NCBI GenBank assembly: GCA_019930625.1
Contig: CP082844.1
Span: 2,046,001 to 2,110,000 of the forward strand
DNA: 64,000 nt
DNA from: Nocardia asteroides
GTDB taxonomy: Bacteria; Actinomycetota; Actinomycetes; Mycobacteriales; Mycobacteriaceae
Reading direction: 5' to 3'
The first letter of the stretch is position 1. Every line of letters starts with the position of its first letter. Below, one piece after another: positions 1 through 64,000 of the stretch. Under the pieces are notes generated by a model. That model made no database searches. It was not told the origin of the DNA and saw nothing but the letters and a program-made list of their open reading frames with translations. The position numbers and the translations under genes were made by a program.

Positions 1-624
1 GCCGTCCCCGTAGATCACCCCGACGATCTCGGCGTACGAGTGGATCTCGACCAGGGCCGCGGCCAAGGTCTTCGCATCGTGCGTGGGGTTGCCGACCTTC
101 GTCAGCCGTTGCGCGGTGGCCGCGGCGTCGCCGGTGTCGCCGAAGATTGTGGCGAGCTCTTCGGTCGGAGCGTTCATCCCGTACAACTCGAGCGGCTCGG
201 CGTAGCCGAGTGCCGCGAGAACCGTACCGGGCAGATCGATTCCGGCCTCATCGATGACATAGGAGTCCTGTCCCCGAAGGGCGACGACCGGGAGGTCGGC
301 GCCCTTCGCCAGACAGAAGCGGCTGACCCACCCGTCGACGACCAACCGCAGCGCGATGATCCAGTGAGGCCGGTTCAGCGCGCGCAGCCGATTCTCCAAG
401 TCGCGGTGCAGCGCGCCATCTAGGATCAGCTCCCGCTGCGCGAGCGACTCGGCGGCCGCGTCCATCGCCGCTCGGTGATCGGTCACGTTGTCGTAGCGTG
501 CGCGAGCGTTCAACACGACGGGAACTTCGATCTGCAGTTTCTCGATCAGAAACTGCATCTCGTCGAGCGACAGGACGACCGACTCAAGCGTCGACGGGCC
601 GCGGCCCGCACCGAGTACGGTCAC
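1..624 (-). CDS. EspG-like ESX secretion chaperone (partial, C-terminus outside window)
   Basis: The frame is open from a GTG at 624 to the window edge, giving 208 residues without a stop. It begins VTVLGAGRGPSTLESVVLSL and continues with an LSLDEMQFLIEKL segment and a later ALGYAEPLELYG segment. Hydrophobic strand-like stretches and position next to PE/PPE genes fit the EspG family, cytosolic chaperones that bind PE-PPE dimers and bring them to an ESX translocon. The GTG overlaps the PPE stop by 4 bp (GTGA), so translation is probably coupled. The C-terminal part lies beyond base 1. The family call rests on context plus general pattern rather than a sharp motif. Confidence 0.7.
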   Translation of the reverse strand, partial: MTVLGAGRGPSTLESVVLSLDEMQFLIEKLQIEVPVVLNARARYDNVTDHRAAMDAAAESLAQRELILDGALHRDLENRLRALNRPHWIIALRLVVDGWVSRFCLAKGADLPVVALRGQDSYVIDEAGIDLPGTVLAALGYAEPLELYGMNAPTEELATIFGDTGDAAATAQRLTKVGNPTHDAKTLAAALVEIHSYAEIVGVIYGDG

Positions 625-1793
625 CTACCCGTCCCGCTGAAGTCACCGCCGATGACTCCATCGGCGGTGAGACGGCCGTCGTTGAAGTGCTCGGTCGACC
701 GCAGGTAGTCCCGACCGTCGTGCTCGGTCTCGTCGTCCTCGTCGCTGCGGACCTGGTTACCGAGCAGGGGGTTGCCGTTGCCGGTGTTCGCGGGCCGGAC
801 CGGCGCCGCGTCGACGGCCTTGACCGCGACGGTTTCCTGCACCGGAGCGGAGCCTCCACCGATCGTGCCACTCGAGCCCCAGCCTTCCGGCAGCTTGAGC
901 GAGCCGTTGCTGATGCCTGCCGCCGAGCCGAGGCCGGAGAAGGACACCGCGCGGGTCGCCGCGCCGGCAGCGGTGGCCGCCGCCCCGGCGCCCATGGCCA
1001 TCGGAGCCATACCGGAGAAGGCAGGCGCGGAGGTGCTGGTCGCCGCCGCGATCGCGCTGCCTGCGACATTTCCGACGGTGGAGACACCGGTGGTGGCGAT
1101 CGAGCCGACGGCCTGAGCGGCTTGGGTGGCAGCGCTCGCCACGCCGGGGTTGCTCAAGAACGCCTGGGTGGCGGCGACGGCCGCCTGGATCGGATCCGCC
1201 GGGACCTCGCCGGCGGTGTCCGCCGCCTGTTCGGGGCTGGCCGTTCCGGCGCCCTTGGCGATCGGCGGCGGCGGCGCGAACTCGGCAGGCGTGGCGACCA
1301 TGGCGCTGGTCGCGGCCTCGTAGGTTTCCATGACCAGCGCGGCTCGGATGTCCATGGCGTGCCTGGCGACCTCCGCGACCTCGAACGCGCCGCTCAGCAC
1401 GCCCGGTGGGTTCGCCGACGCGGCCAAGGCGGTGTTGACGGCCGCGATCTCGGGTGGGCTCGGCATCGCCAGCGAGGCGACGGTGTAGGCGGTGGCGTTC
1501 GCCGCGGCCTTCGCGCCCATCGCGGCGGCTTGGACGCCCTGCTGCTCGGACCAGCCGAGGAAACCCGTGAGCTTGCTCAGCGCGGCGATACCGTTGATGC
1601 CCTGCATTCCGACGCCGAGTTCGGCCATCACCCTGGCGACGGTCGTCGTAGCGTCGACCCAGGCGGCGGTGAGACCGCCCCAGGCGGTGGCGGCGGCCGA
1701 GATCGGAATCGCGTGCGCGCCCGCGTGAAGGGTGGCCGAATTGATCTCCGACGGGCGCGCAGCCCAGATCACCCCGGTGACTCCTGCAACCAT
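621..1793 (-). CDS. PPE family protein
   Basis: This 390-residue protein has an N-terminal PPE-type domain of about 180 residues. It opens with IWAARPSEINSATLHAG (mycobacterial PPE: PPEINS..MYAGPG) and has an AWGGL segment where PPE/WXG proteins carry the helical-hairpin turn. Residues after about 180 are Ala/Gly/Pro-rich and low in complexity. PPE proteins pair with PE partners and are exported by type VII (ESX) systems. It lies between PE (45 bp upstream) and the EspG-like gene (4-bp overlap), the usual substrate-substrate-chaperone order. The literal PPE tripeptide reads RPSE, as is common outside Mycobacterium. Confidence 0.9.
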   Translation of the reverse strand: MVAGVTGVIWAARPSEINSATLHAGAHAIPISAAATAWGGLTAAWVDATTTVARVMAELGVGMQGINGIAALSKLTGFLGWSEQQGVQAAAMGAKAAANATAYTVASLAMPSPPEIAAVNTALAASANPPGVLSGAFEVAEVARHAMDIRAALVMETYEAATSAMVATPAEFAPPPPIAKGAGTASPEQAADTAGEVPADPIQAAVAATQAFLSNPGVASAATQAAQAVGSIATTGVSTVGNVAGSAIAAATSTSAPAFSGMAPMAMGAGAAATAAGAATRAVSFSGLGSAAGISNGSLKLPEGWGSSGTIGGGSAPVQETVAVKAVDAAPVRPANTGNGNPLLGNQVRSDEDDETEHDGRDYLRSTEHFNDGRLTADGVIGGDFSGTGR

Positions 1794-1838
1794 GTTCGAT
1801 TTCTCCCCTGCTTCAGCTGATGGAACTGTATGCCCGAA

Positions 1839-2150
1839 CTACACCTGGATGGCGCTGATGCCGGCGGCGCGCACCACATCACCGGCGACATGCTGCGCCA
1901 ACTGCGTGCGCAGCGTCGCCGCCGCGTGGTGGCATTCCAGGATTGCCTGCGCGATCGCACGGTCGTGCGACATCGCGCCTTGGTTGAAATGGCTCGCGCT
2001 GAGGAAGGAGACCTCCTCGGCGCCGGAGGGCAGCACGTGCGTCGCGGGCGCGGTGATCGCCGCGGCGGCGGCCAGACGTTCGGCGACGAGGTCGAGTTCG
2101 GCCGCGGCGGCGAGAATGGCTTCGGGTGCGATCAGTACATGTCCAACCAT
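1839..2150 (-). CDS. PE family protein
   Basis: This 103-residue protein is essentially a PE domain: MVGHVLIAPEAILAAAAELD, then an Ala-rich helix, a VLPSGAEEVS turn and a second helix (mycobacterial PE: APE...A...L......PTTGVLAAGADEVS). It is the likely partner of the downstream PPE and is exported as a heterodimer by an ESX system. The whole protein contains no tyrosine, so the C-terminal YxxxD/E secretion motif usual in PE proteins cannot be present in canonical form. It is the first gene of the PE-PPE-EspG set, and the promoter should lie in 2151-2313. Confidence 0.88.
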   Translation of the reverse strand: MVGHVLIAPEAILAAAAELDLVAERLAAAAAITAPATHVLPSGAEEVSFLSASHFNQGAMSHDRAIAQAILECHHAAATLRTQLAQHVAGDVVRAAGISAIQV

Positions 2151-2313
2151 GACTCGACTCCTTCTAGTGGCTGTGGGGCGGAACCACGAGAATTCCCCCT
2201 TCGAGTGATAGGACGCGACAGCAACGCGATCGGTTCCATCGAATCCCCAATTTTTCGATCTCCGTGCCGATTACACACCCCTCGCCAGGGGCGCGCAATA
2301 CAGCTCGTTCAGA

Positions 2314-2664
2314 CTAGCCCCATCCCAGCTGATGCAGGCGGTCTTCGTCAATGCCGAAATAGTGTGCGATCTCATGGATCACGGTGATCGCGACCTCTTC
2401 CACCACCTGCGACTCGTCGGCGCAGAGTTCGAGAATGGCGTCGCGGTAGATGGTCACGGTGTCGGGAAGCGCTCCGCCGTATTGGCTGTCGCGTTCGGTG
2501 AGGGCGATGCCGTGATACAGGCCGAGCAGATGCGGATCCTCCGGATTGCGCGGCTCGATCAGCACGACCACATTCTCGATCGCGCGCGCCAGCTCGGGCG
2601 GAATGAGATCCAGTGCGTCGCCGACCAATTCCTCGAACCGGTCGGCGGACATCGAAACGGGCAT
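2314..2664 (-). CDS. Zincin-like metallopeptidase family protein (Rv3836-like)
   Basis: This 116-residue protein carries HEIAHYFGIDEDRL near its C-terminus. That is an HExxHxxGxxD zinc-binding motif as in the small single-domain zincin_1 family (PF06262). The first about 80 residues contain the family's FEELV..ALD..P.....ENV.V segment. The cellular substrate of the family is unknown. It starts 10 bp after the septum-formation gene stops, so the two form an operon on the minus strand. The same pair (Rv3835-Rv3836) is next to serS in M. tuberculosis, which supports orthology. Confidence 0.88.
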   Translation of the reverse strand: MPVSMSADRFEELVGDALDLIPPELARAIENVVVLIEPRNPEDPHLLGLYHGIALTERDSQYGGALPDTVTIYRDAILELCADESQVVEEVAITVIHEIAHYFGIDEDRLHQLGWG

Positions 2665-2674
2665 CGGCGCTCGG

Positions 2675-3814
2675 CTATCTCGGCTGGGGCTGCGGCGGCA
2701 GTGGGGCGGCGCCGGGCAGCGGCGTGGGCGTGGAACGGCCGCTGTTCGGCGGCGGCACCGGAGCCTGGCCGTTGATCAGGATGTCGCCTCTGGCCGAACC
2801 CGTGATCGGCGCGAAGCCTTCCCGATCAGCCCCCTTGCCGATCATGCAGTCCAGCTTGCGGCTGCCCGCCATCCAACTGCGGGCGTCGATGTAGTCGAAG
2901 AACAGCGTGAGCGTCTTGTTGCGGATCACGTCCGGCGCGCCCAGGTACTCGGTCGAAGTGCGGCCGCACTCCTCCTCCATGAACTTGTCCTGGTCGTCTT
3001 TCGCGGGCGGGCCGCCGGTGAAGTGGGCGCCCAGATCGATGGTGGAGACGATCTCCACGGCGTGCGGCTGGGCGCAGTCCACGGGATCGGTGGGCAGGTT
3101 CTGGTTGATGCCCAGGCACACGCCCGGCCCGTACACCCTGGACTGATCGTGCTCGGTGGCGCTGCCCGCCGACGGCGGGGTGCCCACGCTGGCCGCGACC
3201 TGCAAGCCGCAGCGCAGCGTTCGGTCACCGTGCTGCCAGCCGTCCGGGCTGGGGTACATCAACCCGACGATGTACTTGCCGCGCGGATCGAAGCGGCCGG
3301 ACATGTACTCCTGCACCGCGGGCACGCAGTGCTCTTCCTTCAGCTCGGTGAGCCGCAACGAGTCGGGGAACCGCGATCCCGGGCCGAACTCCTTGCCCGG
3401 ATAGCGACTCATATCGATGTCGGCCGCGACCTCGAACATGTGCTTGTTCGAGCAGTTGACCTTGACCAGGTCGGACCGGTCGGGCTTGGTCCAGCTCAGG
3501 CAATCGCCCGTGGCGGCGGTGCCGAACTCCTTGTCCAGGACGGGCAGCGCCGGCGCGCCGGGATTGTGCGCTTCCAGGCCCTTCTCGTTGTCGAAGCCGG
3601 TCACGAACAGCGTCACCAGGGCCGCGACGACGGCGCCGACGGCTACCGCGAGCAGGCCCCAGCGCAACGTGTGCGCCGAGAGATGCAAGTCGCGCAGCTT
3701 GCTGTCGGCGAGCGCGGCCTTGGCGGAGTCGAACGAGCGCCGTACCGAGTCGGCGCGCGACGACGCGCCGCGCTTGGGCGCCTGCGGGGACCGGGACACA
3801 TGTTCGGAGGACAT
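2675..3814 (-). CDS. Septum-formation family membrane protein (Rv3835-like)
   Basis: This 379-residue protein has a basic cytoplasmic N-terminus of about 50 residues, one transmembrane segment (LLAVAVGAVVAALVTLFVTG, about 53-72) and a long extracytoplasmic region. That region has paired cysteines (GDCLSW, VNCSN, EEHCVP, LRCGL, GVCLG, VDCAQ, EEECG, LDCMI), consistent with two disulphide-bonded Septum_form (PF13845) repeats. The C-terminus is a Pro-rich tail. The family name comes from an association with septation, and the biochemical role is unknown. It is the first gene of a two-gene unit with the zincin. Confidence 0.87.
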   Translation of the reverse strand: MSSEHVSRSPQAPKRGASSRADSVRRSFDSAKAALADSKLRDLHLSAHTLRWGLLAVAVGAVVAALVTLFVTGFDNEKGLEAHNPGAPALPVLDKEFGTAATGDCLSWTKPDRSDLVKVNCSNKHMFEVAADIDMSRYPGKEFGPGSRFPDSLRLTELKEEHCVPAVQEYMSGRFDPRGKYIVGLMYPSPDGWQHGDRTLRCGLQVAASVGTPPSAGSATEHDQSRVYGPGVCLGINQNLPTDPVDCAQPHAVEIVSTIDLGAHFTGGPPAKDDQDKFMEEECGRTSTEYLGAPDVIRNKTLTLFFDYIDARSWMAGSRKLDCMIGKGADREGFAPITGSARGDILINGQAPVPPPNSGRSTPTPLPGAAPLPPQPQPR

Positions 3815-3888
3815 CGCGGTCCATCATGGCAGCGTCCGTGCCGGGGTGCCACGACCTGCCCGATCGGCGCGGCACCGGCGCGTCGCGG

Positions 3889-5589
3889 TCAGCCGCGCAG
3901 CGCCGACAGGAAGACCCCGGGCAGCCGGGCGGGGTTGGCATCGGCGTAGAACTCGGTGAGCCTGCGCCCGGTGATCGCGGCGGTGGCGTTGTCGACGAAC
4001 CACGGCGGCTTCGGGGAGAGTGCGAGTTCGCCGCCCAGCAGCGAGCGCGGCGCGGGCCGGAACGGTCCGCGCACGATCGTGCGCTCGACATCGTCGAGCA
4101 GCAGGGCGTTGTGCACCACGCCGATCCCGCTCTGCACGTCGTCTAGGGTGTGCCCGGGAAAGGCGCCCCAAGCGGCCCGCGGCGTCAGGAAAGCCAGCCC
4201 GGTCCAAGTGTTCACCGCGATCGCGCCGTAGCGCAGCCGCTCGATGGCGCGGTCGAAGGCGATGCCGAGCCTGCGAATGGTCGTCGGATGGGCGATCACG
4301 TTCGCGCCGAGCGTCCCGGTCAGCTCGGCATTCGCGAAGTCCACCGCGCGCTGCAAGAACTCACCGCCCGCGTAGGGCAGCTCCACCACGCCGAGCACGG
4401 GGGAGAAGTACTCCGTGCGCAGCAGCGGCGTGCCGGTCGGCGGCAACCCGTCGACCAGCACCCGCCCCGCGCCGAGACGCTCGGCCTCCGGATACGAGGC
4501 CAGCGCCCCGGCGACACGGGCGTCGCTGCCCGGGTAGTACGCCGTGCGTTGTGGCGCTCGTTCCATCGCAAGGCGCAGCTCGGCGAGGAATTCGTCCTTG
4601 CGGTCCCACTCGGAGCCGATCACCACCGCCTGCGCGGCCACACAGTTGTAGCCGCCGTTGTGCAGCCGCTGCGTCGCCACGTGCTCGGCCTGGTAGCGCA
4701 GGTCGGCGGCGGACCAGTCGCCGGGTACCACGATGGTCGGCGAGACGCCGCCCAGCTCGCTGGTGATCGGTTTGTCCAGCAGGGGCCGGTTGTCCTTCTT
4801 GCGCTGCGCGCCCTCCGCGCCGGGGCCCCACACGATGGCGTCGTGGGTCTGCGCGCTGCCGGTCATGTGCACGTGCGCGACATCGGGGTGGCGCACCAGG
4901 TAGCCGCCCTGCTCCGCGCCGCCGGTGAGGATTCGCAGCACGCCCAGCTCCAGCAGCGGTTCGAACACCATCTCGAACACGGTGAACAGCGGGTCGGTGA
5001 TCGGGTTGAGCTTCAGCGCGACCACCCGGTTGTGCGCGAACAGTTCGTAGAGCGCGTCCAACGGCGGAATCGAGGTGATGTTGCCCGCGCCGAGCACGGC
5101 GCCGATCCCGCCGGTCGCGGTGGGATCGAGCTGGCCGAGTCCGGCCCGCTTGCGCGCGGTGCCCGCGTCGACGCCGGGCCGCAGCCACACCTCGCCGCGG
5201 AAACCGTTGAGCAGCAGCCGGTCGTAGACGCCGAGCGGAAGGATCGGCACCGCGACCCGTCCACCCGGAGCTTCCCGCAGCGTGATGCCGGTCAGCGGGC
5301 TGCGCCCGGTCTCCAGTGCGGCGAGGGTCGCCGACAGCGCGGCGGTGGCCTGGAGCAGGGTGAGCGGGCCGGACATCCATTCCTCGCCCGCCGACGGGGA
5401 GTTCTCGTCGAGGTCCTTGACGACGCACGCGGCCCGCACCCAGTCCTCGGCGAAGCGACCGGTCCGGGCGTGGATCTCGTCGAGCAGTTCGCGGCGGCGG
5501 CGCAGCGGGGTCGCGGCCCAGGCTTTCTCGCCCGCCGCGAGGTCGGCCAGCGCGTTGTCGATGGCGGTCTCGTCGAAAGGGGTGCCCAC
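3889..5589 (-). CDS. Aldehyde dehydrogenase family protein
   Basis: This is an NAD(P)-dependent aldehyde dehydrogenase of about 566 residues. Family hallmarks are [12 protein letters not shown], containing the general-base Glu, and [16 protein letters not shown], containing the nucleophilic Cys in the NxGxxC position. I chose the GTG at 5589 (VGTPFDETA) because the frame's upstream ATG at 5667 lies almost on the divergent serS start and adds a non-homologous leader. At over 560 residues it is longer than classical 480-500-residue enzymes. The substrate cannot be deduced. It is divergent from serS with about 90 bp between the starts. Confidence 0.85.
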
Positions 5590-5681
5590 AAGCCCACTAT
5601 GCGCGCGATCGAGCGCCGATGGACCGCATCCTGGGATATCGGGGTGAAACGGCAACACACCGACCACTAGGCTGGTGGCCC

Positions 5682-6944
5682 ATGATCGACCTCCGATTCC
5701 TGCGGGACAACCCCGACGCGGTCCGCGCCTCGCAGCGGGCCCGCGGCGAAGACCCCGCCCTCGTCGACGCGCTGCTCGAGGCGGACGCGGCGCGGCGCGC
5801 CGCGGTGGCCACCGCGGACAACCTACGCGCCGAGCACAAGGCGATGGGCAAGCTGATCGGTAAGGCGAGCAAGGAGGAGCGGTCCGCGCTGCTGGCGCAG
5901 GCGTCGGAGATGTCGGTCAAGGTCAAGGAGGCCGAGGCCGCGCAGCACGCCGCCGACGCCGATCTGGACGCCGCGCACCGCGCCATCTCGAACGTGGTGC
6001 AGGAAGGCGCGCCCGCGGGCGGCGAGGACGATTACGTCGTCCTGCAAACCATCGGCACGCCGAGGGAATTCGACTTCGAGCCGAAGGATCACCTGGAGCT
6101 CGGCGAGTCGCTGGGCCTGATCGACATGGAGCGCGGCGCGAAGGTATCGGGCGCCCGGTTCTACTTCCTGACCGGTTACGGCGCGCTGCTGCAACTGGGT
6201 CTGCTGCAACTGGCCGCGCAGAAGGCCGTGGCCAACGGCTTCACCATGATGATCCCGCCGGTGCTGGTGCGCCCCGAGGTCATGGCGGGCACGGGGTTCC
6301 TCGGCAGGCACTCGGCCGAGGTCTACCACCTCGCCGACGACGACCTCTATCTGGTCGGCACCTCGGAGGTGCCGCTGGCGGGCTACCACTCGGACGAGAT
6401 CCTCGACCTGAGCGGCGGGCCCAAGCGGTACGCGGGCTGGTCGTCGTGTTTCCGCCGGGAGGCCGGCAGCTACGGCAAGGACACCCGCGGCATCATCCGG
6501 GTGCACCAGTTCGACAAGGTCGAGATGTTCGTCTTCACCACGCCGGACCAGGCCGACGCCGAACACAAGCGCCTGCTCGCCTGGGAACAGGAGATGCTCG
6601 CGGCGATCGAGGTGCCCTACCGGGTGATCGATGTCGCGGCCGGTGATCTCGGCAGCTCGGCGGTGCGCAAGTTCGACTGTGAGGCGTGGGTGCCCACCCA
6701 GCAGACCTATCGGGAACTCACCTCGACGTCCAACTGCACCACCTACCAGGCTCGCCGACTGAGCATCCGCTATCGGGACGCGAACGGAAGGCCGCAGATC
6801 GCCGCCACTTTGAACGGCACGCTCGCGACCACCCGCTGGATCGTGGCCATCCTGGAGAATCATCAGCAAGCCGACGGGTCGGTTCGTGTGCCGCCCGCGC
6901 TCGTCCCATTTGTCGGCACCGACGTGCTCCAACCGTCGAACTGA
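5682..6944 (+). CDS. serS: Seryl-tRNA synthetase
   Basis: This 420-residue class II synthetase charges tRNA-Ser (and tRNA-Sec where present). The first about 110 residues form the coiled-coil arm beginning [18 protein letters not shown]. Motif 2 is [20 protein letters not shown], and motif 3 is around [19 protein letters not shown] near the C-terminus. The ATG at 5682 gives the conserved MIDLRFLR start; an ATG 63 bp upstream would only add a non-homologous leader. Length is normal for the family. It is a conserved anchor of this chromosomal segment. Confidence 0.98.
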
Positions 6945-7002
6945 CTACGCGCGAATGACGTTCAGATGAATAGCCAATCGTTCGCCATGCCGGATTCCCG
7001 GG

Positions 7003-8907
7003 ATGTGGCAACCGGCGGGATTCCTTATGTTTAGGCTATTCATCGTGCGAGGAATCGGGTCTCGCGGCGATACCCGAACCCGGGTGCGGGCCGCGTCTGC
7101 GTTGGCGACGGCTATGGTCATGGCTCGGACCACCGGGGCGTTCTACGTCATGGGCGGTGTGCTCGGTTTACTGATCACCGCCATCGCCCCTGGCGAGGAG
7201 GGTAATCGGCCGCTGGTGGGCGGAGCGGCGGCGGTAGCGCTGGCGCTCGGTTTGACGCTGCTCGCGTGGGGGCCGCGCCTGCCGCATTCGATCCATCACG
7301 TCTACGTGGCGATCGCGACGGTACTGGTGACGATCGCGGTGCACTCGTTCCCGAACACCGTGGGCGCGATCAGCCTCGCGGCGTTCTACGTGTTCATCGC
7401 CTGCGATGCCGCCCTGTTCTTCGCCTGGTCGCAGGCGGCAGCCCATATCGCGTTCGCCTTGGCGCTGTGCCTGTGGGTGCTGCCCGCGCGGCCGGTGACT
7501 CCCGGGCTGCCGTGGTGGTCGGGGCTGATCCCGGCAGGCGTGACCTTCGGCGTCGGCGTCGTCGTCGGGATCCTGACCAGGATGGCGTCCGAAGCCGACA
7601 TCGATGTGCTCACCGGCCTGCTCAACCGCCGCGGCTTCGACCGGGCGCTGAACACCGCGATCCAGCAGGCCACCAGGACGGAGCAGGGACTCGCGCTGGT
7701 GCTGGTCGACCTCGACCGCTTCCAGAAGATCAACGACCATCTCGGTCACCGCGCCGGTGACGCCGTCCTGCAACGGGTGGCCGACACCTGGTCGAAACTG
7801 CTTGCCCCCGACCAGCGCCTTGCGCGCTACGGCGGCGACGCGTTCGCGTTGCTGCTGCCGAACACCACCGAGCAGGCCGCGATCCTGCTCACCGAACAGC
7901 TGCGCGCGGCGGTGACCACCGGCTGTTCGGCAGGCGTGACCTCCTGGCAGCCGGGGGAGTCCGGGTCGCTGCTGGTCAGCCGTGCCGACGTCGGCCTGTA
8001 CCGGGCCAAGCAGGCCGGACGCAACCGGACGGTGCTGGAGTCCTCCCGGCAGTTGCCGCTCGCGGTGGAGCTGCGCGAGGCCATCGACCGCGGCGCCCTC
8101 GACGTGCACTACCAGCCGATCGTCAGTCTGACCGAAGGCGGCGGCAAGGCGGTCGGCGTGGAGGCGTTGCTGCGCTGGTCTTCCAGCGCGCAGCCGGACG
8201 TCACCACCGAGGGCTTGATCCGCGTCGCCGAGGAGTACGACCTCATCGCCGATCTGGACGAGCTGGTGCTGCGCCGCGCCTGCGCGGACGCGGCACGGTT
8301 GCAGGAAACCTTCGCCCAGCTCGACCTGACGCTGAACGTGAACGTCAGTGGGCTGGAGCTGGCCGAAGCCGGCTACGCCGACCGGGTGGCGGGCATCCTC
8401 GCGAGCACCGGGTGGCCCGCCGATCAGCTGGTGCTCGAAGTGACCGAGAGCGAGCTGGCCGCCGAATCGCAGACCGCGATCGAGAATCTGCACACCCTGC
8501 GCGACCGGGGCGTGCGCATCGCCATCGACGACTTCGGCACCGGCTACTCCTCGCTCAGCAGGCTTGCCACCCTGCCGAGCGACATCCTCAAGGTCGACCA
8601 GTCCTTCGTCGCGGCGATCCGCTCGGACTCGCCCGCGCCGCCGTTGCTCGGCGTGATCGCCGCCCTGTCCAATGCGCTGGACTTGCAGGTCATCGCCGAG
8701 GGCGTGGAGACCGAGTACCAAGCCGCGGTGCTCACCGAACTGGGCTTCGCGCTCGCGCAGGGCTACCACTACAGCGATTCGCATCCGGTGTCGGAGCTGA
8801 TCAGCGACCTGAACGAGAACAAGGGCCGGGTCGGCCCCGGCGTCACGGATCGGGAACTCGGCGACGGGGACTCGGTCGCCGCCAACGGCTGGGTGCCGCT
8901 GCCGTAA
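7003..8907 (+). CDS. Membrane GGDEF-EAL cyclic-di-GMP protein (degenerate GGDEF)
   Basis: This protein of up to 634 residues has an N-terminal block of about six hydrophobic segments (roughly 45-185), a GGDEF domain (about 195-355) and an EAL domain (about 360-610). The cyclase signature reads RYGGDAF, with Ala at the metal-binding Glu. The EAL domain keeps its key residues: VEALLRW, LNVNVSG, EVTES, IDDFGTGYSS, LKVD and AEGVE. The likely activity is therefore c-di-GMP phosphodiesterase, with the GGDEF domain acting as a regulatory (perhaps GTP-binding) module. The start is uncertain: ATG at 7003 or 7027 are both possible. Confidence 0.9.
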   Translation: MWQPAGFLMFRLFIVRGIGSRGDTRTRVRAASALATAMVMARTTGAFYVMGGVLGLLITAIAPGEEGNRPLVGGAAAVALALGLTLLAWGPRLPHSIHHVYVAIATVLVTIAVHSFPNTVGAISLAAFYVFIACDAALFFAWSQAAAHIAFALALCLWVLPARPVTPGLPWWSGLIPAGVTFGVGVVVGILTRMASEADIDVLTGLLNRRGFDRALNTAIQQATRTEQGLALVLVDLDRFQKINDHLGHRAGDAVLQRVADTWSKLLAPDQRLARYGGDAFALLLPNTTEQAAILLTEQLRAAVTTGCSAGVTSWQPGESGSLLVSRADVGLYRAKQAGRNRTVLESSRQLPLAVELREAIDRGALDVHYQPIVSLTEGGGKAVGVEALLRWSSSAQPDVTTEGLIRVAEEYDLIADLDELVLRRACADAARLQETFAQLDLTLNVNVSGLELAEAGYADRVAGILASTGWPADQLVLEVTESELAAESQTAIENLHTLRDRGVRIAIDDFGTGYSSLSRLATLPSDILKVDQSFVAAIRSDSPAPPLLGVIAALSNALDLQVIAEGVETEYQAAVLTELGFALAQGYHYSDSHPVSELISDLNENKGRVGPGVTDRELGDGDSVAANGWVPLP

Positions 8908-9051
8908 TTCGCTTGACGGCGCGAGCCGACCGTGAGCATGCTGTTGCACATGCGTTTGCTCATCTATGGCTGTTGATTCGCCCGATCGCTGCGCGCCCGT
9001 TCAGCGGGTAGCGCGCGCACGCTCGATCTGCGCTCGCTGACGGTTCGGGCG

Positions 9052-10377
9052 GTGCTCTTCAAGAGCATCGGTGAACTGATTCCGCTGTACGCGCTGTATG
9101 CCCTGCTGTTCGCCGACCACGGCACGAGCACGGGGCAGATCTCCCTGCTGTTCGCGATCTGGTCGGCCACCTCGTTCCTGCTCGAGGTGCCCTCCGGTGC
9201 GTGGGCCGACACCGTCTCGCGGCGTGGGCTGCTCGTGCTCAGCGGCGTATTGCTGACGGCAGGCTTCGCGCTGTGGACCGTAGCGCCCTCCTTTGCCGGT
9301 TTCGCTGCCGGTTTCGTGCTGTGGGGTACCTCGGGCGCTCTGGCCTCCGGCACGTTCGAGGCGCTGCTCTACGACGACCTCGCGGCCCGCGGTGAAGCCG
9401 CGGCCTACCCGCGCATCCTCGGTTACACCCGCGCGGGCGCGGAAGCGGCCGTCGTCGTCGCCATCGTCGCCGCGACGCCCCTCTACCTCTATGGCGGCTA
9501 TGCCCTGGTCGGCTGGTCGAGCGTCGCGGTCGCGGCCCTGCACACGCTGATCGCGCTGTCGCTGCCCACGGCGCCCAAGGCGGTCTCCGCTACGAATGTG
9601 GACGATCTGGAAGACGAGGAGCAGGCATCGCCCGCGCAGCCCGCTGGCGTGTCCGGTGCTCTGGTCGTGGATGAGCGCACCGGAGAAGGCGAGTTCGCCT
9701 CCGAGGTCGCGGTGATCGAGCCGGGAAACCTCGCGAAGCCCGCGCGGCCGTTCGCGCGATACCTCACCATGCTGAAGGCCGGTGTGGGCGAAGCGGTTCG
9801 GGTGCGGGCCGTGCGCTGTGGCGTGCTGCTGGAGGCGCTGTTGTTCGGGATCACGGCGTTCGACGAGTACTTCGCCCTGCTGGCGGAGGAAGCGGGCGTC
9901 TCGACAGCCGTGGTGCCGCTGCTGGTCGGTCTCACCGTGCTGGGTTCGCTGACCGGTTCGGTACTGGCGGGGCGCACCGAAGGGATGTCGGGCCGGACGA
10001 TGTCGGTCGCGGTGGGTTTCGCGGGTCTGCTGTTCTTCGCCGGCGCGTTGGTCGCCGGGCTCGCGACCGGCCGTCCGGACGCTGTTTACCCGCTGACCGG
10101 TCTCGGCTTCACGGCGATCGGAATCTCCTACGGCATCGTCTACAACGCCGGAATCGTCGCGGGAGCCCGTCTTCAGGACGCCATCGAAGGCCCGGCCAGG
10201 GCCACCGTCACCTCCGTCTCCGGGCTCCTCGGGGAGGTGTTCGCCCTGGTGGTCTTCGGTTTCGCCGCCCTGGTGACGCTCTGGTTCTCCATGTCCACCC
10301 TCCTGGCCCTCCTCGGTGGGTCCATCCTTGCCATAGCCACCCTCGCCCCGCGCTGGCTTCCTTCCCATTCCGACTGA
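9052..10377 (+). CDS. MFS transporter
   Basis: This is a 441-residue hydrophobic protein with about 12 predicted membrane segments. It has a central hydrophilic loop (about residues 180-240), and RRGLLVLSG-like basic turns after early helices are typical of the major facilitator superfamily. The substrate is unknown. The GTG at 9052 (VLFKSIGELIPLYALYALLF) places the start directly before the first helix. In-frame codons back to 9013 read ARTLDLRSLTVRA, which looks coding, but there is no ATG, GTG or TTG in that stretch. The real start may therefore be a rare codon such as CTG. Confidence 0.85.
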   Translation: MLFKSIGELIPLYALYALLFADHGTSTGQISLLFAIWSATSFLLEVPSGAWADTVSRRGLLVLSGVLLTAGFALWTVAPSFAGFAAGFVLWGTSGALASGTFEALLYDDLAARGEAAAYPRILGYTRAGAEAAVVVAIVAATPLYLYGGYALVGWSSVAVAALHTLIALSLPTAPKAVSATNVDDLEDEEQASPAQPAGVSGALVVDERTGEGEFASEVAVIEPGNLAKPARPFARYLTMLKAGVGEAVRVRAVRCGVLLEALLFGITAFDEYFALLAEEAGVSTAVVPLLVGLTVLGSLTGSVLAGRTEGMSGRTMSVAVGFAGLLFFAGALVAGLATGRPDAVYPLTGLGFTAIGISYGIVYNAGIVAGARLQDAIEGPARATVTSVSGLLGEVFALVVFGFAALVTLWFSMSTLLALLGGSILAIATLAPRWLPSHSD

Positions 10378-10440
10378 CCGCGAGTGGCACCGCGAACATG
10401 AGCCGCTCGTCGCCGGGGTCCGTTGGGTAGCGTGCGGGTC

Positions 10441-11397
10441 GTGAGTGCGCAGGCGAGGGTGGGACTGGTTTTCGGGTTCGGGATCGGTGCCGGTGTCGCG
10501 GTGCAGGGGCGGATCAACGGCGCGCTCGGTGCGCGACTCGACGACGGGATCGCCGCCGCCACCATCAGTTTCGCCACCGGACTGCTGGCGCTCGCGGTGG
10601 TGTTCGCGGTGAGCGCGCGCCAGCGGGACGGCATGCGGCAGGTGCGGCTCGCGTTGTCCGACGGCGCGTTGCGGCCGTGGCAGTTGCTCGGCGGTCTGTG
10701 CGGCGCGTTCTTCGTCGCGTGCCAGGGTCTGACGGTCGCGGCCATCGGGGTCACCGCGTTCACCGTGGCGACCGTCGCGGGCCAATTGCTCAGCAGCCTC
10801 GTGGTCGATCGGCTCGGCCTCGGCCCGAGCGGCCGCACGCCGGTCACCGCGGTACGTCTGGCCGGTGCGGCGCTCGGCGTGGTCGCGGTGCTGATCGCCG
10901 GATCGGGCAACACCGGCGCGACCGATGGTGGTCTCTCGGTTCCCGAAGCGCTGCGCGGCACCCCGACGGCGTTGCTGATCGTGCTGCCCGCGCTGGCAGG
11001 CATCGGCCTGGCGTGGCAGCAGGCGGTGAACGGCAAGGTCGGCGCCGTCGGCGGATCTCTCTCGGCGGCGATGGTCAATTTCTGTGTCGGGTTGGTCGCT
11101 CTGCTCGTCCTCGCGGCCGTGGTGACCGCCGCTACCGGCGGTCCGGCCGAATTCCCCGCCGAGCCGTGGCTGTATCTGGGCGGGCTCATCGGCGTCGCGT
11201 TCATCGCGCTGGCCGCGCTGACGGTTCGCTGGATCGGTGTCCTGCTGCTGGGGCTCACTTCGGTGGCGGGGCAGTTGCTGGTTTCGGTGATCCTCGACGT
11301 ACTGGCCCCGACCAGCGCGGGCCTGTCGGTCACCGCGGTCATCGGCTGTGTGCTGACTCTGGTCGCGGTCGCCGTCGCCACTCGCTCGCAGTCCTGA
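10441..11397 (+). CDS. DMT/YdcZ-type (DUF606) membrane transporter
   Basis: This protein of about 318 residues has around ten membrane segments arranged as two similar halves. Each half opens with the DUF606-like pattern: GFGIGAGVAVQGRINGALG in the first, LAGIGLAWQQAVNGKVGAVG in the second. These are small-molecule exporters or importers of unknown substrate in the drug/metabolite transporter superfamily. I prefer the GTG at 10441 (VSAQARVGLVFG); a TTG at 10423 would add six residues. It lies 63 bp after the MFS gene on the same strand and may be co-transcribed. Confidence 0.85.
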   Translation: MSAQARVGLVFGFGIGAGVAVQGRINGALGARLDDGIAAATISFATGLLALAVVFAVSARQRDGMRQVRLALSDGALRPWQLLGGLCGAFFVACQGLTVAAIGVTAFTVATVAGQLLSSLVVDRLGLGPSGRTPVTAVRLAGAALGVVAVLIAGSGNTGATDGGLSVPEALRGTPTALLIVLPALAGIGLAWQQAVNGKVGAVGGSLSAAMVNFCVGLVALLVLAAVVTAATGGPAEFPAEPWLYLGGLIGVAFIALAALTVRWIGVLLLGLTSVAGQLLVSVILDVLAPTSAGLSVTAVIGCVLTLVAVAVATRSQS

Positions 11398-11451
11398 GGA
11401 CACTCCTCGCGCATTCATGTCCGAAGCGCATGAATGTGGGAGGGTGCGCTC

Positions 11452-12471
11452 ATGCTGATCGAATACGGTGTGTGGGTTTCGCGGCTGGGTCTGTGTGTCG
11501 TTTTCGGGCTGTCGGCGTGGGGCAAGCTGGCGGATCGGAGTGCGACGCGGCAGGCGGTGGGCGATTTCGGGATACCGTTGCGCTGGGCGCCGACGGTGGC
11601 CTGGGGGCTGCCGATCGCCGAGTCGATCATCGCGGCCGGCGTGTTGCTTCCGCGGGTATCCGGCGTGGCCGCGCTGGCGGCGTTGCTGTTGCTCGCCGTG
11701 TTCACGGCGGCGATCGCTCGCTTGCTGCGGCGCGGTGAGCATCCGTCGTGTTCCTGCTTCGGTGGTGTTAGCGCCGCGCCGATCGGGCCGAAGACGCTGG
11801 TACGCAACGGCCTTCTCGCCGCGCTCGCCGTAATCGTCGCCCTCGGCGCGCAGACACATCCACGGGTGCCGAGGAGCCTGCCCGCCGACAACGCGATCGG
11901 CTGTGCGGTGGTGGCCGCGCTGGTCGCGGTGCTGGTATGGCTGGCGGGTGAGCTGCGCATCCTGCGCCGCCGGGTGGACGAGCAGGCGCTGTCCACCTTG
12001 GGGGCGGAGGGCTTGCCGGTCGGGGCGGTGGCGCCGGAGTTCGAATTGCTCGATACCGATGGCAGGAAGACCACGCTCGAGGATCTGCTGGCCGCGGCGA
12101 AGTCGGTACTGCTGGTCTTCGTGCATCCGGGCTGCGAGCTGTGTGCGGCGCTGGCCCGGGAATTGCCCCGCTGGCACGCGCGAACAGCACACGCGCTGAC
12201 GATTGTCGCGGTCGGCAACGGCGATGCCGCCGAGCAAGCCGCCTGGGGTATCGAGCAGGGATTGGGCGCGATCCCGTCTCTCGTGCAGCAGGGCAACGCG
12301 GCGGCCCTGCGCTACCGGGTGCGCGGCACCCCGTCCGCGGTGCTGATCGACCCCGAGGGACGTGTCGCTGCGCCGGTCGCCAGAGGTGGCATTGCGATCC
12401 GGGAGCTGATCGGCAAGGTGCGATCAGCCCCGCGCAAGCCGGAGCGCAGCAGGATTACGGCGGGAATCTAG
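11452..12471 (+). CDS. MauE-like membrane domain fused to thioredoxin-like domain
   Basis: This 339-residue protein has two parts. Residues 1-165 hold four to five membrane segments of the DoxX/MauE type (RLGLCVVFGLSAWGKLADR, and HPSCSCFGG in a loop). Residues about 195-320 form a periplasmic thioredoxin/AhpC-TSA fold with HPGCELCAAL (CxxC redox centre) and a cis-Pro segment RGTPSAVLIDPEGR. In methylamine-utilisation clusters MauE and MauD are separate proteins, whereas here one chain carries both roles. The likely function is disulphide chemistry in extracytoplasmic protein maturation. The ATG at 11452 has a GGGAGGG ribosome-binding site; an ATG 18 bp upstream is less likely. Confidence 0.87.
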   Translation: MLIEYGVWVSRLGLCVVFGLSAWGKLADRSATRQAVGDFGIPLRWAPTVAWGLPIAESIIAAGVLLPRVSGVAALAALLLLAVFTAAIARLLRRGEHPSCSCFGGVSAAPIGPKTLVRNGLLAALAVIVALGAQTHPRVPRSLPADNAIGCAVVAALVAVLVWLAGELRILRRRVDEQALSTLGAEGLPVGAVAPEFELLDTDGRKTTLEDLLAAAKSVLLVFVHPGCELCAALARELPRWHARTAHALTIVAVGNGDAAEQAAWGIEQGLGAIPSLVQQGNAAALRYRVRGTPSAVLIDPEGRVAAPVARGGIAIRELIGKVRSAPRKPERSRITAGI

Positions 12472-12637
12472 TTTCGGGGCGTACCTCCTTTTCGCCGCCG
12501 AGACCGACCCGAGCCCGGTTATCAGCTGGTTGGCAAATTCTCAGCAAATATCAGGCTCGGCGCGGATAGGATCGAGTCGCACCGGTGCGGAATTCGCCAT
12601 CCATCGACAAGAGGACCCACCGACAAGAGGGGAAGAC

Positions 12638-12979
12638 ATGGCGCTCTTCGCATTCACCGACTACTCGGGCAAAGAGTTCATCATCCAGTTGAACAACCAG
12701 CAGCGGATCGAGGAAGCCCGCCGCATCCTGACGGGTGACGAACAGATGTCCGTGCACGTCATGGGACGGATCCGGAAGCTTCCGGCCCCCTACAACCCGG
12801 GCTGGGACTTCCATCTGGACCCGGAGACCATCACGTTCTTCACCATGGCGATCGAGGTCTGCGACGCCAGCATCATGTACGTCAACGACCACCTGGACGA
12901 GGCGTGTGGCGCATTCCTGCCCGGCTGTATGTGGTGCCCGTGGTCGTCGAGGCTTGTCCGCGAAGTCACCAACATGTAG
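12638..12979 (+). CDS. BP74 N-terminal-domain-like protein
   Basis: This 113-residue protein, MALFAFTDYSGKEFIIQLNN..., has a middle segment HVMGRIRKLPAPYNPGW and ends CMWCPWSSRLVREVTNM. It resembles the N-terminal domain of Dictyostelium BP74, a domain also found as a stand-alone protein in actinobacteria; the bacterial function is unknown. Four cysteines in the C-terminal third (EVCDAS, DEACG, PGCMWC) could bind metal or form disulphides. No signal peptide is visible. The ATG at 12638 is preceded by a purine-rich AGAGGGGAAG. It converges on the Rieske-domain gene across a strong hairpin. Confidence 0.75.
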   Translation: MALFAFTDYSGKEFIIQLNNQQRIEEARRILTGDEQMSVHVMGRIRKLPAPYNPGWDFHLDPETITFFTMAIEVCDASIMYVNDHLDEACGAFLPGCMWCPWSSRLVREVTNM

Positions 12980-12997
12980 CAATCTCTCGGCAATCGG

Positions 12998-13027
12998 TTC
13001 CGGCCGGCGTGTACGCGCCGGCCGGAA
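12998..13027. terminator. Bidirectional hairpin between convergent genes
   Basis: A perfect 12-bp inverted repeat (TTCCGGCCGGCG / CGCCGGCCGGAA) with a 6-nt loop lies between the BP74-like stop at 12979 and the Rieske gene's stop at 13036. There is no clear T-tract. The position suggests termination for both genes. Confidence 0.65.
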
Positions 13028-13035
13028 TGCGGGGT

Positions 13036-14574
13036 TCAGTCGAGCTTGCGCGACCGCAGTTCGTGCCCCTTGGACGTCTTGCAGCGACCCGACTCCAGGT
13101 CCCACTGCCAGCCGTGCAGGTTGCAGGTGAGGGTATTGCCCTCTACAACTCCGAATTTCGACAGGTCCGCCTTCAGGTGCGGGCAGCGGCGCTGCACCTC
13201 CCATCCACTGAGCTCGGTGGAGGCGGAATCGTCGTGCGCCTCGGCGAACCAGCCGTCGGCGTAGGCGATGCGCTCGTCGGTGAGGCACTTGAAGAAGGTG
13301 TAGAGGAACTCGTTGTACCCGCCGATCCGCCAGGCCTGGAAGCGGGTGGACAGGAAGATGGTGTTCACCCAGTCCGGCTCGCGGTCGCGCAGCACCGTGC
13401 GCACGAGTTCCGGCGCGATGCGGAAGCCGTAGCGGTAGCGGCCCTCGCCTTCGATCGGCTCGCGCACCGTGCGCTTGGGAAAGTCCAGCACGATGGTTTC
13501 CTCGCCGATCACCAAGCCGACCGGGTAGCCGATGCCGTCGCAGATCACATCGCTCTGCGACATGATCGGCTCGAACAACTTCCGCAACGGTTCCAGCAGC
13601 GATCCCTCGCCGCGTTCCCACGTCGCCTTCTCGGCCTCCAGCACCGGCGCGAGCCGCTGCGCCATCCGCTCGATGTACTCGGCCTTGTTGTCGTAGATCT
13701 CGGCGGGGTCACTGGGATGGGTCAACGTCAGCTCGGCGCCGCGCACGTCGGCGACCGAACCCGGGATCATGAGGATGCCGCCCGCGTTTCCGTGGATCTG
13801 CATCTGCTCCAGGAACACCTTCTGGTCGGGGAAGATGTTGCCCTCGTCGCCGCGATCGTCGTTGAGGTAGCGCAGCTCGTCGTCCAGGAACACCGGCGGA
13901 CCGGCCGAAGGCACCACCCAGGTCGCGCCGACCTGCTCGATGTAGCTGCGGGCCCGGTCCATGCCGCGCTGACGCTTCTGCTTGCCGAAGTTCGACTTGG
14001 TGCGGGCCGGGATGTCGTAGACCATCGGGTACCAGATCGCACCCGAGTACTGCAGCAGGTGGATGTCGACGTGGCCGAACGCGTCGTGCAGCACGTCCAT
14101 GTCGACCGGTCGCGCGTCGTTCATGTTGAAGCAGGTCGTCTCGCCGTCGGAGACGACAAGCCCCGAATCGCCGATCGGGCCGTCGGCGGGCGCGCGCAGC
14201 GCGATGATCATGATGTCCAGGTCGCCGCCGGGACCGGTCACTGTGTGCTTGACCGAGTCCTCCGTCTCGAAGAATTTATGGAAGCCCAGTTGTTCGAGCT
14301 CGCGCCGCAGGTCGGGCACCGGGTAATCCGGCAGCAGCACGGTCGCGTCCTTGTTCACGTGCTCGGTCAGCGTCCGGGCGTCGAAGTGGTCGCGGTGTAG
14401 ATGCGAGACGTACAGGAAGTCGCATGCCCCCAGCTCGTCCCAGTCCAGCTGGGTGTTGTCGGGGAATGGGAACCAGGAACCGAAGTACGCGGGGTTCACC
14501 CAGGGATCGCAAAGGATCGACCCGGCCGCGGTGCGGATATGGAATCCGGCGTGTCCGACGCTGGTGATCTGCAC
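13036..14574 (-). CDS. Metallo-beta-lactamase-fold hydrolase with C-terminal Rieske domain (Rv3818-like)
   Basis: This is a 512-residue two-domain protein. Residues 1-250 are an MBL/UlaG-like fold with the metal motif SHLHRDHFD (HxHxDH) and upstream GHAGFHIRT. Residues about 420-500 are a Rieske [2Fe-2S] domain with RCPHLKADLS and LTCNLHGWQWD (CxH ... CxxH ligands). This arrangement recalls CMP-N-acetylneuraminate hydroxylase-type proteins, in which a Rieske domain is paired with a non-haem metal hydrolase-like fold. It may be a redox or monooxygenase-type enzyme, substrate unknown. An equivalent gene (Rv3818) sits in the same neighbourhood in M. tuberculosis, close to the acyltransferases. 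Confidence 0.88.
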   Translation of the reverse strand: MQITSVGHAGFHIRTAAGSILCDPWVNPAYFGSWFPFPDNTQLDWDELGACDFLYVSHLHRDHFDARTLTEHVNKDATVLLPDYPVPDLRRELEQLGFHKFFETEDSVKHTVTGPGGDLDIMIIALRAPADGPIGDSGLVVSDGETTCFNMNDARPVDMDVLHDAFGHVDIHLLQYSGAIWYPMVYDIPARTKSNFGKQKRQRGMDRARSYIEQVGATWVVPSAGPPVFLDDELRYLNDDRGDEGNIFPDQKVFLEQMQIHGNAGGILMIPGSVADVRGAELTLTHPSDPAEIYDNKAEYIERMAQRLAPVLEAEKATWERGEGSLLEPLRKLFEPIMSQSDVICDGIGYPVGLVIGEETIVLDFPKRTVREPIEGEGRYRYGFRIAPELVRTVLRDREPDWVNTIFLSTRFQAWRIGGYNEFLYTFFKCLTDERIAYADGWFAEAHDDSASTELSGWEVQRRCPHLKADLSKFGVVEGNTLTCNLHGWQWDLESGRCKTSKGHELRSRKLD

Positions 14575-14615
14575 TAGCTGCTCCTCCTGCTGTTGCCAGC
14601 CAACCAGGGTAGTAG

Positions 14616-15584
14616 TTATGGCGAGACGTCGCCGATGCAGTAGCCGTCCGGCTCGGACCGCAAGGTGAAGGTGCGGGTCTGCGTCACACCGGAGGAGTTG
14701 GTCACCGGTACGAGCACCGCGATGTAATCGGTGTTCACCTGCTCCGACCGGATCTGCTGGTCGGCGAACTCGGTGGCCCCGGTGAGCACGCCCTGGTTGT
14801 CGGCCAGCGGGGCGGGGCTCGGACGCCCGGTGCCTTTGGGGTCCCAGGTCGCCGGGGACGCCTTACAGATCAAAGGGTAGTCGCCCTCTTTGTCGGCGGG
14901 GTCGAGCGGAGTGCCGACGAAGCGCGACAGGTACCGGCGCACCGTGTGGCGGGCATCGGCGTCGTTGTAGGCGATCTCCGCGCCCGCCGCGGCGACGCGT
15001 GGGCAGGCATAGCCGGTCTCGATCTCGGCGCGATCCGCAGCGACCGTGGTCGTCGAGCTCTTCCAGACGACCGCCTGCTCGGTCGCCGTGCCGGGCTGCG
15101 CCAAAGCGGTGAGGATCTCCTGCTGGTCCTGGTACATGTCGGCCACGTTCTTGGGCGCGACGGTCCAGCACTTCTCCTGCATTTCGGCGATGGTGTGCGA
15201 TCGCAGGTCGGCCGCCCAGCGCTGCATCGCGGTGGCGGCGGCGGGCAGCCCGGTGACCGCGCCGACCGGTGGAGCGTCGGCGGGGACCGGGGGCAGCGCC
15301 GAGGTGCTCGGTGGCGGCGTGGTCGGGACGGCGGCGGGTGGTGTGGTCCGGACGGCCGCCTGCGGCGCGCTCTCCTCCGGAATGCCGACCACGGAGTCGC
15401 AACCGGTCAGGGCGACCGTTCCGATCAGGATCAAGCCGCCGATGAGCGCACCCCGGGCGGCTCGCCCGGCGGACGCCCGAGTCCGAACACTCGCTGAACG
15501 GCGGTCGTACTCGCGCGGTACCGGTCGGGCGCGTTCCACTTCGACGATCCTCTTCTCTCCGGGCGTTCGGTTCGGGCTGCTCAC
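14616..15584 (-). CDS. Hypothetical lipoprotein
   Basis: This 322-residue protein has an unusually long basic N-terminus (about 45 residues), a hydrophobic segment (ALIGGLILIGTVALTGC) and a lipobox-like LTGC. A Pro/Thr-rich linker (about 70-105) follows, then an alpha/beta domain with four Cys (EKCWT, YACPR, LICKA, DGYCIGD). It may be a lipoprotein or a membrane-anchored Mce-associated/NTF2-like protein; no specific family was recognised. The long pre-lipobox region suggests the true start may be internal. It is divergent from the first acyltransferase, with 74 bp between the starts. Confidence 0.7.
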   Translation of the reverse strand: MSSPNRTPGEKRIVEVERARPVPREYDRRSASVRTRASAGRAARGALIGGLILIGTVALTGCDSVVGIPEESAPQAAVRTTPPAAVPTTPPPSTSALPPVPADAPPVGAVTGLPAAATAMQRWAADLRSHTIAEMQEKCWTVAPKNVADMYQDQQEILTALAQPGTATEQAVVWKSSTTTVAADRAEIETGYACPRVAAAGAEIAYNDADARHTVRRYLSRFVGTPLDPADKEGDYPLICKASPATWDPKGTGRPSPAPLADNQGVLTGATEFADQQIRSEQVNTDYIAVLVPVTNSSGVTQTRTFTLRSEPDGYCIGDVSP

Positions 15585-15658
15585 GCGTCCTGGCTCCGGT
15601 GCGGCTCGATGGCGGCGATCTGCCGGTGGGGGCGGGCAGCGACTACGCTAGCGGACTT

Positions 15659-16408
15659 GTGGAACCCGTCTATCGGACGATCATCGGGCTCGCCCGAACC
15701 GTCTTCTTCATCGAAGGTCTGAAGTTCACCGTCAAGGGTGATGAACACATTCCCGCCCGGGGTGGCGCCGTGCTGGCGGTGAACCACACCGGCTACATGG
15801 ACTTCACCTACGCGGGCCTGCCGGTGCGCACCCCGAAGCGCTACATCCGGTTCATGGCCAAGAAAGAGGTCTTCGACGACAAGATCTCCGGTCCGATCAT
15901 GCGGGCGCTCAAGCACATCCCGGTCGACCGTTCGGCGGGCGCGGACTCCTACAAGGCCGCGGTGGAATATCTGCGCCGGGGCGAACTGGTCGGCGTGTAT
16001 CCCGAAGCGACGATCAGCCGCAGTTTCGAGATCAAGGAATTCAAGTCCGGCGCGGCGCGCATGGCCATCGAGGCGGAGGTGCCGATCATCCCGATCGTCA
16101 TCTGGGGCGCGCAACGGGTGTGGACGAAGGGTTTCCCGAAACGGCTCGGTCGCACCAACACGCCCATCTCGATCGCGGTCGGCGAGCCGATCCAGCCATT
16201 CGAGCCCGCCGCGGAACTCACCGCCGAGCTGCGCTCGACCATGCAGGAGATGCTGCTGGACCTGCAGAAGGACTACGTGCACGAGCCCCGTGCGTACTGG
16301 GTTCCGGCCCGACTGGGCGGCAGCGCTCCTACCCTGGAAGAGGCGGACGCGATGGACGCCGCCGAAGCCGAGGCGAAGGCCGCCCGCGAGGACGCGGCGG
16401 ATCAGTAA
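15659..16408 (+). CDS. Lysophospholipid (1-acylglycerol-3-phosphate type) acyltransferase, PlsC family
   Basis: This protein of about 249 residues has the acyltransferase NHTGYMD (HX4D) catalytic motif, block III YPEATISRSFEIKEFKSGAA (EG-like glycerol-phosphate site) and block IV-like VPIIPIVIWG. It transfers acyl groups to lysophospholipid or a related acceptor at the inner membrane. The GTG at 15659 (VEPVYRTIIGLART) aligns with the start of the downstream paralogue. It is followed 11 bp later by that paralogue. Acyltransferase genes also occur in tandem here in M. tuberculosis (Rv3814c-Rv3816c). Confidence 0.9.
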   Translation: MEPVYRTIIGLARTVFFIEGLKFTVKGDEHIPARGGAVLAVNHTGYMDFTYAGLPVRTPKRYIRFMAKKEVFDDKISGPIMRALKHIPVDRSAGADSYKAAVEYLRRGELVGVYPEATISRSFEIKEFKSGAARMAIEAEVPIIPIVIWGAQRVWTKGFPKRLGRTNTPISIAVGEPIQPFEPAAELTAELRSTMQEMLLDLQKDYVHEPRAYWVPARLGGSAPTLEEADAMDAAEAEAKAAREDAADQ

Positions 16409-16419
16409 CGGGAGCTGTG

Positions 16420-17163
16420 ATGGCGCGGGAACCGGTCTACGACATCCTCACCGGCTTGGCCCGCGCCATCTTCTTCGCCCAGGGTCTGCGCATCGATATC
16501 GAAGGGCAAGAGCACATTCCGCGCTCCGGCGGCGCGGTGCTGGCCGTGAACCACACGGCCTACCTCGATTTCATGGAGGTCGGACTGGTCGGGCGGAAGT
16601 CCGGCCGCAATGTCCGGTTCATGATGAAGGCAGAGCTCGAGCACGGCATCGTGGGCTTCCTCATGAAGCGCTGCAAAGCGATCGGCGTCGACCGCACGGC
16701 GGGCGCCGAATCGTATGCCCGCGCGGTGACGGCGCTGCGCGAGGGCGAGCTGGTGGTGGTATATCCCGAGGCGACGATCAGCCGTAGCTTCGAGCTGAAG
16801 GAATTCAAGTCCGGCGCGGCGCGCATGGCGGTGGAAGCCGACGTCCCGATCGTTCCGCTGGTCATCTGGGGCGCCCACCGGATCTGGACCAAAGACATTC
16901 CCAGACAGCTCGGCCGTCACAAGTTCCCGGTGCACATCCGCATCGGCGACCCCATCCCGCCCAACCGACCAGCTCGAGACCTCACCGCAACGTTGCGGAC
17001 CCGGATGAGAGAGCTTCTGGAACGCGCCCAACGCAACTACCCCATGGTCGAAGGTGCACGGTGGGTACCCGCGCGGCTCGGGGGGAGCGCTCCGACTCTC
17101 GCGGAGGCGGCTGCGCTGGAACATGAGGAGATGGAGAGGCGCCGGCGAGCAAAGGCACGCTGA
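16420..17163 (+). CDS. PlsC-family acyltransferase (tandem paralogue)
   Basis: This 247-residue protein is closely similar to its upstream neighbour. NHTAYLD (HX4D) and YPEATISRSFELKEFKSGAA are almost identical between the two, as is the C-terminal WVPARLGGSAPTLAEA. This points to a local duplication with diverging acceptor specificity. The ATG at 16420 has GGGAG upstream; a GTG 3 bp before it is equally possible. It is the last core gene before the AT-richer insert, with a nested stem-loop at 17181-17222 marking the junction. Confidence 0.9.
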   Translation: MAREPVYDILTGLARAIFFAQGLRIDIEGQEHIPRSGGAVLAVNHTAYLDFMEVGLVGRKSGRNVRFMMKAELEHGIVGFLMKRCKAIGVDRTAGAESYARAVTALREGELVVVYPEATISRSFELKEFKSGAARMAVEADVPIVPLVIWGAHRIWTKDIPRQLGRHKFPVHIRIGDPIPPNRPARDLTATLRTRMRELLERAQRNYPMVEGARWVPARLGGSAPTLAEAAALEHEEMERRRRAKAR

Positions 17164-17180
17164 CACCCCGCTGTACGTAC

Positions 17181-17222
17181 GAAGCCCGATAGTGACTGAT
17201 CGTTCACGCTGTATCAGGCTTC
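17181..17222. terminator. Nested stem-loop at the island/core junction
   Basis: GAAGCC (17181-17186) pairs with GGCTTC (17217-17222), with inner pairing GATA/TATC and GTGA/TCAC. It lies 17 bp after the acyltransferase stop and 138 bp beyond the end of the convergent deaminase-like operon. It could terminate either transcript. No T-tract follows. Confidence 0.5.
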
Positions 17223-17359
17223 GAACTATGTTCGACAACTATCAGAGATGACACACCATCCGAGGGGTTGGCGATCGAGCATCATCCCAGGTGCCGCCGC
17301 TGGTGTGCGTTTCGCTGCGAAGGCAGTTGCCGATTCAATATGCAAGTCGGATGTGATCT

Positions 17360-17965
17360 TCACACGGGAGCTACGAGCGGCCCGGATTTCACTTCGCCGC
17401 GGCCACCGAAGTAGGGCGCGGGGAATTTGAGATTCGGACCCATGACGTCCAGTTGCCCAGCGTACTGCGTCTGTTCGTCGGCTGGGTCGACCGGCTCCGA
17501 AGCTTGGATGAACGTCAGCATGCCTACACCGTATCCGTAAGGTATCTTGACCGTGAATGCGGAGATATTTTTGAGTTCCAGAACGACAGCGCGATGCTCG
17601 CTGTTGTTGTTGTCGATCGTTTCTGCAGTGCAGTGCACCATCAATCCGAGACGCGCAAGCGTGCTTCGCCCATCCAGCCGGCACGCGAGTTCTGGATCAA
17701 CCATAAAGGACTCGATGGTTGCGCCCAAGGCGAACTCGCCTGGCGCGAGCACCAATCCCTTATCCAGGATCGACTCACGACGATACAGGTTGTCGATTTC
17801 TGTTTCCACCGACAAGTCGACATCCATAGCGACCGGTCGAAGAATATCCGCACCGAGATGGACGCGGATGCCGAATGGTCGAACCTGGGCGGCGTCGAAG
17901 GATGGCCGCATTGAGATACGCCCGTTGTAGATGTAGTTTATGATGGTAGGCCTGGAGAGGATCAA
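17360..17965 (-). CDS. dCTP deaminase/dUTPase-fold protein A (last gene of the operon)
   Basis: This 201-residue protein has the dCTP-deaminase (Dcd) layout: MILSRPTIINYIYNGRI start, LVLAPGEFALGATIE, then the active-site core DGRSTLARLGLMVH and VVLELKN. By comparison with Dcd enzymes, E130 in VVLEL sits at the catalytic Glu, and R98/R105-type positions of the GRSxxxR motif are present. It may therefore deaminate dCTP or hydrolyse a dNTP. The start is TTG at 17965, supported by a close AAAGGGAG ribosome-binding site, with only 4 nt after the previous stop. It is about 20 residues longer at the C-terminus than the two upstream paralogues. Base composition is low-GC relative to neighbours. Confidence 0.85.
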   Translation of the reverse strand: MILSRPTIINYIYNGRISMRPSFDAAQVRPFGIRVHLGADILRPVAMDVDLSVETEIDNLYRRESILDKGLVLAPGEFALGATIESFMVDPELACRLDGRSTLARLGLMVHCTAETIDNNNSEHRAVVLELKNISAFTVKIPYGYGVGMLTFIQASEPVDPADEQTQYAGQLDVMGPNLKFPAPYFGGRGEVKSGPLVAPV

Positions 17966-17969
17966 TGTA

Positions 17970-18509
17970 TTACTCCCTTTCTCTGTGTCCTTCGGTGAAA
18001 TCTAAGTGGACGAGCGATTCGACGGGACCCATAGAGCCTTGATATTTTCCGGTGTATAGAGTGATTTCACCGGTCACCTTCCAGAACGTAACTTGGCCGA
18101 TGAGCATACCAGGATAGACACGCACTGGCTGAACAGGATTCAGTTGCAGGGTCCACTGGTTATGGCTCCCTATATCAATGATATCTGCAGTAACATGAAC
18201 AAATAAACCCAGTCGTGCTGTCGACGACTTTGCCCTGATTATCGGCACGTAGTAGTCACTGCCCATGATCTCGGCAGTATGGCCCAGATAGATGCGCCCT
18301 GGATTCAATACAAGTCCAGAAGCTGGTATAGAGGTCGTCGACGTCAGATTCTGCCGCTGCGGGTCCAAAACATAATCAGTATAAACTTTGAGGGTCGACC
18401 CGAGTCGGAAATCATAACTGTTCGGATTTACCTGGCTTTCATCGAAAGGTCGGATGTCGATCCTTCCGAGTGCGCGCTGTCGAGATATTTCACTCCCGGT
18501 GAGAATCAT
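17970..18509 (-). CDS. dCTP deaminase/dUTPase-fold protein B (catalytic Glu replaced by Gln)
   Basis: This 179-residue Dcd-like protein has MILTGSEISRQRALGRIDIR, the family signature NPNSYDFRLG (28-37), LVLNPGRIYLGHT, RAKSSTARLGLFVHVTADII and YPGMLIGQVTFW. At the position of the Dcd catalytic Glu it has Gln (Q122 in WTLQLN; codon CAA), so independent deaminase activity is doubtful. Dcd and dUTPase enzymes are trimers with active sites built between subunits, so B may be a structural or ligand-binding subunit of a heterotrimer with A and C. Its start overlaps the stop of C as ATGA. Confidence 0.87.
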   Translation of the reverse strand: MILTGSEISRQRALGRIDIRPFDESQVNPNSYDFRLGSTLKVYTDYVLDPQRQNLTSTTSIPASGLVLNPGRIYLGHTAEIMGSDYYVPIIRAKSSTARLGLFVHVTADIIDIGSHNQWTLQLNPVQPVRVYPGMLIGQVTFWKVTGEITLYTGKYQGSMGPVESLVHLDFTEGHRERE

Positions 18510-19045
18510 TGGATCTTCTCCCCGGCATCGCTGGCAAGCAGTTGGGCCATGTGCTCTTTGGGGCCCGACCAGTCCCCATACAGCCCGTTATAAAGAGTTG
18601 ACTTCCCGTGCGGTACCCAAAAGCTCACCTGTCCGATTGTCATGCCTTGGTATACACGCACGGGTTGTACGACGGTAAGCTCCAACGTCCAAGAATGCAC
18701 CGCACCTTGATGACCGAGATCCGCAGACACCTGCAGGAAGAGACCGAGCCGCCCGACGGATGATCGACCAATCAGAATAGTCACAAAGTCGTGGCTGCCG
18801 ATTTTTTCCCAAGTGTGTCCCAGGTACAGTCGACCTGGTTCGAGCAAGGTACCCGTTTCCGGTATCTCGAACTCAGGCCACTCGATATGATCCCGCGGGT
18901 CCAGTACCCCTGCTGGACTGGGCTTCAAGAAACGGCCGAGCCGATAATTGTAGCTGTTCGGATTCAATAGACGTAGCTCGAACGGGTCGATAGTAATCGT
19001 ATTTTTCTGCACTGCTTCGCGTATTGCGTTTCCGGACAGGATCAT
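18506..19045 (-). CDS. dCTP deaminase/dUTPase-fold protein C
   Basis: This 179-residue Dcd-like protein is most similar to B: NPNSYNYRLG (28-37), LLEPGRLYLGHTWEKIG, GRSSVGRLGLFLQVSADL and VYQGMTIGQVSFW. E122 in WTLELT sits at the catalytic Glu position. The segment normally reading ID-P-G between the two active-site blocks is altered (ADLGHQGAVHSW), and the signature Asp of SxDxRLG is Asn, so substrate or activity may differ from housekeeping Dcd. The start overlaps the kinase stop, and its stop overlaps the start of B, both as ATGA. This suggests stoichiometric co-translation. Confidence 0.86.
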   Translation of the reverse strand: MILSGNAIREAVQKNTITIDPFELRLLNPNSYNYRLGRFLKPSPAGVLDPRDHIEWPEFEIPETGTLLEPGRLYLGHTWEKIGSHDFVTILIGRSSVGRLGLFLQVSADLGHQGAVHSWTLELTVVQPVRVYQGMTIGQVSFWVPHGKSTLYNGLYGDWSGPKEHMAQLLASDAGEKIQ

Positions 19046-19647
19046 GTCAGAAGCCCCACCACAAGTCTCTGAACTTCCCGCTCGAGGTCTTGTATCGAAC
19101 CAGAATTATTTACCGTGAACGCCGGCACGATCGCGTCCAGATTCCGCTCATGCCATGAGGGCGTCAGGCTGATGTTGTAGTCGCCGCGGAGCTGCCGCCG
19201 ACGTCCACACTGGTCGGGGTGGGCTATAACTCGAATGGGAATGAAATCGAGCTGGTGGAGATCGTCCCAGTCCGGAAAACGCATATCGTCGCAAAGGATC
19301 ACCATCCGCTCTCGTCCTTCGATGCGGATGCCGGCCAGCAACAGCTCGAGCCGAACACGGAATGCGTCGACCAAAGCTGTCGGATTTATCTTACGCAGAT
19401 GGCTTCCAAGGAATGAGAGTAATTCCCCGTCCTGTGTGTACTTGTCAGCAAGAGGTCGTCCCGCGATCTCGTATATAGCATGCTGTGCCTCGTACAGAGG
19501 CTCAGCGAGTCTAAGCCGTGCGAAACCGATTCCAAGTGTTTCGCATGTCGATTCGATGAATCGACCTGTTGTACTTTTTCCGGCTCCGGCGTCCCCAAAC
19601 AATGCGATCCGGATTTCCCCGCTCTTTGAGTATTCGATTTGGCTCAT
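19042..19647 (-). CDS. P-loop deoxynucleoside-monophosphate-kinase-like protein
   Basis: This 201-residue protein has Walker A GDAGAGKST (18-26) and an acidic CDDMRFPDW block (119-127). The latter resembles the D-x-R-F-P motif of phage-type (T4 gene 1-like) deoxynucleoside monophosphate kinases, as does the GELLSFLGSHLRKINPTAL stretch (about 74-92). It probably phosphorylates or binds a (deoxy)nucleotide in the cytosol. A general nucleotide-kinase or P-loop sensor role is the alternative. It overlaps HD-TIR upstream and deaminase-like C downstream by ATGA, so it is part of the same translational unit. GC is clearly lower than in flanking core genes. Confidence 0.75.
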   Translation of the reverse strand: MSQIEYSKSGEIRIALFGDAGAGKSTTGRFIESTCETLGIGFARLRLAEPLYEAQHAIYEIAGRPLADKYTQDGELLSFLGSHLRKINPTALVDAFRVRLELLLAGIRIEGRERMVILCDDMRFPDWDDLHQLDFIPIRVIAHPDQCGRRRQLRGDYNISLTPSWHERNLDAIVPAFTVNNSGSIQDLEREVQRLVVGLLT

Positions 19648-21638
19648 TGTTGTTTCGTCTCCGAGCTGGCCTCGACTTCGTGGTCAATGGCTCGGAGCAT
19701 TTCATCGACTGACTCGGCAACCTCATCCCGAGGGGCGGACCTGAGCGGTCTTCCTACGAAAGGCGCTTCGTCGAGCTTGAACGCTGCTCGCCAGGGCAGG
19801 CCGCCTTCGATTTCTTTCCAACTATCGGCAGAAAGTATTACGAAGGGTAAGGAACCTGCAGCAAGGCGGTTGCTGATGGCAAATACTTCTGTCGATATGT
19901 ATCCATCAGGTTCCTGATTATATCGGGCAATATAGTTCGTCGAAGCAAGTATCATCACTGCGTCTGCCACTTGTACCCCCTGCGCGCTGTTGTGATATGC
20001 AGTGTCACCAACCCCCTGGAACCTCCCCGCATAAAAGAAATAACGGCGATTTCGTCGTTGCAACTCCGATGCAATACGTCGAACGATCGCTAGATCGGCA
20101 CCCGCGAAAGAAATAAATATTGCCGGGCCACTGAATCCGGGCAAATCCCGGGTATCTGTTGGAAAATCGACCGTCGTCAGAGGGTCGTTCGCCATCAAAA
20201 CTTGATACAGTCGCTGCTCACCGAGCGCTTTTGTGAACTGCGCCCATGCTCTGCCGTGCTTGACATCCGGCTCGAACACCAGGATGCAATCCTTCATAGG
20301 CAGGGTTGATGTAGGTGACTGGAACATGGCAGTAAAGGGCCCAGCACACTGCTCCAAGGGGACAGGACCTGCAGCAAATCTTAGACTGTCGTTCTTGATT
20401 CTCACCGCACCCGCATGATAAATGGGCCGTTGTTGGTCGCTGAACGTATCGAAGAACAATTCGCTAGGGAGGGAGAAATCTTCGGTCGCCGTACTTATGC
20501 CGTTGCTCGACGGGAAGATCCAAAAATGGTTGTACTCGTGAAACTTGCCTGCGAATATTTCCAGTGCGCTCCGTGACCGATCGTCAAGTCGTCGCGAATC
20601 TGCAGATCGAGCTAAGTGATGCAGTCGCGAGGTCAGTGAAACCTCGTCCAGCTCCAAAAAGTCGTCCAGCGACAGCTCGTTTCCATTGGAACCAAAGATT
20701 TGCTCTGCGCATCCCTTATCATCACGTATTCCCCTCAGCGCTGTGAGGAGAACATTCAAACGAAATCTATTGGCGGGTGAGAGATAGACTGTCGAATAGA
20801 GTCGGGCACGGGTGACCAGAAAATTCGAGATCGGGCTGGCGTCTGTCATCACGGGCCCGGAGGCGTCGTAGTAGTTGAGCGTGTCGATCACCGCATCTAC
20901 GGTTCCGGTCGTGCCGATAGTATGATGCGCGTCGCGAAATACGTAATCCAAGCGATCCGCATCGAGAGTGCCATCGACCATTTGCCTGAGTGGGGCGAGC
21001 TTCTCATTCGATCTGGTCGAAGGGAGGCCGGTTATCAGAAAGGCTAGAAAATCGAGGTCGATGCCCTGAATCGATTGCACGAGAGACTCGCTGTAGATAC
21101 AAGCCAATGTGAATACGTCTTTCGGCTTGATCGCTTCCACAGGAATACCCGTCTTGTGTGAAATTTCTTGACGCAATGCGAATCTTGGACCACATATGTG
21201 GCGTGTGACTTGAGCAAAGGGCAGTTCACCCAGATCTTGTAATAGGCCTGCGAGAAGCATATGTTGAAGAAGCTGCGCACGATCCGCTTCATCGTCTCCG
21301 TGAAAACACGATGGGTAACTCCCTCGAAGTAGCGGAAGTTCTGCCTCGCCCAGATGACCCATATCGTAGAGTTTGGTTACAAGCTTCCGCATTACGTGCA
21401 TGGTCCCGAGCGCGTGTGCGAATCGGGAATGGTCGGCGGCCGGGTATGCCTGCGAAGCGAAGTCCAGCTGTTTGATCCGTCGCAGCCTTTGAACCGGTGT
21501 CGAAATCAGTGCTCGCGGAATTACCGGTGCATGAGTGCTGGCGGCGGCGTCGCGGGCATCGATCGTTCCATGCACGGCATCGAACACAATGTGCAGGGCA
21601 GAACTTGGGCCGGTGTGGGGTACCGGAGAAAAATTCAT
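19644..21638 (-). CDS. HD-domain (SAMHD1-like) protein with C-terminal TIR domain
   Basis: This 664-residue protein is the first gene of the operon. Residues about 40-300 match the SAMHD1/dGTPase HD fold: QRLRRIKQLDFA, DHSRFAHALGT (H70), GLLQDLGELPFAQV (134-135, Gln-Asp where the family has His-Asp) and DADRLDYVFRDAHH (D228). H70, D135 and D228 are retained, but the H206-equivalent of human SAMHD1 is Gln134. Residues about 505-640 look like a TIR domain: AIFISFAGADLAIVRRI, FFYAG, ADAVMILASTNYIARY and GYISTEVFAI, with E584 as candidate NADase Glu. I infer nucleotide sensing by the HD part coupled to NAD+ cleavage by TIR. The ATG at 21638 has AAAGGG upstream. Confidence 0.85.
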   Translation of the reverse strand: MNFSPVPHTGPSSALHIVFDAVHGTIDARDAAASTHAPVIPRALISTPVQRLRRIKQLDFASQAYPAADHSRFAHALGTMHVMRKLVTKLYDMGHLGEAELPLLRGSYPSCFHGDDEADRAQLLQHMLLAGLLQDLGELPFAQVTRHICGPRFALRQEISHKTGIPVEAIKPKDVFTLACIYSESLVQSIQGIDLDFLAFLITGLPSTRSNEKLAPLRQMVDGTLDADRLDYVFRDAHHTIGTTGTVDAVIDTLNYYDASGPVMTDASPISNFLVTRARLYSTVYLSPANRFRLNVLLTALRGIRDDKGCAEQIFGSNGNELSLDDFLELDEVSLTSRLHHLARSADSRRLDDRSRSALEIFAGKFHEYNHFWIFPSSNGISTATEDFSLPSELFFDTFSDQQRPIYHAGAVRIKNDSLRFAAGPVPLEQCAGPFTAMFQSPTSTLPMKDCILVFEPDVKHGRAWAQFTKALGEQRLYQVLMANDPLTTVDFPTDTRDLPGFSGPAIFISFAGADLAIVRRIASELQRRNRRYFFYAGRFQGVGDTAYHNSAQGVQVADAVMILASTNYIARYNQEPDGYISTEVFAISNRLAAGSLPFVILSADSWKEIEGGLPWRAAFKLDEAPFVGRPLRSAPRDEVAESVDEMLRAIDHEVEASSETKQQ

Positions 21639-22298
21639 CGTGGCCCTTTATCTTGATCGCTGCGCTTGCGGCTGCCGCTGACCGCTGTCCACCCCGCCTT
21701 CGCATGTTAGATCATAGTACTGACTGTGCCGGGTCGGGCCAGCCTCGGACACGCACATTGGGTGAGCATCCTTTTCAGCTGAGTCTAGAAATAGACCGAA
21801 AGGTTTTATTCTTGCGTTCTTCATATCACGGTACGGTGAATGCTTAACAGTAGCCACGCTCGCCTGGATCGCCCTGAGAATGCAGCTTGGTGCATCGCAA
21901 AGAACATCACTACTACGTGGTCGTATGCCCCGGCTGGTGGATTCGGACACTCGATTCGAGAGCTAGCCGATAATGTGCTGGCACGCGTGCTGCTAGTTCA
22001 CCGACATGGCTCCGCGCACCTCATATCGTAGTGATCGCTCGGACTGACAGTGGTTGACAGGCAAGCGGCTGTGCTCAGCCCGGGTACGGCTGCGTCCTAC
22101 GGCCGAAGTGGTGGCGCGATCGGAGGCGGACTGCTTCGTGAATCAGTCTGCGTCGGAGTCGTTCCGGAGGAGGAAGCGTGCGTCGGTGGATTCGTCGCTG
22201 ACCGCCAACCGCCGCCGATCACCCTGCCGTGGAAGGTGACGTCGAATTCCTGGCATACCTCACCCCCGCAGTAGGCGATTCTGTGGTTCCTCAGCGTC
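21639..22298. other. 660-bp gene-poor region upstream of the HD-TIR operon
   Basis: No convincing gene was found on either strand. The left half is AT-richer, like the operon, and should hold its promoter. The right half becomes GC-rich again, so the insertion boundary probably lies near 22030-22060. Short open frames here (for example 21648-21950 minus and 21840-22031 plus) have no recognisable motif. No tRNA, integrase or transposase remnant was recognised. Confidence 0.5.
21711..21716 (-). promoter_or_regulatory. Candidate -10 box of the HD-TIR operon
   Basis: On the minus strand this reads TATGAT, close to the TATAAT consensus, 73 nt upstream of the HD-TIR start. No good TTGACA-like hexamer stands 16-18 bp further upstream, so this is only a candidate. 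Confidence 0.3.
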
Positions 22299-22532
22299 GT
22301 GGAGTTGCGATACCGGGTCGCGCACGATGACCCGCACTGGCCTGTCTCCGATCCCGAGAGTGCGAGGCAGGCGCTCGAGCTGCACCGTGACTGCGATTTC
22401 CTCTCCTGCGCGACGCTCGTCGCGGCCGTGATCGTCAGCCGTGAGAACTACCGATACTTTCGCCGCGCCCATACGAACGCCGTCGAAGCTCGACGGCATC
22501 GCTCGGCGCCAACTCTGGGATCAGGTGCGTGA
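22299..22532 (+). CDS. Small hypothetical protein
   Basis: This 77-residue frame starts at GTG: VELRYRVAHDDPHWPVSDPE, then ARQALELHRDCDFLSCATLV. The spacing of the ALELHRxCDxxxC stretch resembles short uncharacterised actinobacterial proteins, but I cannot name a family. Its stop overlaps the next start as GTGA, which supports translation of both. An antisense frame covers most of it. Its place between the insert and the AraC gene leaves open whether it belongs to the inserted DNA. Confidence 0.4.
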   Translation: MELRYRVAHDDPHWPVSDPESARQALELHRDCDFLSCATLVAAVIVSRENYRYFRRAHTNAVEARRHRSAPTLGSGA

Positions 22533-22891
22533 TGTGCGGCGATTCATCCACGAATTCATCGGAGACGGACGTTCACGTCAGTGTGTTCTTCCACGGTCTG
22601 AGGCTGGAGTTCGCCGCGTGTGTCACGGCGGCGATGACGTTCGCGCGGGAGTGGCGGCACGCGCATTACCCGGACGCGGTGGAGATCTTTCTCGATGGAG
22701 TAGCGGGCTTACCTCGTTTACCTTGCGAACGCTTGTACTGCGCGCGTCCGCTATACCCGCCGACCGGAGGCGAGCGAATGCCGACCGCCCGTGCCGCTAC
22801 GCCGACTCCGAGTCCGGACAGCCGGCAAATCCGGAAATGTCCGGAGTCGAACTTCGAGATTCGCCAAATTGGGTCCGATCAGCGCAGATGA
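22529..22891 (+). CDS. Small hypothetical protein
   Basis: This 120-residue frame starts with GTG overlapping the previous stop by 4 bp. The middle part, VHVSVFFHGLRLEFAACVTA and AREWRHAHYPDAVEIFLDG, looks like genuine protein with an alternating strand/helix pattern. The last about 40 residues are Pro/Thr-rich and may reflect a decayed end. It runs 13 bp into the 3' end of the convergent AraC gene. Function unknown. Confidence 0.4.
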   Translation: MMCGDSSTNSSETDVHVSVFFHGLRLEFAACVTAAMTFAREWRHAHYPDAVEIFLDGVAGLPRLPCERLYCARPLYPPTGGERMPTARAATPTPSPDSRQIRKCPESNFEIRQIGSDQRR

Positions 22892-23757
22892 GTGAGGGCA
22901 CGACAAGGAGAAGGGGTGGGGATCTCACCCCGAAGGAACGAGGTCGGCGCGACGCCCATCAGCCTGCGGAAGTCGGCCGTCATATGGGACTGGTCGTAAT
23001 AGCCCGTGGCGGCCGCGAGGTCGGCCCACGGTGTGTCTTCGGCTCGGGAGAGAACGCGCCGAAGGCGGGCGATACGGACGAAGTGCTTAGGAGAGACGCC
23101 GATTCCGCTGGTGAACAGGTTGCGGAGCTGACGCTCGCTGACGGAGAGTCGCGCGGCCAGCGCGGCGATCGGGAGTGGGTGGTCGGCTCCGATGGCGGCC
23201 ACGGCGGCGGTGAGCAATCGGCGGTGGGCGCGGTGGGCCGGGTTGTCGGGAATGCGGCGCGGCAGCTCGTCCTCGAGGTACGCGACGACCTCGTCCTGTT
23301 CGAGTTGGACCAGCTCGGTGGCCAGGTGAGCGGCAGGACCGGGCAGGTCGCGCAGTCGCACCACGCGATCGGTCAGGTCCGCCGCCGAAACCCCGAGCAG
23401 GGCGGGGACCGCACCCGGGGCCAACCGCAGCCGGAGGCAGCCCGCGGGTTTGCTCGCGCGCGAATAGATCGCCTTGGTCTGCGGCCCGACGACGAGCGCG
23501 ACACGGGTATCGCCGGTCTGCGTCCGCATGTCGCGGGGGTCGCTGTCGGCGTCCCCGCCCTCGCTGTGCTCGGCGCGGAGCACGATCGTGGCCGCCGTCT
23601 GCGGAATGTGCGCGAACGACTCGGGCAGGTCGCGCACCGTCGGGATGCGGCCGGATTCGGTCAGCCAGGCCCGCAGCGAGTCCGGCGCCGGTGCGGACTC
23701 CTCCATCAGCTCGGCGGTCACGACGGACGGGCGCAGCAGGGTGGTCACCGCATCCAC
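22879..23757 (-). CDS. AraC-family transcriptional regulator
   Basis: This 292-residue protein has an N-terminal ligand-type region and a C-terminal HTH_18 DNA-binding domain (about 185-280). The domain shows two helix-turn-helix units: LAARLSVSERQLRNLF, then DLAAATGYYDQSHMTADFRR ending MGVAPTSF. It is divergent from the NmrA-like reductase gene with 77 bp between starts, which makes that gene its most likely target. The effector is unknown. Confidence 0.9.
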   Translation of the reverse strand: MDAVTTLLRPSVVTAELMEESAPAPDSLRAWLTESGRIPTVRDLPESFAHIPQTAATIVLRAEHSEGGDADSDPRDMRTQTGDTRVALVVGPQTKAIYSRASKPAGCLRLRLAPGAVPALLGVSAADLTDRVVRLRDLPGPAAHLATELVQLEQDEVVAYLEDELPRRIPDNPAHRAHRRLLTAAVAAIGADHPLPIAALAARLSVSERQLRNLFTSGIGVSPKHFVRIARLRRVLSRAEDTPWADLAAATGYYDQSHMTADFRRLMGVAPTSFLRGEIPTPSPCRALTHLR

Positions 23758-23834
23758 TGTAGGCAGCGCAGGCCCGGCGAGGTGTGCCGAAATTTCCTAG
23801 AGACCAGGGCGTATGCCCCGGCACGGTGGTTCGC

Positions 23835-24698
23835 ATGATCGTGATCACCGGTGCCACGGGCACCATCGGAAGTGAAATAATCCGGCAGCTCGCCGAACGT
23901 GGTGAGCCGGTCCGGGCCGTGACGAGGGACCCCGGTCGTGCCCGGGTTCCGGCGGGCGTCGAAGTAGTGCGTGGTGACTACCTCGACCTCGCGTCCATCG
24001 CCGAGGCGATGAGCGGCGCGCGGGCGGCCTTCTTCGTCGGTGTGCTCGGACCGGAGTACGTGGAGGCCGATCGAGCCCTGATCACCACCGCTCGGGACGC
24101 GGGGGTCGGCCGCCTCGTCAAGCTCTCCGCCATCGGTACCGGCGATGCCGGACTCGGCCGCGTCGGCACGTGGCATCTATCCGGCGAGCAGGCCGCGCGA
24201 GACAGCGGCGTCGAATGGACGATCCTGCGTCCGAGTTCCTTCGCTTCCAATACGTTGAGCTGGGCTGATGCGATTCGCTCCGGGCAGCCGGTGCCGAATA
24301 TGACCGGTGATGCCGCCCAAGGGGTGATCGATCCCCGCGATGTCGCCGGGGTCGCCGTCGAAGCATTGGTGTCCTCTGGGCACGCGGGCCGGATCTACGA
24401 CCTCACCGGTCCGGAACTGCGCACCACCCATGATCTGGCCGCCACCTTGGCCGCCGTCGCGGGTCGTCCGGTGGATGTCGTGGACATTCCGGAAGCAGAG
24501 GCGCGCGAATACATGCTGGCGTCCGGAATGTCCGTCGAATACGCGGACGGGGCACTGGCGGGCCAGGCCTACGTGCGCGCGGGAGGCAATGCGATCGTCA
24601 CCGCGAACGTGGCCCGAATTCTCGGCCGCGCGCGGACATTCGCCGAATGGGCGACCGACCATGCGAGTGCGTTCGGCGCTGTCGAAAGCGCACAGTAA
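23835..24698 (+). CDS. NmrA-like NAD(P)-binding reductase
   Basis: This 287-residue atypical short-chain dehydrogenase starts MIVITGATGTIGSEIIRQLA, with the GxxGxxG dinucleotide-binding motif. A downstream ILRPSSFASNTL segment is typical of NmrA/SDR_a5 proteins. The classical YxxxK is not evident, as in NmrA-like redox sensors and quinone reductases. The ATG at 23835 gives the immediate Rossmann strand; an upstream GTG frame adds 17 non-homologous residues. It is probably controlled by the divergent AraC regulator. Confidence 0.88.
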   Translation: MIVITGATGTIGSEIIRQLAERGEPVRAVTRDPGRARVPAGVEVVRGDYLDLASIAEAMSGARAAFFVGVLGPEYVEADRALITTARDAGVGRLVKLSAIGTGDAGLGRVGTWHLSGEQAARDSGVEWTILRPSSFASNTLSWADAIRSGQPVPNMTGDAAQGVIDPRDVAGVAVEALVSSGHAGRIYDLTGPELRTTHDLAATLAAVAGRPVDVVDIPEAEAREYMLASGMSVEYADGALAGQAYVRAGGNAIVTANVARILGRARTFAEWATDHASAFGAVESAQ

Positions 24699-24760
24699 GC
24701 TGTCTGTGATTGGCATCACATCGAATTGCCGAATGCTGCCTGCTCGGCAAGGGTGACATG

Positions 24761-24778
24761 ACCGGCCGAAGGGCCGGT
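24761..24778. terminator. Hairpin after the NmrA-like gene
   Basis: A perfect 7-bp stem (ACCGGCC / GGCCGGT) with a GAAG tetraloop lies 62 bp after the reductase stop and just before the ribosome-binding site of the secreted protein gene. It has no T-tract. It could terminate transcription or structure the next leader. Confidence 0.45.
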
Positions 24779-24803
24779 GCGCTTACATGAAAAGGGGATT
24801 CGG

Positions 24804-25148
24804 ATGCGTCGACGGGTCATGACCGTCTTGGTAGCGCTCGTTGCGGGAGGTTCGGCCGCCGCGTTCGGTGGCGCGAGTGCATCCGCGGTGGCGGTGAACC
24901 CGTTCCCGGGTGGCACGGAGGTCTACTTCGACAACAACGAATCCGCGGCGATCGCCAACCTGAACCTCGGGCCCGCGCTGAGCCAGGTAGCCGTCGCTTG
25001 GTCGCCTGGAGCGAAAGCGCTGCTCGCGGAGGGCATCACCGAGCACGCCCGGTGGGCGGGCGAATCCCCGACCGGCGGGGTGTCGATCGAGGTGTACGGG
25101 TCGTTCCTGCGGCCCGATCTGGTCACGGTGACCACGCTGCGCGGCTGA
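24804..25148 (+). CDS. Small secreted hypothetical protein
   Basis: This 114-residue protein has a clear Sec signal: basic MRRRVM, a hydrophobic core TVLVALVAGGSAAAFG and an Ala-rich cleavage region (ASASA, about residue 31). The mature about 80-residue part contains EVYFDNNESAAIANLNLG and ends IEVYGSFLRPDLVTVTTLRG. No family was recognised, although short exported proteins of this kind are common in Nocardia. The ATG at 24804 is preceded by AAAAGGGG. Confidence 0.65.
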   Translation: MRRRVMTVLVALVAGGSAAAFGGASASAVAVNPFPGGTEVYFDNNESAAIANLNLGPALSQVAVAWSPGAKALLAEGITEHARWAGESPTGGVSIEVYGSFLRPDLVTVTTLRG

Positions 25149-25356
25149 GCTGTTTTTCCATTTCGGATTTCGGTGTGCCGGGGGTACGCTCGCCCATGGC
25201 GTTATGCGCATGCTTTGCCGGAATCGGCGTCACTCGGGCGTAGAGCTCGGCCGGCGGCTGCGAGCAGGCATGCGGCGACGCACCTGGCCGCTGGATGCCG
25301 CGCAACCTGCGCTGCGCGTTCGGCGAATGCCCACATGGAGACCTCCTGGCGGTTGC

Positions 25357-25400
25357 CCGGACGGGACGACACTACGCGTGCCGTCCCGTCCGGTGTTTTT
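25357..25400 (+). terminator. Rho-independent terminator
   Basis: A perfect 12-bp inverted repeat (CCGGACGGGACG / CGTCCCGTCCGG) with a 13-nt loop is followed by TGTTTTT on the plus strand. It ends 2 bp before the convergent copA stop and probably terminates plus-strand transcripts before they enter copA. Confidence 0.75.
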
Positions 25401-25402
25401 CG

Positions 25403-27652
25403 TTATCGCGCTGTCGATCGGAAGCTACGCAGCCGCAGGCTGTTGCTGACCACGAAGACCGAGGAGAACGCCATCGCCGCGCCCGCGAGCATCGGGTTCA
25501 GCAGGCCCGCCATCGCCAGCGGGATCGCCGCCACGTTGTAGGCGAAGGCCCAGAACAGATTGCCCTTGAGGGTCGCGAGCGTGCGGCGGGACAGGCGGAT
25601 CGCGTCCGCTGCCGCCCGCAGGTCACCGCGGACCAGGGTCAGATCGCCCGCTTCGATGGCCACGTCGGTGCCGGTGCCCATGGCCAGCCCCAGATCGGCC
25701 TGGGCGAGTGCGGCGGCGTCGTTCACGCCGTCGCCCACCATCGCAACCACTTTGCCCTCGGCTTGCAGCCGCTTGACCATGTCGACCTTGTCCTGCGGCA
25801 GCACTTCCGCGATCACCTCGTCGATGCCGACCTGCGCGGCGATCGCGTCGGCGGCTGCCCGGTTGTCGCCGGTCAGCATGATCGGTGTCAGGCCGAGGGC
25901 GCGCAGTTGGGAAACCGCCTCCGCCGAGGTCGCCTTCACCGCATCGGCCACCACGAGCACCCCGCGGGCCTTGCCGTCCCAGCCCACCGCCACGGCGGTC
26001 TTTCCCTCGGCTTCGGCCGCGCGCATCGCCTGGGTCAGGTCGTCGTCGAGGTGCTGTGACCAGTCCGCCAGCAGCCGGGCCCGCCCGACGAGCACCGCAT
26101 GGCCGTCCACCATCCCCTGCACACCCAGGCCCTCGACGTTCGCGAAGCCCTCAACCGGCTTCAGCGAACCCACCCGCTCGCGGGCACCCTTGGCGATGGC
26201 CTGGGCGATCGGGTGTTCGGACGAGTCCTCCAGCGCTCCGGCCAGTTCCAGGATCCGCGAGACCTCCTCGCCTTCGGCGGGGACGACCTCGAGCAGGGTC
26301 ATCTTGCCTGCGGTGATGGTGCCGGTCTTGTCCAGCACGATCGTGTCGACCCGCCGCGTCGACTCCAGCACCTCGGGGCCCTTGATCAAAATGCCCAGTT
26401 GCGCCCCGCGTCCCGTGCCGACCATCAACGCGGTGGGCGTGGCCAGACCGAGCGCGCACGGGCAGGCGATGATCAGCACCGCCACCGCGGCGGTGAACGC
26501 CGCGGACACGGACCCGCCGGCGCCGAGCCAGAATCCCAGCGTCGCGACCGACAGCGCGATCACGATCGGCACGAAGATCCCGGAGATCCGATCGGCCAGC
26601 CGCTGCGCCTGTGCCTTGCCGGTCTGCGCGTCTTCCACCAGCTTCGCCATCTGCGCCAACTGGGTGTCGGAGCCGATCCTGGTCGCGCGCACCACGATCC
26701 GGCCGCCCACGTTGACGGTCGCGCCGACCACGGCGTCGTCCGCGCCGACCTCCACCGGCACCGATTCACCGGTGAGCATCGAGGCGTCGACGGCCGAGGA
26801 ACCTTCCACCACGATGCCGTCGGTGGCGATCTTCTCACCGGGCCGCACCACGAACCGATCGCCGACCGCCAATTGCTCGACGGGAACGCGCTGCTCGGTC
26901 CCGTTGCGGAGCACGGAGACCTCCTTGGCCCCCAGCTCGAGCAATGCCCGAAGCGCGGCACCCGCACGCCGCTTGGCGCGCGCCTCGAAGAAGCGCCCGG
27001 CCAGGATGAATGTGGTGACGCCCGCCGCGGCTTCGAGGTAGATGCTGCCGGTGCCGTCCATCCGGGAGATGGTGAACTCGAACGGATGTGTCATGCCCGG
27101 GGTGCCCGCGGTGCCCCAGAACAGCGCGTACACCGACCAGCCCAGGGCGGCCAGCGTCCCCATCGACACGAGGGTGTCCATGGTCGCGGCGCCGTGGCGC
27201 AGGTTGGTCCACGCCGCGCGGTGGAACGGCAGCGCGCCCCACACCACCACCGGCGCGGCCAGCGTCAGCGACAGCCACTGCCAATTGGTGAACTGCAAGG
27301 CCGGGATCATCGCCATGGCGATCACCGGCACCGACAGCGCCAGCGAGACCAGCAGGCGGGTGCGCAGGGCGGCGGCGAGGTCGTCCTCGGCGACGGCCTC
27401 CTCCGACCGTTCCGGCTGGGCGGGAAGGGCGGCGGTGTAACCGGCCTGTTCGACGGTCGCGATCAGCTCGTCCGGTGAGACGTCACCGGTGACTTCGACG
27501 CGGGCCTTCTCGGTGGCGTAGTTCACGGTGGCGGTGACACCGTCGAGCTTGTTGAGCTTCTTCTCGATGCGCGCGGCGCAGGACGCGCAGGTCATTCCAC
27601 CGATCACGAGTTCGACCTGCCCGGAGGGCGGCGGTTGTGTCGCGGTGGTCAT
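25403..27652 (-). CDS. copA: Copper-translocating P1B-type ATPase
   Basis: This 749-residue protein starts with a heavy-metal-associated domain (GGMTCASC, about 18-25). It then has the P1B-ATPase core: [10 protein letters not shown] (actuator), [10 protein letters not shown] (membrane CPC metal site), DKTGTIT (phosphorylated Asp), EHPIAQA (HP locus) and [18 protein letters not shown]-terminal membrane elements with YN and MxxSS-type residues ([18 protein letters not shown]) indicate the Cu(I)-exporting P1B-1 subgroup. It follows the HVHP protein and copZ on the same strand, forming a copper-resistance unit probably driven from the CsoR-type site at 28926. Confidence 0.95.
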
Positions 27653-27697
27653 CGTGGTTGCTCCGTTCTGTGCGACGCGGTGCGGACGGTCGGCGGG

Positions 27698-28657
27698 TCA
27701 GTGTCCGTGACCGTGCGGCGCCGGCTGCTGACCAGTGTCTTCTTCGTGGGTCGATGCGTCCACGGCGGGGGTGCCCGGCGCGACGGTCAGGGTGAATTCG
27801 GCGGTACGGACCACGCCCTCGTGCTGGAAGTCGAGGAACAGGCGGTAATCGCCCGCGCTCGGCGCCGTGACGGCGAAGGTGATGTTCGGCCCGGCCGCGG
27901 TGACACCGTCGCCAGGGTGGCCTTCGGGATGGACGTGCAGGTAGCCCAAGTCGGCGGCGCGCAGTGCCACGAGGTGGCCGTAAGCCCCGAGGTAGGGCTG
28001 CAAGTCGGTCACCGGTTTGCCCGCGCGGCTCACCGAGAGCGTAACCGTCGAGGTCCGGCCGGGGACGACGACGCCGTCCAGCGTGATGGTGTAGTCGCCG
28101 ACGGCGGCGGTCGAGGTCGCGGCAGGCAGGGGCCGGGGGTCGTAGGCGCCCGCCACCCGCAGGTCCGCGCCGAGAGTCAGGTTGTCGCCGCCCTCGGGAG
28201 TGAAGTCGGCGAATACCCGGTAGTCGCCGCCGCGTGGGAGATCGAGCGGGACGCTCCAGGTTCCGTTGCCGTCGAGCACCGGATGCACGTGCTGGTAGCC
28301 GACCATGTCGCGCCGCACGACGATCAGGTGCAGATCCTTGTCGTGGGTACGCACGTAGCGAGTGACGGCCTTTCCGTCCCGGTCGAGGATGCGCAAGTGC
28401 AGCGGCGCGTTCGCCGCGGCGGTGGTCTGGGTCGTGTCCAGCCGCAGGGTGTAGCCGCGGTCGGTTGCCATCATTCCTCCAGGTAGTGCGTCGGGGTGGA
28501 CTTCACCCCGGTCGGCGGGGCCACCCTCGTGAGCTGCCGCGTCATGGGCGGCGGATTCGGTGGGCTCCGGCCCGATGACCGAACCGGTCGCGAGGGCGAG
28601 CCCGAAGATCGCGGCGAGGCCGAGGGCGAAGCCGCCGAATTTGGTGGATGCGTTCAT
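27698..28657 (-). CDS. Exported His-rich copper-associated protein
   Basis: This 319-residue protein has an N-terminal membrane/signal segment (GFALGLAAIFGLALATGSVIG). Two related beta-rich repeats follow, each containing an HVHP motif (YQHVHPVLDG about 119-128; YLHVHPEGHPGDG about 239-251), and the C-terminus is His-rich (PAPHGHGH). It sits between copZ and copA on the same strand, so extracytoplasmic copper binding or buffering is a reasonable inference. I do not recognise a characterised family. HVHP motifs occur in other actinobacterial copper clusters. Confidence 0.75.
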   Translation of the reverse strand: MNASTKFGGFALGLAAIFGLALATGSVIGPEPTESAAHDAAAHEGGPADRGEVHPDALPGGMMATDRGYTLRLDTTQTTAAANAPLHLRILDRDGKAVTRYVRTHDKDLHLIVVRRDMVGYQHVHPVLDGNGTWSVPLDLPRGGDYRVFADFTPEGGDNLTLGADLRVAGAYDPRPLPAATSTAAVGDYTITLDGVVVPGRTSTVTLSVSRAGKPVTDLQPYLGAYGHLVALRAADLGYLHVHPEGHPGDGVTAAGPNITFAVTAPSAGDYRLFLDFQHEGVVRTAEFTLTVAPGTPAVDASTHEEDTGQQPAPHGHGH

Positions 28658-28673
28658 CGGTGTGCTCCGTCCG

Positions 28674-28883
28674 TCAGTCGGTGACCGCGTAACCGGCGCG
28701 CTCCACGGCGGCGGTGAGTTCGGTGCGCTCCACCGGGTTCGCGCTCTCGACGGTCACCAGTCCGGCGGCGAGATCGACGGCGACGGATTCGACGCCGGAG
28801 ATGCGGCCGATCTCGGTGCGCACCGAAGTGGCGCAGCCCCCGCAGGTCATGCCGGTGACGGTCACGGTGGTGGCGGTACTCAT
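28674..28883 (-). CDS. copZ: CopZ-like copper chaperone (HMA domain)
   Basis: This 69-residue stand-alone heavy-metal-associated domain begins MSTATTVTVTGMTCGGCATS with the Cu(I)-binding MTCGGC and ends VERAGYAVTD, as usual for the ferredoxin-like fold. It would deliver Cu(I) to CopA. It is the first gene of the minus-strand copper unit, with an AAGGAGAAC ribosome-binding site. A CsoR-type operator lies about 43 bp upstream. Confidence 0.92.
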   Translation of the reverse strand: MSTATTVTVTGMTCGGCATSVRTEIGRISGVESVAVDLAAGLVTVESANPVERTELTAAVERAGYAVTD

Positions 28884-28925
28884 GGTCGTTCTCCTTGTGC
28901 GGTTGTCCGTGCTTGCTCATTACCT

Positions 28926-28940
28926 TACCCCCCTAGGGTA
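28926..28940 (-). promoter_or_regulatory. CsoR-type copper operator
   Basis: TACCC-CCCTA-GGGTA is an inverted repeat with a 5-nt centre, matching the known TACCC...GGGTA pattern of CsoR-family operators in front of copZ/copA operons. It overlaps the expected promoter of copZ. No csoR gene is visible in the window, so the repressor would act from elsewhere. Confidence 0.7.
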
Positions 28941-28968
28941 TATTTTCGTCAAGCCCGGCGCAGACGAA

Positions 28969-29002
28969 AGCCCGGTCCGCGACGAAGGTCACGGGCCGGG
29001 CT
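28969..29002. repeat. Stem-loop in the copZ upstream region
   Basis: AGCCCGG (28969-28975) pairs with CCGGGCT (28996-29002), and the stem extends inward with one mismatch. No T-tract is present. It may be the distal terminator of the minus-strand hydroxylase gene ending at 29238. Confidence 0.4.
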
Positions 29003-29112
29003 CGGCGTGCGGGTCCGGAGGACGATCCGCATACTGCGGTCTTCCTGCTCTCTGCGTCCTGGATCCGTTTCAGGTGCCAGGCAGGCGGCGGATGAAGATG
29101 TGGCCCTGCTCG

Positions 29113-29250
29113 CGAGTGCCGCCCCGTTGTCGCGGGACGGCAGTTGCTCGGTTCGAGTGGAATGGTCGGGCGCGAGCGGTGGCTGAGGGCGCTGCTCACG
29201 GATGCCGCCCCGCTGGGGTGTCGCGGGGCGGCAGTGGTCAGGTCGAATGC
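29113..29250. repeat. Two diverged copies of a hairpin plus gene-end segment
   Basis: Copy 1 (about 29113-29160) and copy 2 (about 29199-29250) each contain a hairpin with arms like TGCCGCCCCG / CGGGGCGGCA (29117-29142 with one mismatch; 29203-29233 perfect). Each hairpin is followed by a similar GTTCGAGTGGAATG-like stretch. Copy 2 runs into the 3' end of the hydroxylase gene, and copy 1 looks like a decayed duplicate of that end. Both probably act or acted as terminators for the minus-strand gene. Confidence 0.55.
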
Positions 29251-29954
29251 AGGTTGCGTGCCGTGGGTGAGGTTTCGGTCGTGGCCGGGTCGGGATAGGT
29301 GCCGAACAGGCGGTCGGCGGTGCCCGAGCTGGTGACCGTGAACCAGTAGTGCTCGTTCTTGTAATGGTGATGGCGATGGTTGCGCCAAACCGCCCGGTAC
29401 AGCGCGCGTTTCGGCTTGTAGTCGGTGTGGATCAGGTAATGCGTCCACTCGTAGCCGAGGCCGAGCAGGGTGATGGTGATCAGGAAGGTCAGCCCGAGGC
29501 CCAGGCGCGGGAAGGCGAACACACCCAGCGCGATGAGCACGACGACCAGCACCGACAGCGTCTTCGTCGGGATGAAGATCAGCGGGATGTCGCGCGGATC
29601 GACATGGTGCTCGCGATGCTTGCGGGCCAACTCGCTGTCGATCGCGATCGGACCGAGCCGCCGTGGCCGCCAATGCAACACGGTGACGTGCACGATCCAC
29701 TCGAAGACCGGGAAAGCCGCCAGCATCACGGCGGGAACCAGCAGATCCGTCGGCTGCCAATCGCCGACGACGAGCCGGGCGATCAGTGCGCCCACCAGCG
29801 TGGTCCCGATCATCCACGGCGAGGGGTGGCGGAGGAATTCGGCGAAAGCCTGGCCGAGGGTGAGTCCACGGCGCAGCGCCCGCTCGTCGCGGCGCACCCG
29901 CGCCCGTGCCTGGACCTCGACCGGATCGCGATCGGATGCCTTGGGTTTCGTCAT
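29238..29954 (-). CDS. Sterol desaturase/fatty acid hydroxylase superfamily membrane protein
   Basis: This 238-residue membrane protein has His clusters typical of the di-iron fatty acid hydroxylase superfamily: HVTVLHW, KHREHHVDP, EWTHYLIHTDY and NHRHHHYKNEHYW. Three to four membrane segments lie between them. It probably hydroxylates or desaturates a lipid; the substrate is unknown. It lies 8 bp after the FadR-type regulator gene, so the two are an operon and may be autoregulated through the palindrome at 30737. Confidence 0.88.
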   Translation of the reverse strand: MTKPKASDRDPVEVQARARVRRDERALRRGLTLGQAFAEFLRHPSPWMIGTTLVGALIARLVVGDWQPTDLLVPAVMLAAFPVFEWIVHVTVLHWRPRRLGPIAIDSELARKHREHHVDPRDIPLIFIPTKTLSVLVVVLIALGVFAFPRLGLGLTFLITITLLGLGYEWTHYLIHTDYKPKRALYRAVWRNHRHHHYKNEHYWFTVTSSGTADRLFGTYPDPATTETSPTARNLHST

Positions 29955-29962
29955 GGTGGTTC

Positions 29963-30700
29963 CTAGCTGTGCGTGACCGGCGGTCCGCCGAGGACCTCGA
30001 TCAGAGCGGTGGTCGCCGGCTCGAGCAGCGCTCGAGCGCTGGTGGCGGCCTTCTGTGGCCGGCCCGCCACGATGGCGGCGGCCAATTCGCGGTATGCCTC
30101 GACGTTGCCCACCTCGGCGGACATGATCGGGGCCAGCGCCGCGAGCGCCGGTTCATAGGCGGCGCGCAACATGTTGAACATCAGCCGGAACACGATCGAG
30201 TCGGCGGCGTCCACCACGTGATCCCAGAACTCCATCGCGTGCCGCTGCTGGGCGATCGGATCTTCTTCGGCGGCGAGCGCGTCGACCGAGGCCTCCAGCA
30301 GCGGGCGTACCTCGGTCGCTCCGACCGCTCCGACCCGGCGCGCGCCCAGCTCCGCCACCTTCGGCCCGTTGTGCAGCCGGGCCTCCAGAATGCTGCGCGC
30401 GACGGCCGGGTCCAGTTCCCCGGCCTGTACGAGCAGCCTGGGCAGCACCTCCAGCCCCGCGCCGCGCCGATAGTCCAGCACCGTCGTGGCGTCTCCCTGC
30501 CGCACGGAGACCAGCCCGGCGGCGGCCAGCCGCTGTAGCGCCTCTCGGACCGCGGGCCGGGACACGCCGAGCGCCTCGGCCAACTGCCGCTCACTGGGCA
30601 ATGTGGCTCCGGGCGCCAGCTCGCCGCTGAGCACGTCCGCGGCGATCTGTTCGAACACATCCGCCGACACCGACCGCTTGACCACAGGTTGCAACGCCAT
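29963..30700 (-). CDS. FadR-subfamily GntR transcriptional regulator
   Basis: This 245-residue protein has an N-terminal winged helix (about 10-75) with the GntR signature [20 protein letters not shown] followed by [21 protein letters not shown]-terminal all-helical FCD-type ligand domain follows. Co-transcription with a fatty-acid-hydroxylase-family gene suggests a lipid or acyl-CoA ligand, which is inference only. The TGGTCAGACCA palindrome upstream is a plausible operator for autoregulation and for the divergent DUF4240 gene. Confidence 0.92.
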
Positions 30701-30736
30701 GGCTCCACTGTGCGCCTTACTGGTCAGGAGGTCAAG

Positions 30737-30747
30737 TGGTCAGACCA
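30737..30747. promoter_or_regulatory. Candidate FadR/GntR operator
   Basis: TGGTCAGACCA is a perfect odd palindrome matching the TGGT-x3-ACCA core bound by FadR-type GntR regulators. It sits 37 bp upstream of the regulator start and 50 bp upstream of the divergent DUF4240 start. A second TGGTC half-site lies at about 30721. Confidence 0.6.
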
Positions 30748-30797
30748 ATTTTGTCGCGGGCGTTGTCGGACGGGCTGCTCTGGTAGCGTCCGGCGCC

Positions 30798-31313
30798 GTG
30801 AGTGAAATCCCCACCGCCGCTGACGAGTCGCGGTTCTGGAGCATCGTCGAGTCGGCGTGGGAGCGGACAGGCGCCGAGCCTGCCGCGCTTCGGAAAACAT
30901 TGTTCCACCGGGAGAACGACGACGAGGCATACGCCATCGACGAGCATCTGAACGCGTTCCTCGACCATCTGCGTGCGCTGAGTGCGGGGCTGTCGGCCGA
31001 GGAACTCACCGTGCTGGACCGGGTGCTGGAGCGGAAACTGTACGACATCGACCGCGCCGACATCCAGCAGGTCACGGACGGCTCGGACGACGGCTTCCTG
31101 TACTGCCGGGGGTTCATCGTCGCGATGGGTCGTGACTTCTACGACGCCGTGGTGGCCGCCCCCGAAGTGGCTGTGCTCGACGCGGAGTGCGGGGCCATGT
31201 GCTACTTCTTCGCCGATCTGCACCGAGAACGGTTCGGCGGCTTCCCGGCCACCGGTTCCGGCATTTCCCGGGAGAGCGTTTCCAATCCGGCCGGTTGGGG
31301 ACTGACGAAGTAG
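30798..31313 (+). CDS. DUF4240 domain protein
   Basis: This 171-residue protein starts at GTG: VSEIPTAADESRFWSIVESA. The FW.iie.a pattern, an acidic helical middle and the C-terminal GWGLT-type tail match the DUF4240 family (PF14024), soluble proteins of unknown function common in Streptomyces and Nocardia. It is divergent from the FadR-type regulator and shares its operator region. Confidence 0.8.
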   Translation: MSEIPTAADESRFWSIVESAWERTGAEPAALRKTLFHRENDDEAYAIDEHLNAFLDHLRALSAGLSAEELTVLDRVLERKLYDIDRADIQQVTDGSDDGFLYCRGFIVAMGRDFYDAVVAAPEVAVLDAECGAMCYFFADLHRERFGGFPATGSGISRESVSNPAGWGLTK

Positions 31314-31326
31314 CATCCGCCCGATT

Positions 31327-31986
31327 TCACGTGGGGTCGGAGCCTCCGATGGCGGAGAGCCAGATCGAGCACCCGGCGGCGACGGTGGTGGCGGCGAGGA
31401 AGACGGGAAGGCCGCCCCCGTCGAGGTAGACCCACGGGAGCGCGGCGATGGGGGCGGCGACGGTGGATTGCGCGTCGAGCAGGAGTCGGCGGCGCAGCCG
31501 GGTGGACTTCGCGATGAGAACGGGCGCGTCGGGGTCGGGACGGGTGGGGTTGTCGATGAGGCGGCCGGGCGGCTCGACGTCGCGGATGCGTCCGGACGGG
31601 TAGAGGCGTCGCCCGTCGACGTGGATCGCGCGGTCGAGTTCCGCCTCGTTCTCGGTAAGGGTGACCAGTGCCGGGTCGAAGTAGACCGGAAGCCAACGCG
31701 GGCGGCTGGTGCCGTCGACCTGCAACCACGACCGGCTGACCAGGCGATGTTGCTGTCGGAGGCGAGTCACCCGCGCCGTTCGCGCGCTGCCCGAGCGCCA
31801 GAACGGAAGCGCGCCGAAGGCGACGGCGAGCCGATACCCCGTGTAGCCGACGATGCCGAGCGCCACGGCCGAAATGGCCGCCACTTGATCCAGAGTGCCG
31901 AACGGCGCCCAAGCGGCACAGACCGCCAGGGCGCCGAACGTCACCGTGAGCGGATAGGCCAGCGGGTGGCCCGATCCGGAACTCAC
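31327..31986 (-). CDS. Hypothetical membrane protein
   Basis: This 219-residue protein has two membrane segments at the N-terminus (about 10-65) and two at the C-terminus (about 170-212). Between them is a soluble region (SWLQVDGTSRPRWLPVYFDP, later GRRLYPSGRIRD). The GTG start overlaps the stop of the upstream substrate-binding lipoprotein gene (GTGA), so it is the last gene of the ABC importer operon. No family was recognised; an accessory role for the importer is only suggested by position. Confidence 0.65.
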   Translation of the reverse strand: MSSGSGHPLAYPLTVTFGALAVCAAWAPFGTLDQVAAISAVALGIVGYTGYRLAVAFGALPFWRSGSARTARVTRLRQQHRLVSRSWLQVDGTSRPRWLPVYFDPALVTLTENEAELDRAIHVDGRRLYPSGRIRDVEPPGRLIDNPTRPDPDAPVLIAKSTRLRRRLLLDAQSTVAAPIAALPWVYLDGGGLPVFLAATTVAAGCSIWLSAIGGSDPT

Positions 31987-33662
31987 TTCAAGAAACCGAT
32001 TTTCGTGTAGTCCAGTGACGCCAGACCCGCTGCGCCGTAGTTCGCCAGGTCGGCGCGCACACCGACGTTGCCCGCAGACTGCATCAGCGGCAGCGAATGG
32101 CCTTCCTCGAACACCGTGCGGTCGACCTGGTTCGCCAGCTCCATCGCCTTCTTCGGGTCGAGTTCGGACACCGTCTGCTCGATCAGCGCGTTCAACTCCG
32201 GCGACCCGATGCGGCCGTAGTTGCCCTGCAGATCGTTCGGGTTGTAGCCGTAGATCTGGTTCAGGCTGCCGAGCGGGAACGGGTCACCCACCCAGGTCCA
32301 CTGCGCGACGTCGAAGTTGCCCGGCTGGATCACCTCGGTGAAGAAGCCCCTGCCCGGCTTGGTCTCGATGTTCATCTTGACGCCGATCGCGGCCAGGTTC
32401 TGCTGGATGATCTGCGCGATCTGCACCCAGGTGTCCTCCTGGTACATGACGTCGCGGAACTCGAGTTTGCGGCCGTCCTTCTCGCGGACGTCGCCGTTGA
32501 GCTTCCAGCCCAGGTCGTCGAGTTCCTTCGCCGCGGCCGCCGGGTCGAAGCCGAGGCTGTTGTCCTGGTAGCCGGCCTGACCCTGGATGTACACGTGGTT
32601 GTTCAGTGGCTTCGGGTTCTCCACCAAGCCGTTCTGGATGGCGGTGACGATGCCCTGCCGGTCGATCGCCTTCGAGATCGCCACGCGCAGCTTCTGGTCG
32701 GCGAGGATGGAACCGGGAGCCCCGTTGAACGTGAAGTGGTTCCAGCTGTTGCCGGGAGCCCGCCGGATGGCGATGCCGGGGGTGTCGCGCGCGGTGCGCA
32801 AGTCGTCGCGCGTGCCCAGCCCGACCGCGTCGATCTCGTTGTTCTGCAGCGCGGGCAGTTGCGCGGCGGAGTCGAGCACGCTGAAGGTGATCGTGTCGAG
32901 CTTGGGAGTGTCACCCCACCACTTCGGGTTGCGGCCGAGCACGATGCGTCCCTGCGCCCGGTCGGTGGACTGCACGATGAACGGTCCCGCGGTCAGCGTG
33001 ATGCCGTCGACGAGGCTCTTGTTGAACGCCTCGGGCGTAGCGGTGACGGACTTGGGGAACAGGAAGGTGTTGCCCGCGAATTGTCCCCGCCACTCGGCGT
33101 AGTGCTTTTTGAACGTGATGATCGCCTGCCGGTCGTCGACGCCGCGTTCGACCTTCTCGACCCGGTCGAAGCCGCTGTTGTTGGCGATCAGGAACGACTT
33201 GTCCGCGCCGCTGAGCGCGTTGGCCTGGGACTGGATGTCCTCCCAGGTGATCGGGGTGCCGTCGGACCACACCGCCTTGGGATTGATCGTGTAGGTGACC
33301 TGCTGCGGTTCGGTGCTGGTCAGCTGGATGTCGGTGAAGTAGTCGGTGTTGATCGACAGCTCGCCCGCCGCGTTCGTGCGGAAGGCGCGTGGCATCATCG
33401 GCCGTTCGAGGGCGCCGGTCTCGGCGTCGTTCCCGTCGTTGGACAGGGCGTTCCAGTTCGCGGGGAACGCCGAGATCGCCAGCCGCAGGTTGCCGCCGTC
33501 GCGCAGCTCGCCGACGTCGTGCGGGTTGATGTCGTTGGTGGTGCCGAGTTCGGCGGCAGAGCCCGCGGGAGCGCCCTCGTCGTCCGAACTACATCCGGAG
33601 GCCACCAATCCGATCGCGACGGCGGCGACCGCCAGTCGTGTCGTCAGTGAACGAATCCGCAT
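31983..33662 (-). CDS. ABC importer substrate-binding lipoprotein (SBP family 5), second copy
   Basis: This 559-residue exported lipoprotein has the signal MRIRSLTTRLAVAAVAIGLV and lipobox VASGCSS. The body is of the peptide/nickel-binding SBP_bac_5 type: GGNLRLAISAFPANWN, TINPKAVWSDGTPITW, and KLRVAISKAIDRQGIVTAIQ. It is a close paralogue of the next upstream gene, sharing long identical stretches such as DLGWKLNGDVREKDGRKL. It would capture oligopeptides or a related solute for the DppBC/ATPase encoded upstream. Confidence 0.9.
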   Translation of the reverse strand: MRIRSLTTRLAVAAVAIGLVASGCSSDDEGAPAGSAAELGTTNDINPHDVGELRDGGNLRLAISAFPANWNALSNDGNDAETGALERPMMPRAFRTNAAGELSINTDYFTDIQLTSTEPQQVTYTINPKAVWSDGTPITWEDIQSQANALSGADKSFLIANNSGFDRVEKVERGVDDRQAIITFKKHYAEWRGQFAGNTFLFPKSVTATPEAFNKSLVDGITLTAGPFIVQSTDRAQGRIVLGRNPKWWGDTPKLDTITFSVLDSAAQLPALQNNEIDAVGLGTRDDLRTARDTPGIAIRRAPGNSWNHFTFNGAPGSILADQKLRVAISKAIDRQGIVTAIQNGLVENPKPLNNHVYIQGQAGYQDNSLGFDPAAAAKELDDLGWKLNGDVREKDGRKLEFRDVMYQEDTWVQIAQIIQQNLAAIGVKMNIETKPGRGFFTEVIQPGNFDVAQWTWVGDPFPLGSLNQIYGYNPNDLQGNYGRIGSPELNALIEQTVSELDPKKAMELANQVDRTVFEEGHSLPLMQSAGNVGVRADLANYGAAGLASLDYTKIGFLK

Positions 33663-33694
33663 GGTCCGCTCCTTCCCGCAGCGCTGCTGCGTGT

Positions 33695-35395
33695 CTACTT
33701 CAGGAAACCGATCTTGGTGTAGTCGTAGGACGCCAGTCCGGGAGACCCGTAGTTGGCGATGTCGGCGCGAACGCCGAAGTTTCCCTCGGATTGGGTCAGC
33801 GGTAGTGAGTGGCCCTCTTCGAAGACCGCGCGATCGACCTGATTGGCCAGTTCGATGGCCTTCGCGGGATCCAGCTCCGAAAGGGTGCGATCGATCATGG
33901 CGTTCAGCTCCGGCGACCCGATGCGACCGAAGTTACCTTGTAGGTCGTCAGGGTGGTACGCGTAGATCTGCGGGAGGCTGCTCAGCGGGAACGCGTCGCC
34001 CGAGAAGATGAACTGGGCGGCGTCGAAATCACCGGGTTGGATGACGTCGGTGAAGTAGCCCGCGCCCGGCCGGGTGTCGATCTGCAACCCCACCCCGACG
34101 GCCGCCAGGTTCTGCTGGATGATCTGCGCGATCTGCACCCAGGTGGGGTCGTTGTACATCACGTCGCGGATGACCAGCTTGCGGCCGTCCTTCTCGCGGA
34201 CGTCGCCGTTGAGCTTCCAGCCCAGATCGTCGAGTTCCTTCGCCGCGGCTGCCGGATCGTAGCCGAGACTGTTGTCGCGATAGCCCTCCTGCCCTTGCAG
34301 GAAGACGTGGTTGTTCAACGGCTTCGGGTTCTCCACCAGGCCGTTCTGGGTGGCGGTCGCGATGCCCTGCCGGTCGATCGCCTTCGAGATCGCCACGCGC
34401 AGTTTCGGGTCGGCGAGGATGGAGCCGGGGGCCCCGTTGAACGTGATGTGCCGCCACCGGTTACCCGGCGCCCGGCGCACGACCAGCCCCGAGGTGCTGC
34501 GGACGGTCTTGACGTCGTCGATCGTGCTCAGCCGCACCGCGTCGAGTTCGTTGTTCTGCAGTGCGCCCACCCAGGCCACTCGATCGAGCACGCTGTAGGT
34601 GATGGTGTCCAGCTTCGGCCGCTCGCCCCACCACTTCGGGTTGCGAGCCAAGACGATGCGGCCCTGGGCACGGTTGGTCGACTCGACCACGAACGGGCCC
34701 GCCGTCGGACCCATGCGGTCGACCAGGCTGTGGTTGAACGCCTCGGGATCGCCGGTCACCGACTTCGGGAACAGCGCCATGTTGCCGGCGAACTGGCCGC
34801 GCCACTCCGCGTACGGCTGCTTGAACGTAATGACGGCTTGCCGGTCGTCGACGCCCCGTTCGACCTTCTCGACCCGGTCGAAGCCATTGGAGATAGCGAT
34901 CAGGAAGCGCTTGTCGGCGCCGCTCAGCGCGTTGGCCTGAGAGCGGAGGTCCTCCCAGGTGATCGGGGCGCCGTCGGACCACACCGCCTTCGGATTGATC
35001 GTGTAGGTCACCTGCTGCGGATCGGTTCCGGTCAACTGGACATCGGTGAAGTAGTCCCTGTTCACCGTGAGCTGGCCCGCGGCGTCGGTGGTGAACGCGC
35101 GCGGCATGAGCGGCCGCTCGATGTCGCCGATCTCGCCGTCGTTCCCGTCGTTGGACAGCGTGTTCCAGTTCGCCGGGAACGACGTGGTGGCCAGGCGCAG
35201 GTTGCCGCCCTCGCGCAGTTCGTCCGGGCTCCTCGGATTGATGTCGCTGGTGGTGCCGAGCGCGTCGGACAGCCCCGTCGCCGACTCGGCGCCGTCCGCG
35301 CCGCACCCCGCTACCACGAGTCCGAGCGCGACGACCGGAACCGCCCAGCGCGCCGAGCGTGGCCGGGTGCAGCCTCGCGTGGATCGGATTCGCAT
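33695..35395 (-). CDS. ABC importer substrate-binding lipoprotein (SBP family 5), first copy
   Basis: This 566-residue lipoprotein has signal VPVVALGLVVAGC with lipobox VAGC, followed by an SBP_bac_5 body (GGNLRLATTSFPANWNTL, TINPKAVWSDGAPITW). It lies 13 bp downstream of the ATPase gene and 32 bp upstream of its paralogue, all on the minus strand. The two copies are most alike in the core and differ in scattered surface residues, suggesting duplicated receptors with different ligand preferences for one translocator. Confidence 0.9.
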   Translation of the reverse strand: MRIRSTRGCTRPRSARWAVPVVALGLVVAGCGADGAESATGLSDALGTTSDINPRSPDELREGGNLRLATTSFPANWNTLSNDGNDGEIGDIERPLMPRAFTTDAAGQLTVNRDYFTDVQLTGTDPQQVTYTINPKAVWSDGAPITWEDLRSQANALSGADKRFLIAISNGFDRVEKVERGVDDRQAVITFKQPYAEWRGQFAGNMALFPKSVTGDPEAFNHSLVDRMGPTAGPFVVESTNRAQGRIVLARNPKWWGERPKLDTITYSVLDRVAWVGALQNNELDAVRLSTIDDVKTVRSTSGLVVRRAPGNRWRHITFNGAPGSILADPKLRVAISKAIDRQGIATATQNGLVENPKPLNNHVFLQGQEGYRDNSLGYDPAAAAKELDDLGWKLNGDVREKDGRKLVIRDVMYNDPTWVQIAQIIQQNLAAVGVGLQIDTRPGAGYFTDVIQPGDFDAAQFIFSGDAFPLSSLPQIYAYHPDDLQGNFGRIGSPELNAMIDRTLSELDPAKAIELANQVDRAVFEEGHSLPLTQSEGNFGVRADIANYGSPGLASYDYTKIGFLK

Positions 35396-35408
35396 CGCGC
35401 TCTCCTCT

Positions 35409-37286
35409 CTACCGACTCACGGCCGGCACCGGCACCGCATCGATCAGCGCCCGCGTGTACTCGTGTGTGGGCGCCGCGAAAATCTGCTCTGCCGAACCGT
35501 ATTCCACGATCTTGCCGCGATACATGACGGCGATGTCGTGCGCCAGGTTCCGCACCACGGACAGGTCGTGCGAGACGAAGAGGTAGGACAGGCCGCGCTC
35601 GGTCTGCAGGTCGCGCAACAGGTTCAGCACACCCGCCTGGATGGAGACGTCCAGGGAGGAGACCGGCTCGTCCAGCACCAGCAGCTCCGGATCCAGCGCG
35701 AGCGCGCGGGCGATGCTGATGCGCTGCTTCTGGCCACCGGAGAAGTCGGCGGGGTAGCGGTCGGCGTGTTCCGGGCGCAGCCCGACCTGCTCGAGCAATT
35801 CCGGTACCCGGCGAGCGATTTCGGCCCGTGACCGCCCGTCGATGCGCAACGGCTCGGCGAGCGCGTCGAAAACCGGCAGGCGCGGGTCCAGCGAGGCGGT
35901 GGGATCCTGGAAGACGATCTGCATCTTCCGGCGGATCTCCCGCCTGCGCGCCTTGCTGAGCGAAGCGACGTCGCTGCCCATGATCTCGATGGTGCCCGCC
36001 TGTGGGGAAACCAGGTCGAGGATCTGCGTGAGCGTGGTGGATTTACCGGAGCCGGACTCGCCGACCAGCGCCAACGTGCGCCCGGCACGCACCTCGAAGC
36101 TGATGCCGTCGACCGCCCTGACCTCGCCCTTGCGACGGCGCAGCAGCACACCCGAGGTGATCGGGAAGACCTTCACCAGGTCCGAGACCCGCAGCACCAC
36201 CTCCGAATCCACCTCTGCTTCGGCCTCCGGCTCGGCGATCTCGCGGCGATAGGCCTCGAACAGCGCATCCGTGCCCACCTCGGCAGTGCGTATGCAGGCC
36301 GCGCCGTGCCCGGGATCGATCGGCTCCAACGGCGGTTCCGCGGCCCCGCACTCTTCGATCGAGATCGGGCAGCGCGGTGCGAACGAGCATCCTGGCGGCA
36401 GGGCGTGCATGGCGGGCGGCGCACCGACGATCGGGATCAGCGGACGCCGCGGCGGGCCGTCCATACGCGGGATCGAGCCGAGCAGTCCGACGGTGTAAGG
36501 CATCCGCGGCGCGTTGAACAACGCCGTGGTGGTAGCGGTTTCGACGATCTTGCCTGCGTACATGACCGCGACGCGGTCGGCCAGCGTCGCGGCGATGCCC
36601 ATGTCGTGGGTGATCATGATGACACCCGCTCCGGTGATGTCGCGCGCCTTGCGCAGCAGGTTCAGGATCTGCTTCTGCACGGTCACGTCGAGCGCGGTGG
36701 TCGGCTCGTCGCAGATGATCAGCCCCGGATCGTTCGCGATCGCCATCGCGATGACCACGCGCTGGCGCTGGCCACCGGAGAACTCGTGCGGAAACGCCTT
36801 GGCCCGCACCTCCGGATCCGGGATGCCGACCAGGTCGAGCAGCTCCACCGCCCGCTTCGCGGCTTCGCTCCTGCCCATCTTCCCGTGCGCGAGCAGGGCT
36901 TCCGCGATCTGCTCGCCCACCCGGTAGACCGGTGTGAGCGCGGAGAGCGGGTCCTGGAACACCATGCTGATGGAACTGCCGCGCAGCTTGGACAATTCGC
37001 GATCGCCGAGACCGAGCAGCTCCCGGCCGCGGAACCGGATCGACCCGGTGATCCGCGCCTGCTCCGGCAGCAACCCCATCACCGCCAGCGAGGACACCGA
37101 CTTGCCCGAACCGGACTCACCGACGATGGCGAGCACCTCGCCGTCGGACACCGTGTAGGTGACTCCGCGGACCGCGTCGATCCGGCCCTCCTCGCTGGGG
37201 AAGGACACCCGCAGATCGGTGATCTCCAGCAGTGGTGCGGCCGCGGTCGTCTCGGCCTTCTTCTCGGTGGCGCCCGCGCCTGTCAT
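35409..37286 (-). CDS. Fused dual ATPase of peptide-type ABC importer (DppD-DppF fusion)
   Basis: This 625-residue protein holds two complete nucleotide-binding domains. The first has [18 protein letters not shown] and [12 protein letters not shown]; the second has [18 protein letters not shown] and [12 protein letters not shown]. Between them is the Cys-containing oligopeptide-transporter C-terminal segment ([12 protein letters not shown]). It energises import through the two permeases encoded upstream. The start overlaps the DppC stop by 4 bp. Fusion of the D and F ATPases is common in actinobacteria. Confidence 0.95.
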
Positions 37287-38206
37287 GCTCGATCCTTCTT
37301 CTTCTTCGACCGTGCCCCCTTGGCGCCGGGATCGAACGCGTCGCGCAGTCCGTCGCCGACCAGGTTCGCGCAGAGCACCGTGAGGATCAGCAGACCGCCG
37401 GCGAACAGGAACAACCAGGGATAGGTCAGCGCCGATTTGGTGCCCGCCGCGATCAGCGAACCCAGCGACACGTCCGGCGGCTGCACACCGAAACCGAGGA
37501 AGCTCAACCCGGTCTCGGCCATGATCGCCGAGCCGACGGTGAGGGTGGTGTCGATGATCAGGATCGAGGCGATGTTCGGGATGACGTGGCTGAGGATCAC
37601 CGTGCGGGTGGGCGCACCCATGTACCGTGCGGCCCGGACGAATTCGCGATCACGCAGACTCAGGGTCAGGCCGCGCACGATCCGCGCCGAGATCATCCAG
37701 CCGAAGCAGGACAGCAGGACGATCAGCAGCAGGATGGAACCGCTGCCCTTGGTGCGCGGCGCGAACAGCGCGATGATGATGAAGCTCGGCACCACCAGCA
37801 GCAGATCGACCAGCCACATGATCGCGCGGTCGGTCCAGCCGCCGAGCAATCCGGCCAGCGAACCGGCGGTGGCCGCGATCGTGGTGGACAACAGCGCGAC
37901 GCACAGGCCGATCACCAGGGATTTCTGCAATCCGCGCAGGGTTTGCGCGAGCACGTCCTGACCGATCTGGGTGGTGCCGAACGGATGATCCAGGCTCGGC
38001 GGTTGCAGCAGGGCCGTGTAGTCCAGTTGCTGGTAGTCGTAGGGCAGCAAGGGCGGCAGCGCGAAGCTCGCGACGAACAGCGCGATCAGGACCAGGCCGC
38101 CCGCGACGGCGGGCTTGTTGCGCAGGAACCGCCGCAGGACCAGCTTGCGCCGTCCGGTCGCGGTGACCTCCGGAGCGCCCTGGACGATGATTTCGGCTTC
38201 GGTCAT
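37283..38206 (-). CDS. Peptide-type ABC importer permease (DppC-like)
   Basis: This 307-residue permease has about six membrane segments and the cytoplasmic EAA-type loop [20 protein letters not shown], followed by [11 protein letters not shown]. This is typical of BPD_transp_1 proteins of the DppC/OppC branch, with an N-terminal extension before the first helix ([15 protein letters not shown]). I chose the ATG at 38206 because it has a strong GTAGGAGGGG site; a start 36 bp upstream would run nearly into the preceding permease gene. Confidence 0.93.
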
Positions 38207-38231
38207 GCTGCCCCTCCTACGGGCCGGTCGC

Positions 38232-39209
38232 TCATCCCACACGCACCCTGGGGTCGAGGAACGCGTACACGATGTCCGACAGCAGACCCGACACCAGCAC
38301 GACCAGTCCGGCGAACGCGGTGACCGTCACCACCACGTAGAGGTCCTGGGCGTTGATCGAGTCGACCAGCCATTCACCGACGCCGTGCCAGCCGAAGATC
38401 TTCTCGGTGAACGTCGCTCCGGTGATCAGGCCGCCGAGGCTGTAGGCGAACAGCGTGGCCATCGGGATCAGCGCCGTGCGCAGGCCGTGCTTGTACAGCG
38501 CCTTGCTGCGAGTGAGGCCTTTCGCGCGGGCGGTGCGAATGAAATCGCTCTGCAACACATCCAGCATGGCATTGCGCTGGTACCGGCTGTAACCGGCCAT
38601 GGCGCCGAGAGCCAGCGCGGTGGTGGGCAGGATCAGATGCTGGACGCGGTCGAGCAACTGCGGCCAGAACCCGTCGATCCTGCTCGCCGACGTCTCGCCG
38701 GTATAGAGGAAGATCTGCGATCCGGTGAGCGAATTGATCTCCAGCGCACCATATTTCAGCAGCGTCGCGAGCAGGAACACCGGCGTGCTCAAAACGAGCA
38801 GCGACACCACCGTCGTGAAGTAGTCGCTGAATTTGTATTGCCGGATCGCGCCCGCCGCGCCGATCAGAACGCCGAGCACCGTGCCGACCAGTGAGCCGAC
38901 GATCAGCAACCGCAGGCTCACCGCCACCCGCCGTGGCAGCTCCTCGCTCACCGGCTGACCGGCGAGCGTGGTGCCGAAGTCGCCGTGCGGGATCCCTTTG
39001 ATCCAGGTGAGGTAGCGCTCCGGAATCGGGTCGTCGAGATGCAACTCTTCGGCCTTGGCGTCGATCACTGCCTGTGGCGGGCGCGGATTGCGTTGTTCGA
39101 GACTGTCCAGCGGCCGGAACGTCAGAGACGCCAGACTGAACGTCAGGAACGAAGCCAGCAGCAACAGCACGACATAGTTGAGCGCGCGTCGTAGCAGGAA
39201 GCCGGTCAT
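38232..39209 (-). CDS. Peptide-type ABC importer permease (DppB-like)
   Basis: This 325-residue permease is the first gene of the importer operon. It starts MTGFLLRRALNYVVLLLLAS. It has a large extracytoplasmic loop after the first helix and the EAA-type loop RTARAKGLTRSKALYKHGLR followed by TALIPM. It would form the translocation pathway with the DppC-like permease. The operon runs DppB-DppC-ATPase-SBP-SBP-membrane protein, all closely spaced on the minus strand. Confidence 0.93.
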   Translation of the reverse strand: MTGFLLRRALNYVVLLLLASFLTFSLASLTFRPLDSLEQRNPRPPQAVIDAKAEELHLDDPIPERYLTWIKGIPHGDFGTTLAGQPVSEELPRRVAVSLRLLIVGSLVGTVLGVLIGAAGAIRQYKFSDYFTTVVSLLVLSTPVFLLATLLKYGALEINSLTGSQIFLYTGETSASRIDGFWPQLLDRVQHLILPTTALALGAMAGYSRYQRNAMLDVLQSDFIRTARAKGLTRSKALYKHGLRTALIPMATLFAYSLGGLITGATFTEKIFGWHGVGEWLVDSINAQDLYVVVTVTAFAGLVVLVSGLLSDIVYAFLDPRVRVG

Positions 39210-39364
39210 CAGTCCTCTGGTCTTTCGGCTGGACGTGCCAGCGTCGGTATTAGTCCCCGATCATAAGGACGTGCTTGCGGGCGCGCGTGCCACATGACAT
39301 CCGGGCATGTCCGAGTATCGTCCGGCCACGGGGGCCGGGCACGGGCCCGGAGTCGTCCGGCAGG

Positions 39365-40204
39365 ATGGAATGGGTGACGCCCCCGCACCTGCCCAAGCCG
39401 AAGATGGTCGCCACCGATGTGGACGGCACGCTCATCGATCACGACGAGCGGGTGACCGCGCGGACCAAGGCGGCGGTAGGCGCCCTGATCGCCGACGGTG
39501 TGCCGTTCGTGCTGGCCACCGGGCGGCCGCCGCGCTGGATCGATCCGGTGGTGCAGGGCCTGGGCTACGCGCCGCTGTGCGTGTGCGGCAACGGCGCGGT
39601 GATCTACGACAGCGCCACCGACCGGGTGCTGGCCAGCATGACGTTGGACGTGCCGACGCTCGCCTGGCTCGCCGACCTCGCCGAGCGGGCGTTGCCGGGC
39701 TGCGGTCTCGCGGCCGAACGCGTTGGTGAGAGCGCGCACGACGCGGTGACGCCGCAATTCGTCAGCTCGCCCCAATACGAGCACGCCTGGCTGAATCCCG
39801 ACGACACCTCGGTCGCCCGCGAGGAGGTCATCGACGCGCCCGCCATCAAGATGCTGATCCGACTACCGGGCGCGCGCAGCTCGGACATGCGCTCGGTGCT
39901 CGCGCCGCTGATCGGCGAGCGAGCCGACATCACCTACTCGACCGAGCACGGGCTCATCGAACTGTCCGCGCCCGGCATCACCAAAGCCGCCGGTCTGACC
40001 GTGGTCGCCCAGCGGCTCGGCGTGGACGCGGCCACCATCGTCGCGTTCGGCGACATGCCCAACGACGTCCCCATGCTCACCATGGCGGGCCACGGCGTCG
40101 CCATGCGCAACGCCCACCCCGAAGCCCTGGCGGCCGCCGACGAGATCGCCGAATCGAACTCCGACGACGGCGTCGCGCGCGTCCTCGAACGCTGGTGGGT
40201 ATGA
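39365..40204 (+). CDS. HAD-superfamily (Cof-type) phosphatase (Rv3813c-like)
   Basis: This protein of about 279 residues has HAD motif I VATDVDGTLID (nucleophile and acid Asp), motif II-type VLATGRPPRW, a motif III Lys region (GITKAAGL) and motif IV AFGDMPNDVPML. The C2-type cap of Cof proteins lies between. These enzymes dephosphorylate sugar phosphates or flavin/cofactor intermediates; the substrate here is unknown. The start is ATG at 39365 or GTG at 39374, the latter with a better-spaced AGGA. Rv3813c holds the same relative position in M. tuberculosis. Confidence 0.92.
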   Translation: MEWVTPPHLPKPKMVATDVDGTLIDHDERVTARTKAAVGALIADGVPFVLATGRPPRWIDPVVQGLGYAPLCVCGNGAVIYDSATDRVLASMTLDVPTLAWLADLAERALPGCGLAAERVGESAHDAVTPQFVSSPQYEHAWLNPDDTSVAREEVIDAPAIKMLIRLPGARSSDMRSVLAPLIGERADITYSTEHGLIELSAPGITKAAGLTVVAQRLGVDAATIVAFGDMPNDVPMLTMAGHGVAMRNAHPEALAAADEIAESNSDDGVARVLERWWV

Positions 40205-40274
40205 GTTGTGTTCGATTCGCCGCGCTTTCGCGCTGCCTGTCCGCGGCCCTGACGCGGAACGCGTTCGAAACGAC

Positions 40275-40303
40275 TCGGAGCCCGGCGTATAGCCGAGCTC
40301 CGA
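40275..40303. terminator. Stem-loop between convergent HAD and amidase genes
   Basis: TCGGAGC (40275-40281) pairs with GCTCCGA (40297-40303), with an inner GGC/GCC pairing. It lies between the HAD stop (40204) and the amidase stop (40334), as expected of a shared terminator. There is no T-tract. Confidence 0.5.
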
Positions 40304-40333
40304 ACCGTGTGTCATCTGCGAAGTTGTTCTGGT

Positions 40334-42922
40334 TCAACCCTCGGGTGAGGGTGAAGCGGCTGGGGCCACCGCGGCCGGGTCGGTGACTGCGGGTGCCGAG
40401 CCGTGAGGGGTGTGAACGGCAGCCGGGTCTTGTGTGTTCGCGGGCGCCGGACCGATCGGGGTGGGACTTCCCGCCGGCGCGGGTGGCCGGGGGAGCGGGG
40501 TACGCGCCTCTGGAACCTGGTTGACAGCTGGTGCGGGGGCACTACCGGGAATAGAGACCGACGGGGCCGAGGCATCGCCCGGAACTGGGGTGCCGCCCGG
40601 AGCGGGCGCATTGCCCGAAGCCGGGGCACTGCCGGGAGCCGGGGCACTGCCGGGAGCTGGGGCACTGCCGGGAGCTGGGGTGCTGCCAGGGACCGGGCCG
40701 CTCCCGGGAACTGGGGTGCTGCCGGGAGCGGGGGTGCTGCCAGGGGCCGGGGCACCGTCCAGAACCGGCGCGCTCAGGTGAGCCGGTTCGCGGTCAGGAG
40801 CGGGGGCGCTCACCTGAGCCGGGGCGCTGCCCGGAAGCGGGGCGCTCACCTGAGCCCCGACCGGTTCGCGGCCCATCTGTTCCTGGTAGGTGTCGTTGTA
40901 GGTCTTCCACACTGTGGTGACGATGCCGGTGAGCTGGTTGAGGATCAGGGAGCCGCGCTCGAAGTCCGCGCGCAGGCCGTCCGGGACCGGGTAGGCGTTG
41001 CGCAGCGGTAGCCCGAGGACGCCCGTTTCGGCGCCGAGTTGCAGGAAGCGGTCCAGGATCGTGCCGAGAACCTCGACGACCCGACCGTCCGCCGCGGTGT
41101 AGACGTATCCGTTGGAGAACTTCGCGTACTGCCGGCCCTGTGCGGTGGGCAGCACGTCGGACCGGGCGGTGCCGAGTGGTCCGTTCGGTCCGCCGGAGTG
41201 CGACCAGTGCCTGGCGATGATGTTGTCGTGCACCATGTTCAGCAGCTTCGTGGTCAGCGCCGCGAGATCCGCCACGTCGGATTCATCGATCGCGGGAAGT
41301 TGGCTGTTGTGTCCGCCCGAGGCGCCCGGAGTGCCTGCGGCGATGTCGCGGATCCGATCCATCAGCGCGTACGCGGCGTCGCCGGGGCAGGTGGTGTTGC
41401 CGACGTCGCGGTGTGCGAAGACGATCGGCAACCGCACCGCCTCGCCCCGGGCATACGGAGTGAACGAGGTGCCCTCCGAGTACATCGTGGTGGAGCCTTT
41501 GGGGTCCAGACCGGCGACCTTGGTGCGCCAGCCCACGAAAGCCCCGATCGCCTCGATCGCCGCGTCCGTCGGTTGTTCGGACTCGTAGTTGCCCATCAGC
41601 GCGACGCCCGAGGTGTTCTCGTTGAAGCCGCCCGCGTGTGCACCCTGCACGGGCCGGTCGAGGCCGCCGGAGCGTCCTTCGAAGACCTGACCGTACTTGT
41701 CGACCAGCGCGTTGTACCCGATGTCGCACCAGCCCAACGTCTTCGCGTGATAGGTGTAGATCGCGCGGACGATCCCCGCCGACTCGGACTTGCTGTAGTC
41801 GTTGCGGCCCGCGGTGTGGTGCACCGTGACGCCGCCGAGGTTGTCGTCATAGGTCGGCTGGTCACAGCGGATGGACTCGTCGGCGCCCCACTGGGCGCGG
41901 GTGATGACGCTCGGCCCGCCTGGCAACGGCGCGGCGACATCGTGCAGCGAACCGTCGACGGCGCCGCGGCCCGGATCGATGAGCACGGCGGTCAGGTCTG
42001 CGACCTGCTGGGCCGGATCGTCCGGCCGCGGGACGGGTTGTCCGGCCGGAGTGTCCGGCTGGGCCGGATCGTCTGCGATCGGGCCAGGCTGCGCCACCGG
42101 CCGGATCGTCGGAGCCGCTGATTGCTCGCGGGTGACCAGCACCTGTACGGCGTTCGTGTTGCCGACGTAGATCGGTTCGGTCCCGTCGGTCGCGCCCGGG
42201 CCGGAACGGTCGGTGCGATGGGTGTCGACCGGTTCGGTCTCGTACCACGGCCCCCACGTGCCGTCGGGCTGCCGAGCGCGGATCGTGGCCTTGGTGTCCG
42301 CCAGCTTTTCGGCGGTGAGCGCGACCATGCTGAACGGCGTGTCGCTGGAGAGTTCTTTGACCTGGGCCCCCACCTGACTCATCAATTCGGGGGTCACAGC
42401 CCCAGGAGACAGCGCGGGAGTGTCGGGCGTGGTTCCGGGCTGGAGCCGGCCGGGATCCGCGATGAATCGGACACTACCTGTGGTGGGTTGGGAAATTGTC
42501 TGAGCAGGAGAATTCGAGTTTTCGGCCCGCTGGCTCGAAGCGATCTCCGGGACGGAGGTTTGGTCGGAATTCGAGCTGGGTAGTCGTATTCGCTCGGATA
42601 GCCGTCCATCCGGTGGTAGCGGTGGTCGGTCCGGCATCGCGATGGACTCCGGAGTCGGCAGCATGCGCAGGTCGGAAAGGCGCAGCTCAGGCAGGGCCAG
42701 CCCGGTGAGTTCGCGCAGCGGTAAGACGATATCGGGAGCCTGCGTGAGCGCTACCTCGGCCAGTTCGGCCGATACGGCGGCCAGTTCGCTGTTGGTGGCG
42801 GTGCGGTAGTCGGTGGAATCGCTGGGCGCGAGCGTGGCGAGCGGGGCCGCGACCGCGAGGGTGGTGACCACCGGGAGTACGTAGGGACGTTTCGGTTTGC
42901 GGTACCGCACGAGCGTCTCCAA
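40334..42922 (-). CDS. PGRP/N-acetylmuramoyl-L-alanine amidase with LGFP region and Pro-rich repeat tail (Rv3811-like)
   Basis: This 862-residue exported protein has an N-terminal signal/anchor (VLPVVTTLAVAAPLATLA) and a Pro/Ala-rich spacer. The PGRP amidase_2 domain (about 335-530) has zinc-ligand segments GVTVHHTAGRND and VFAHRDVGNTTCPGD. An LGFP-type region follows (about 580-690; GVLGLPLRNAYPVPDGLRAD). The C-terminal 170 residues are built largely of PGSAPA-like hexapeptides. It would cleave the stem-peptide amide bond in peptidoglycan, with LGFP repeats binding the arabinogalactan-mycolate layer. It is divergent from the SpoIID gene and shares a 239-bp control region with it. Confidence 0.92.
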   Translation of the reverse strand: METLVRYRKPKRPYVLPVVTTLAVAAPLATLAPSDSTDYRTATNSELAAVSAELAEVALTQAPDIVLPLRELTGLALPELRLSDLRMLPTPESIAMPDRPPLPPDGRLSERIRLPSSNSDQTSVPEIASSQRAENSNSPAQTISQPTTGSVRFIADPGRLQPGTTPDTPALSPGAVTPELMSQVGAQVKELSSDTPFSMVALTAEKLADTKATIRARQPDGTWGPWYETEPVDTHRTDRSGPGATDGTEPIYVGNTNAVQVLVTREQSAAPTIRPVAQPGPIADDPAQPDTPAGQPVPRPDDPAQQVADLTAVLIDPGRGAVDGSLHDVAAPLPGGPSVITRAQWGADESIRCDQPTYDDNLGGVTVHHTAGRNDYSKSESAGIVRAIYTYHAKTLGWCDIGYNALVDKYGQVFEGRSGGLDRPVQGAHAGGFNENTSGVALMGNYESEQPTDAAIEAIGAFVGWRTKVAGLDPKGSTTMYSEGTSFTPYARGEAVRLPIVFAHRDVGNTTCPGDAAYALMDRIRDIAAGTPGASGGHNSQLPAIDESDVADLAALTTKLLNMVHDNIIARHWSHSGGPNGPLGTARSDVLPTAQGRQYAKFSNGYVYTAADGRVVEVLGTILDRFLQLGAETGVLGLPLRNAYPVPDGLRADFERGSLILNQLTGIVTTVWKTYNDTYQEQMGREPVGAQVSAPLPGSAPAQVSAPAPDREPAHLSAPVLDGAPAPGSTPAPGSTPVPGSGPVPGSTPAPGSAPAPGSAPAPGSAPASGNAPAPGGTPVPGDASAPSVSIPGSAPAPAVNQVPEARTPLPRPPAPAGSPTPIGPAPANTQDPAAVHTPHGSAPAVTDPAAVAPAASPSPEG
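40580..40760 (-). repeat. Tandem 18-bp units in the amidase 3' end
   Basis: About ten imperfect 18-bp units (plus-strand form GGAGCCGGGGCACTGCCG) encode PGSAPA-type hexapeptides at the amidase C-terminus. They have the same unit length as the repeat in the neighbouring SpoIID gene but a different sequence. Confidence 0.85.
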
Positions 42923-43161
42923 TCAGGTCGAACCAGTGATCATGAGTGATTCCGGGGTTACTTCCTGATGTATCAATGGTCACAATAGCCACAATTGTCA
43001 CATTGCTAAACCTCTTGTTGAGGATTATGTGATTGCCTGAATGTAGCTCGTTGATTGCGCGTGGTCGGAGAACGTGTCCGAAAGGTTACGGATCAACCCC
43101 GTCCTGGAATGTCCTGGCAAGTGAACGAATGCATCGTAGAGCGAGCGTGCAGGGGACAAGA

Positions 43162-44772
43162 GTGCTGGTAATAAGGAGTTTCTTCGAACGTCGATCCCGG
43201 ATGCGGAGTCGGCGAACCATCCGCCGCGCAGCGCTGAACTCCATGTTGCTCAGCGGCATCGGGCTTATCGCTGGCACAGTGCTGTCCAGCTGGCCGGAAG
43301 GGGCTCCCTACCGACCTTTGGTCGGGCCGGGGCACGGGCGCGGCATGAGTCAGGTCGGTGCGTTCGAGAGCGCGCGGCAGGGCTGGGGAGCCGAACGCAT
43401 CCTCGCGCGCTACTACCCCGGTGCGGCGCTCGCCACCGTCGCGCCCGCAGCCGTCCGGGTGCGGCTCATGGCGCAGGACGACTCGTCCCTGGACGCCTTC
43501 GCCGCCGCCGGTGCGCGGGTGGCGGGCCGAGAAGTCACACCCGGCCAGGCCGCGCACCTGACGCCTCTGCCGGGCGGTGGCGCGAATGTGGTCGTCACGC
43601 ACGGCTGCGACGGCGAGGTGCTGTGGCAGGCAGCGACCGACGACCCCTGGATTCACCCGATCGATCCCAGCCCGAATCGCCCTGCGGCGGAACATCTCAC
43701 GCTGTGTGGTGGTTCGGCGTATCGCGGTGCGCTCGGCGTCGCCCTCGAGGACGGCGCGGCCCGCACGGTCAACCAGGTGGACGTCGAGGACTATCTGCTC
43801 GGTGTGGTCCCGGCCGAGGTGCAGGCCAACTGGGCGGACAAAGGCGCGGCCGAGGCGCTGCGCGCCCAGGCGATCGCGGCGCGTTCGTATGCCCTTGCCG
43901 AACAACGTTATCCGTACGCGCGGACCTGCGACACAACTGCCTGCCAGCGGTATCCGGGTACCGCGAAGGAGGATTCGCGAACGTCGGCAGCGGTCGCGGC
44001 CACGGCAGGCGCCGTATTGCTGCGCGAAGGCCGGATCCTGCGGGCGGAGTACTCCGCCGCGCCGGACGGTGCGGAACCCGCCGGCATCGACACTCTCGAC
44101 GTCGGCCCCGCGCCCGGTGAGCCGGTGACCACCGCCCCCACCGAGGATCCGCGCGAGCAGGCGTCGGTTACCGAGTCGGCGATCGACGCCGAATACCGCC
44201 GCATCGGCGGCGCGAGCAGCGGAATCGGTGCGCCGCTCGGTCCCGAGATGATCCTGCCGCAACGGGCGGGCACCTACCGGCACTACACCAACGGCGTCAT
44301 CGTGGTGACGCCCGCGCTGGGCGCGCAGGTCGTCGACTACTCGCGGATGTTGCAAGTGGTGCCGGAAGCACCAGGAGCACAGGGGATCCCGCCCAGTCAC
44401 GCACCTGCTGCGGGTGACTCGCCTCGACTTGGCGGTGCGGTGGGACTTGGTGGTGCGGCGGGATTTGGTGGTGCGGCCCAGCCTGGTGGGGCGACGCAGC
44501 CCGGTAGTGCGGCCCAGCCTGGTGGGGCGACGCAGCCCGGTAGTGCGGCCCAGCCTGGTGGTGCGGCCCAGCCTGGTGGTGTGGCGCAACCCGGTGGTGT
44601 GGCGCAACCCGGTGGTGTGACGCAACCCGGTGGTGTGACGCAACCCGGTGGTGTGACGCAGCCTGGTGGTGCGGCCCAGCCCGGAGGGGCGGCCCAGCCC
44701 GGAGGGGTGACTCACCCCGGCGACGCGGCCCAGCCCCGGAGGGCGACTCAACCGACGGTGTCGCCGCACTAG
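43162..44772 (+). CDS. SpoIID/LytB-domain protein with LGFP-like segment and QPGGA repeat tail
   Basis: This exported protein of about 536 residues has a membrane/signal segment (MLLSGIGLIAGTVLSSW). The SpoIID domain follows: GHGRGMSQVGAFE, VDVEDYLLGVVPAEV and ALRAQAIAARSYAL, the last being the family signature. An LGFP-like stretch (RRIGGASSGIGAPLG) and 15 hexapeptides of GGAAQP type complete it. SpoIID proteins are peptidoglycan lytic transglycosylases that act on denuded glycan, so pairing with the divergent PGRP amidase makes sense. The GTG at 43162 has AGGGGA upstream; an ATG at 43201 is an alternative. Confidence 0.88.
   Translation: MLVIRSFFERRSRMRSRRTIRRAALNSMLLSGIGLIAGTVLSSWPEGAPYRPLVGPGHGRGMSQVGAFESARQGWGAERILARYYPGAALATVAPAAVRVRLMAQDDSSLDAFAAAGARVAGREVTPGQAAHLTPLPGGGANVVVTHGCDGEVLWQAATDDPWIHPIDPSPNRPAAEHLTLCGGSAYRGALGVALEDGAARTVNQVDVEDYLLGVVPAEVQANWADKGAAEALRAQAIAARSYALAEQRYPYARTCDTTACQRYPGTAKEDSRTSAAVAATAGAVLLREGRILRAEYSAAPDGAEPAGIDTLDVGPAPGEPVTTAPTEDPREQASVTESAIDAEYRRIGGASSGIGAPLGPEMILPQRAGTYRHYTNGVIVVTPALGAQVVDYSRMLQVVPEAPGAQGIPPSHAPAAGDSPRLGGAVGLGGAAGFGGAAQPGGATQPGSAAQPGGATQPGSAAQPGGAAQPGGVAQPGGVAQPGGVTQPGGVTQPGGVTQPGGAAQPGGAAQPGGVTHPGDAAQPRRATQPTVSPH
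44467..44736 (+). repeat. Fifteen tandem 18-bp units inside the SpoIID gene
   Basis: Units such as GGTGGTGCGGCCCAGCCT are repeated 15 times with third-position and Ala/Val/Thr-changing variation, encoding GG(A/V)(A/T)QP hexapeptides. Near-identical adjacent units indicate recent slippage, so copy number may vary between strains. Confidence 0.9.
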
Positions 44773-45088
44773 GCGGTACAACGACGTCCGCTGGGCGTCC
44801 GCCAATGCCGGGGCGGTGCCCGGTGATGGCAGCGGCCGTAAGCGGGCATGGCCTCTGGCAGGCCGATGATCCGCCAACCGAGGTTCCAGCCGATCTGATG
44901 TCTAGGGCACGGATTCTTTTGATGCGGCTAGTGGTGGCGCGGAACTCACATAGCGGACTTTCGGCAGCCGCGTCCACGTTCGCGCTGCGCTGGCGGTCGA
45001 GAAATCGCGGCGAATCAGGGGTTGACCTTGACGTAACGTCAACTTGCATGCTCGTTATACCGACGAGAGCAAGGAGGGAGGACAGGTC
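44773..45088. other. 316-bp intergenic region before the TipA-like gene
   Basis: No gene was found. The right end carries the promoter-operator region of the downstream MerR gene: a 15-bp palindrome at 45028-45042 and an AAGGAGGGAGG ribosome-binding site at about 45071. The left part shows nothing recognisable. Confidence 0.6.
45028..45042 (+). promoter_or_regulatory. MerR-type operator palindrome of the TipA-like gene
   Basis: TTGACGT-A-ACGTCAA is a perfect 15-bp palindrome about 47 bp upstream of the MerR-family start. Its left arm also provides a TTGACG-like -35 element, and TTATAC (45055-45060) downstream could be the -10 at longer-than-normal spacing. An over-long spacer with a central dyad is the known arrangement of MerR-activated promoters. 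Confidence 0.6.
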
Positions 45089-45847
45089 ATGGTCACCGGG
45101 GAATGGTCCATTCAGGATCTGGCGAAGGCGGCCGGTACCACCAGTCGCACGCTGCGTCACTACGGGCAGCTCGGGCTGTTGCCGCCCAGCCGGATCGGCG
45201 CCAACGGGTACCGCTACTACGACCAGGGCTCCCTCGTGCGGTTACAACGCATCCTGCTGCTGCGCGAACTCGGCCTCGGCCTTCCGGTCATCGCCGAAGT
45301 CCTCGCCGGAGAGCAGGACACCGCCGCCGCGCTGCGCACGCACCTGCAACTGCTTCGGCAGGAACAGGATCGGATCCGGCGGCAGATCGAGTCGGTGCAA
45401 ACCACGCTGCACAAGACGGAAAGAGGTGAACAACTCGTGGCAGCAGAAGTTTTCGACGGCTTCGACCACACGAAGTACAAGGACGAGGTGATCGAACGCT
45501 GGGGCAAGGAGGCCTACGAGAGCGGCGACCGCTGGTGGCGCTCGATGTCCGACGCGGACCGGAAGGCCTTCCAGCAGACCCATCTCGACATCGCCGCCGA
45601 CTACGGCCGGGCGCACGCCGACGGGCTCGCGCTCGACAGCGACGAGGTGCAGGCCATCGTCCAGCGCCACTACGACTGGATCGGCGTCGGCTGGCAGGGG
45701 CGGCCGGTGGTGAAGGAAGCCTTCATCAACCTGGGCGAGATGTACGTCGCCGACCCGCGCTTCGCGGTCAACTACGACGTGCACGGCGCGGGCACCGCCG
45801 AGTACGTGCGGGACGCGATGAAGATCTACGCCGAGCAGCGGCTGTAG
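45089..45847 (+). CDS. MerR-family regulator with TipAS ligand-binding domain
   Basis: This 252-residue protein has a MerR winged helix at the N-terminus (about 5-75: WSIQDLAKAAGTTSRTLRHY, GLLPPSRIGANGYRYYD), a coiled-coil dimerisation helix (about 80-120) and a TipAS domain (about 130-250; VIERWGKEAYESGDRWWRSM, HYDWIGVGW). TipA-type regulators bind thiopeptide and other cyclic-peptide antibiotics and activate their own promoter. The palindrome at 45028 supports autoregulation. The ATG at 45089 has a near-perfect ribosome-binding site. Confidence 0.94.
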   Translation: MVTGEWSIQDLAKAAGTTSRTLRHYGQLGLLPPSRIGANGYRYYDQGSLVRLQRILLLRELGLGLPVIAEVLAGEQDTAAALRTHLQLLRQEQDRIRRQIESVQTTLHKTERGEQLVAAEVFDGFDHTKYKDEVIERWGKEAYESGDRWWRSMSDADRKAFQQTHLDIAADYGRAHADGLALDSDEVQAIVQRHYDWIGVGWQGRPVVKEAFINLGEMYVADPRFAVNYDVHGAGTAEYVRDAMKIYAEQRL

Positions 45848-45860
45848 ATCCCGCCTTACC

Positions 45861-45894
45861 GACGGCCGGTACGCGCACCCGCGTACCGGCCGTC
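45861..45894. terminator. Strong bidirectional hairpin
   Basis: A perfect 15-bp stem (GACGGCCGGTACGCG / CGCGTACCGGCCGTC) with a 4-nt loop lies exactly between the convergent stops of the TipA-like gene (45847) and the TetR gene (45897). Confidence 0.75.
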
Positions 45895-45896
45895 AT

Positions 45897-46541
45897 TCAT
45901 TCCGGGGTCGAAGTGCGGTCGCCCCGTCCGAGCGCGTGCATCAGTTGGTCTTCGGTGATCGGGGGGACCGGGAGTGGATGGGCGGCCTCCGCGCGTAGGC
46001 CGTCGAGTACCAAGCCGAGGTGGCGCCGCCAGGCTTCGGGGGCGATGTGACCGGTCGCCTCGACGATTCTGGTGTGTGACCAGGTGATGAAGGCGATGTC
46101 CTCGAGTACCCAGTCGGCGCGCAGGACGCCGGCTTCCTGGGCGCGGGCGATGATCCGGCGCATCAGGCCGTGGCCGTATTCCTGTGCCCGAGCGATGGCG
46201 CGGCTGGGGGCGGTGCGAACCGCCAGTTCGCTGAGTAGCCGGTCGGCGGCTTGCAAAGCGCAGACCCGCTCCACCAAGTAGACGAACGACTCCCAGGGAT
46301 CGTCGATGGCCAGCGCGTCCTCGGCGATGCGGCTGCCCGCTTCGATCCGGTCCTCGACCGCGGCCGCGATGAGGTCGTCGCGGGTGGGGAAGCGGTTGTA
46401 CAGGGTGCCGATGGCGACTCCCGCGCGCGCGGCGATCTCCTTCAGCGGTGCGTCGAGACCGCGTTCGGTGAAGACCGCGCGGGCGGCGGTCACGAGCGCG
46501 TCCCGATTGCGCTGGGCGTCGCTGCGTAACGGCTTGTCCAC
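45897..46541 (-). CDS. TetR-family transcriptional regulator
   Basis: This 214-residue protein has an N-terminal TetR helix-turn-helix (about 10-60): LVTAARAVFTERGLDAPLKE, then IAARAGVAIGTLYNRFPTRD. A helical ligand domain follows. It starts at GTG (46541) and is divergent from an SDR gene across about 100 bp that contain two 16-bp operator-like repeats. It most likely represses both itself and the SDR gene; the ligand is unknown. Confidence 0.94.
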   Translation of the reverse strand: MDKPLRSDAQRNRDALVTAARAVFTERGLDAPLKEIAARAGVAIGTLYNRFPTRDDLIAAAVEDRIEAGSRIAEDALAIDDPWESFVYLVERVCALQAADRLLSELAVRTAPSRAIARAQEYGHGLMRRIIARAQEAGVLRADWVLEDIAFITWSHTRIVEATGHIAPEAWRRHLGLVLDGLRAEAAHPLPVPPITEDQLMHALGRGDRTSTPE

Positions 46542-46575
46542 GGCCCGATCCTACAAATCCGGGTCACTCCATATG

Positions 46576-46631
46576 TTGAGCATAGGTTCAAGTTGCGTTA
46601 GCCTCGGGCGTGAACTTGAACCATAGCTCAA
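46576..46631. promoter_or_regulatory. Paired TetR operators
   Basis: TTGAGCATAGGTTCAA (46576-46591) and TTGAACCATAGCTCAA (46616-46631) are inverted copies of one another with two mismatches, and each is itself a partial palindrome with TTGA/TCAA ends. Their starts are 40 bp apart, on the two sides of the intergenic region. This suits one site per divergent promoter, or cooperative binding. Confidence 0.75.
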
Positions 46632-46648
46632 CTTAAGCGGGAGTGAAA

Positions 46649-47371
46649 ATGGCCGAGACGATCGCGATCTTCGGGTACGGCCCCGGGCTCGGTGTCGGCA
46701 CGGGACGGCGATTCGGACGCGAGGGATTCCGGGTGGCGGTCATCGGGCGTGACCCCGAGAAGGCGCGGCGGCACGCCGAGGAGCTGCCGGCCGAAGGGGT
46801 CGAAGCCGCCGCCTTCCCCGCGGACGTCACCGACGCCGCGCAGGTCACCGGGGTGATCGAGAACATCGAGGCGACCTTCGGGCCGATCGACGTGGCGATG
46901 CACGGCGCGGCGGGCAACATGAGCGACCGGCTGCCATCGACGCTGGAGGTGGACGTCCCCTCCCTCGCGGTGCCGATGGCGCTGAAGCTGCACTCACCGA
47001 TCCTGGTGACAAGGGCCCTCGCGCCGGGAATGGTGGAGCGCGGCGACGGCGCGCTGCTGTTCACCTCGGGCTCGTCGGAGCATTTCCCGGCGCCCTATCT
47101 GGCCAATTTCGGCATCGCCCTGGCGGCGCAACGCGGTTACCTGCGCCAGCTGGAGATCGAACTGCGCGGCACCGGCGTCTACGTCGGATTGCTGAACATC
47201 GGCGCGCTGATCGAAGGCAGCAAGGCCGCGCAGATCGTCGACGAACATCCCGAACTGATTCCCGAGGGTCTCGAGCTCGTACGGATCAGCGCGGACGAAC
47301 TCGGTGACCACTACTGGCGGCTGTACACCGAGCGGGACGAGGTCGAACTCGACGTCGGCTTCCCGGCCTGA
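46649..47371 (+). CDS. Short-chain dehydrogenase/reductase-like protein (lacks active-site Lys)
   Basis: This 240-residue Rossmann protein has IAIFGYGPGLGVGTGRRFGR, with a glycine-rich NAD(P) motif of GxxxGxG type, a DVTD stretch after strand 3 and HGAAGNM in the NxAG position. The catalytic region reads LLFTSGSSEHFPAPYLANF, so Ser and Tyr are present but Lys of YxxxK is replaced by Phe. It may use another proton relay or be non-catalytic. The ATG at 46649 has GGGAG upstream. It is probably repressed by the divergent TetR protein. Confidence 0.88.
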   Translation: MAETIAIFGYGPGLGVGTGRRFGREGFRVAVIGRDPEKARRHAEELPAEGVEAAAFPADVTDAAQVTGVIENIEATFGPIDVAMHGAAGNMSDRLPSTLEVDVPSLAVPMALKLHSPILVTRALAPGMVERGDGALLFTSGSSEHFPAPYLANFGIALAAQRGYLRQLEIELRGTGVYVGLLNIGALIEGSKAAQIVDEHPELIPEGLELVRISADELGDHYWRLYTERDEVELDVGFPA

Positions 47372-47481
47372 GCCCTGCCCACGCGTGGGAAAGCCGCCTT
47401 GATCGCGCCACGGCTCGAGGCGGCTCGCGGGGCGCTGCGAACACCGCGGAACCGGGCGCGACGAGCCGGCCAGGGGAGTAA

Positions 47482-48861
<1,380 letters not shown>

Positions 48862-48868
48862 GAGCACG

Positions 48869-50803
48869 ATGACCGCCCAATCCATTCTGGAAGACATGAC
48901 CACCGAGACCCGTGCGAAGTCGCTGTTGCAGCGCATCATCCTGCCCCGGCCGGGTGAGCCGCTGGACGTGCGCACGCTCTACGTCGAGGAGTCGCAGACC
49001 AACGCCCGGCGCGCGCACGCGACCACGCGCACGTCGCTGTCGATCGGCGCGGAGTCCGAGGTCTCGTTCTGCACCTACTTCAACGCGCTGCCCGCGAGCT
49101 ACTGGCGGCGCTGGAGCATCCTCTCGTCGGTGGTGCTGCGGCTGGAACTGGCCGGTCACGGCCGGGTGGACATGTACCGCTCCAAGGCCGACGGCTCGCG
49201 AATCCACGTGCAGGGCAAGGAATTCGCGGTCGCGACCGGCGCCGACTCGGTGGTGGTGGAATTCGAGACCGACCTGGCCCCGTTCGAGGACGGCGGCTGG
49301 ATCTGGTTCGACATCACCACCGACACGGCCGTCACGCTGCTGTCCGGCGGCTGGTACGCGCCGGTCGAGGCGCCCGGCGAGGGCAGCATCGCGGTCGGCA
49401 TGCCCACCTTCAACCGGCCCACCGACGCGGTGAAAACTCTCGCCGCCCTCGGCTCGGATCCGCTGGTGCTGGAGAAGATCGAAGCCGTCATCATCCCCGA
49501 CCAGGGCACGAAGAAGGTCGTCGACGAGCCCGGATTCGCGGAATCGGCGGCGGCGCTCGGTGATCGCCTGTCCATCCACGACCAGCCCAATCTCGGCGGC
49601 TCCGGCGGCTACAGCCGGGTCATGTACGAGGCGCTGAAGACCACCGACGCCGAGTACATCGTCTACATGGACGACGACATCGAGATCGAGCCCGACTCGA
49701 TCCTGCGCGCGCTGGCCTTCGCCCGCTTCGCCAAGTCGCCGGTGCTGGTCGGCGGCCAGATGCTCAATCTGCAGGAGCGCTCGCACCTGCACGTGATGGG
49801 CGAGGTCGTCGACCGCGGCATCTTCATGTGGACCGCCGCGCCGAACGTCGAGTACGACCACGATTTCTCGAAGTACCCGCTCAAGGACCGGGACAACTCG
49901 AAGTTGCTGCACCGGCGCATCGACGTCGACTTCAACGGCTGGTGGACCTGCGTGATCCCGCGCCGCGTCGCCGAGGAACTCGGCCAGCCCCTTCCGCTGT
50001 TCCTGAAGTGGGACGACGCGGAGTACGGACTGCGCGCCCGCGCCGCCGGATACCCGACCGTCACCCTGCCCGGCGCGGCCGTGTGGCACATGGCCTGGAG
50101 CGACAAGGACGACGCCATCGATTGGCAGGCGTACTTCCACCTGCGCAATCGCCTGGTCGTCGCCTCGCTGCACCTGCCGGGTAACGGGCGCGCCATGGTC
50201 GTCAACACGATCAAGGCCACGCTGAAGCACTTGCTGTGCCTGGAGTACTCGACGGTCGCGATCCAGAACCTGGCCATCCGCGACTTCCTCGCCGGACCCG
50301 AACGGCTGTTCCAGCTGCTGCCCAGCGCGCTGGGCGCGGTGCACGAACTGCGCAAGCAGTACCCGGACGCGGTGATCCTGCCCTCCTCCACCGAACTGCC
50401 GCTGGCCAGCCACATCGGCGTCGGAGCTGTCGGCGAGCCCGCCAACCCGATCGCCAAGGTAGTCCGGCTGGCCAAGGGCGTGGTGCACAACTTCCGGCCC
50501 GCGCACACCGATCATCACCAGACCCCGCAACTGAACGTGCCGACGCTGGACGCGCGCTGGTTCCTGCTCTCGCAGGTGGACGGCGTCACCGTCACCACGG
50601 CCGACGGCCGCGGCGTCGTCTACCGCAAGCGTGACCCCCGCCAGGCGCTCGGCCTGTTCAAGGAGGCCATGCGCCTGCGCAAGGAGCTGGCCGCCCGCTT
50701 CCCGGAGATGCAGCAGCGCTACCGCGCCGCCCACCCGCAGCTGACCAGCACCGCGGCGTGGGAGAAGGTCTTCGGCATCGACACGAAGGGTGAGCAGCAG
50801 TGA
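48869..50803 (+). CDS. glfT2: Galactofuranosyltransferase GlfT2
   Basis: This 644-residue GT2-family polymerase uses UDP-Galf to extend the galactan chain of the arabinogalactan. It has an N-terminal beta-sandwich (about 1-160), then the GT-A domain starting IAVGMPTFNRPTDAVKTL, with metal-binding YMDDDIEIEPDS, catalytic-base region LKWDDAEYGLRARAAGY and AVWHMAWSDKDD. A C-terminal helical region follows. Length and motifs match M. tuberculosis Rv3808c. It overlaps the following PAP2 gene as GTGA. Confidence 0.97.
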   Translation: MTAQSILEDMTTETRAKSLLQRIILPRPGEPLDVRTLYVEESQTNARRAHATTRTSLSIGAESEVSFCTYFNALPASYWRRWSILSSVVLRLELAGHGRVDMYRSKADGSRIHVQGKEFAVATGADSVVVEFETDLAPFEDGGWIWFDITTDTAVTLLSGGWYAPVEAPGEGSIAVGMPTFNRPTDAVKTLAALGSDPLVLEKIEAVIIPDQGTKKVVDEPGFAESAAALGDRLSIHDQPNLGGSGGYSRVMYEALKTTDAEYIVYMDDDIEIEPDSILRALAFARFAKSPVLVGGQMLNLQERSHLHVMGEVVDRGIFMWTAAPNVEYDHDFSKYPLKDRDNSKLLHRRIDVDFNGWWTCVIPRRVAEELGQPLPLFLKWDDAEYGLRARAAGYPTVTLPGAAVWHMAWSDKDDAIDWQAYFHLRNRLVVASLHLPGNGRAMVVNTIKATLKHLLCLEYSTVAIQNLAIRDFLAGPERLFQLLPSALGAVHELRKQYPDAVILPSSTELPLASHIGVGAVGEPANPIAKVVRLAKGVVHNFRPAHTDHHQTPQLNVPTLDARWFLLSQVDGVTVTTADGRGVVYRKRDPRQALGLFKEAMRLRKELAARFPEMQQRYRAAHPQLTSTAAWEKVFGIDTKGEQQ

Positions 50804-51444
50804 GTCTCGGAGCGAGCGCGGCCGACGACGCGGCGGTGAGCCTGCCGCCGCAGCGCGCGAACGGCCACGGCGGCCCGGTATCCGCGCCTCCTCTGGACGA
50901 GCGTGCCACGACCGCGCCCCCGGAAGTCGCGATCATCAACGCCGTGCAGGCCGCCCTCGGCGGCAAGCCCGCCGTGGTGTCCGCCGCGCGCGGCATGTCG
51001 CACTTCGGTGAGCACGCGCTCGGCTGGATCGGCATCGCCGCCGCCGGCTGGCTGGTGGACAAGCCGCGGCGCAGACAGTGGGCCGGGGTAGCGGTCGGGG
51101 CGGTCGGCGCGCACGCGGCCTCGATCGTGATCAAGCGCGTCGTTCGCCGTCCGCGCCCGAACGACCCATCGGTGCAGGTCAACGTGGGGACGCCGAGCAA
51201 GTTGAGTTTTCCGTCCTCGCACGCGACCTCGACCACCGCGGCGGCCGTGTTGCTCGGCAGATTGACCGGGCTACCCTTGCCAGCGGTGCTCGTCCCCCCG
51301 ATGCTGCTTTCCCGGGTGGTCCTCGGGGTGCACTACCCCTCCGACGTGCTCGCCGGTTCCGCGCTCGGCGCCGCGTCCGCCGCCGCCCTGCTCGCCGCCG
51401 AAAAGAGACTCGACAGTGACCGCACAAGAAAGAGCCTTGGTTGA
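50800..51444 (+). CDS. PAP2-type phosphatase (decaprenylphosphoryl-5-phosphoribose phosphatase candidate, Rv3807c-like)
   Basis: This 214-residue membrane protein has the three PAP2 phosphatase motifs: KRVVRRPRP, PSSHAT and SRVVLGVHYPSDV. In this operon position its M. tuberculosis counterpart is assigned to removing the 5-phosphate of decaprenylphosphoryl-5-phosphoribose made by UbiA, on the way to decaprenyl-phosphoryl-arabinose. It starts at GTG overlapping the GlfT2 stop, and ends 1 nt before the preferred ubiA start. Confidence 0.93.
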   Translation: MSLGASAADDAAVSLPPQRANGHGGPVSAPPLDERATTAPPEVAIINAVQAALGGKPAVVSAARGMSHFGEHALGWIGIAAAGWLVDKPRRRQWAGVAVGAVGAHAASIVIKRVVRRPRPNDPSVQVNVGTPSKLSFPSSHATSTTAAAVLLGRLTGLPLPAVLVPPMLLSRVVLGVHYPSDVLAGSALGAASAAALLAAEKRLDSDRTRKSLG

Positions 51445-51445
51445 C

Positions 51446-52372
51446 ATGAGTGAAGAGCCGACCGGCGCCGACCTCGCCGAGGCGGTAGTCAAGGGTCCGC
51501 CCAAGACGCTGGCCGGCGGTCTGTTCAAGGCAGTCCGTCCGCGGCAGTGGGTCAAGAACGTCCTGGTGCTCGCCGCCCCACTGGCCGCGGGCACGGCCAC
51601 CGACGTCAACGTGCTCGCGCCCGTCGGCATCGCCTTCGTGGTGTTCTGCATGGCGGCCTCGGGCATCTACCTGGTGAACGACGCGCTCGACGTGGAAGCC
51701 GACCGGGCGCACCCGACCAAGCGGTTCCGGCCGATCGCCGCGGGCGTCGTCCCGGTGAACCTGGCCTACCTGCTGTCGGCGGCGCTGCTGGCCGGATCGA
51801 TCGCGGGATCCTTCCTCGCGTCCTGGCAGCTGGCCGTCGTGATGGCGGTCTACATCGGTATCCAGCTGGCCTACTGCTTCGGACTCAAGCACCAGGCCGT
51901 GCTGGACATCTGCATCGTGTCCTCGGGCTTCCTGCTGCGCGCCGTTGCCGGTGGCGCGGCGGCGGATATCGAGCTGTCGCAATGGTTCCTGCTGATCATG
52001 GCGTTCGGCTCGCTGTTCATGGCGGCGGGCAAGCGCTACGCAGAACTGCAGATCGCGCTGGGCACCGGCGCCAAGATCCGCAAGTCGCTGGAGTACTACA
52101 CGCCCACCTACCTGCGCTTCATCTGGACCCTGGCCGCGACGGCGGTGGTGGTGTTCTACGGGCTCTGGGCGTTCCAGCAGGACGGCATCAAAGACACCAA
52201 CTGGTTCGCGATCTCGATGATCCCGTTTACCATCGCAATCCTGCGTTACGCGGTCGACGTCGATGGGGGCGAGGCCGGAGAACCAGAGGAGATCGCGCTG
52301 GGGGACCGAATCCTCCAGTTCCTCGCAATCGCCTGGATCGGAGCGGTAGGTGTCGCTGTCTATCTCACCTGA
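51446..52372 (+). CDS. ubiA: Decaprenyl-phosphate phosphoribosyltransferase (UbiA family, DPPR synthase)
   Basis: This 308-residue protein has about nine membrane helices and the prenyltransferase Asp motifs NDALDVEADRAHPTKRFRPI and, later, YAELQIALG. It transfers 5-phosphoribose from PRPP to decaprenyl phosphate, the first committed step to the arabinan donor. I prefer the ATG at 51446 (MSEEPTGADLAEAVVKG), which resembles the M. tuberculosis start; a GTG at 51416 inside the preceding gene is the alternative. The stop overlaps the aftB start by 23 bp. Confidence 0.95.
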   Translation: MSEEPTGADLAEAVVKGPPKTLAGGLFKAVRPRQWVKNVLVLAAPLAAGTATDVNVLAPVGIAFVVFCMAASGIYLVNDALDVEADRAHPTKRFRPIAAGVVPVNLAYLLSAALLAGSIAGSFLASWQLAVVMAVYIGIQLAYCFGLKHQAVLDICIVSSGFLLRAVAGGAAADIELSQWFLLIMAFGSLFMAAGKRYAELQIALGTGAKIRKSLEYYTPTYLRFIWTLAATAVVVFYGLWAFQQDGIKDTNWFAISMIPFTIAILRYAVDVDGGEAGEPEEIALGDRILQFLAIAWIGAVGVAVYLT

Positions 52373-54305
52373 CGAGATGCTGGTGGCGGAGCAAACGGAA
52401 TACGCGGCGGGGCGGTCGGCCGATGAGCCGACGGGCTCCGTGTCGCGGTTCGTACGTCTATCCCGAGCCACGTTCGTCGGTGGGATCGTCCTCACCGTTG
52501 TCCTTTTCGCGATCGGAGGCTGGCAGCGGCGGTGGATCGCCGACGACGGTCTCATCGTGCTGCGCACCGTGCGCAACCTGCTGGCGGGCAACGGTCCCGT
52601 CTTCAACGCGGGCGAGCGCGTCGAAGCCAACACCAGCACCGCGTGGACCTATCTGGTCTGGTTCTTCAGCTGGCTGACCCAGGCGCGGCTCGAGTACGTG
52701 GTGCTGGGCGTCACGCTCACGGTGTCGCTGGCCGCGGTCGTGTTCGCCATGCTCGGCTCGGCGCGGCTGTGGGGCGGCACTCGCGCCGGGCTGTTGCTGC
52801 CCGCCGGTGTGCTGGTCTACATCGCACTGCCTCCGGCCCGCGACTACGTCACCTCCGGCCTGGAGAGCGGTCTGGTGATCTGCTGGATCGGCCTGCTGTG
52901 GTGGCAGCTGATGCGCTGGAGCCAGGCGAAGAGGGTGCGCCTGCCCGGCCTGCTCGGAGTGGTCTTCCTCGCCGGGCTCGCTCCGCTGATCCGTCCGGAG
53001 ATGACGCTGGTCGGCGCGCTGGCGCTGTTGATGATCTTCCTGGCCCCCATGCCGGAGAGCAGGCTGCGGCCGATCGTGCTGCGCGCGGCGATCGTCGCGG
53101 TGGCCGGGCTGGTCCCGCTGGGCTACCAGATCTGGCGGATGGGCTACTACGGCCTGCCCTACCCGAACACCGCCGTCGCGAAAGACGCGGGCGGCGCCAA
53201 GTGGGGGCAGGGATTGACCTACCTCTGGGACCTGGTCGGCCCGTACTTCCTGTGGGCGCCGCTGCTGGTGCTGTTGCTCGCCGGTGTGCTCGCCGCACGC
53301 GGGCGCGCGGGCGGGACCGCGGACTCCGATGGCGAACAGACGCGCGGATGGTCCGTCGGCCGAGTTCGGGAGCGGCTGCGCTCGCCGGGTGCCGTGGTCG
53401 CTCTGGTCCTCGTGAGTGGTTTTCTCCTGACCTTGTACGCGCTGCGGGTCGGCGGCGACTTCATGCACGGCCGAATGCTGCTGCCGCAGCTGTTCCTGCT
53501 GGTGCTTCCGGTCGCGGTCCTTCCGATCCGGGTGCCCGTCGGCGGTGTGCGCGCGGACTGGTCCTTCGCGGCGCTGGCGGTCGCGTTCGTCGGCGTCGCG
53601 GGCTGGGCGCTGTTCGCTGCCGACACCACCGCGATCAAGACCGGCACCAAGATCACCTCGACCGGCATCGTCGACGAGCGCGTGTACTACGTGCTCAACA
53701 CCGGGCACGATCACCCGATCCTGGCCGAGGACTACCTGGACTATCCGCGCATCCGCGCGATGGTCAACGACATCACCGCCAGCCCGAACGGCGGCCTGCT
53801 GCTCAATTCGCCCTCGTTCATGTTCTGGTATGTGGCTCCGCCGCCCCAGCCCATTCCGGCAGGTGGCGCCGGGCACACGGTCTACTTCCTGAACCTCGGG
53901 ATGACCAGCATGAACGTCCCGCTGGACGTGCACGTGATCGACCCGATGGGCCTGGCCTACCCGCTGGCGGCGCACACCGACCGGCTCGTCGACGGCCGGA
54001 TCGGGCACGACAAGAGCCTGTACCCGGACTGGGTGGTGGTGGACACCGGCATGGTGGACAAGAAACCGTGGATGCCCTGGTATCTCGACGAGAAGTGGGT
54101 GACCCAGGCGCGCACCGCGATGTCCTGCCCCGATACCCAGGCGCTGCTGATCTCCTCCCGCGACCCGCTCACCTTCGAGCGCTTCCGGCACAACGTACGC
54201 AACGCGCTGCGGTTCGCGAAGTACCGCATCGACCGGGTACCGAAGTACGAGATCCAGCGGTGCGGACTGGCCGATCCGTTCCCGCAGCCGATCGCGCAAC
54301 GCTGA
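52350..54305 (+). CDS. aftB: Terminal beta-(1->2) arabinofuranosyltransferase AftB
   Basis: This 651-residue GT-C type membrane glycosyltransferase has about ten membrane helices and a first extracytoplasmic loop carrying the acidic RRWIADDGLIVLRTVRNL motif. A large C-terminal extracytoplasmic domain (about 430-651) follows. It adds terminal beta-1,2-arabinofuranose from decaprenyl-phosphoryl-arabinose to arabinan, creating mycolate acceptor sites. Position and size match Rv3805c. It starts inside the end of ubiA, so the genes are translationally coupled. Confidence 0.93.
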   Translation: MSLSISPDEMLVAEQTEYAAGRSADEPTGSVSRFVRLSRATFVGGIVLTVVLFAIGGWQRRWIADDGLIVLRTVRNLLAGNGPVFNAGERVEANTSTAWTYLVWFFSWLTQARLEYVVLGVTLTVSLAAVVFAMLGSARLWGGTRAGLLLPAGVLVYIALPPARDYVTSGLESGLVICWIGLLWWQLMRWSQAKRVRLPGLLGVVFLAGLAPLIRPEMTLVGALALLMIFLAPMPESRLRPIVLRAAIVAVAGLVPLGYQIWRMGYYGLPYPNTAVAKDAGGAKWGQGLTYLWDLVGPYFLWAPLLVLLLAGVLAARGRAGGTADSDGEQTRGWSVGRVRERLRSPGAVVALVLVSGFLLTLYALRVGGDFMHGRMLLPQLFLLVLPVAVLPIRVPVGGVRADWSFAALAVAFVGVAGWALFAADTTAIKTGTKITSTGIVDERVYYVLNTGHDHPILAEDYLDYPRIRAMVNDITASPNGGLLLNSPSFMFWYVAPPPQPIPAGGAGHTVYFLNLGMTSMNVPLDVHVIDPMGLAYPLAAHTDRLVDGRIGHDKSLYPDWVVVDTGMVDKKPWMPWYLDEKWVTQARTAMSCPDTQALLISSRDPLTFERFRHNVRNALRFAKYRIDRVPKYEIQRCGLADPFPQPIAQR

Positions 54306-54532
54306 ACCGAGGAAGTACGCCGGGCCCGGAGCACGCCGCCCCATGGCCCGTCGTGCGGGTTCGACAAAAGTGGCGTACGCCGCTTTATCTCTTTTTGATA
54401 ACGCCGCCGTGTCGGTACCGATATACGCTACGACCGTATGCCCGGCCTGGCGTCCATGGGTCGCGGGCATCGGCGGGTTACCGTGTGGACGGCTTGCCGC
54501 TGTCGCTTGTGAAAAACGAAAGGTCGAAACTG

Positions 54533-55600
54533 ATGCGAGGCGTTAACGGGCGTCGTCTTAATACTCGAAAAGCAGGGTCCTGGCTCAAGCGGTCCGTGCT
54601 GGTGTCGCTGGCTGTTCTGCTGCCGCTCGGGGCGTCGGTGGCAGGCCCCGCCGTCCCGGCGTCCGCGGCGTTCAATCCGGATGGCTTCGACTTCTGGGTC
54701 GATTCCGAGATGGGGCCGATCAAGTCGCGCGTCTTCCGCGCCGCCGACGGCAACACCGGGCGCGTGGTGTACGCGCTGGACGGTATGCGGGCGCGCACGG
54801 ATCTCAACGGCTGGGAGATCGACACCGAAGTCGTGCGCGAACTCACCAAGTGGAACATCAACGTGGTCATGCCGGTCGGCGGCCCGTCCAGCTTCTACGC
54901 CGACTGGAACGGTCCCAGCGACTTCTTCGGCCTGGGCAGCTCGGGCTCCTCCTCCACCGGCTCGGCGAACTCCGGCTCCGGCCTGCTGACCGGTTCCGCG
55001 GGCGGACCGGGCAAGGCCAGCACCTACAAGTGGGAGACCTTCCTCACCAACAACCTGCGCTGGGCGTTGCGCGACCGGCTCGGGTTCAACCCGAACGGCA
55101 ACGGCGTGTTCGGCCTGTCCATGGGCGGCAGCGCCGCGCTCACCTTGGCGGCCTACCACCCCGACCAGTTCCGTTACGCCGGTTCGTACTCCGGTTACCT
55201 GAACATCTCGGCGCCGGGCATGCGCGAGGCGCTGCGTGTCGCGATGCTGGACGCAGGCGGTTTCAACATCGACGCGATGGCGCCGCCGTGGGGCCCGCAG
55301 TGGCTGCGGATGGACCCGTTCGTGTTCGCGCCGCGACTGAAGGCCAACAACACACGCCTGTGGGTCTCCGCCGGTAGCGGTCTGCCGACCGCGGCCGACG
55401 GCCTGAGCTTCAACACGCTCAACGCGATGGGTCTGGAAGCGCTGGCGCTGGCCAACACCCGGGCCTTCCAGGTCCGCATGCTGACTCTGGGCGCGAACAA
55501 CGTCACCTACGACTTCCCGGCCGTGGGTGTGCACAACTGGAACTACTGGGCCGAAGAGGTCTACCGGATGATTCCGGATCTGTCCGCGAACATCGGGTAA
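54533..55600 (+). CDS. Mycolyltransferase (antigen 85 family) 1
   Basis: This 355-residue exported alpha/beta-hydrolase has a signal peptide (VLVSLAVLLPLGASVAG, cleavage near ASAAFNP). The enzyme moves mycoloyl groups between trehalose monomycolate and arabinogalactan or trehalose. The nucleophile is in GLSMGGSAALTLA, the acid in GLEALALANTRAF, and His in VHNWNYW. A Gly/Ser-rich insertion (GSSGSSSTGSANSGSG, about 140-157) sits before YKWETFLTNNL, absent from copies 3 and 4. A strong terminator follows at 55622. Confidence 0.95.
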   Translation: MRGVNGRRLNTRKAGSWLKRSVLVSLAVLLPLGASVAGPAVPASAAFNPDGFDFWVDSEMGPIKSRVFRAADGNTGRVVYALDGMRARTDLNGWEIDTEVVRELTKWNINVVMPVGGPSSFYADWNGPSDFFGLGSSGSSSTGSANSGSGLLTGSAGGPGKASTYKWETFLTNNLRWALRDRLGFNPNGNGVFGLSMGGSAALTLAAYHPDQFRYAGSYSGYLNISAPGMREALRVAMLDAGGFNIDAMAPPWGPQWLRMDPFVFAPRLKANNTRLWVSAGSGLPTAADGLSFNTLNAMGLEALALANTRAFQVRMLTLGANNVTYDFPAVGVHNWNYWAEEVYRMIPDLSANIG

Positions 55601-55906
55601 TAAGCCCGTAGTCGAGACCCGAAGACCGCTTTGCGCCACTGGCGCAAAGCGGTCTTTTCGGCTTTCGGAGGGTGATCCGTGGCTACGTCGGCAACGAATG
55701 GAAGAGAAAACGGCTTCGGTAGTTGTGGTCTGGATCACCGTCCAGCAACATGAAGGCATTCGTCGCCGATTGATAGGCGAACAACATGCACTGAGGTCGA
55801 CCCGTCCGCGACTCGGTGGAGGTCGCGTCCCGGTGTCCGATGAGGGTGCTGGTGCAGATCGCTAGATATTTGCCGATCAGGCCGCCCGAGGGAAAGGTCG
55901 AATGTG
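55601..55906 (+). other. 306-bp intergenic region between mycolyltransferases 1 and 2
   Basis: It holds the strong hairpin terminator at 55622-55659 and then the promoter/leader region of copy 2. The last bases (GAAAGGTCGAA, just before the ATG at 55907) repeat the ribosome-binding region of copy 1, showing that the duplication included the leader. Confidence 0.7.
55622..55659 (+). terminator. Strong terminator after mycolyltransferase 1
   Basis: AAGACCGCTTTGCGCC (55622-55637) and its perfect complement (55641-55656) form a 16-bp stem with a 3-nt loop, followed by TTTCGGCTTT. It separates copy 1 and the glf operon from copy 2. Confidence 0.88.
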
Positions 55907-56968
55907 ATGCGAAGTGCGGGCAGGAAGCGCGGACCCGATAGGTCCCGAACCGCCGGTTCGTGGTTACGGCGGTCCGTCCTCGGCGTCGCGGTCGCGATGC
56001 TCTTGCCGCTCGGCACGACCATCGCGGGCACCGGTGCCACGGCGTCGGCGGCGTTCAACCCCGCCGCCTTCGACTTCTGGGTCGAATCCGGCATGGGGCC
56101 GATCAAGACCAGGATCCTGCGCGCCGCGGACGGCAACACCAATCGCGTCGCCTACGTGCTGGACGGCATGCGTGCGCCGGAGAATCTGAACGGCTGGGAG
56201 ATCGAGACCAACATCCCGGAAGTACTGGCCAGCTGGAACATCAACGTCGTCATGCCGGTCGGCGGCATGTCGAGCTTCTACGCCGACTGGATCGCGCCGA
56301 GCGAATTCTTCGGCATCCCGGCGGGCAGCGGCTCCAGTAGCGGTTCCGGCGGTCTGAACGGGTTCGCGGGCGGGCCGGGCAAGAGTTACCGGTACCAGTG
56401 GGAGACCTTCCTGACCAACAACTTGCGCTGGGCGCTGCGCGACCGGCTCGGGTTCAACCCGTATCGCAACGGCGCCTTCGGTTTGTCGATGGGCGGCAGC
56501 GCCGCGCTGACCCTCGCGGCTTACCACCCGGACCAGTTCAGCTTCGCGGGCTCGTTCTCCGGCTACCTGAACAACTCGGCGCCGGGCATGCGGGAGGCGA
56601 TTCGCGCCGCCATGTTGGACGCGGGCGGCTACAACGTGGACTCGATGGCCCCACCGTGGAGCCCCCAGTGGCTGCGCATGGACCCGTTCGTGTTCGCGCC
56701 CAACCTCGTCCGCAACGGCACCCGCCTGTGGGTCGCCGCCGCCAGCGGCCTGCCCGCCGCCACCGACCCACCGAGCTTCGGAACCCTCAACGGCATGGGA
56801 CTGGAGACCCTGGCGCTGGCGAACACCCGCGCGTTCCAGGTCCGTATGTCGACGCTGGGCGGCGGCAACGCGGTCTACTCCTTCCCCCCGTTCGGAATTC
56901 ACGCCTGGAACAACTGGTCCGACGAGGCCAAGCGAATGATCCCGGATATGTCGGCGCACATCGGCTGA
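55907..56968 (+). CDS. Mycolyltransferase (antigen 85 family) 2
   Basis: This 353-residue close paralogue of copy 1 has a signal peptide (SVLGVAVAMLLPLGTTIAG), mature start ASAAFNPAAFDFWVESGMGP, nucleophile GLSMGGSAALTLA, acid GMGLETLALANTRAF and His GIHAWNNW. It also has the Gly/Ser-rich insertion (AGSGSSSGSGG) before YQWETFLTNNL. The ATG at 55907 is chosen because the leader GAAAGGTCGAA matches copy 1 at the same distance; a GTG 3 bp earlier is possible. Exported to the cell envelope. Confidence 0.95.
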   Translation: MRSAGRKRGPDRSRTAGSWLRRSVLGVAVAMLLPLGTTIAGTGATASAAFNPAAFDFWVESGMGPIKTRILRAADGNTNRVAYVLDGMRAPENLNGWEIETNIPEVLASWNINVVMPVGGMSSFYADWIAPSEFFGIPAGSGSSSGSGGLNGFAGGPGKSYRYQWETFLTNNLRWALRDRLGFNPYRNGAFGLSMGGSAALTLAAYHPDQFSFAGSFSGYLNNSAPGMREAIRAAMLDAGGYNVDSMAPPWSPQWLRMDPFVFAPNLVRNGTRLWVAAASGLPAATDPPSFGTLNGMGLETLALANTRAFQVRMSTLGGGNAVYSFPPFGIHAWNNWSDEAKRMIPDMSAHIG

Positions 56969-57855
56969 GTTCGATTCGCGGCGTGTGTTGGTTTCGCGGC
57001 GCCTGTGTGGGTTTGCAGCGCCTCGGCGCTGCGTGTTCGCGGCCCTCTTATGGCTCGTGTCCGAACGGGCGAGATTCGCGACTTCGTCGCATGCGCTTCG
57101 CCCGCCCGGACACGAGCCGGCCGCGAACGGCGCTCGTAAGACTCGCACCCGAGAGGGTTCCGATGGTGCGAATCTCGCGCTTTTGCTCAGGTTTACCGGC
57201 AAGAACGGCGTTCGTTGGATTGTCGGATTGTGCTGGTCGGTGAGCCCTACTCGAGAGTTGATGCCGGAGGCGCTGGATGACGCATGGGTGCCAGGAGTGG
57301 TCGAGCTACGGGCTCGGCCGCCCCGGCGGGGCCTGCCTAGCGTTTGCTATGTGATCGCTGATGTATGGTCATCGGTGGTAGTAGTTGTTTGCTCGAGGTT
57401 CGCAGCGTGGCAATCACAGCAGATCTCGGGCCCGATCACGGTCCGGTCACGGGCCGGAAGCGGGAATGCATCCCGGTCTCCTGGACGCGCGTCCGGGCAG
57501 CCTGGTGTGGCCGATGTCGGGATTGCGAAGATCTCGGGTCGGTGACAGTTCTCGCCCGGAGCGCAAATATCTTGCGATCCAGGACGACATCACCGGGAGA
57601 ACGCGATAAGGTCACCGCATCATTACCTTGCGTGAACGGATGGATTTCGGCCAGTGGAAAGACCCCGGATCTTGCTAAAGCGATGGGCGTCGAATATCGT
57701 CCAGCGAGCGCAAGTGTGACCAGATCGTTGTAGCGCCGTCACGGAATCGGATTGTCGGGACCGGGTCCGTGACGCGCGTCTCGTTGGCAACACGGGTGCC
57801 GCTTCGCCCCTCGGGTGGCGGATGGCACCACAACAGCAGAAAGAGAGCAGGATTC
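56969..57855. other. 887-bp intergenic region with large inverted repeat
   Basis: This is the longest non-coding gap in the window. Near its left end is a long imperfect inverted repeat (57035-57128). The remainder includes the leader of mycolyltransferase 3 (AAGAGAGCAGGA before its ATG). Open frames here, such as 56985-57545, have no recognisable protein features. Mycolyltransferase 3 must have its own promoter in this gap. Confidence 0.6.
57035..57128. repeat. 94-bp imperfect inverted repeat
   Basis: GTTCGCGGCC (57035-57044) pairs with GGCCGCGAAC (57119-57128). Inner arms GGCTCGTGTCCG / CGGACACGAGCC and CGGGCGA / TCGCCCG continue the stem around a roughly 20-nt loop. A smaller hairpin AGCGC-CTCG-GCGCT lies just to the left (about 57017-57030). 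The size suggests a REP-like palindrome or a structured terminator. Confidence 0.7.
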
Positions 57856-58896
57856 ATGCGTTTCGGCAGGGCGGCCGCGCCGAAGAGAACACCGTCGGGA
57901 CGGCGAGGCGCGCCTCGTAGTTGGCGTAATCGAATTCTGGCTGTCGGTGCCGCCGTACTGGCGCTACCGACCGCCGCAGGCCTGGCGACCCCGACTCTCG
58001 CCACCGCGGCGCCGTCGGCGCACGCACCGGTGTTGCGAGCACCCGCGGGTGGCTTCGAGGATCTGATGGTCCCCTCGAGCATGGGCCCGATCAAAGTCCA
58101 GGTGCAGTGGGCCTCGCGCGGCGGCAACGCGGCGCTCTACCTGCTCGACGGTCTGCGCGCTCGCGACGACCGCAACGCCTGGTCGTTCGAGACCAACGCG
58201 TTGCAGCAGTTCGCAGGCGACAACATCACCCTGGTGATGCCGGTCGGCGGCCAGTCCAGCTTCTACACCGACTGGTACGCGCCGTCGAACCTCAACGGCC
58301 AGAAGACCACCTACAAGTGGGAGACCTTCCTCACCAAGGAACTCCCTGCCTTCCTGGAGGGCTACGGCGTCTCGCGCACCAACAACGCGGTCGTCGGCCT
58401 GTCCATGGGCGGTAGCGCGGCGCTCGCTCTCGCGGCCTACCACCGCGATCAGTTCAAGTTCGCCGCCTCCTACTCGGGCTACCTGAACATCTCCGCGCCG
58501 GGTATGCGCGAGGCGATCCGCATCGCGATGCTGGACGCCGGCCGCTACAACGTCGACTCGATGGCGGCGCCGTGGAGCTCGCAGTGGCTGCGGATGGACC
58601 CGTTCGTGTTCGCGCCGCAGCTGCGCGGTCTGCCGATGTACATCTCGGCGGCCAGCGGCCTGCCGGGTCAGTTCGATCAGCCGAACTCGGCGGTCGGGGT
58701 GTTCAACACCGGTAACGCCATGGCGCTGGAAGCCCTGTCGCTGGTGAACACCCGCGCGTTCCAGGCTCGCCTGAACTCGCTGGGTATCCCGGCCCGGTTC
58801 GACTTCCCGGCCGCGGGCACCCACTCCTGGAAGTACTGGGAGGGCCAGCTGTTCGCCTCGCGCAACATGATCCTGGACGCCACCGGCGCCTGGTGA
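57856..58896 (+). CDS. Mycolyltransferase (antigen 85 family) 3
   Basis: This 346-residue exported esterase-family enzyme has a basic N-terminus and signal segment (ILAVGAAVLALPTAAGLATP). Motifs are MGPIKVQVQWASRGG, PVGGQSSFYTDWYAP, nucleophile GLSMGGSAALALAAYH, acid MALEALSLVNTRAF and GTHSWKYW. It lacks the Gly/Ser insertion of copies 1 and 2 and has KELPAFLE like copy 4, so it is an intermediate form. The ATG at 57856 is preceded by AGCAGGA. Own promoter expected, given the long gap upstream. Confidence 0.95.
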   Translation: MRFGRAAAPKRTPSGRRGAPRSWRNRILAVGAAVLALPTAAGLATPTLATAAPSAHAPVLRAPAGGFEDLMVPSSMGPIKVQVQWASRGGNAALYLLDGLRARDDRNAWSFETNALQQFAGDNITLVMPVGGQSSFYTDWYAPSNLNGQKTTYKWETFLTKELPAFLEGYGVSRTNNAVVGLSMGGSAALALAAYHRDQFKFAASYSGYLNISAPGMREAIRIAMLDAGRYNVDSMAAPWSSQWLRMDPFVFAPQLRGLPMYISAASGLPGQFDQPNSAVGVFNTGNAMALEALSLVNTRAFQARLNSLGIPARFDFPAAGTHSWKYWEGQLFASRNMILDATGAW

Positions 58897-58914
58897 TCTG
58901 AGCCACCTGCACGC

Positions 58915-58947
58915 ATTCAGGCCGCACCGATTCGGTGCGGCCTGAAT
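58915..58947. terminator. Hairpin after mycolyltransferase 3
   Basis: ATTCAGGCCGCACCGA (58915-58930) and its perfect complement (58932-58947) form a long stem 19 bp after the stop. No extended T-tract follows, but the position and perfection suggest termination. Confidence 0.75.
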
Positions 58948-59046
58948 TGCGTTCGGGGGCAGTCCCGATCGCGACATAGCGAACAGAGTTTGCTGCGCAG
59001 CGCGTGTCTTCAGTGATCATTGCTATAACGAGAGTACAAAGCTCTT

Positions 59047-60918
59047 GTGGCAGGGATTATGCGCGGTAGCTGGGGCACATGTGGGCGTCTCGGCGTTCGG
59101 TCGGCACGCGAGCGGCTCATGCTGCTCGCCACCGCACTGGTTGTCCCCCTAGCCGCGAGCATGTCCGTCGAGGCTCCCGCCGCCGCGGAACCCACGGTGG
59201 CCGCGGCCGCGCCCGCGCTCGAGAAGGTGCGGTGGCTCAGTGACCGTCGCGTCGCGGTGTGGGTGACCTCGCCGTCTATGGGCGTGCCGATCCAGGTGCA
59301 GCTGCTTCTGGCCAGGGACTGGAACGCCCGCCCCGAGGCCCGTTTCCCCGTCCTGTTCCTGCTCGACGGCCTGCGTGCGACCGAGGACGAGAACGGTTGG
59401 ACGAAGGAGGCGGGGGCGGTCGATTTCTTCGCCGACAAGAACGTCACCGTCGTGCTGCCGGTCGGCGGGCAGTCCAGCTTCTACTCCGACTGGCTCGAGC
59501 CGGACAACGGCCGCACCTACAAGTGGGAGACCTTCCTGACCAAGGAGCTTCCGCCGCTGCTCGAGAGTCACTGGCGGGCGACGAACGTGCGGGGAGTGGA
59601 AGGTCTGTCGATGGGGGGCACGGCCGCGATGTTCCTCGCCGCCCGCAATCCCGGGTTCGTGCGGCACGCCGCGTCGTACTCCGGCTTCCTGACCACGACG
59701 ACGCTGGGCATGCCACAAGCTATCGAGTTCGCCATGCGCGACGCGGGCGGATTCGACTCCGCCGCCATGTGGGGCCCGCAGACCGGCCCGGCGTGGGAGG
59801 CACACGACCCGTACGCGCTGGCCGACAAGCTGCGGGGGGTCAGTCTCTACGTCTCCAGCGGCAGCGGCGCGATCGGTCCCTACGACCAAGCCCTGGGCAT
59901 TCCGGGAATCAGCACCAACGTCGCGGGCATGGGATTGGAGATCCTGTCCCGGCTCACCTCGCAGAACTTCGTGACCAAGCTGTCCAAGCTGGCTATCCCG
60001 GCCCAGGTGAACTACCGCCCCTCCGGTACCCATTCCTGGCCGTATTGGGATTTCGAGATGCGTCAGTCCTGGAACCAGGCGGCGCTCGCGCTGGGCGTCG
60101 ACCAGGGCAAACCGAACTGCCAGACCAGCGGCGCGATCGGTGCGGTGGCCGCCGCGACCGGCTGGCTCGGTGAATGCCTCACCGGCGAGTACGCGGTGGC
60201 GGGTGGAACGGCTCAGGACTTCAAGGGCGGCCGGGTGTTCTTCACCCCGGACAGCGGCGCGTACCCGGTCGGCGGCGTGCTCGGCGCCGGTTACCAGGCG
60301 GCCGCCGGACCCACCGGCGCGCTCGGGTTGCCGACCAGCGAGGAGCGCGCGCCGGCGGACGGCCGCGGCAGGTTCCAGACCTTCCAGCACGGCTCGCTGT
60401 ACTGGACGCCGCAGACCGGCGCGCACATGGTCCGTGGCGCGATCCTCGAGGAGTGGGCCAAGCAGGGGTTCGAGCGCGGCCCCGCCGGCTACCCGATCGC
60501 ACCGGAGATCAGGACGCCGAGCCGCGACGGTGCGGTGCAGGCGTTCGAGAACGGTCCGTTCTACTACAGCCAGGGCACCGGCGTGCACCGTGTCCAAGGA
60601 CTCATCTTCGACAAATACGCCCAGTTGGGCTTCGAGAACAGCCCGCTCGGATTCCCGCTCGCCGAGGAGCAGGCGCTGAGGGATCTGGGCCGGTTCAGCC
60701 GCTTCGAGGGCGGCAACATCTACTGGAGCCCGGTGTCGGGCGCGTGGGCGGTCCGCAATGGCCCGATCCTGGACGCCTGGCGCGAGACCGGTTACGAGAA
60801 CGGCAAACTGGGCTATCCCACCGGTGACGAGTTCCCCATCTCCGAGGGCTTGCAGCAGAACTTCCAAGGAGGATTCATCACGGTGCGCGACGGCAAAACG
60901 GAAGTCCACAGCCTGTGA
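59047..60918 (+). CDS. Mycolyltransferase 4 with C-terminal LGFP repeats
   Basis: This 623-residue protein has a signal segment (LMLLATALVVPLAASMSVEA) and a mycolyltransferase domain (about 55-360) with PVGGQSSFYSDWLEP, nucleophile GLSMGGTAAM, acid GLEILSRL and GTHSWPYW. About five LGFP repeats (390-615) follow, such as GALGLPTSEE, GPAGYPIAPE, NSPLGFPLAEE and NGKLGYPTGDE. LGFP repeats are thought to anchor proteins to the arabinogalactan-mycolate layer, as in corynebacterial Cmt1/cspA proteins. The start is GTG at 59047 or ATG at 59059. Confidence 0.95.
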   Translation: MAGIMRGSWGTCGRLGVRSARERLMLLATALVVPLAASMSVEAPAAAEPTVAAAAPALEKVRWLSDRRVAVWVTSPSMGVPIQVQLLLARDWNARPEARFPVLFLLDGLRATEDENGWTKEAGAVDFFADKNVTVVLPVGGQSSFYSDWLEPDNGRTYKWETFLTKELPPLLESHWRATNVRGVEGLSMGGTAAMFLAARNPGFVRHAASYSGFLTTTTLGMPQAIEFAMRDAGGFDSAAMWGPQTGPAWEAHDPYALADKLRGVSLYVSSGSGAIGPYDQALGIPGISTNVAGMGLEILSRLTSQNFVTKLSKLAIPAQVNYRPSGTHSWPYWDFEMRQSWNQAALALGVDQGKPNCQTSGAIGAVAAATGWLGECLTGEYAVAGGTAQDFKGGRVFFTPDSGAYPVGGVLGAGYQAAAGPTGALGLPTSEERAPADGRGRFQTFQHGSLYWTPQTGAHMVRGAILEEWAKQGFERGPAGYPIAPEIRTPSRDGAVQAFENGPFYYSQGTGVHRVQGLIFDKYAQLGFENSPLGFPLAEEQALRDLGRFSRFEGGNIYWSPVSGAWAVRNGPILDAWRETGYENGKLGYPTGDEFPISEGLQQNFQGGFITVRDGKTEVHSL

Positions 60919-61091
60919 GAGCCGGTCGAGACACGATGCGAGATCACCCGCCACGTGACGGACGCAGCCCGGCTCGAACACGAGCTATGAGAGGCCCGCG
61001 AACGCGCCGTGCGAGGGCGCGGCAAATCAGACACAGCTAGCCTGGGGGGCGACCCGACCCCCGCTCAGCGACAGATCGAGGACAAGAATTC

Positions 61092-61619
61092 ATGCATCGG
61101 ACCCGTGGAAAGGTATTCGGCGTGGTTGCGGCGATCGCTGCGACCGGCCTGCTCGCCGCGTGCGGCGACAATGATTCGACCGCGACGAGCACGCCGACGC
61201 CTACCCGCACCACGGCGGCGGCGACAACGACGCCGTCTGCCGCGCCGTCGCCCGCCGATACGGGGCAGCCCGCTCCCGCGCCGGAGGAGCCGCCCACGAC
61301 GACCGTGGCGCCCGAGCGCCCGCAGCCGGTGCCGACCGAAGCCGTCCCGCCCGCGGACACCTCCAAGCTCACCGACAAGGACAAGCGGTTCCTCGACGAG
61401 CTGTCCAAGCAGGGTGTCACGCCCTCGACCCCGGACATCGCGCTGAGCATCGGCGCCTACGTCTGCCAGGGCACCGCCGCAGGCGCGTCCGACCAGGATC
61501 TGATGACCTTCGTCAACGCCATGGCGGGTTCCGATCCGTCCTTCGATCCGGCCAAGATGCCGGTGGAGAAGGCCGGGCAGATCTACATCTCGACCGCTCG
61601 CGCCACGTACTGCCAGTGA
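61092..61619 (+). CDS. DUF732 lipoprotein
   Basis: This 175-residue exported lipoprotein has signal VVAAIAATGLLAACG with lipobox LAAC, a Pro/Thr-rich linker (about 30-90) and a C-terminal DUF732 domain (about 95-175). The domain starts DKRFLDELSKQGV, with the characteristic Cys pair YVCQG and ATYCQ likely forming a disulphide. DUF732 proteins are common mycobacterial and nocardial exported proteins without a known role. The stop overlaps the cutinase start as GTGA, so the two are co-translated. Confidence 0.9.
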   Translation: MHRTRGKVFGVVAAIAATGLLAACGDNDSTATSTPTPTRTTAAATTTPSAAPSPADTGQPAPAPEEPPTTTVAPERPQPVPTEAVPPADTSKLTDKDKRFLDELSKQGVTPSTPDIALSIGAYVCQGTAAGASDQDLMTFVNAMAGSDPSFDPAKMPVEKAGQIYISTARATYCQ

Positions 61620-62602
61620 GTTCGCGTGCCCGTTCGACCTCCCGCCGGTCCAAGCCGGCGGGATGTCTCGTCGCGGTCGGCGTCGTCCTGCTGATCGTTC
61701 TGGTGGTCCTGCTGCTGTGGTATCTGCTCGCGGGGCGTTTGCGCCCGCCCGGCCCGGGGCCGAAGCCGCCGGAACGGCCGACCTCGCAGCCCGCCAGCTG
61801 TCCGGACGTGCAGATGATGTCGGTGCCCGGCACCTGGGAGTCGAACAGCTTCGACGATCCGCACAATCCGACCGCCAATCCGGTGTCGCTGATGCTCAAT
61901 GTCACCGGCCCGATCGCCCAGCGGTTCCCGAGTGACCGGGTGGAGGTATACACCGTTCCGTACGTCGCGCAGTTCTCCAATCCGGTCGCGATTCCGCCGG
62001 ACGGCCAGCAGTCCTACAACAACAGCCGATCCGAGGGCACGCAGCGGATGATCGACGTCATGGCGGCACGTCACCGGGAGTGCCCGTTGACGACGTACGT
62101 GCTCGCGGGATTCTCCCAGGGCGCGGTGATCGCGGGTGACGTCGCCGCGCAGATCGGCGCGGGCGACGGCCCTGTGCCCGCCGACCTGGTGCTCGGCGTG
62201 GCTTTGATCGCCGACGGACGCCGCACCGGGGAGAACGGTCCGGGCCACGCGATCCAGATCGGCACGCCTCCGCCCGGGGTGGGTGCCGAAGTAGCGCTGA
62301 GGGGGTTGAACGTGCCCGGCATCACGATGACCGGTCCGCGTCAAGGGGGCTTCGGCGCGCTGGCCGATCGCACCTACACGATGTGCGCGCCGGGCGATCT
62401 GATCTGCGACGCGCCGCGGGAGGCACTGAGCCCGTGGAACATCCTCGGCAGCGTGAACGCCCTGGTCCGCGCGGCGGGGAACCCCGTGCACGCCCTCTAC
62501 AACGGTTTCGTCGTAGACGGCGACGGCACCACCGCGACGCAGTGGACGGCCAACTGGGCCGCGGGTCTCATCGAAGCAGCGCCGCATCCCCCTCATTCGT
62601 GA
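61616..62602 (+). CDS. culp6: Membrane-anchored cutinase-family lipase/thioesterase (Rv3802c-like)
   Basis: This 328-residue protein has an N-terminal membrane anchor (VAVGVVLLIVLVVLLLWYLLAG) and a cutinase fold. Segments include CPDVQMMSVPGTWES, nucleophile elbow YVLAGFSQGAVIAGDVAAQI, the Asp region APGDLICDAP and a C-terminal HALYNGF. M. tuberculosis Rv3802c (Culp6) is an essential phospholipase/thioesterase linked to mycolate metabolism and lies next to fbp and fadD32 genes. Position after the mycolyltransferases supports the same role. It starts at GTG overlapping the DUF732 stop. Confidence 0.93.
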   Translation: MSSRARSTSRRSKPAGCLVAVGVVLLIVLVVLLLWYLLAGRLRPPGPGPKPPERPTSQPASCPDVQMMSVPGTWESNSFDDPHNPTANPVSLMLNVTGPIAQRFPSDRVEVYTVPYVAQFSNPVAIPPDGQQSYNNSRSEGTQRMIDVMAARHRECPLTTYVLAGFSQGAVIAGDVAAQIGAGDGPVPADLVLGVALIADGRRTGENGPGHAIQIGTPPPGVGAEVALRGLNVPGITMTGPRQGGFGALADRTYTMCAPGDLICDAPREALSPWNILGSVNALVRAAGNPVHALYNGFVVDGDGTTATQWTANWAAGLIEAAPHPPHS

Positions 62603-62772
62603 AAATTCACAGGCCGTGAGATACCCCGCACCCGATTGGCGTGACAAGCGCAACTCGAGTCGGGAAGCACGCTGTAAAGTGCGCTGGTGATCGCGACGCC
62701 GGGCGCCAGCGCAGCGCAGACCGAGGGCGGGCGTCGCGCCCGTATTTTCCTTACAGCCAGGAGCATGAGTTC

Positions 62773-63816
62773 ATGACAGAAGCCGCCGCACCGGCCACCA
62801 CGGAGAGCCGTGACGCGGATGCTGCGTTGACCGCGCTGGGCACTCCGCTGCGCCCGTTCCGCTTCGCGGCGGCCGGCGAGGGAAACAAGCAGGAGGGCGG
62901 TGCGCGCAAGTTCGTGCAGACCGCTCAGCAGGCCGAGGAGTACGGCTTCGACACCTTCGTGGTGCCCGATCACCTCGGCGAGCAGATCGGGCCGATCGCG
63001 GCGCTCGGCGCGCTGACCCAGGCCACCGAGAAGATCCGGCTCGGTACGTCGGTGCTGGCGAACGGCTTCCGCTACCCCGTCGTGCTGGCCAAGGATCTGG
63101 CGACCATCGACGTGCTGTCCAAGGGCAGGCTCGAGGTCGGCCTCGGTGCGGGCTGGATCAAGGAGGAGTTCGAGAACGCGGGCATTGCCTACGAGTCGCC
63201 AGGTGTCCGGCTGGAGAAGCTGGACGAGGCGCTCACCATTCTCGACGTGCTGCTGCGCGGCCAGGAGTGCACCTTCGAGGGCAAGCACTACCAGGTCCGC
63301 GGCATCAAGGGGACGCCGCGGCCGCGGCAGGGCCCGCGCCCGCCGATCTGCACCGGCGGCGGCGGTCCGAAGATGCTGCGCCTGGCCGCCAAGCACGCCG
63401 ACATCGTCTCCGTCGTTCCGGTGACCACCAAGAACGGCAAGGGCCTGCTCTCCGGCATCACCATCGAGAAGGCCGTGGAAAAGGTGAATCTGATCAAGGA
63501 GGCCGCCGGTGACCGGTTCGCCGACATCGAACTGAACTGGGCCATCACCGCCGTCGTGATCACCGACGATCGCGAGAAGACCGCGGAGATGGCGTTGTCG
63601 GCGTTGGACCGGGGACTGCACCCGAACCTGGAGGTCGACGTTCAGCTGTCCGTCGAGGACATCCTGAACTCGCCCTACGTGGCGATCGGGACATTCGAGG
63701 AGATCGCCGAGCAGATCCGCCGTGTGCGGCAACTCACCTCGATGTCCTACGTCGGTGTATTCCCCACCCAGATGGACGCGTTCGCCCCCGTTATTCCCCT
63801 GCTGCGGGACGAGTGA
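62773..63816 (+). CDS. LLM-class F420-dependent oxidoreductase
   Basis: This 347-residue luciferase-like monooxygenase-fold protein has PLRPFRFAAAGEG, FVVPDHLGEQIGPIAALGAL, KIRLGTSVLANGFRYPVVLA and RLEVGLGAGWIKEEF. These features fit the F420-dependent branch of the family, and Mycobacteriales use F420 widely. The substrate is unknown. The ATG at 62773 (MTEAAAPATTES) is preceded by AGGAGCATGAG. It is inserted between the cutinase gene and the presumed fadD32/pks13 region, so it is not necessarily part of mycolate synthesis. Confidence 0.92.
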   Translation: MTEAAAPATTESRDADAALTALGTPLRPFRFAAAGEGNKQEGGARKFVQTAQQAEEYGFDTFVVPDHLGEQIGPIAALGALTQATEKIRLGTSVLANGFRYPVVLAKDLATIDVLSKGRLEVGLGAGWIKEEFENAGIAYESPGVRLEKLDEALTILDVLLRGQECTFEGKHYQVRGIKGTPRPRQGPRPPICTGGGGPKMLRLAAKHADIVSVVPVTTKNGKGLLSGITIEKAVEKVNLIKEAAGDRFADIELNWAITAVVITDDREKTAEMALSALDRGLHPNLEVDVQLSVEDILNSPYVAIGTFEEIAEQIRRVRQLTSMSYVGVFPTQMDAFAPVIPLLRDE

Positions 63817-64000
63817 GCCGGTCTTCTCTGTAACATGACCCTGGTTTGAGTACATCTAGCCGATAGCGGTCACCGCGCAGACCGCACAAAATCTGCAGGC
63901 CGGCTCTGCACTTGGAGCACCCGCGGGCGAAAGCGAGTCGGGGCCTCACAGGTAAAAGCGGCGTTCTCGCCGTCTTGCTGCGTGTGCCTCGGAGGAGAAG
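63817..64000 (+). promoter_or_regulatory. Leader region with ribosome-binding site at the window end
   Basis: No gene lies in the last 184 bp. The final bases read GGAGGAGAAG (63991-64000), a strong Shine-Dalgarno sequence, so a plus-strand gene should start within about 10 bp outside the window. Gene order in related genomes predicts fadD32, the long-chain acyl-AMP ligase feeding Pks13. Confidence 0.6.

What the first reader, a model, noticed from the sequence alone, without database searches (positions are those of the whole stretch)
17360..21638. Five-gene HD-TIR / dNMP-kinase-like / triple dCTP-deaminase-like operon: candidate new anti-phage system
The sequence shows five consecutive minus-strand genes joined by three ATGA overlaps and one 4-nt gap. 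They encode an HD domain fused to TIR, a phage-type nucleotide-kinase-like P-loop protein and three Dcd-fold paralogues. Known biology: dCTP deaminases and dGTPase-type HD enzymes protect bacteria by depleting dNTPs, and TIR domains kill infected cells by hydrolysing NAD+. Inference: the operon monitors or alters the deoxynucleotide pool during phage infection and triggers TIR-mediated NAD+ loss. I know no described system with this exact composition. An alternative is synthesis or scavenging of a modified nucleotide.
Basis: partly seen in the sequence, partly recalled or inferred. Interest (0 to 1): 0.93.

Follow-up and report, generated by a model that had tools for sequence, protein, structure and literature searches.

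The report
Dead-dNTPase TIR receptor with nucleotide enzymes
A bacterial gene set, found in unrelated phyla, joins a disabled nucleotide-cutting domain fused to a likely self-killing domain with a matched pair of nucleotide-enzyme relatives and a kinase, and looks like an undescribed immune alarm that runs on a nucleotide signal.

Summary
It is not a one-off. One genome scan gave 12 further loci with this receptor, from five phyla: 12 of 12 carry the first two Dcd paralogues and exactly one kinase (P-loop in 6, an unrelated ThiL/AIRS-type protein in 6). Of 25 ordinary HD proteins from the same scan, none does. The third Dcd is optional (4 of 12).

The HD module folds like EF1143/SAMHD1 dNTPases, but its motif is Q-D, not H-D, in 98 of 100 homologues. 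The output end varies: TIR in 94 of 100, EAD8, another TIR type or a cyanobacterial tail in others. I read it as a nucleotide receptor with a TIR effector, not a dNTPase. The two core Dcd paralogues have lost opposite residues; such pairs, often with the kinase, also occur in natural-product-like clusters. So dNTP depletion is unlikely; making or restraining a nucleotide signal is more likely. Anti-phage function is inferred, not shown. No PADLOC model or paper found matches. New variant of nucleotide-signal TIR immunity.

The parts
19644..21638 (-). HD-TIR: dead SAMHD1/EF1143-type dNTPase fold (about 11-477) fused to a TIR domain (about 500-655)
   Evidence: TIR_2 31.3 bits; fold; R72, H75, Q134 (instead of H), D135, D228, R229, Y232, D236 conserved; E584 in 93 of 94 homologues that have the TIR region
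19042..19647 (-). NK: P-loop deoxynucleoside-monophosphate-kinase-like protein, Walker A intact
   Evidence: phrog_139 1.2e-9; alignments (G18, G21, G23, K24, T26, D121, R123, R150, R154, D156 invariant); fold
18506..19045 (-). Dcd1: keeps Glu122, has His in place of Asp112
17970..18509 (-). Dcd2: keeps Asp112 and Lys155, has Gln122 in place of the catalytic Glu
17360..17965 (-). Dcd3: optional third paralogue, keeps Glu130 and Asp118; TTG start
17164..22878 (.). Cassette between a PlsC-like acyltransferase gene (ends 17163) and an AraC-type regulator gene (3' end 22879), both labelled by eye; operon GC about 52-55 percent against 63-71 percent in flanks
   Evidence: in Nocardia G017 (L061) the same two genes are 214 bp apart; N. 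gamkensis L006 has the operon at the same site. The other relatives' loci were too short to tell

Best explanation
An immune system that works through a nucleotide signal. The HD-TIR protein is receptor and effector in one: a catalytically dead SAMHD1/EF1143-type module binds a (deoxy)nucleotide, most likely assembling into the oligomer typical of that fold, and brings TIR domains together so that they destroy NAD+ (abortive infection). The partner genes set the level of that nucleotide. Dcd1 and Dcd2 are a reciprocal pair (one keeps the Glu, the other keeps the Asp and Lys), probably one heteromeric pyrimidine-nucleotide enzyme or binding unit. The kinase (dNMP-kinase type, or a ThiL/AIRS-type protein elsewhere) adds phosphate to a monophosphate. 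I favour production or conversion of the activating signal during infection. Shown: gene set, conservation, fold, residue losses, kinase and output exchange, insertion as a cassette. Inferred: ligand binding, oligomerisation, NADase activity, heteromer, direction of signal, phage trigger.
Against: No phage, NAD+ or nucleotide data. No PADLOC match for any tested component. Not found on plasmids and no such receptor in viral contigs. Pfam TIR_2 is over its cut-off in only 4 of 10 other loci scanned, weaker in 3 and absent in 3 (L009, L015, L016); for L015 and L016 the TIR rests on a family-built profile. The Dcd1-Dcd2 pair is far commoner than this receptor (4796 proteins match the Dcd2 profile at E 1e-30 or better in a capped list of which I saw 120; about 100 receptors listed) and, in the loci I fetched, mostly lies in clusters that look biosynthetic, so its chemistry need not be defence-specific. 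Catalysis by Dcd1 without its Asp is not certain. The kinase substrate is unknown, and the ThiL-like protein may be no kinase. The trigger is unknown.
Confidence: 0.5

Rival explanations
1. Restraint model: Dcd1-Dcd2 and the kinase continually remove the activating nucleotide, or make an inhibitory one, and HD-TIR fires when phage metabolism overwhelms or blocks them, as CloB restrains CloA in Clover.
For: Strict linkage of the partner genes; Clover has this logic (PMC12265719); Dcd enzymes are cooperatively inhibited by dTTP (PMC4827122, passages), so dTTP could be the cue.
Against: No solo toxicity data; a nucleotide-building role of the same module in other clusters fits production at least as well.
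Confidence: 0.27
2. Decoy or guard model: the degenerate Dcds, kinase and dead HD domain mimic cellular nucleotide enzymes and are contacted by phage nucleotide enzymes or inhibitors; the complex, not a small molecule, activates TIR.
For: Dcd2 and HD lack catalytic residues; decoy use of inactive enzymes in conflict systems has been proposed (PMC7159879, passage); phage records and families include Dcd and dNMP kinase.
Against: The kinase keeps its Walker A and other motifs, Dcd1 keeps its Glu, and nucleotide-contact residues of the HD pocket are invariant; two unrelated kinase types fill one slot, which fits chemistry better than mimicry.
Confidence: 0.1
3. dNTP depletion: the Dcds deaminate dCTP and HD cuts dNTPs to starve the phage, with TIR as a second weapon.
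For: Family membership; dNTP-depleting defence is known (cited in the PMC12265719 abstract).
Against: HD catalytic His lost: Q in 98 of 100 homologues, E in 1, gap in 1; catalytic Glu of Dcd2 lost in 120 of 120 homologues listed (117 Q, 3 M); a kinase would oppose depletion.
Confidence: 0.05
4. Not immunity: the operon makes or salvages a modified nucleotide or nucleoside product, and TIR is a biosynthetic NAD-using enzyme or self-protection.
For: Dcd1-Dcd2(-kinase) sets in clusters with glycosyltransferase, methyltransferase, TauD, PIG-L, metallophosphoesterase and PPDK_N genes.
Against: In the maps of the receptor loci I saw no such tailoring set joined to the core (by eye); the exchangeable output end and mobile or conflict neighbours point to immunity.
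Confidence: 0.08

Closest known systems
Clover (CloA dGTPase plus CloB nucleotidyltransferase)
   Same: HD dNTPase-fold protein controlled by nucleotides, with a partner gene that makes a nucleotide signal (PMC12265719)
   Different: CloA keeps a strictly conserved HD motif and is the effector; here HD is dead and fused to TIR, and there is no nucleotidyltransferase but Dcd paralogues and a kinase
Kongming (KomABC)
   Same: Deoxynucleotide signal, dNMP kinase step, NAD+ depletion as outcome (review PMC12948488, passage)
   Different: Uses a phage dNMP kinase, dITP made with KomA, receptor KomB and effector KomC; here the kinase-like gene is host-encoded and the other parts are of other families (family identities of KomA-C partly recalled)
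Defensive dCTP deaminases (PADLOC dCTPase) and dGTPases
   Same: Dcd fold and HD dNTPase fold
   Different: No PADLOC match for the Dcds or HD-TIR; catalytic residues missing in Dcd2 and HD
E. faecalis EF1143 / SAMHD1 dNTPases
   Same: Fold over residues 11-477 and the D-A-D-R-x-D-Y motif
   Different: HD to QD and loss of the GHGPYSH histidines; TIR fusion
Bifunctional dCTP deaminase-dUTPase of M. tuberculosis (2qxx)
   Same: Best-scoring solved relative of Dcd2 and Dcd3
   Different: Dcd2 Gln122 aligns with the Glu of TLELSN; Dcd1 lacks the Asp; homotrimer there, paralogue pair here

Membership tests
HD-domain dNTP triphosphohydrolase | Fold of EF1143/SAMHD1 | tested here: met
HD-domain dNTP triphosphohydrolase | Catalytic and metal-binding H...HD...D motif | tested here: not met
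   QD in place of HD in 98 of 100 homologues, 1 E, 1 gap; 25 of 25 ordinary HD loci of the scan keep HD
TIR NADase effector | TIR domain with the catalytic Glu | tested here: met
   Window: TIR_2 31.3 bits, cut-off 28. Family: TIR region in 94 of 100 homologues, Glu in 93 of 94
TIR NADase effector | NAD+ cleavage on activation | not testable with these tools
   needs an assay
dCTP deaminase (TIGR02274 equivalog) | Score above 92.8 bits | tested here: inconclusive
   Dcd1 68.4 and Dcd3 84.6 below, Dcd2 97 above
dCTP deaminase (TIGR02274 equivalog) | Catalytic Glu and the Asp of the same motif in one subunit | tested here: not met
   Dcd1 lacks the Asp and Dcd2 lacks the Glu in 13 of 13 receptor loci, window included; Dcd3 keeps both in the window
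Deoxynucleoside monophosphate kinase | P-loop NMP-kinase fold with Walker A | tested here: met
Deoxynucleoside monophosphate kinase | Phosphorylates dNMPs | not testable with these tools
   needs an assay
Clover | Active HD dGTPase plus Pol-beta-type nucleotidyltransferase CloB | tested here: not met
   HD motif lost; no nucleotidyltransferase family among the five genes
Kongming | KomA, KomB and KomC set | tested here: inconclusive
   the Pfam and PADLOC matches of the five genes are of other families, but KomA-C were not searched as queries and their families are partly recalled
Known anti-phage system in PADLOC-DB 2.0.0 | Match to a component model | tested here: not met
   HD-TIR and three Dcds none at E up to 1; kinase only 0.047 and 0.062. 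A newer library could differ

The most novel reading that the evidence does not exclude
The Dcd1-Dcd2 pair and its kinase form a nucleotide-building machine with a split active site that makes an unknown pyrimidine nucleotide second messenger, read by a retired SAMHD1-type enzyme that fires a TIR domain or other exchangeable outputs; the same machine also supplies nucleotides to natural-product clusters, so immune signalling and antibiotic-like biosynthesis share one enzyme core.
Probability: 0.3. Interest if true: 0.93.

Novelty: new variant of a known kind. Interest (0 to 1): 0.8.

Why it matters
If right, it is an undescribed family of nucleotide-signal immunity found in at least five phyla, with a dead SAMHD1-like receptor wired to a TIR effector and, in some relatives, to other outputs. 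That would give a bacterial example of a host antiviral dNTPase fold turned from enzyme into sensor, and a likely new signalling nucleotide. The reciprocal loss of catalytic residues in paired Dcd proteins is a clear, testable case of a split or pseudoenzyme-regulated enzyme, and it reaches beyond this system into Streptomyces, Nocardia and Rhizobium clusters of unknown product.

Tried and rejected
Active dNTPase or simple dNTP depletion was rejected on residue evidence. A fixed triple-Dcd system was rejected: Dcd3 is in 4 of 12 other loci. A kinase exchange shown by phylogeny was not established: on the HD-TIR tree the kinase type needs one change but the branch is weak (54/63), while the Dcd2 tree groups Nocardia with the cyanobacterial ThiL-type locus (99/79). 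On checking I corrected two of my own claims: that all 12 loci are HD-TIR (L009 has another tail), and that the TIR Glu is kept in 97 of 100 (one search counted a column in which at least P0034, P0038 and P0046 are not TIR; one search gives 93 of the 94 with a TIR region). Phage-borne copies: the one viral-contig hit, L043, has an ordinary HD motif, and no Dcd2 relative was confirmed. tRNA and Rfam scans of the window were empty. Repeats around the operon were short two-copy matches of no clear meaning. The VIA list for HD-TIR covered only about residues 11-484, so the TIR fold rests on Pfam, a family profile and the conserved Glu, not on a structural match. Paper searches returned nothing; others returned no paper whose listing described this gene set. 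Terms looked for in PMC8195603, PMC7159879 and PMC9503650 gave no such system (passages only).
Full report
What is there. The window is part of a 7.4 Mb genome of the genus Nocardia: its genus sample holds genomes whose contigs have the lengths of the N. gamkensis and N. aurantia contigs, and the closest HD-TIR relative, 83 percent identical, is in N. gamkensis. The operon has 52-55 percent GC between flanks of 63-71 percent. In N. gamkensis (L006) it sits between the same neighbours. In one other same-genus genome (G017, L061) those neighbours, AraC-type and PlsC-type by eye, are 214 bp apart instead of 5.7 kb; six further relatives' loci in that call were too short to show it. It is therefore most likely a horizontally acquired cassette. 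It is rare: 1 of 60 relatives and 1 of 394 genomes of the class, both times only the window's own; in 148 genomes of the genus, 9 have the Dcd2 type and 3 of these, the window's included, have HD-TIR beside it.

A conserved system. The protein search gave 398 relatives among 7992 scored candidates, 120 listed; the first 101, the window's own included, are of this type and the rest listed are ordinary HD proteins. One scan of the genome collection gave 37 loci. Twelve (L006-L017) have the altered motif, Q-D in 11 and E-D in L016: Actinomycetota, Acidobacteriota, Cyanobacteriota, Pseudomonadota and Verrucomicrobiota. In 12 of 12 both Dcd1 and Dcd2 are adjacent; Dcd3 is in 4 (L006, L007, L009, L014). 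The other 25 have the ordinary H-D-x-G-H motif, and in 25 of 25 no Dcd or kinase homologue was found at E 1e-3 in the DNA held, which is short for some. The kinase slot is filled in every one of the 12 by exactly one of two unrelated proteins: the P-loop kinase in L006, L007, L010, L011, L012 and L015, and a ThiL-like protein in L008, L009, L013, L014, L016 and L017. Four of the latter six were scanned: AIRS (PF00586) in 4 of 4, AIRS_C over its cut-off in 1; genes annotated thiL are about 30 percent alike. ThiL is thiamine-monophosphate kinase (recalled), so both presumed activities would add a phosphate to a monophosphate; this is inference. Pairwise distances of HD-TIR, Dcd1 and Dcd2 correlate across the 13 loci (r 0.79, 0.77, 0.86; 0 of 5000 permutations as high). 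In each of the genomes of L008-L017 the Dcd2 profile finds exactly two matches at E 1e-35 (10 of 10).

The output end is exchangeable. A profile of the TIR region finds it in 94 of 100 homologues and in 11 of 12 loci; the Glu is present in 93 of the 94 and a gap in P0024. Pfam TIR_2 itself is over its cut-off in 4 of the 10 loci L008-L017, weaker in 3 and absent in L009, L015 and L016. Six homologues lack this TIR: P0034 and P0038 share a non-TIR tail with locus L009, a cyanobacterium (no Pfam match in L009); P0045 ends in another TIR-like sequence (PF13676); P0046 has EAD8; P0100 and P0101 are 573 and 438 aa and had no Pfam match. P0064 and P0097 had no Pfam match either but hit the family TIR profile. 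EAD8 belongs to the EADs said to recruit effectors (PMC7159879, passage). L009 keeps Dcd1, Dcd2, Dcd3 and the ThiL-like gene, so receptor and enzymes stay together while the output changes.

The Dcd pair. Aligned with the M. tuberculosis enzyme 2qxx, Dcd2 Gln122 faces its Glu129 and Asp112 its Asp119 (counted from that alignment). That this Glu is catalytic is recalled. In the 13 receptor loci Dcd1 has Glu in 13 and Dcd2 has Gln in 13. Among the 120 Dcd2 homologues listed, 117 have Gln and 3 Met, while Asp112 is 120 of 120 and Lys155 119 of 120. In 36 of 36 loci with two such proteins (35 distinct) one paralogue has Glu and no Asp, the other Asp and no Glu; one further locus, L108, gave only one and was not counted. 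The Bacillota single copies L049 and L050 keep Glu. A tree places most Dcd1 and Dcd2 proteins of receptor loci and of other clusters in two old groups (92/86 and 83/81, not starred); two plasmid Dcd2-like rows (L047, L053) fall outside them. Dcd enzymes are homotrimers inhibited cooperatively by dTTP (PMC4827122, abstract and passages), so a heteromer is plausible, but it is not shown.

Where else the pair occurs. HD-TIR was absent from plasmids, but Dcd2 matched 46 plasmid records, the lower ones ordinary Dcd-like. I fetched 10 of the top 13; 8 had a pair. Dcd2-profile matches at E 1e-35 were in 9 of 148 Nocardia genomes, 36 of 246 genomes of the genus of G348, which I take for Streptomyces (a contig of G576 has the length of a Streptomyces plasmid record), and 4 of 296 of the class. 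Of 26 chromosomal regions fetched, 2 had HD-TIR (L088 and L090, the same loci as L007 and L006); 24 did not. With the 8 plasmid loci, 16 of 32 loci without HD-TIR had a kinase homologue and none a ThiL-like one at E 1e-5. Neighbours include metallophosphoesterases, TauD, PIG-L, GT4 glycosyltransferases, a class II tRNA-synthetase-like protein and methyltransferases; Dcd2 is fused to a PPDK_N domain in L085 and to a homologous region in 7 others by clustering; the kinase is fused to a zinc deaminase domain in Rhizobium L048 or to a cupin in L091. These look like natural-product clusters with unknown products. The plainest link between both settings is that Dcd1-Dcd2-kinase processes a nucleotide, and that the HD receptor reads it.

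Mechanism and rivals. I favour an immune system in which the partner enzymes make or convert a nucleotide that HD-TIR senses (0.5). The restraint model follows Clover, where CloB makes p3diT to hold back CloA until dTTP rises (PMC12265719, abstract and passages). Kongming shows that a deoxynucleotide made with a dNMP kinase can trigger NAD+ loss (review passage). Decoy, depletion and non-immune readings are less likely for the reasons given in the fields above. The direction of control and the trigger are open.

Defence context. Of 9 flanking proteins that I picked by eye from the other loci, one search found a phage integrase (L008), an rve/HTH_21 transposase-type protein (L015), IS66 (L017), TraG/TraC-like (L016), HigB and an HTH protein (L009) and an iHD-CE/HD-CE conflict-element protein (L012); one was aconitase (L009) and one had no match (L008). 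This is suggestive, not a statistic, as no control set was scanned. PADLOC had no model for the parts.

Novelty. None of the searches listed in Tried and rejected found a paper with this gene set, and the library holds only open-licence papers. I file it as a new variant of nucleotide-signal TIR immunity, interest 0.8.

Noticed in passing
L009:7968-9956; P0034, P0038, P0045, P0046: The dead HD receptor with other outputs: a shared non-TIR tail in L009, P0034 and P0038, another TIR type in P0045, EAD8 in P0046.
   Followed up: partly
L045-L048, L051-L054, L085-L087, L089, L091-L107, L109, L110: Reciprocal Dcd1-Dcd2 pairs in natural-product-like clusters of Streptomyces, Nocardia, Rhizobium and others, without HD-TIR in the stretch held.
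   Followed up: partly
L085:7538-9997 and clustered proteins in L086, L087, L089, L092, L098, L099, L102 (L091: separate gene): Dcd2 fused to a PPDK_N (PEP-synthase-like) domain in L085 by Pfam; homologous long proteins elsewhere by clustering.
   Followed up: partly
L048:7474-8511, L054:7483-8520, L091:4650-5693: Kinase homologue fused to a zinc cytidine/dCMP-deaminase domain in L048, a homologue of the same length in L054, and fused to a cupin domain in L091.
   Followed up: no
L012:829-5061: Lentzea locus: a 1410-aa iHD-CE/HD-CE/wHTH-Hsp90-associated conflict-element protein near the HD-TIR operon.
   Followed up: no
own genome C1:5158002, 5415864, 3343949: Three further TIR_2 matches in large open frames (974, 1061 and 971 aa).
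   Followed up: no
own genome C1:1561708 and C1:4154161: A separate housekeeping-type Dcd and a partial DCD match outside the operon.
   Followed up: partly
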